The notes under the pieces are model-generated. The model did not search any database, had not been told where the DNA came from, and saw only the letters and a program-made list of their open reading frames with translations. A stretch of DNA of 18,089 nt from a bacterium 42_11 (GTDB lineage: Bacteria > Synergistota > GBS-1), in contig LGFB01000003.1 in NCBI GenBank assembly GCA_001508835.1, forward strand, positions 1 to 18,089, written 5' to 3'. This document shows, in pieces, positions 1 to 18,089 of this stretch. The first letter of the stretch is position 1. The number at the start of each line of letters is the position of its first letter. Made by a program: the position numbers and the translations under genes.

Positions 1-1
1 C

Positions 2-2026
2 ATACCTTTTTGGAAGGGCAAGGCAATGAGAGATATCCTTTTTGAAAATCTTCCAAAGGAATGGACGGATGCCTATGAAGCCGGTGTATGGACCGAGTTT
101 ATGGAGCAAAGATCGCCGGGGCACACGGCAGGTGGAGAAAGGATCTTTAACAAAGGAATACTAGACATCAAAGAGGAGATAAAAAGAAAGATGTCAGAGC
201 TAAAGGAAAGTGACCCCGATTATTATGAAAAGATGGAAGAGCTTAAAGCCATGGATATTGCAGCTGATGCCATCATCATTTATGCAAGACGTTACTCGGA
301 AAAGTTGAAAAAGCTGGCAGAAGAGGAAGAAGACCCCGTAAGGAAAGAAGAGCTCCTGAAAATGTCAGAGATATGTAGTTGGGTTCCGGCTCATGCACCG
401 AGAACCTTCTGGGAAGCACTACAGCACTATTGGTTCATACATGTAGGTATCACCTATGAAACCAATCCATGGGATTCCTTTAATCCCGGAAGAATAGATC
501 AGCACTTATACCCCTTCTACAAAGAGGATATAGAGAAGGGAAGGCTAACGAGAGAGAAGGCGAAGGAGCTCCTTCAGGCCTTCTGGCTCAAGTTTAACAA
601 CCAGCCCGCAGTCCCAAAGGTGGGGGTGACGGCGGAAGAAAGCTTTACCTACAACGATTTTTCAAAGCTAAACCTGGGAGGGCTAACGGAAGAAGGATAC
701 GATGGGGTAAATGAGCTATCCTACCTAATACTGGAAGTTTTAGGAGAGATGAGGACGCTACAACCTAATACAGCCGTTTTAATAAGCGATAAAAACCCAG
801 ACAGATTTTTGATAGAAGCTCTAAAAGTGGCTTCAGGAGGGTTTGGAGAGCCGCCCTTCTTTAACTTCGACGGTGTGATAGTGAAAATGCTGAGACAGGG
901 CAAAAGCCTGGAGGACGCAAGAAAATCAGGTGTAAGCGGATGTGTTGAAACAGGAGCCTTTGGAAAAGAGTGTTACATACTAACGGGGTATTTCAACCTA
1001 CCCAAGATATTAGAAATAACCTTGAATAACGGCATAGACCCACTAACGGGCAAAAAAATAGGGATAGAAACCGGTGATCCTACCCAATTTGATAGTTTTG
1101 AAGAGCTATGGAACGCATTTATAAAGCAAGTTAAACATTTCTTAGATATAAAGATGAAGGGCAATGATATAATAGAAAACCTGTATGCGAAGCTCCTCCC
1201 CGTCCCATTCATGTCCCTATGGATAGAAGATTGTGTGGAAAAGGCCAAAGACTACAACGCGGGAGGAGCGAGATATAACACCCAGTATATACAGCTGGTA
1301 GGCCTTGGAACGGTCACCGATAGCTTGTCTGCCATCAAATACCATATATTCGATAAGAAGGATTTTTCAATGAAGGAGCTTTTAAACGCCCTCCAAAACA
1401 ACTGGAAAGGTTATGAGCTTCTCAGAGAAATACTTCGCAACCCGGAAAAGACACCGAAATTTGGAAACGATGATGACTACGCAGATGAAATAGCAAAAAG
1501 ATTAGTGGACTCCTTAGTAGAAATGATCGAAAGCTATCCTCCATCCTCTGCAAGAAGGGCACAAAGAAGAGCTTACTTCCTTCCAACTACCGTCCATGTA
1601 TACTTTGGGAAAGTAACGGGGGCAACGCCCGATGGAAGAGACGCAGGTTTTCCCGTTTCGGAAGGTATCTCTCCCGTTCAGGGAATGGACAGAAAGGGAA
1701 TCGCCGCAGTATTCAGAAGCGTTTCGAAATGCGACTGGGATAAAACAGGAGGAGCCTTACTTAACCAAAAATTAACCCCGGATCTATTTGAAAGCGAGGA
1801 AAATCTATTCAAGTTAGCCCAGCTTATAAGAACGTTCTTCAGACTTGGAGGACACCATGTCCAATTCAACGTCATAAGCGCTGACGTTTTAAGAGAGGCA
1901 CAGAAAAGACCGCAAGATTTTCAGGACCTCATGGTTAGAGTTGCAGGTTACAGCGACTATTTCGTTAACCTGCCCAAGGGATTGCAAGAGGAAATTATAG
2001 CACGCACGGAACACATGGAAGTATAG
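2..2026 (+). CDS. hypD: trans-4-hydroxy-L-proline dehydratase, glycyl radical enzyme (5' end outside window)
   Basis: The enzyme removes water from trans-4-hydroxy-L-proline by radical chemistry to give 1-pyrroline-5-carboxylate, in the cytoplasm. The frame is open to the left edge: codons before the first in-window ATG (position 26) read IPFWKGKA, which matches the family just before its conserved EAG-TEFMEQR-PGH block. From memory of C. difficile HypD (about 789 residues), roughly 120 residues lie upstream. Counting from the ATG at 26, the thiyl Cys and partner Glu are C306 and E308 (SGCVETG), the glycyl radical is G641 (RVAGYSDYF), and H33, D150, Y322 and LPTT correspond to residues reported to line the hydroxyproline pocket. 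The activating radical-SAM enzyme and a pyrroline-5-carboxylate reductase are not in the window. Related glycyl radical enzymes act on cis-4-hydroxyproline or N-methyl-hydroxyproline, so exact substrate remains an inference. Confidence 0.9.
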   Translation: MPFWKGKAMRDILFENLPKEWTDAYEAGVWTEFMEQRSPGHTAGGERIFNKGILDIKEEIKRKMSELKESDPDYYEKMEELKAMDIAADAIIIYARRYSEKLKKLAEEEEDPVRKEELLKMSEICSWVPAHAPRTFWEALQHYWFIHVGITYETNPWDSFNPGRIDQHLYPFYKEDIEKGRLTREKAKELLQAFWLKFNNQPAVPKVGVTAEESFTYNDFSKLNLGGLTEEGYDGVNELSYLILEVLGEMRTLQPNTAVLISDKNPDRFLIEALKVASGGFGEPPFFNFDGVIVKMLRQGKSLEDARKSGVSGCVETGAFGKECYILTGYFNLPKILEITLNNGIDPLTGKKIGIETGDPTQFDSFEELWNAFIKQVKHFLDIKMKGNDIIENLYAKLLPVPFMSLWIEDCVEKAKDYNAGGARYNTQYIQLVGLGTVTDSLSAIKYHIFDKKDFSMKELLNALQNNWKGYELLREILRNPEKTPKFGNDDDYADEIAKRLVDSLVEMIESYPPSSARRAQRRAYFLPTTVHVYFGKVTGATPDGRDAGFPVSEGISPVQGMDRKGIAAVFRSVSKCDWDKTGGALLNQKLTPDLFESEENLFKLAQLIRTFFRLGGHHVQFNVISADVLREAQKRPQDFQDLMVRVAGYSDYFVNLPKGLQEEIIARTEHMEV

Positions 2027-2032
2027 AAAACT

Positions 2033-2068
2033 AAGGGGAGCCAAGGTTTTTGGCTCCCCTTAAACTTT
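2033..2068. terminator. bidirectional terminator hairpin between convergent units
   Basis: A perfect 12-bp stem, AAGGGGAGCCAA (2033-2044) against TTGGCTCCCCTT (2050-2061), encloses a 5-nt loop. It lies 6 bp after the hypD stop and 6 bp beyond the stop of the last gene of the opposing operon. The T-rich tail is short on both sides (AAACTTTTATTT on +, AGTTTTC on -), so it most likely serves both units. Confidence 0.85.
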
Positions 2069-2178
2069 TATTTAGACCTTGAAGCCCTCTTTTCCTCGGC
2101 TTCAAAAGATTTCTTTATACACCAACCAAGCCCTCCAAAAACGAGAAGCAACACTACGACCATCATCAAGACCCACAT
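2068..2178 (-). CDS. MetS-like small subunit of an NSS transporter (36 aa)
   Basis: This small gene starts 11 nt after the transporter stop, with GAGGTGAG in good ribosome-binding position before the ATG. It encodes 36 residues: MWVLMMVVVLLLVFGGLGW forms one hydrophobic helix (about residues 1-20), followed by a charged tail (KKSFEAEEKRASRSK). Short single-helix proteins placed directly after bacterial NSS symporters are known as MetS-type small subunits, required for Met/Ala uptake by MetP in Corynebacterium. Position, size, the GG in the helix and the basic C terminus all fit. It is the last gene of the operon and ends next to the shared terminator. Function is inferred from context and composition, because sequences this short carry little homology signal. 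Confidence 0.75.
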   Translation of the reverse strand: MWVLMMVVVLLLVFGGLGWCIKKSFEAEEKRASRSK

Positions 2179-2189
2179 CTATTCTCACC

Positions 2190-3644
2190 TCACTTCTTGG
2201 GATTACCCAGAGGCTTAACCCAGCTTGCAAGCTTATTGTTAAGGGCATAGATTATTATGAAAGCGATGGCCCACTGAAGCAGCATAGTTCCAACTGTATA
2301 GGTATACTTGCTTACAGGGAATACCTTATACCATTCTCCAGGATACCAAGTTATCGCCTGATATATCCACCATCCAACTATTATGAAGAACCAAACTGGG
2401 AACAGGTATATGAGTTTAAAAAGCCAAGGAGCATCGATATCAGAAACTGGGCGAATGTATTTCTCGTAAATCTCATTTACTCCCTTCTTCACGGCACCAT
2501 ACCAGAAGAACATTCCGCTTAAAAGTAATCCTACACCCCAGACCCAATCCTGGTTTTCAAGGATATATGCCTTGTAAGAAGAGGGTAAACCAAGAAGGGT
2601 AGTAACAACTCCAACGGCAAGTGCCGCCTTGGTGCGAGTCCAACCAGCATCTATTAAAACTCTTGTAGCAAGCTCAAGCATGGAAAGGAGAGAAGACAAA
2701 GCCGCGAATATCAACGCTAAGAAGAAGATAATAGCAACCACGGTTCCACCCGTCATTTGGGTAAACAGGTTTGTAAGATGGATAAAAGCAAGTCCGGTGT
2801 TCCCAGAACCTACCGCTTTCATCGGATCAGGGTGAAGAGCAAATATGGTGGGAATAATCGCCAAGGCTGCCAAAAGAGCGGCAGCAGTATCAGCAAAACA
2901 GGTTAAAGTACAGTTTAAAGCGATATCCTCATCATCCCTCGCATAAACGTAGTAAGTCAGAAGCAGGGCCCAGCCCGCTCCTGTAGACCAAGCCGCCTGC
3001 GTGAAAGCTTCAAGCCAAGTTTTACCCATTAAAAGCCTGTCCATATGAGGAGTAAACAAAAACTCAAGCCCCTTGGAAGCCCCTGGCAAAGTAACAGCCC
3101 TAACCATAAGTATAACCAGCATAACGAATAAAGAAGGGATCATTATTTTGTTAGCGAATTCAAGCCCCCTATTAACTCCCGCGAGAATTATTATGGTAGC
3201 AATGATCATAGATATAATATGGAACGTCATCATTTGAGAGGAAGAATTTACAAAGTTATTCCATAAAGACTCCGTATTAACCCCCGGCCTTATAACTCCG
3301 TTTAAAGCATACACAAAGTATCTAACACAATACCCCATAACCACAGCATAGTAGCAAGCAATAGCATAGGAAATCCACCCAACAAGACCACCCATCCAAG
3401 TATACTTTTCTCCTAAAAACTCCTTGAAGGACCCAATGACTCCCCTTCTTGTAGCCTTTCCCCAAACCGCCTCAGCCATAAGAAGAGGTATTGCCCAGAG
3501 GATGAAGGCTATGATATAAACCAGAACGAAAGAACCCCCACCGTTTGCAGCGCTTATTCTGGGGAAACGCCAAATATTACCGGTCCCCACAGCCATCCCT
3601 ATGGCTGACACAATGAGACCAAACCTACTACCCCATCTTTCCAT
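2190..3644 (-). CDS. NSS-family Na+-dependent amino acid symporter
   Basis: This is an inner-membrane sodium:amino acid symporter of the neurotransmitter:sodium symporter (LeuT/MhsT) family, 484 residues with about 11-12 hydrophobic segments. The family signature lies in TM1: GMAVGTGNIWRFPRISAANGGG carries the GNIWRFP core that forms part of the sodium and substrate sites. The start at 3644 is chosen because AAAGGAGGT lies 5 nt before this ATG and the protein begins MERWGSRFG, as family members do. A longer reading to 3695 would add about 17 polar residues without a comparable site. It follows the dehydrogenase genes after a 97-bp gap and precedes a MetS-like small subunit. The operon suggests it imports the amino or imino acid the complex oxidises (proline, hydroxyproline or similar), but the sequence alone does not fix the substrate. 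Confidence 0.9.
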   Translation of the reverse strand: MERWGSRFGLIVSAIGMAVGTGNIWRFPRISAANGGGSFVLVYIIAFILWAIPLLMAEAVWGKATRRGVIGSFKEFLGEKYTWMGGLVGWISYAIACYYAVVMGYCVRYFVYALNGVIRPGVNTESLWNNFVNSSSQMMTFHIISMIIATIIILAGVNRGLEFANKIMIPSLFVMLVILMVRAVTLPGASKGLEFLFTPHMDRLLMGKTWLEAFTQAAWSTGAGWALLLTYYVYARDDEDIALNCTLTCFADTAAALLAALAIIPTIFALHPDPMKAVGSGNTGLAFIHLTNLFTQMTGGTVVAIIFFLALIFAALSSLLSMLELATRVLIDAGWTRTKAALAVGVVTTLLGLPSSYKAYILENQDWVWGVGLLLSGMFFWYGAVKKGVNEIYEKYIRPVSDIDAPWLFKLIYLFPVWFFIIVGWWIYQAITWYPGEWYKVFPVSKYTYTVGTMLLQWAIAFIIIYALNNKLASWVKPLGNPKK

Positions 3645-3741
3645 GATGTTACCTCCTTTCCCTTGGGTTTCCACAAAGGACTCCCATAGACTCACAGCCT
3701 TAGCTTACAGCTACCACCCCCTTTCGAGAGAGAGGAAAGAT

Positions 3742-4884
3742 TTAAACCACTGCAGGCTCCCTTATAAGTTCCCCTCTTTGAAATCTTCTATAGCTGAGCA
3801 TATCAATGGGGATTGAAGTCTCTCCGCTCAAAATAAGCTCTGCCATGAGCTTTCCCGTTATAGGACCGAACATAAAACCGTGACCGCTAAAGCCCGCTGA
3901 AATATAAAAACCTTCAACCTCCTCAACCCTGCCCAAGATTGGCTGAGCGTCAGGAGACATCTCATAGGAACCAGCCCACTGTCTAACGACCCTTAAACCG
4001 CTCAAGCGGGGTAAAAGCCTTACGAACTTTCTTGCCATACCTTCGAGAAATTCCCACGTAGAGTTAAGAGCATGGGACTTAAGGTGTTCTTCCGGTCCGT
4101 AGCCCATGATGAAGCTACCGTGTGGTCTTTGCTGAATATAAAAGTTACCAGAAAATGACATCAACATAGGCTTTGAAACCCTCTCTATGGGCTCGGTAAC
4201 AAGTATCTCGTGTCGCTCAGGATATATGGGAATGTCCACTCCAGCAAAAGCTGCAACTTCCCTCGCATAGGGACCCGCACAGTTTACAACCACACCCGTC
4301 GATATAAATCCTCGATTAGTTCTAACCCCCCTAACTTTACCATTATTCACATCTATGCCAACAGCCTCGGTAAAACTGTAAATCTCAACACCGAGCCTTT
4401 TTGCAGCCTCGGCATAAGCGAAAGTAGTTAAAAGAGGGTCAGCATGTCCATCTCTATGGTGGTAGGTAAATCCAACCGCCCCCTCGGTATTTAAAAGGGG
4501 ACAAAGCTCCTTCGCCTCATCAGCTGAAATGACCCTCGACTTTATACCAAGGCTATTCTGAAGAGCCACGTTTCTTTTAAGCTGTTCAAACTCGCTTTCC
4601 CTGTAAGCTATCATGAGGTAACCGCCTTGATGCAAACCTATATCGGCTCCAAGCTCTTCTGAAAGGTTTTCAAATATCTCTATAGAAGCTATACCCAAGC
4701 GACAGTTCATCTCCGTCCCCCACTGCGCTCTTATTCCTGCAGCGCACCTACCGGTAGAACCGCTTGCTATAGTATTCTTCTCAAGAACGACAACATCCCT
4801 ACACCCCATTTTCGCAAGGTTATAGGCAACAGCGCACCCCTGAATACCGCCACCGATGATCACTACCTCAGCCGATCTCTTCAT
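3742..4884 (-). CDS. FAD-dependent amino/imino acid dehydrogenase, DAO family (PdhB/HcnC-like catalytic subunit)
   Basis: This 380-residue protein of the DAO/glycine-oxidase/sarcosine-oxidase-beta fold should oxidise the C-N bond of an imino or amino acid and pass electrons to its Fe-S partners. The FAD site is clear: GGGIQG at residues 11-16, acidic E35 at the end of strand 2 and SGSTGRCAAGIR at 41-52. The C-terminal SAGFSGHGFMFGP (about 329-341) is typical of the family. It starts 2 nt after the preceding gene, so they are translationally linked. In dye-linked L-proline dehydrogenase of Thermococcales (pdhAFXB) the beta subunit of this type carries the proline site, and Pseudomonas D-hydroxyproline dehydrogenase has a related subunit. 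Substrate could be L-proline, D-proline, cis-4-hydroxy-D-proline or sarcosine. The adjacent HypD and racemase homologue favour a proline derivative. Confidence 0.82.
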   Translation of the reverse strand: MKRSAEVVIIGGGIQGCAVAYNLAKMGCRDVVVLEKNTIASGSTGRCAAGIRAQWGTEMNCRLGIASIEIFENLSEELGADIGLHQGGYLMIAYRESEFEQLKRNVALQNSLGIKSRVISADEAKELCPLLNTEGAVGFTYHHRDGHADPLLTTFAYAEAAKRLGVEIYSFTEAVGIDVNNGKVRGVRTNRGFISTGVVVNCAGPYAREVAAFAGVDIPIYPERHEILVTEPIERVSKPMLMSFSGNFYIQQRPHGSFIMGYGPEEHLKSHALNSTWEFLEGMARKFVRLLPRLSGLRVVRQWAGSYEMSPDAQPILGRVEEVEGFYISAGFSGHGFMFGPITGKLMAELILSGETSIPIDMLSYRRFQRGELIREPAVV

Positions 4885-4886
4885 CC

Positions 4887-5165
4887 TTAATCATCCTCAC
4901 TTTCAGCAAGAACACCAAGCTTAATAGGTTTAATGGGAGGTCTAAAGGTAGGCATAGGGATTTCCTCCACCCTTTTACCTGTCAGGCGAGCTATTTCTCT
5001 TATTATCAGGTCTCTGCAAGTTCTACCTTGACAAGGCCCCATACCAGCGCGAGTAATCCTCTTTATCTCATCCACAGTGGTATAACCCCTTTTTATCAAT
5101 TCCCTTATCTCTTCAAGGGTAACATCTTCACACCTGCAAATTATTACATCCTTTTCTTTATTCAT
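4887..5165 (-). CDS. BFD-like [2Fe-2S] protein (PdhX-like subunit)
   Basis: A 92-residue protein containing a bacterioferritin-associated-ferredoxin-like (Fer2_BFD) domain. Its four cysteines are C10 and C12 (ICRCEDV) and C45 and C50 (GPCQGRTC), the CxC...CxxxxC pattern that binds one [2Fe-2S] cluster. A Pro-rich tail follows. The start overlaps the previous stop by 8 bp (ATGAATAA), indicating coupled translation. In proline dehydrogenase and in HcnB/NirB-type flavoproteins such domains transfer electrons between flavin subunits. Here it sits between the 4Fe-4S protein and the catalytic flavoprotein, which matches the F-X-B order of pdhAFXB clusters as I recall them. Confidence 0.85.
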   Translation of the reverse strand: MNKEKDVIICRCEDVTLEEIRELIKRGYTTVDEIKRITRAGMGPCQGRTCRDLIIREIARLTGKRVEEIPMPTFRPPIKPIKLGVLAESEDD

Positions 5166-5652
5166 CCTTCCTCACCACCCTCACATGCCTTACTTCCATC
5201 GCGAACTCCTTAGGAACAACGACAGAGACCACCTTCGTTCCATCCTTAAAAGGCTCAAAAACATGGATTACCTTTCCCTCACACACTACAACTCCTTCCC
5301 GGTTCAAACATTCAACAATCTCGTCTTTATTGGGAAGAGGGCGAAACTCATAAGGAATCTTGACTATAGCCTCCTTATCCGAATAGGTCATGTCCACAAC
5401 GAAAACAGCCAAACCCGGACATTTAGCAACACACAAGGCACATCCGGTACACTTGCTCCAATCCACCTTGGGAAGGTCATTTATGTCCTCAAACTCCAGT
5501 ATCGCCCCTGTGGGACATGCCGTATGACAGGGGTCACACGGAATCCTTTGGAAACACTCCACTATTACAACGGGCTTTGAATTTAAAATCTCCTGAGGAG
5601 GTGTTACCCCCCTTATCTGTTCACGGGTAGGAACACCTGTCCTTTCAAGCAT
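5158..5652 (-). CDS. 2x[4Fe-4S] ferredoxin-type subunit (PdhF-like)
   Basis: A 164-residue electron-transfer protein. Two four-cysteine groups are visible: C33, C39, C42 and C46 (last followed by Pro), and C68, C71, C74 and C78 in CTGCALCVAKCPG, so it can hold two [4Fe-4S] clusters. About 85 residues of beta-rich sequence without cysteines follow. I choose the ATG at 5652 because GGGGGAGG lies 9 nt upstream and the overlap with the preceding gene is then 8 bp. An upstream TTG at 5673 would add seven residues without a good ribosome binding site. It most likely carries electrons from the flavin subunits toward a ferredoxin or quinone-level acceptor. It is absent from simple HcnABC-like enzymes but present in archaeal proline dehydrogenase clusters. 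Confidence 0.83.
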   Translation of the reverse strand: MLERTGVPTREQIRGVTPPQEILNSKPVVIVECFQRIPCDPCHTACPTGAILEFEDINDLPKVDWSKCTGCALCVAKCPGLAVFVVDMTYSDKEAIVKIPYEFRPLPNKDEIVECLNREGVVVCEGKVIHVFEPFKDGTKVVSVVVPKEFAMEVRHVRVVRKDE

Positions 5653-6751
5653 GCCTATACGCCTCCCCCACAATAGCTTTAGGAAGCCCCTGCCTTATCT
5701 TTTCCGTTACCGGTCCTTTTCTCAAGCTATCAAGCTGTTCCCAGAAAGCATTAAATTTCTCTTCAAAATCGGGTATATCATACCCCAAGCTTTTAGCTGC
5801 ACAAAGCCCTGCTATTTTACCCTCTATCATCGCCGTAGAAGCCTCTTCTATCGCAGCAGCGTCGCCAGCCACATAAAAATCGGGATGAGAAGTTCTCATT
5901 TCCCTATCTCTTACGGGAACGTAACCACCAAGCTCGGGAATATATCTCATCTCACATCCTGCCTGCCATAAAAGCTCGATCAAAGGAGATAGGCCAACCG
6001 CAAGACAAATAAGGTCAGCCTCTATATGTTTTTCGGTGCCCTCTACTGGTTCCCATCTCTCATTTACCTGAACAATGGTTGCTCCTTCTACATATTCCTT
6101 CCCGTGTATCTCCTTTATTGTATGAGAGGTATATATAGGTATACCTATTCTTCTTATCTTCGAAGCATGAACCCAATAACCACCTATTTTAGGCATAGCC
6201 TCCACAACCGCTTGGACCTTAACCCCTGCCTGAGCAAGCTGATAACTCACTATAAGGCCAATATTTCCCGCTCCGACCATCAAGGCCCTCTCACCAGGCT
6301 TAACACCGTAGACATTCATCAGGGTCTGGACAGCTCCAGCACCATAAACACCGGGAAGGTCACAGTTTGGCACAGGTATAGTTCTCTCATAGGCACCCGT
6401 TGCAACTATCGTTTTTTTAGGCTTTACCTTAAAGTACTTCTCTTCTCCCGTGAGAGCTCCAAAAACGCCGTCATCGGCGTAGTAACCCGTAACCGTTGTA
6501 TTCGTTATGGCCTCAAATCTATCCCCGGATTTTTCAAGCTCGCTAAGCAGGATTTCCGCTATCTTAAAGCCTCTTGTTCCCGCATATTCTTCCTTAGAAC
6601 CAAAGAATTTATGGGTCTGCTTTATTAGCTGACCGCCAAGCTTAAGTCCATCATCTATCAAAAGAACCTTTGCCCCCGCCTTGACCGCCTCTATCGCCGC
6701 GCTTAATCCCGCCGGGCCACCGCCCACAATCAATATTTCCGTTTCCTTCAA
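5645..6751 (-). CDS. FAD/NAD(P)-type oxidoreductase subunit (PdhA C-terminal/HcnB-like)
   Basis: This 368-residue flavoprotein has two dinucleotide-binding folds: GGGPAG at residues 10-15 for FAD and GAGNIG at 160-165 for a second nucleotide. The ATGAYERTIP segment (117-126) and a C-terminal YVAGDAAAIEEAS segment (about 292-304) complete the pyridine-nucleotide-disulfide-oxidoreductase pattern. HcnB, the alpha subunit of proline dehydrogenase and sarcosine oxidase alpha share this module. The start is a TTG whose TTGA overlaps the upstream stop, with GGGTGAG 5 nt before it. With the separate 103-residue 2Fe-2S protein upstream it reconstitutes the composition of a longer alpha subunit, so the subunit appears split here. 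It probably takes electrons to or from NAD(P) or a dye-reactive site; it is not itself the proline-binding subunit. Confidence 0.84.
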   Translation of the reverse strand: MKETEILIVGGGPAGLSAAIEAVKAGAKVLLIDDGLKLGGQLIKQTHKFFGSKEEYAGTRGFKIAEILLSELEKSGDRFEAITNTTVTGYYADDGVFGALTGEEKYFKVKPKKTIVATGAYERTIPVPNCDLPGVYGAGAVQTLMNVYGVKPGERALMVGAGNIGLIVSYQLAQAGVKVQAVVEAMPKIGGYWVHASKIRRIGIPIYTSHTIKEIHGKEYVEGATIVQVNERWEPVEGTEKHIEADLICLAVGLSPLIELLWQAGCEMRYIPELGGYVPVRDREMRTSHPDFYVAGDAAAIEEASTAMIEGKIAGLCAAKSLGYDIPDFEEKFNAFWEQLDSLRKGPVTEKIRQGLPKAIVGEAYRHA

Positions 6752-7059
6752 CGTATCTCACCCTTTCCCATCTGAGTCTGAACTCTCATCCCTTCCCTAA
6801 GAGGTGTGATACAAACTCTAACATTAGGGACTCCATTTACGATCATGAAGCAAGAGGAACATTTGCCAACGGCACAGAAAAATCCCCGCGGTCTGCCCAA
6901 CCCTATGCTCCTTCGGTAAACCTTGATGCCATTCGCATGAAGAGCTGCAGCTATAGGTTCTCCTTCATATCCCTCATACTCTTTACCATCCACATAAAAC
7001 TTAACTTTCCTGCCATGCTTAAAACTTAGAATAGGGTGTTCCTTTATCCATCCCCCCAT
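6748..7059 (-). CDS. HcnA-like [2Fe-2S] ferredoxin subunit
   Basis: A 103-residue protein of the plant-type 2Fe-2S fold found in HcnA, opine and hydroxyproline dehydrogenase small subunits and the N-terminal part of sarcosine oxidase alpha. Key cysteines are C62, C67, C70 and C83, in GRPRGFFCAVGKCSSC followed by NGVPNVRVC; the GRPRG-FCAVG-C core is diagnostic. It is the first structural gene of the minus-strand operon. AAGGGGTGG precedes the ATG at 7059, and its stop overlaps the next start by 4 bp. It should relay single electrons between the flavins of the complex. A long leader with a small ORF and a hairpin lies upstream. Confidence 0.88.
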   Translation of the reverse strand: MGGWIKEHPILSFKHGRKVKFYVDGKEYEGYEGEPIAAALHANGIKVYRRSIGLGRPRGFFCAVGKCSSCFMIVNGVPNVRVCITPLREGMRVQTQMGKGEIR

Positions 7060-7094
7060 AAAACCACCCCTTTAAGCAATCTATTTAAAATGTT

Positions 7095-7120
7095 AGTGGG
7101 AGGGATTTCTCTCTCCCACT
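7095..7120 (-). promoter_or_regulatory. leader hairpin, possible attenuator upstream of the dehydrogenase operon
   Basis: Read on the minus strand, AGTGGGAGAGA pairs with TCCCTCCCACT (11 pairs, one of them G-T) around a 4-nt loop, followed by AACATTTTAAAT. It lies 35 nt before the start of the first structural gene and 16 nt after the stop of the leader ORF. The T-tract is weak, so it may be a regulated terminator, an RNA-stability hairpin or a partial terminator. Confidence 0.6.
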
Positions 7121-7136
7121 ATGAACTTTCTCGATA

Positions 7137-7229
7137 TTACACTTTTTCACAAGAAAATGGTAAAGATGGCATAGCTGGCATGTCAGGGTAAGAATAGATT
7201 AAAGCTAAACCTAACGAAAGAGACAGCAT
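7137..7229 (-). CDS. putative 30-residue Pro-rich leader peptide
   Basis: A small ORF sits inside the leader of the dehydrogenase operon. GGAGGAG lies 6 nt before the ATG at 7229, an excellent ribosome binding site. The product begins MLSLSLGLALIYSY (hydrophobic) and continues PDMPAMPSLP, with four Pro codons (one CCT, three CCA) among residues 15-24, then FSCEKV and a TAA. The hairpin at 7095-7120 begins 16 nt past the stop, the usual layout of an attenuator leader peptide or a TnaC-like arrest peptide. I do not recognise it as a known family. The Pro-rich stretch in front of genes for proline-type metabolism suggests sensing of proline, hydroxyproline or Pro-tRNA. It could be a chance ORF; the ribosome binding site argues otherwise. 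Confidence 0.5.
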   Translation of the reverse strand: MLSLSLGLALIYSYPDMPAMPSLPFSCEKV

Positions 7230-7287
7230 TCCCATCTCCTCCAAGAAAATCAATGGCTCTCTAAAATAACATCCCTCCCTGAAGTTA

Positions 7288-7316
7288 AGTTTATATCAAC
7301 AAATTATCCTTGTCAA
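7288..7316 (-). promoter_or_regulatory. sigma-70-type promoter of the dehydrogenase/transporter operon
   Basis: On the minus strand TTGACA (7316-7311) is followed after 17 nt by TAAACT (7293-7288), or after 15 nt by TATAAA (7295-7290). Transcription would start near 7281-7283 and give a leader of about 220 nt before the first structural gene. Confidence 0.65.
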
Positions 7317-7420
7317 GCACTTTAACAAATTTGTAAAAATTAATGATTAAAAGCAAAAGCTTATCCTAAAGTCATTTAAAAAAATTTATTTACTTCATTC
7401 CATACGCCTTTCAAATCTGC

Positions 7421-7440
7421 TATAATTTTTCTAATGGAGG
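7421..7440 (+). promoter_or_regulatory. -10 element and ribosome binding site for the nitroreductase unit
   Basis: A perfect TATAAT (7421-7426) lies 25 bp before the start codon, with no clear -35 at the expected distance (TTCCAT at 7398-7403 is poor). The leader would be only about 18 nt and contains GGAGGTGAT, a strong ribosome binding site. Confidence 0.6.
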
Positions 7441-7450
7441 TGATATCAGA

Positions 7451-8023
7451 ATGGATGTAAAAAAGGCTATTGAAGAAAGGAGAGCCTATAGGTCACTCGA
7501 TAAGGTAGAGATATCCTTAGAAACTTTGGCCGATTTAGCCAAATGCGCGTCTCTTGCTCCTTCCTGTTTCAACAATCAACCTTGGAGATTCGTTTTTGTA
7601 ACTAAAGAAGAAAATCTTCTGGCAATGAGAGAAGCCCTATCCAAAGGAAACGAATGGGCTTATGATGCCTCAGCCTTTATAGCTGTCTGTAGCAAGCCCG
7701 ACCTCGATTGCAACCTTAAAGATGGGAGGCAATATTATGCCTTCGATGTAGGCATGTCAGTAGGGCTCCTTATGCTCAGAGCAACGGAACTTGGCTTGGT
7801 AGCCCATCCCATTGCAGGATATTCGCCAGAGAAGGTAAAAGAAATTCTTAACATACCACCAGAATACGAAGTTATAACTCTTATAATACTTGGGAAACAC
7901 TCCAGCGAAATAAAACCATCTTTGACAGAGAAACAGGTCCTGGCAGAAAAGGAAAGGCCCGCTCGCTTACCTATGGAAGAATTTGCCTTCTTAGATAGCT
8001 TTGGAACTCCCTTTAAAAAATGA
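7451..8023 (+). CDS. nitroreductase-family FMN protein
   Basis: A 190-residue protein of the nitroreductase (NfsB/FRase I-like) fold, which binds FMN and reduces nitroaromatics, quinones or other acceptors with NAD(P)H. The N-terminal ERRAYR (residues 9-14) is the phosphate-binding Arg pair of the family, followed by LAPSCFNNQPWRFVFV, the conserved P-S--N-QPW-F block around residues 36-51. GLVAHPIAGYSPEKVKEIL and a TLIILGK segment match the C-terminal half. It starts after GGAGGTGAT and its stop overlaps the start of the metal ATPase by 4 bp, so the two are translationally coupled. The physiological substrate cannot be deduced. The pairing suggests a role in metal or redox stress, or simple co-expression. 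Confidence 0.85.
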   Translation: MDVKKAIEERRAYRSLDKVEISLETLADLAKCASLAPSCFNNQPWRFVFVTKEENLLAMREALSKGNEWAYDASAFIAVCSKPDLDCNLKDGRQYYAFDVGMSVGLLMLRATELGLVAHPIAGYSPEKVKEILNIPPEYEVITLIILGKHSSEIKPSLTEKQVLAEKERPARLPMEEFAFLDSFGTPFKK

Positions 8024-10092
8024 AGCACAATAACCACATAACCCAAGAAGCAAAAACATACCTACATGAACATCACAGACGGGATATGGAACTTCATGAA
8101 AAACATTCGAAGGAGGAAAACACACATACCCACCATAAACACTCCCACGAAGAACACCATAAAATGATGATGGAAGATTTTAAGAAAAGACTAATAGTAT
8201 CAGCTATTCTAACCGTCCCAATCCTCCTTTTGTCCCCCCTTATCCAACGACTTTTTAATTTTACTTTTGCTTTTCGGGGAGACAAATATCTACTTTTTGC
8301 CCTTTCAGCCAGCGTATACTTCTATGGTGGATGGCCTTTTCTTAACGGATTGGTAAAGGAATTTAAAAGGAAAAACCCTGGAATGATGACATTGATAGCT
8401 CTTGCGATAACCACGGCCTTCTTTTATAGCACAGCAGTTACCTTTGGGCTAACCGGTAAAACTTTTTACTGGGAATTAGCGACGCTTATCGATATAATGC
8501 TTCTCGGTCATTATATAGAAATGCGCTCCCTCCTTGGTGCATCAAGAGCGTTAGAAGAGCTTATAAAACTCATGCCTACAGAAGCACATCTCATAACACC
8601 AGAGGGAATTAAAGATATCCCTGTCAGCGAACTAAAAAAGGGAGACATCGTGCTTGTTAAACCGGGTGAGAAAATGCCCTCCGATGGCACAATAATTGAG
8701 GGAGAAACCAGTATAAATGAAGCCATGTTAACAGGGGAATCCAAACCGATTTACAAAAAACCAGGTGATAAAGTTATAGGTGGCTCAATAAACCTTGAGG
8801 GAGCAATCAAGGTAAGAATAGAAAAAACAGGTAAAGAAACATATCTAATGCAAGTAATAGAACTGGTTAAACAGGCCCAGGAAACGAAGTCAAAAACGCA
8901 GAACTTAGCAAACAGGGCCGCATTCTGGCTAACCTTAATCGCGATTGGTGTTGGCGCTCTAACGCTTGGAACATGGCTGTCCTTTGGGAAAACCTTTGTT
9001 TTCGCTCTTGAAAGAATGGTCACTGTAATGGTAATCACATGCCCTCATGCACTTGGTTTAGCCGTTCCTCTCGTCGTAGCAGTATCAACTGCCATTTCCG
9101 CAAAGAAGGGAATACTAATAAGAAATAGAGAAGCCTTTGAAAAGGCAAAAGACCTTCAAGTTATAGTATTCGATAAAACTGGAACCCTTACGGAGGGCAA
9201 ATTCGAAGTAAGCGACATAATACCCCTTGCTGACCTAAGCGAAAAAGAAATTTTAAAATACGCCGCAAGCTTAGAAAGCAAATCTACCCATCCAATAGCC
9301 CAAGGGATAGTCGAAAAAGCCAAAGAAAGAGGCATCGAACTCCTCGAAATAGGGGAATCCAAAATCCTACCCGGCAAAGGCATTCAAGGAGCGCTTGAGG
9401 GAAAAGAAATTTTGCTTGTAAGTCCTGTTTTTCTTAAAGAAAACGATATTAACTTAGAAAACGAACGTGTTGATAAAGTTCTTCAGGAAGGGAAAACCGC
9501 CGTCTTCTTGGTAATAGACAAGAAACCCATCGGTATGATAGCATTAGTAGACAGAATAAGATCTGAATCTAAAGAGGCTATAAAGAAGTTACAGGACATG
9601 GGGATTAAAACATATATGCTTACGGGAGACAACGCAAGAGTGGCAAAATGGGTGGCTGACGAACTAAAGCTCGATGGCTTTTTCGCAGAAGTGCTTCCAC
9701 ATGAAAAAGCCGAAAAAATTCAACAGCTTCAAAAAGAAGGCTTTACGGTGGCAATGGTAGGAGATGGAATAAATGATGCACCAGCATTGATACAAGCAGA
9801 TGTAGGCATTGCCATAGGCGCAGGAACAGATGTCGCCATAGAAAGCGCAGATATCGTGCTTGTTAAAAACGATCCAAGAGATGTTATTATGGCAATAGAT
9901 TTAGCAAAAGCAACTTACAAAAAAATGGTACAAAACCTTGCCTGGGCAACAGGATACAATGCGTTCGCAATTCCATTGGCAGCGGGAACCTTTTACTCCT
10001 ATGGTATATTGCTAAGCCCCGCAATAGGTGCTATTCTGATGAGCTTAAGCACCGTGATAGTAGCAATAAATGCGAAACTGCTTAAGGCCTGA
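8020..10092 (+). CDS. copB: P1B-3 (CopB-type) copper/silver-transporting P-type ATPase
   Basis: A 690-residue heavy-metal ATPase of the inner membrane, exporting copper or silver ions at the cost of ATP. The first 48 residues are highly polar and contain 14 His, a likely metal-binding tail replacing the CxxC domains of CopA. In order come TGES (actuator domain), the intramembrane CPH at C341-P342-H343, phosphorylated D385 in DKTGT, STHP in the nucleotide domain and GDGINDAP in the hinge. TM7 has YN-x4-P and TM8 has MSLSTVIVAINA. CPH together with those two motifs defines subgroup P1B-3, associated with Cu(II), Cu(I) or Ag(I). No CsoR or CopY regulator is adjacent. The ATG overlaps the nitroreductase stop, and a SHOCT protein gene follows 12 bp downstream. 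Confidence 0.93.
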   Translation: MKHNNHITQEAKTYLHEHHRRDMELHEKHSKEENTHTHHKHSHEEHHKMMMEDFKKRLIVSAILTVPILLLSPLIQRLFNFTFAFRGDKYLLFALSASVYFYGGWPFLNGLVKEFKRKNPGMMTLIALAITTAFFYSTAVTFGLTGKTFYWELATLIDIMLLGHYIEMRSLLGASRALEELIKLMPTEAHLITPEGIKDIPVSELKKGDIVLVKPGEKMPSDGTIIEGETSINEAMLTGESKPIYKKPGDKVIGGSINLEGAIKVRIEKTGKETYLMQVIELVKQAQETKSKTQNLANRAAFWLTLIAIGVGALTLGTWLSFGKTFVFALERMVTVMVITCPHALGLAVPLVVAVSTAISAKKGILIRNREAFEKAKDLQVIVFDKTGTLTEGKFEVSDIIPLADLSEKEILKYAASLESKSTHPIAQGIVEKAKERGIELLEIGESKILPGKGIQGALEGKEILLVSPVFLKENDINLENERVDKVLQEGKTAVFLVIDKKPIGMIALVDRIRSESKEAIKKLQDMGIKTYMLTGDNARVAKWVADELKLDGFFAEVLPHEKAEKIQQLQKEGFTVAMVGDGINDAPALIQADVGIAIGAGTDVAIESADIVLVKNDPRDVIMAIDLAKATYKKMVQNLAWATGYNAFAIPLAAGTFYSYGILLSPAIGAILMSLSTVIVAINAKLLKA

Positions 10093-10104
10093 TATGAAAG
10101 GAGG

Positions 10105-10362
10105 GTGAACAAAATCTGCTGGTTTGATTGGGTAGGATCTGGATGGTTTAGATGGGGAGGATGGTTCGGTATGTTTATGATGATAATATTTTTAATCCTA
10201 ATAGTAATGGGCATATTATGGTTTTTCAGGTTTGGGGAAATAGCAATCAGAAAAACCACCAAATCCAAGGCATTAGAAACGTTAGCAGAAAGATATGCAA
10301 AAGGCGAAATAGATGACGAAGAGTATGAAAGAAGAAAGAAAAAAATCCTTGAAGATATATAA
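10105..10362 (+). CDS. small membrane protein with C-terminal SHOCT domain
   Basis: An 85-residue protein. The N terminus is rich in Trp, Gly and Phe (WFDWVGSGWFRWGGWFG), followed by one transmembrane helix (about residues 22-43) and a SHOCT domain at 56-84 (ALETLAERYAKGEIDDEEYERR), a short helical module of unknown function often found at protein ends. Similar Trp/Gly-rich membrane SHOCT proteins commonly accompany copper ATPases, and this one follows copB by 12 bp. The start is uncertain: the GTG at 10105 directly abuts AAAGGAGG, which is too close for normal initiation, while the next in-frame ATG (10171) would remove the Trp-rich segment but has GGGGAGG 10 nt upstream. Confidence 0.75.
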   Translation: MNKICWFDWVGSGWFRWGGWFGMFMMIIFLILIVMGILWFFRFGEIAIRKTTKSKALETLAERYAKGEIDDEEYERRKKKILEDI

Positions 10363-10366
10363 AACA

Positions 10367-10584
10367 TCCACAACCTCTGGTGTGTTCTAAAAATCAATAA
10401 TTCGCTTCTCCTCTTGGCGGTATGAGGACCATCGAACATGAAGAAAACAAGAAGAGCGAAGCTCCCGGAGTATACCCTGGCTTTGCTATCCTCTTTCTTG
10501 TGAGAAGACGTTTTTCAAGAAAAAGGTTATATCTCATCCCTTGAAAAAAAGAGAACCTTTTTTCGAACACCCTCCACAACCTCT
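10367..10584. repeat. 12-bp direct repeat bounding a 194-bp inverted-repeat-ended segment
   Basis: TCCACAACCTCT occurs at 10367-10378 and again, perfectly, at 10573-10584. The enclosed 10379-10572 starts GGTGTGTTC and ends GAACACCC, near-perfect inverted ends (one base inserted on the left). This could be target duplication around a MITE-like insertion, or a structured RNA gene flanked by chance repeats. No transposase ORF is present. Confidence 0.5.
10405..10563 (+). other. structured intergenic segment with nested and crossing stems
   Basis: This lies within the 263-bp gap between the SHOCT gene and tRNA-Pro. CTTCTC (10405-10410) can pair with GAGAAG (10502-10507), enclosing an interrupted hairpin at 10447-10501: ACAAGAA/TTCTTGT, then AGCGAAGC/GCTTTGCT. 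Downstream, TTTTTCAAG (10511-10519) can pair with CTTGAAAAA (10540-10548), and AAAAAGGTT (10520-10528) with AACCTTTTT (10554-10562), in crossing order. The last pair ends in a T-run and may be the terminator of the copB unit. No known ncRNA family was recognised. Confidence 0.4.
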
Positions 10585-10612
10585 TGACTTGTGCGGAAAC
10601 AGGGTATAAAAT
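10584..10612 (+). promoter_or_regulatory. sigma-70-type promoter of tRNA-Pro
   Basis: TTGACT (10584-10589) and TAAAAT (10607-10612) are separated by 17 nt; TATAAA at 10605 would give 15 nt. The start would lie near 10619, a few bases before the tRNA. It is the only clear promoter seen upstream of the six-gene run that follows. Confidence 0.7.
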
Positions 10613-10625
10613 TTAAGAGTGAGGT

Positions 10626-10704
10626 CGGGGCGTGGCGCAGCCTGGTTTAGCGCACCTGCATGGGGCGCAGGGGGTCGGAGGTTCAAATCCTCTCGTCCCG
10701 ACCA
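10626..10704 (+). tRNA. tRNA-Pro (anticodon GGG), CCA encoded
   Basis: A cloverleaf can be drawn throughout: acceptor CGGGGCG with CGTCCCG (one G-U), D stem GCGC/GCGC with an 11-nt loop, anticodon stem CCTGC/GCAGG around loop ATGGGGC (anticodon GGG, reading CCC and CCU), and T arm GGAGG-TTCAAAT-CCTCT. Discriminator A and an encoded CCA follow. Total length is 79 nt including CCA. A GGG anticodon means tRNA-Pro. Confidence 0.95.
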
Positions 10705-10721
10705 TTCAATTTAAAAACGAA

Positions 10722-10746
10722 AGGCCGGTTTAACCGGTCTTTTTTA
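10722..10746 (+). terminator. hairpin plus T-tract after tRNA-Pro
   Basis: AGGCCGG (10722-10728) pairs with CCGGTCT (10734-10740), with one G-T pair and a 5-nt TTTAA loop, and is followed by a run of six T. It ends only about 13 bp before the rsmA start, so readthrough rather than a new promoter probably feeds the downstream genes. Confidence 0.8.
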
Positions 10747-10758
10747 TTTAGGAGAGCC

Positions 10759-11640
10759 ATGAGATATTTAACCCTGAAGCAAATGAAAGCTTTAGCTCAC
10801 AAAGTTAAATTCAGATTCAGCAAGTCTAAAGGACAAAGCTTCCTTTATGACCCCCAGCTTCTTGACAAAATATGTAGGACAGCCAACCTCAGCAAAAATT
10901 CCTTCGTATTGGAAATAGGCTCAGGAATGGGAAACCTCTCTCTTCTGCTATCTCAATACGCTGCAAAAGTCGTCGGCGTTGAGGTAGATGAAAAGCTCTG
11001 TAAAGTTTTAGATGAAGTGCTGTGGAATCAACCAAACTTTTTCCTTATAGAAGGTGACATCCTCAAGGTAGATTTGTCCTTTTTAGAAAGGGAAAAGAAA
11101 AAATACGAAGTCAAAGTGGTGGCAAATCTCCCTTATCGAATTGCAACGGAAATAATACTCTACCTTCTTGAAAAAGGCCAGGGACTTATTGACGAGCTAT
11201 ACCTTATGCTCCAAAAAGAGGTAGCTGAAAGAATTGCTTCTCCACCAAGGAGAAAAACCCGAGGAGCCTTAAGCGTAATAGTTCAATATTATGCGGACGT
11301 TCAGATTCTCTTCGATGTTCCCCCACGAGTTTTCTATCCTCAACCCAAGGTAACATCTTCCTTTCTAAAACTCCTTCCTTACAAGAGCCCGCGTGAAAAA
11401 TGGAAAGTTGAAGATGAAGATTTGTTTTTCAGGATAGTTAAAGAAGGTTTTAAAAGAAAAAGAAAAACTCTGTTAAACAATCTTAAAGGCCTATTTGATG
11501 AAGAGGCGATAAAAGAAGCACTGAAAGAGCTTTCCCTCCCTGAAACGGTTAGAGCCGAGGAGTTATCGTTAGAAGAATGGGCCATACTTTCAAATAAACT
11601 AAAACGGGGTGGTGAGGAAAATGAGCGGCCCCAGGTATAA
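10759..11640 (+). CDS. rsmA: 16S rRNA (adenine-1518/1519-N6)-dimethyltransferase
   Basis: A 293-residue RsmA/KsgA that dimethylates two adjacent adenines near the 3' end of 16S rRNA during small-subunit maturation, using S-adenosylmethionine. Motifs are GQSFLYD (residues 25-31, equivalent to the usual GQ-FL-D), SAM-binding EIGSGMGNLS (52-61), a motif II acidic loop (VGVEVDEKL) and the catalytic N123-L-P-Y126. PRVFYPQPKVTSSFLKL is the family's conserved C-terminal block. I use the ATG at 10759 because GGAG precedes it and earlier in-frame starts fall inside the tRNA. It is a housekeeping gene but overlaps the following hydroxyacid dehydrogenase gene by 20 bp. Confidence 0.93.
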   Translation: MRYLTLKQMKALAHKVKFRFSKSKGQSFLYDPQLLDKICRTANLSKNSFVLEIGSGMGNLSLLLSQYAAKVVGVEVDEKLCKVLDEVLWNQPNFFLIEGDILKVDLSFLEREKKKYEVKVVANLPYRIATEIILYLLEKGQGLIDELYLMLQKEVAERIASPPRRKTRGALSVIVQYYADVQILFDVPPRVFYPQPKVTSSFLKLLPYKSPREKWKVEDEDLFFRIVKEGFKRKRKTLLNNLKGLFDEEAIKEALKELSLPETVRAEELSLEEWAILSNKLKRGGEENERPQV

Positions 11641-12658
11641 GGTAGTTATAACGGACTATGACTACCCGGACTTAAGCATAGAAACGCCCATCTTAGAAGA
11701 AATTGGAGCTCAGGTCGTAGGAGCTCAGTGTAAAACTGAAGAAGAGCTTATCGAGGTGGCCCACGACGCACATGGCATACTCGTTGAATATGCGAAGGTC
11801 AGCGAAAAGGTTATATCCAACATGAAAAACTGCATCATAATAGCAAGATACGGCGTTGGAGTCGACATCGTGGACGTGAAGGCAGCCACTGAAAATGGCA
11901 TCATAGTTACAAACGTTCCAGAATATTGCGTCTCTGAAGTGGCAGACCATGCAGTAGCTATGTTTCTAACAATGGCAAGACGAATAAGAGAGTACGACAG
12001 CGCAGTTAGAGAAGGAAGGTGGCACTGGGAGGCATGCGGATACAAAATTCACAGAATTGCTGGGATGACGGCAGGAATTATAGGATACGGAAAGATAGGA
12101 AAAGCCATAGCCCACAGATTAAAGCCCTTCGGACTTAATATTTTAGTTTACGACCCTTATGCTGAAAAGGGAAAGATAGAAAATGAAGGGTGTAAACCGG
12201 TTCCCTTTGAAGAGCTATTGAAGAACGCCGATGTAATATTTATACAAGCTCCTCTAACGGAGGAAACGAGAGGAATGTTCGATAGAGAAACCTTTTCTAT
12301 GATGAAGGATGGTGCGTTTATCGTTAATACCGCACGAGGACCTATAATAAAAAATGATGCCCTATATGAAGCGTTAGCTTCAGGAAAGCTTGGAGGCGCA
12401 GCCTTAGATGACCTTGAGGAAGAACCTGCCAAGCAAAAAAATTGGAAACCCACTAATCCAATATTTAAATTCGGTAACATAGTAATTACCCCTCACTCCG
12501 CGTATTACTCCGAGGAGTCCTTAATCGAGGCAAGAACAACGGCAGCAACTGAGGTCGCAAGAGCGCTAAGCGGAGTTCTCCCCCAGAATATAGTAAACAA
12601 AGAAGTGCTAAAGAAGCCTAACCTTAGATTCAGGCAAAAGAAAGGTGACCTCCAATGA
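11621..12658 (+). CDS. NAD-dependent D-2-hydroxyacid dehydrogenase, PGDH/CtBP-like
   Basis: A 345-residue protein of the D-isomer-specific 2-hydroxyacid dehydrogenase family, which interconverts a 2-oxo acid and a D-2-hydroxy acid with NAD(H). GYGKIG lies in the Rossmann fold, and the catalytic triad falls at R239 (TARGP), E268 (EEEP) and H292 (TPHSAYY), nearly the same numbers I recall for E. coli SerA. RYGVGVD and PEYCVSEVADHAVAM place it near phosphoglycerate dehydrogenase, glyoxylate reductase and CtBP-like members. It lacks a C-terminal ACT domain, so serine biosynthesis is less likely. The ATG at 11621 follows GGTGAGG; a GTG at 11609 is possible but has a poorer site. Its stop overlaps the racemase start by 4 bp. 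Substrate is unknown; the operon suggests a catabolic 2-oxo acid such as glyoxylate or hydroxypyruvate. Confidence 0.85.
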   Translation: MSGPRYKVVITDYDYPDLSIETPILEEIGAQVVGAQCKTEEELIEVAHDAHGILVEYAKVSEKVISNMKNCIIIARYGVGVDIVDVKAATENGIIVTNVPEYCVSEVADHAVAMFLTMARRIREYDSAVREGRWHWEACGYKIHRIAGMTAGIIGYGKIGKAIAHRLKPFGLNILVYDPYAEKGKIENEGCKPVPFEELLKNADVIFIQAPLTEETRGMFDRETFSMMKDGAFIVNTARGPIIKNDALYEALASGKLGGAALDDLEEEPAKQKNWKPTNPIFKFGNIVITPHSAYYSEESLIEARTTAATEVARALSGVLPQNIVNKEVLKKPNLRFRQKKGDLQ

Positions 12659-13665
12659 GGTTTGAAAAGATGTTATATGTTGTAGATTCTCATACAATGG
12701 GAGAACCAACACGAGTGGTAATAGGAGGAATCCCTTTTATCCCAGGAAATACAATGGCCGAGAAGAAAGAGCTTTTGGAAAGGAACATGGACCATATAAG
12801 GAAAAGCCTAATGCACGAACCCAGGGGACATAAAGATATGTTCGGCTCCATAATCACAAGCCCGGTAACCCCTGAAGGAGATCTCGGAGTAATATTTATG
12901 GATTGTAACGGATATCTAAATATGTGCGTTCATGGTTCAATCGGCACGGTAACAGTAGCCATTGAAACAGGCATAATAAAAGCAAATGAACCGGTAACCT
13001 GTTTAAAAATAGATACCCCCGCAGGCCTCATAGAAGCCAGAGCTGAGGTTAAAAATAATACGGTGCAATCGGTAACGATAAGAAACGTTCCCTCGTTCCT
13101 ATATAAGCCCGACGTGGAGATAGAAATAGCCCATATAGGCAAAGTGAAAGTCGATATCGCCTTTGGAGGAAGCTTCTTCGCAATAGTAGATGCAAAACAG
13201 TTAGGCGTCAAGATAACACCCCATAACGTTGAAAAGCTCATCAAGATAGGAATGGCCATTAAGGAAACCGTTAACGAGCGTGTAAAAGCCCAGCATCCTG
13301 AAAGGGAACACATAAAAACCATAGACCTTGTAGAGATCTATGACGAAACCGATAATCCTAATGCCGATCTTAAGAACGTGGTCATATTCGGGAAAGGTCA
13401 AATAGATAGGTCTCCCTGCGGAACCGGTACAAGCGCTAAAATGGCTACACTCTATGCAAAGGGAAAGCTCAAACTCCATCAACCCTTTTACTATGAAAGC
13501 ATCATTGGCACAATCTTCAAAGGCGAATTGGTAGGGGAAACCAGGGTGGGACCTTACAATGCCGTTATACCGGAAATAACAGGAAAGGCTTTCATTACAG
13601 GGTTTAATCAAATAGTAATAAATCCAGAGGACCCCATGAAATATGGGTTTCTGCTTGATTATTAA
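12655..13665 (+). CDS. proline racemase / hydroxyproline 2-epimerase family protein
   Basis: A 336-residue PLP-independent racemase fold. It carries both catalytic thiols: C91 in NMCVHGSIG and C255 in DRSPCGTGTSAK, so it should racemise or epimerise rather than dehydrate (the 3-hydroxyproline dehydratases replace one Cys with Ser or Thr). Overall wording (VDSHTMGEPTR, EPRGHKDMFGS, FGGSFFAI, VDLVEIYDE) is close to clostridial proline racemase as I remember it. Residue 92 is Val, where MCGHG is nearly invariant; the backbone there contacts the substrate carboxylate in known structures, so this change is notable. It is coupled to the upstream dehydrogenase by ATGA. Candidate reactions are L-/D-proline, or trans-4-hydroxy-L-proline to cis-4-hydroxy-D-proline, a substrate for the flavoprotein complex elsewhere in the window. 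Confidence 0.88.
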   Translation: MRFEKMLYVVDSHTMGEPTRVVIGGIPFIPGNTMAEKKELLERNMDHIRKSLMHEPRGHKDMFGSIITSPVTPEGDLGVIFMDCNGYLNMCVHGSIGTVTVAIETGIIKANEPVTCLKIDTPAGLIEARAEVKNNTVQSVTIRNVPSFLYKPDVEIEIAHIGKVKVDIAFGGSFFAIVDAKQLGVKITPHNVEKLIKIGMAIKETVNERVKAQHPEREHIKTIDLVEIYDETDNPNADLKNVVIFGKGQIDRSPCGTGTSAKMATLYAKGKLKLHQPFYYESIIGTIFKGELVGETRVGPYNAVIPEITGKAFITGFNQIVINPEDPMKYGFLLDY

Positions 13666-13689
13666 ACCATACAAGAGAGGGTGGTTTAA

Positions 13690-14385
13690 ATGTGCGAGGA
13701 AAAGAAAAGCCTTCCCAAGATTTTCCCCCACGCCGAGGTTGACTGGGAAGTGGTAAAAGGTTTCGAGAAGCTCCTTCCCACCTATAGCATAAGCTGTGTC
13801 GTAGCAGATGCGCAAGAAAGAAGCGGAGTAATGCACTCCCAGATAAAGCTCATAGATCGCTCTAAAAAATTTGTAGGACCCGCATTGACGGTAAAACTAT
13901 ATCCTGGAGACCTCGTAGACCCTCTTTACGCCCTTTCCGTAGCTCAAGCTGGAGATGTCATAGTAGTAGACGCTCGAGGCGAAACCGAAACATCGGTATG
14001 GGGAGGACTCATGGCAAACTTATGCATGCAAAAGGGAATTGTAGGCGCAGTCGTAGATGGCTCTATCAGAGATACCGATGAGATAAGGGATTTAGGCTTT
14101 CCCATCGCTTCTCGAGGAATCACTCCAAGATCAACCCATTCACCTTACTCCGGTAGGCTCGATAGCTTAGAAATCAATGTGCCTATATCGTGCGGAGGCG
14201 TTATAGTTAACCCCGGTGACATAATCATAGCCGATGAAATAGGAGTAACCGTGGTGCCCAAGGAAAAGGCGAAAGAGGTTCTACTAAAGGCACAGAAACT
14301 TGCAGAGCAAGAGGAGCTAACCCGAAAAAGGATTAAGGAAGGCAAAAGCTTAGAGGATCTCCTTGAAGAGTTTGGGAGGCTTTAA
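13690..14385 (+). CDS. RraA-family aldolase/decarboxylase (HMG/CHA aldolase-like)
   Basis: A 231-residue protein of the RraA/HMG-CHA aldolase fold. These are divalent-metal enzymes that cleave 4-hydroxy-4-methyl-2-oxoglutarate-type substrates to pyruvate plus a 2-oxo acid, or decarboxylate oxaloacetate; some members instead bind RNase E. GGLMANLCMQKGIVGAVVDG followed by SIRD gives the glycine-rich loop and the R127-D128 pair that bind substrate and metal in HMG/CHA aldolase. The length exceeds the about 160 residues of the RNase E inhibitor RraA, and genes of 2-oxo and hydroxy acid metabolism surround it, so an enzyme is more likely than an RNase regulator. AGAGAGGGTGG precedes the ATG. It lies 24 bp after the racemase and 5 bp before the LarA-like gene. 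Confidence 0.83.
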   Translation: MCEEKKSLPKIFPHAEVDWEVVKGFEKLLPTYSISCVVADAQERSGVMHSQIKLIDRSKKFVGPALTVKLYPGDLVDPLYALSVAQAGDVIVVDARGETETSVWGGLMANLCMQKGIVGAVVDGSIRDTDEIRDLGFPIASRGITPRSTHSPYSGRLDSLEINVPISCGGVIVNPGDIIIADEIGVTVVPKEKAKEVLLKAQKLAEQEELTRKRIKEGKSLEDLLEEFGRL

Positions 14386-14390
14386 ATCCA

Positions 14391-15689
14391 ATGATAATAA
14401 GCGTTCCATATGGACACGGTTTTATCAGCGCAGATGTCCCTATCAAGAACTTGATGGGGATATATGAAGCACCAGGGGTAAAGCCAGCAAAGGACCCGAC
14501 TTCTGAAATAATAAATGCCCTTGAAAACCCTATTGGAAGCCCTCCCCTATCACACATAGTTAAACCAGATAGAAAGGTATGCATAGTCGTAAGCGATATA
14601 ACCAGACCCATTCCTTACAAAGAGGTGCTTCCCGTTCTTCTTGAATATCTAAACAGGTGTGGGGTAAAAGACGAGGATATAACCATATTAATAGCAACAG
14701 GGTTACACCGAGGTTTAACACCTCAAGAACAAAGAGACCTTTACGGAGAAGAAATCGTTGAAAGAGTGAAAGTGGTGAACCATGACTACAAAGATAGCTC
14801 AAATCTCATTAGGATAGGAAAAACGAGCAGAGGAACACCTATAGAGGTTAACAGAATCGCAGTAGAAACAGATACCCTCATACTAACCGGATATATAGAA
14901 CCACATCAACAGTTTGGCTTTACAGGTGGAAGAAAAAGCATTATGCCAGGTTTAGCAAGCGAAAGAGCCGTTATGCATAACCACAACGCAAAGATGATGG
15001 ACCACCCTTCCGCGGTAAACGGTGTGTTGGAAGGTAATCCCCAACATGAGGACGCCATGGAGTTTGCAAAAGCCATCAAAGTTGATTTTATATTGAACGT
15101 TGTCCTAAACCAAGACGAAAAGCTTGCCTGGGCTGTTGGAGGAGACTTAGAAAAGGCTTGGCTTAAAGGTGTTAAGCTTTCCCAAAGTTTCAGAGAAGTC
15201 GAGCTTCCCTACCCCTGTGATATAGCCATAACTGCAACTGGTCACCCCTTAGACAGGGTGCTTTATCAGGGACCGAAGATAACCTCTGCAGTTTTCAGAA
15301 CGAAGGACAGGATAATAAAAGATGGAGGAACCATAATTTTACCTATGGAATTAACAGAAGGCGTTGGACATCATGTTGAGTTTTACGAACTAATGTCCAT
15401 AGGGAAACCCGAAGCCATCATTGAAAAATGTTACTCCTCTCCCATCAAAGATCAATGGGGAGCCCAGATATGGGTAAGAACTTTAGAAAAGACTAAAATA
15501 ATAATAGTAACGCATAATATGGAACCTTCGTTAATTGAAAAGATGGGAATAGAGCACGCTTACAATCTACAAGAAGCCATAGATAGGGCAATCTCTCGCC
15601 ACGGGCAAGACTGTAAGGTAGCCGTTTTTCCAAGAGCTACAACGGTGCTACCCAAATTAACGGAAAGTCAAAGGAGAAGGAAAACATGA
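14391..15689 (+). CDS. LarA-family nickel-pincer 2-hydroxyacid racemase/epimerase
   Basis: A 432-residue LarA homologue. LarA of Lactobacillus plantarum racemises lactate through a nickel-pincer nucleotide bound to Lys184 and His200. All key positions are present: D69 and R72 (SDITRP), H106 (GLHRGLT), H172 (EPH), K182 (GFTGGRKS), H198 (NHN) and Y292, Q293 and K296 (LYQGPK). The constant offset of two from LarA numbering for most of them strengthens the call. The superfamily includes racemases of lactate, malate, phenyllactate and hydroxyglutarate and a D-gluconate 2-epimerase, so the substrate is open. The cofactor genes larB, larC and larE are not in the window. GGGAGG lies 11 nt before the ATG, and the stop overlaps the kinase start by 4 bp. 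Confidence 0.9.
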   Translation: MIISVPYGHGFISADVPIKNLMGIYEAPGVKPAKDPTSEIINALENPIGSPPLSHIVKPDRKVCIVVSDITRPIPYKEVLPVLLEYLNRCGVKDEDITILIATGLHRGLTPQEQRDLYGEEIVERVKVVNHDYKDSSNLIRIGKTSRGTPIEVNRIAVETDTLILTGYIEPHQQFGFTGGRKSIMPGLASERAVMHNHNAKMMDHPSAVNGVLEGNPQHEDAMEFAKAIKVDFILNVVLNQDEKLAWAVGGDLEKAWLKGVKLSQSFREVELPYPCDIAITATGHPLDRVLYQGPKITSAVFRTKDRIIKDGGTIILPMELTEGVGHHVEFYELMSIGKPEAIIEKCYSSPIKDQWGAQIWVRTLEKTKIIIVTHNMEPSLIEKMGIEHAYNLQEAIDRAISRHGQDCKVAVFPRATTVLPKLTESQRRRKT

Positions 15690-16726
15690 AAAAGGGATTT
15701 CTAATCTGCATAGATGGAGGAACAACCAATACAAGGGTTAGATTAATAAGATTGAGTGACTTTTCAATAGTAGCCAAAACTGCTGAAAGCATAGGGGCAA
15801 AGGATACCAAGTTAAAAGGAAGAGAGGCCTTGGAGGAAGCCTTAAGCACAGCTATCCAAAGAATCTTTAGGGAAAACCAAATATCGAAAGAAGAGATAGC
15901 GGGAGTTACCGCTTCAGGAATGATAACATCGGAAGCCGGCCTTCTTGAAGTTCCTCATGTTATTGCGCCAGCAGGCATTGATGAAATAGCCTCAGGGGTG
16001 ATTGAAGAGACTTTCGAAAAAATATGGCCTGACCCCATCTTATTCATTCCCGGTGTAAAGACGTTATCAAATAAAGAAACCCCATCACTTATTGAACGCA
16101 TAAACTCACAAGATATAATGAGGGGCGAAGAATGTGAAAGCTTAGGAATTATAAAGCTTGAAAAGATAAGCGGACCAGGGATCATCCTTCTCCCAGGCTC
16201 CCATACCAAGTTTGTATTCATAAACGAAGAAAACCGCATAGAAGGTTCCCTAACCACTTTGGCGGGAGAGCTTGCAAACGCAGTAATCTCATCAACACTA
16301 ATAGGAAGATCCGTCGAGGATTTAGACCTCCCTCTAATTGAAGAAAAATACCTTTTAGAGGGCTTCAAAATGGCGCAAAAATACGGGCTAACAAGAAGCC
16401 TTTTTACAATAAGACTGCTTCATATAATGGGCGAAGGCACACCCTTACAGAGAAAGTGCTTTCTTTGGGGAGCTATTGTAGGCACGGACATAATGGCCTT
16501 TGAGGAAAGTGAAAATTTGAAGAAAATGGCTAAATCCGGCGAAATAGTGAATCTGTTTGTGGGAGGGAAAAGCCCATTAAAGGAGATATTCGGCACCCTG
16601 ATCGATGTCTGGGCTCAAGAAAAATTCCCTAAGATCCGGGTAAAGATTCTCTCATCCGAAACTACCGAAAGATCATCAGCCGTGGGGGCAAGCTTAGTGG
16701 CCTTAAAGAGGATAAAACTAAATTAA
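15686..16726 (+). CDS. 2-dehydro-3-deoxygalactonokinase-like sugar-acid kinase
   Basis: A 346-residue kinase of the ASKHA superfamily, DgoK group, which phosphorylates 2-keto-3-deoxy-D-galactonate (or a similar 2-keto-3-deoxy acid) at C6 with ATP. Visible are the phosphate-1 loop DGGTTNTR (residues 10-17), MRGEECESLGI in the position of the family's MRGEE-Q-G, and LLPGSHTKFVFI in that of LPGTHSKWV. It starts inside the stop of the LarA-like gene (ATGA). It is the last gene of the run and its final 9 bp overlap the end of the opposing regulator gene. No KDG aldolase or aldonate dehydratase of standard type is adjacent, so the true substrate may differ from the family name. Confidence 0.8.
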   Translation: MKKGFLICIDGGTTNTRVRLIRLSDFSIVAKTAESIGAKDTKLKGREALEEALSTAIQRIFRENQISKEEIAGVTASGMITSEAGLLEVPHVIAPAGIDEIASGVIEETFEKIWPDPILFIPGVKTLSNKETPSLIERINSQDIMRGEECESLGIIKLEKISGPGIILLPGSHTKFVFINEENRIEGSLTTLAGELANAVISSTLIGRSVEDLDLPLIEEKYLLEGFKMAQKYGLTRSLFTIRLLHIMGEGTPLQRKCFLWGAIVGTDIMAFEESENLKKMAKSGEIVNLFVGGKSPLKEIFGTLIDVWAQEKFPKIRVKILSSETTERSSAVGASLVALKRIKLN

Positions 16727-17383
16727 ACCTTCCTCAAACCTCTTAAAGAGAATCTTTAAAATGTTATTTATGTGCTCCTCTACCCTTCTTTCTGCAAGGG
16801 GAACATCCCTTTTCTTAATAGCTTCATAGATGCTTAAGTGTTCCTCATAAGACTCCTTAATCCTGCCGGGATAGGATATAGAAAGAATTCTAACTCTTGC
16901 AAGCTTTTCGCTCAGGGAATCCATTACACGCCGTAACTCTTCATTACCAGAACCCCTGACTATCATCTCATGAAACCATGAATTAAACTTACTCATCTCC
17001 TCTACGCTGGAGCTATTCAAGGCGATCCCCATCTCCCTCACCTTTTCCTCAAGAGAGCTTATATATTCTTCATACCCCCTTTCTATGAAAAGGCGAACGG
17101 CAAGTCTCTCCAAGTAAGCCCTTAAAGAGAGAAGGTCCTCTATCTCCTTTTTGCTCCACTTCTTCACCAAGAAGCCCCGATGAGGTTCGACGACCAAAAG
17201 TCCTTGAGCCGCTAAATAGTGCAGAGCTTCCCTTACAGGGGTAACACTAACCCCCAGCTCCTTAGCGAGGCTGTCAATAACTACCCTCTGTCCAGGCATA
17301 TACCGACCAGTTACTATATATCCTTTTACCTTCTCTAAGACCTCATCCCTCAGCGACTTTCTTTCTATCACCAGTGAAACCAC
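16718..17383 (-). CDS. GntR-family transcriptional regulator, FadR/FCD subgroup
   Basis: A 221-residue repressor-type protein. The N-terminal winged helix-turn-helix (about residues 10-75) contains the classic P-G-R--DSLAKELGVS-TPVREAL pattern. The C-terminal all-helical FCD domain keeps three His in FHEMI, EEHLSIYEAI and EEHINNI, which with an acidic or Asn residue usually bind a metal that supports an organic-acid ligand. Members commonly respond to 2-oxo or hydroxy acids, so it is a good candidate regulator for the converging hydroxyacid operon. The start is a GTG at 17383 or a second GTG at 17371; the second has GGTGG 8 nt upstream. It lies 22 bp downstream of the citrate synthase stop, on the same strand. 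Confidence 0.88.
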   Translation of the reverse strand: MVSLVIERKSLRDEVLEKVKGYIVTGRYMPGQRVVIDSLAKELGVSVTPVREALHYLAAQGLLVVEPHRGFLVKKWSKKEIEDLLSLRAYLERLAVRLFIERGYEEYISSLEEKVREMGIALNSSSVEEMSKFNSWFHEMIVRGSGNEELRRVMDSLSEKLARVRILSISYPGRIKESYEEHLSIYEAIKKRDVPLAERRVEEHINNILKILFKRFEEGLI

Positions 17384-17405
17384 CGCCTCGCTTTTTAAAG
17401 GATAA

Positions 17406-18089
17406 TCATAAAGCCATCTGCTTACTAATTCGCTCCTTAACTTCCCTATAGCTTAGATTCATGGGACCGTTGTAGACCGCTACTGGTCTGAAAAGCCTGT
17501 TATTCTGACGGTACTCAATTACATGAGCGGTCCATCCCACTACCCTTGCCATCGCAAATATCGCCGTAAAGAAGTCCTTAGGGATACCAAAATGATTGTA
17601 CAAAATTCCTGAGAAAAAGTCTACATTCGGATAAAGTTTTTTATCCTTAAACCTTTCCAAAACGAGCTCCTCCAACTTTAACGCTACACTCAAATATTCT
17701 ACTCCTTCAGACTTATCTATTTCGCAAAGCCATTCCTTGATAAGTCTCGCTCTCGGGTCGTAAGTTTTATAAACCCTGTGTCCAAACCCCATTATCCTCT
17801 CCTTACTCGAAACCTTCGCATTGAAGTAACTCTCCACATTTTCTACGCTTCCTATCTCTTCCAGCATCTTTAACACCCGCTCATTTGCCCCTCCGTGAAG
17901 GGGACCTTTTAACGTGGCTATGGCAGAAACCACGGCAGAATACATATCGCTTAAAGTTGAAGAAGTAACCATTGCTGCAAACGTGGAAGCATTTATCTCC
18001 TGCTCCGCATGAAGAATAAGAGCCCTTTCAAACAAGTGAGAGTATTTTGGAATTTCACCGAACATCATATAAAGAAAATTATCGGCATG
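17406..18089 (-). CDS. citrate synthase (or 2-methylcitrate synthase), C-terminal part; 5' end outside window
   Basis: The enzyme condenses oxaloacetate with acetyl-CoA (or propionyl-CoA in methylcitrate synthases). The frame stays open to the right edge: codons before the first in-window Met read HADNFLY, matching the family's A-NFLYM segment, so the gene begins outside. About 227 residues are visible, including ILHAEQEINASTFAA, first catalytic His in GPLHGGANE, second in GFGHRVYK and catalytic Asp in NVDFFSG. GRFRP-like RLFRPVAVYNGP near the end is the usual CoA/oxaloacetate-proximal Arg. All active-site residues of the C-terminal half are intact. The visible part does not decide between citrate and methylcitrate synthase; the adjacent FadR-type regulator would suit either. 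Confidence 0.92.
   Translation of the reverse strand, partial: HADNFLYMMFGEIPKYSHLFERALILHAEQEINASTFAAMVTSSTLSDMYSAVVSAIATLKGPLHGGANERVLKMLEEIGSVENVESYFNAKVSSKERIMGFGHRVYKTYDPRARLIKEWLCEIDKSEGVEYLSVALKLEELVLERFKDKKLYPNVDFFSGILYNHFGIPKDFFTAIFAMARVVGWTAHVIEYRQNNRLFRPVAVYNGPMNLSYREVKERISKQMAL

Follow-up and report, generated by a model that had tools for sequence, protein, structure and literature searches.

A leader open reading frame kept by position and a covarying hairpin, with a drifting peptide, ahead of a proline/hydroxyproline-type dehydrogenase operon

On the minus strand of the window (the whole 18,089-nucleotide stretch of DNA analysed here), a short open reading frame (ORF) with four evenly spaced Pro codons and a hairpin precede an operon of proline dehydrogenase type, which raises the question whether the operon is switched by ribosomes at those codons, as the first-pass annotation proposed, or by another property of its leader. 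Comparison with two related leaders points to an attenuator-like leader that would act independently of the peptide's sequence, a reading to which we give a rough probability of 45%, the regulation itself being a prediction.

According to its open reading frames and Pfam matches, the operon comprises six minus-strand genes running from 7059 down to 2190. These genes and the features at the operon's 3′ end are:

6748..7059, minus strand: first operon gene, a Fer2_4 [2Fe-2S] subunit (PF13510), starting at 7059
5645..6751, minus strand: dehydrogenase subunit, Pyr_redox_2 (PF07992)
5158..5673, minus strand: 4Fe-4S ferredoxin subunit (PF00037)
4887..5165, minus strand: BFD-like [2Fe-2S] subunit (PF04324, PF17806)
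3742..4884, minus strand: catalytic subunit with FAD, DAO family (PF01266)
2190..3695, minus strand: symporter, sodium:neurotransmitter type (PF00209)
2068..2178, minus strand: 36-codon ORF 3′ of the transporter, conserved in both relatives
2027..2060, minus strand: hairpin followed by AGTTTT at the operon's 3′ end, read by eye and used as a yardstick for terminators of the lineage

The make-up of a dye-linked L-proline dehydrogenase operon is present, with a DAO-type catalytic subunit alongside Pyr_redox, [2Fe-2S] and ferredoxin-type partners. The best solved relative of the FAD subunit is 1y56_B (E = 1.5e-95), which was deposited as sarcosine oxidase and which we take to be the P. horikoshii L-proline dehydrogenase. 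Convergent with the operon lies a gene that by similarity encodes a 4-hydroxyproline dehydratase (6vxc, E = 3.7e-249); its score against NCBIfam NF043068 is 1012.8 bits, below the cut-off of 1100, and the match begins at profile position 123, presumably because the contig begins inside the gene. Further along lies a proline racemase-family gene (NF010576, 566 bits; cut-off 556). An excerpt of PMC4575208 cites the structure paper on P. horikoshii L-proline dehydrogenase, and counts archaeal L-proline dehydrogenase, D-hydroxyproline dehydrogenase and HCN synthase as kin of opine dehydrogenase. Overall, the Pfam families and structural relatives agree with the operon type assigned earlier, and the predicted proline or hydroxyproline context is well founded, more so than any precise substrate.

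From the palindrome to the hairpin ahead of the first gene, the leader region contains the following elements, in the direction of transcription:

7321..7337, minus strand: palindrome TTTACAAATTTGTTAAA, a candidate operator that adjoins the -35 hexamer on its upstream side
7288..7316, minus strand: putative sigma-70-like promoter, TTGACA-17-TAAACT, from which the transcription start is inferred
7271..7279, minus strand: GGGAGGGAT, close to where the transcript is predicted to begin, a perfect 9-nt complement of ATCCCTCCC in the hairpin (7106-7098)
7236..7242, minus strand: Shine-Dalgarno (SD) sequence GGAGGAG of the leader ORF, with a duplex energy of -9.3 kcal/mol
7137..7229, minus strand: leader ORF of 30 codons, four of them Pro; its start is placed alike in two relatives and its peptide is not kept
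7095..7120, minus strand: terminator-like hairpin AGTGGGAGAGAGAAATCCCTCCCACT with tail AACATTTTAA; -14.7 kcal/mol, with covariation across three leaders

The promoter-like site (TTGACA at 7316, a 17-nt spacer and TAAACT ending at 7288) matches 10 of 12 consensus positions and is the best of five such sites between 6500 and 8000 on both strands, where shuffled sequences yield a mean of 2.5 (sd 1.4). The leader ORF begins at the ATG at 7229, the better start because an upstream ATG at 7235 lies only two bases past the GGAGG core, and ends with a stop at 7139-7137; its putative peptide is MLSLSLGLALIYSYPDMPAMPSLPFSCEKV, with Pro at residues 15, 18, 21 and 24. The hairpin starts 16 nt past this stop. 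The promoter, strong SD, 30-codon ORF, Pro positions and hairpin spacing described by the first-pass annotation are thus all in the sequence, as are the hairpin and its short T-rich tail, but the stem given as 11 bp has 10 of its 11 positions paired.

The genome's family is represented by four genomes, in which three leaders of the operon were found: that of the window (G000), that of G001, a member of the same genus whose first gene is 91% identical, and that of G003 in another genus (first gene 85% identical; the same locus as L036, bacterium GBS-1). The copy in G002 was left out of the count because it lies inside a longer operon and lacks a leader of its own. The promoter-like site, the ATG ORF with its SD and the hairpin follow one another in identical order in all three. 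Shared across their alignment are the palindrome, the promoter's CTTGAC, an SD with an ATG after it, a hairpin with the 3′ arm CCCTCCC and, ahead of the gene, an A/T-rich stretch and then GGGGTG.

Three side observations concern the operon's surroundings. The 36-codon ORF directly after the symporter has a hydrophobic first half and matches no Pfam family at its cut-off; such transporters have a small MetS-type subunit, whose position this ORF presumably occupies. In G001 the symporter gene (L085:11160-12284) is split across three open frames, as if broken or misassembled. A divergent nitroreductase gene (7451-8023, plus strand) borders the same intergenic region in G000 and G001, and has no match within the G003 stretch.

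Whether the leader ORF is a chance reading frame, so that the promoter and hairpin alone matter, was assessed with a strict rule: an ATG, 12-45 codons, an end before the gene and an SD at or below -8.4 kcal/mol, a threshold set afterwards at the weakest of the three leaders (-9.3, -9.1 and -8.4 kcal/mol for the window, G001 and G003). Dinucleotide shuffles satisfy this rule in 38 (window), 40 and 18 of 2000 cases, or about 1-2% each, and the same rule finds no leader ORF in 36 control leaders of the same first gene elsewhere. These controls have at least 180 nt in which no stop-to-stop frame reaches 80 codons, include other phyla and have redundancy left in; they go back to 40 further upstream stretches of the first gene, which cover a part of the matching places and leave out L181-L184. 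Looser rules do recover leader ORFs among the controls, in 2 of 36 when up to 60 codons and gene overlap are allowed (L020, L054), in 5 of 36 with any start codon, and in 6 of 36 with any start codon, at least 8 codons and an SD of -7. A chance frame would also fit the lack of peptide conservation described below, and the best SD-like site taken alone is ordinary in all three leaders (p = 0.175, 0.13 and 0.15), being in G001 and G003 the GGGAGGG of the hairpin itself. Nevertheless, a chance ORF is improbable because the combination of SD and ATG recurs three times at the same place; by these sequence statistics the putative leader is in excess of chance, with only three leaders and post hoc thresholds behind the figure.

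Two further candidate leader features were dropped. An extra SD in leaders throughout the phylum was rejected, since 6 of 53 leaders reached p ≤ 0.05. In another genus, L018, L020 and L022 have in common a GTG leader ORF that starts VLPI.SCP and extends to the start region of the gene; it was not retained as a second conserved leader peptide, being absent from L148 of the same genus, and most of its changes are not codon-like by eye.

The hairpin is conserved as a structure. It begins 16, 23 and 3 nt past the ORF stop in the three leaders, with energies of -14.7, -20.4 and -33.1 kcal/mol and with the tails AACATTTTAA, ACTTATTTTA and, after an 18-bp stem that includes the first bases of the run, TTATTG. 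When the three hairpins are aligned, 97% of cells are paired and 3 of the 11 pairs have changed on both sides; none has in any of the six slid versions, and 12 of 500 shuffles reach the observed level. The number of further pair types, by contrast, is unremarkable (180 of 500 shuffles). The T-tracts are short, and the leader hairpin resembles a terminator of this lineage because the gene-end hairpins between the transporter operon and the dehydratase carry similarly short T runs in the same three genomes (by eye). A terminator-type hairpin thus stands before the first gene in each leader, with termination there putative.

The peptide behaves differently. The three putative peptides, MLSLSLGLALIYSYPDMPAMPSLPFSCEKV, MLFVLCVFDESPLL (G001) and MDYNPGVPGRLNAQQLNR (G003), have 30, 14 and 18 codons and 4, 1 and 2 Pro at unrelated places. 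Their local alignments hold 2 identities in 13 positions (G000-G001) and 2 in 4 for each of the other pairs, against 24 of 32, 29 of 34 and 19 of 30 for the 36-codon ORF after the transporter, which served as a positive control in the same genomes; since the method detects conservation in a peptide that small, the leader peptide is not conserved, even within the genus. Drift affects the whole leader, its short elements excepted, and is not directed at the peptide: G000 and G001 are identical at 25 of 42 aligned nucleotides in the ORF and at 32 of 61 between the -10 box and the ORF, so that identity is no lower inside the ORF than outside. Moreover, searching the genomes in six frames for the peptide (E up to 10) found no convincing relative in 60 relatives (best outside match, E = 0.022); 21 of 61 genomes, its own included, gave a match, none of which adjoins the operon's first gene. 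A DNA search with the whole leader found no match in the 60 relatives or in plasmids. Rfam at gathering thresholds (window, L006 and L007) returned only one tRNA gene each in the window and L006, and therefore no known riboswitch or T-box at threshold. Comparison of the leaders therefore shows that the placement of the ORF start and of the hairpin is kept, that the hairpin covaries and that the peptide is not conserved.

These results bear directly on the proposal that the leader is a Pro-codon attenuator or an arrest peptide dependent on proline or hydroxyproline, in which ribosomes stalling in the Pro cluster would switch the operon. The operon type fits this proposal, each of the three peptides has at least one Pro, and the window's peptide is itself unusual: at least four Pro in 30 open codons occur in 2.6% of 2260 open shuffled frames, and the spacing PxxPxxPxxP, a pattern picked after being seen, occurs in none of them. 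But the cluster is absent in G001 (1 Pro in 14 codons, matched by 45% of shuffled frames) and G003 (2 in 18, matched by 24%), no two Pro are adjacent, and limitation for Pro would presumably be a signal of the wrong sense for a catabolic operon. The comparison of relatives suggested earlier came out divided, with the SD, ATG placement and hairpin kept and the Pro cluster and peptide lost; the loss of the Pro codons among close relatives, named in the first-pass annotation as grounds for abandoning its proposal, counts against the Pro peptide and not against the leader as such.

Model calculations of folding extend this contrast. The fold of the whole window leader is mildly better than that of its shuffles (z = -1.84; 9 of 200 as good). 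When a model ribosome masks each leader codon in turn on the transcript up to the hairpin, the hairpin of the window forms with a probability of 0.00-0.25 for codons 2-20 and of 0.12-0.84 for later ones; it is 0.00 at Pro15 and Pro18 and partly restored at Pro21 (0.37) and Pro24 (0.50), a point in favour of a Pro-codon switch. In G001, however, the hairpin stays at or above 0.91 at all 15 positions (0.91 at its Pro codon), and in G003 at or above 0.93 except at the last three (0.76, 0.58 and 0.41), with 0.97 at both Pro codons. A model ribosome on the Pro codons thus leaves the hairpin formed in both relatives, and the window's response arises because of the 9-nt complement between 7279-7271 and 7106-7098, which they lack. 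The stretch of G001 that pairs best with the 5′ arm of the hairpin does contain its one Pro codon, though that pairing is ordinary (115 of 500 shuffles). Taken together with the drift of the peptide, these calculations make switching at Pro codons decidedly unlikely, and proline sensing by the leader peptide, found in one genome only, is not supported by the comparison.

The same complement suggests a species-specific RNA switch, in which GGGAGGGAT at the 5′ end would pair with the 3′ arm of the hairpin and disarm the terminator, the ribosome on the leader ORF picking the fold. A perfect complement of this length to ATCCCTCCC arises in 19 of 2000 shuffles, and the minimum free energy (MFE) structure of the transcript up to the hairpin uses the pairing and displaces the hairpin. 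Yet a longer transcript, to 7055, keeps the local hairpin in both its MFE and centroid structures, its 5′ end pairing elsewhere; G001 and G003 have corresponding complements of at most 4 and 6 nt, leaving the switch to one genome; CCCTCCC would pair with any SD-like purine run; and the energies hold for 37 °C and leave out kinetics. This reading is highly improbable. Further, an antiterminator pairing with the 5′ arm was rejected, its pairing being no better than chance: perfect complements are 5, 4 and 4 nt long in the three leaders, and of 500 shuffles each, 268, 115 and 247 do as well as the best duplexes (-11.1, -13.7 and -10.7). With no upstream partner of the 5′ arm above chance in any leader and an alternative fold in the window only, no shared antiterminator scheme is seen. 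A broader version would have a ribosome-controlled attenuator for proline or hydroxyproline catabolism in which the ORF's place and the hairpin are fixed while each species evolves sensing codons and a competing pairing of its own, the window's species having a Pro-codon switch that trades the 9-bp 5′-to-3′ pairing against the terminator hairpin; we consider it highly improbable.

The palindrome that precedes the -35 hexamer is suggestive of ordinary operator control, which could be a rival or a partner of the leader. As a rival, a transcription factor on the palindrome would regulate the operon, and the leader ORF and hairpin would only tune mRNA stability or the basal level. In G001, 16 of the 17 positions of the palindrome TTTACAAATTTGTTAAA are unchanged, compared with 16 of 33 over the remaining stretch down to the -10 box, and the palindrome stands directly before the promoter there too, as it does in G003 with two mismatches to the pattern. 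Against this, the candidate site has no assigned regulator, and the pattern is not rare because, with two mismatches allowed, it has 7, 4, 3 and 5 matches in the four genomes (3, 0, 1 and 2 for its reversed control). Operator control would also leave the covariation and the terminator form of the hairpin unexplained, and as the whole explanation it is somewhat unlikely.

The attenuator-like leader that we favour would work as follows. Soon after initiation, ribosomes would translate a short ORF with a strong ribosome-binding site; between it and the first gene comes a GC hairpin like those at the lineage's gene ends. Leader translation or RNA folding would probably decide what share of transcripts gets past the hairpin. 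The signal would be absent from the peptide's amino-acid sequence, or carried there only in a lineage-specific manner. Both the leader ORF and the hairpin are kept in the three leaders, with a putative link between them, and the amino-acid content is not. If this is correct, proline or hydroxyproline catabolism would here be controlled through a leader ORF that is kept by position, its peptide being free to change. Among the matches listed from the open-licence literature, judged by title and the start of the abstract, no described leader peptide of proline or hydroxyproline catabolism was found, in agreement with the first-pass annotation. As things stand, the locus serves mainly as a caution: an eye-catching amino-acid cluster seen in one leader peptide can be lost between members of the same genus.

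Among known systems, the mgtP leader ORF of Salmonella mgtCBR resembles this one: it too is short, contains Pro codons, has an SD of its own and lies in an operon leader beside stem-loops; as described in an excerpt of PMC3641672, it has three consecutive Pro codons that are conserved in other species and required for the response to proline limitation, and its stem-loops were tested by mutation. Here, unlike mgtP, the Pro codons are unconserved and none are adjacent, and the alternative pairing occurs in the window only. TnaC of the tryptophanase operon likewise precedes an amino-acid catabolic operon, and according to an excerpt of PMC10941005 it needs the conserved residues W12, D16, I19 and P24 and works by keeping Rho off. 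The present leader, unlike TnaC, has no conserved residues and an intrinsic-type hairpin instead. The conserved residues or codons that define TnaC and mgtP have no counterpart among the three leaders compared. Attenuators of the trp and his type consist of a promoter, a leader ORF, a terminator-like hairpin and the structural genes. The leader differs from them in that no run of control codons is kept between species and the hairpin's 5′ arm has no partner above chance, and is like them in its order of parts; the general feature of a leader attenuator, an ORF kept by position with its SD and putatively translated, is found in all three leaders of the family.
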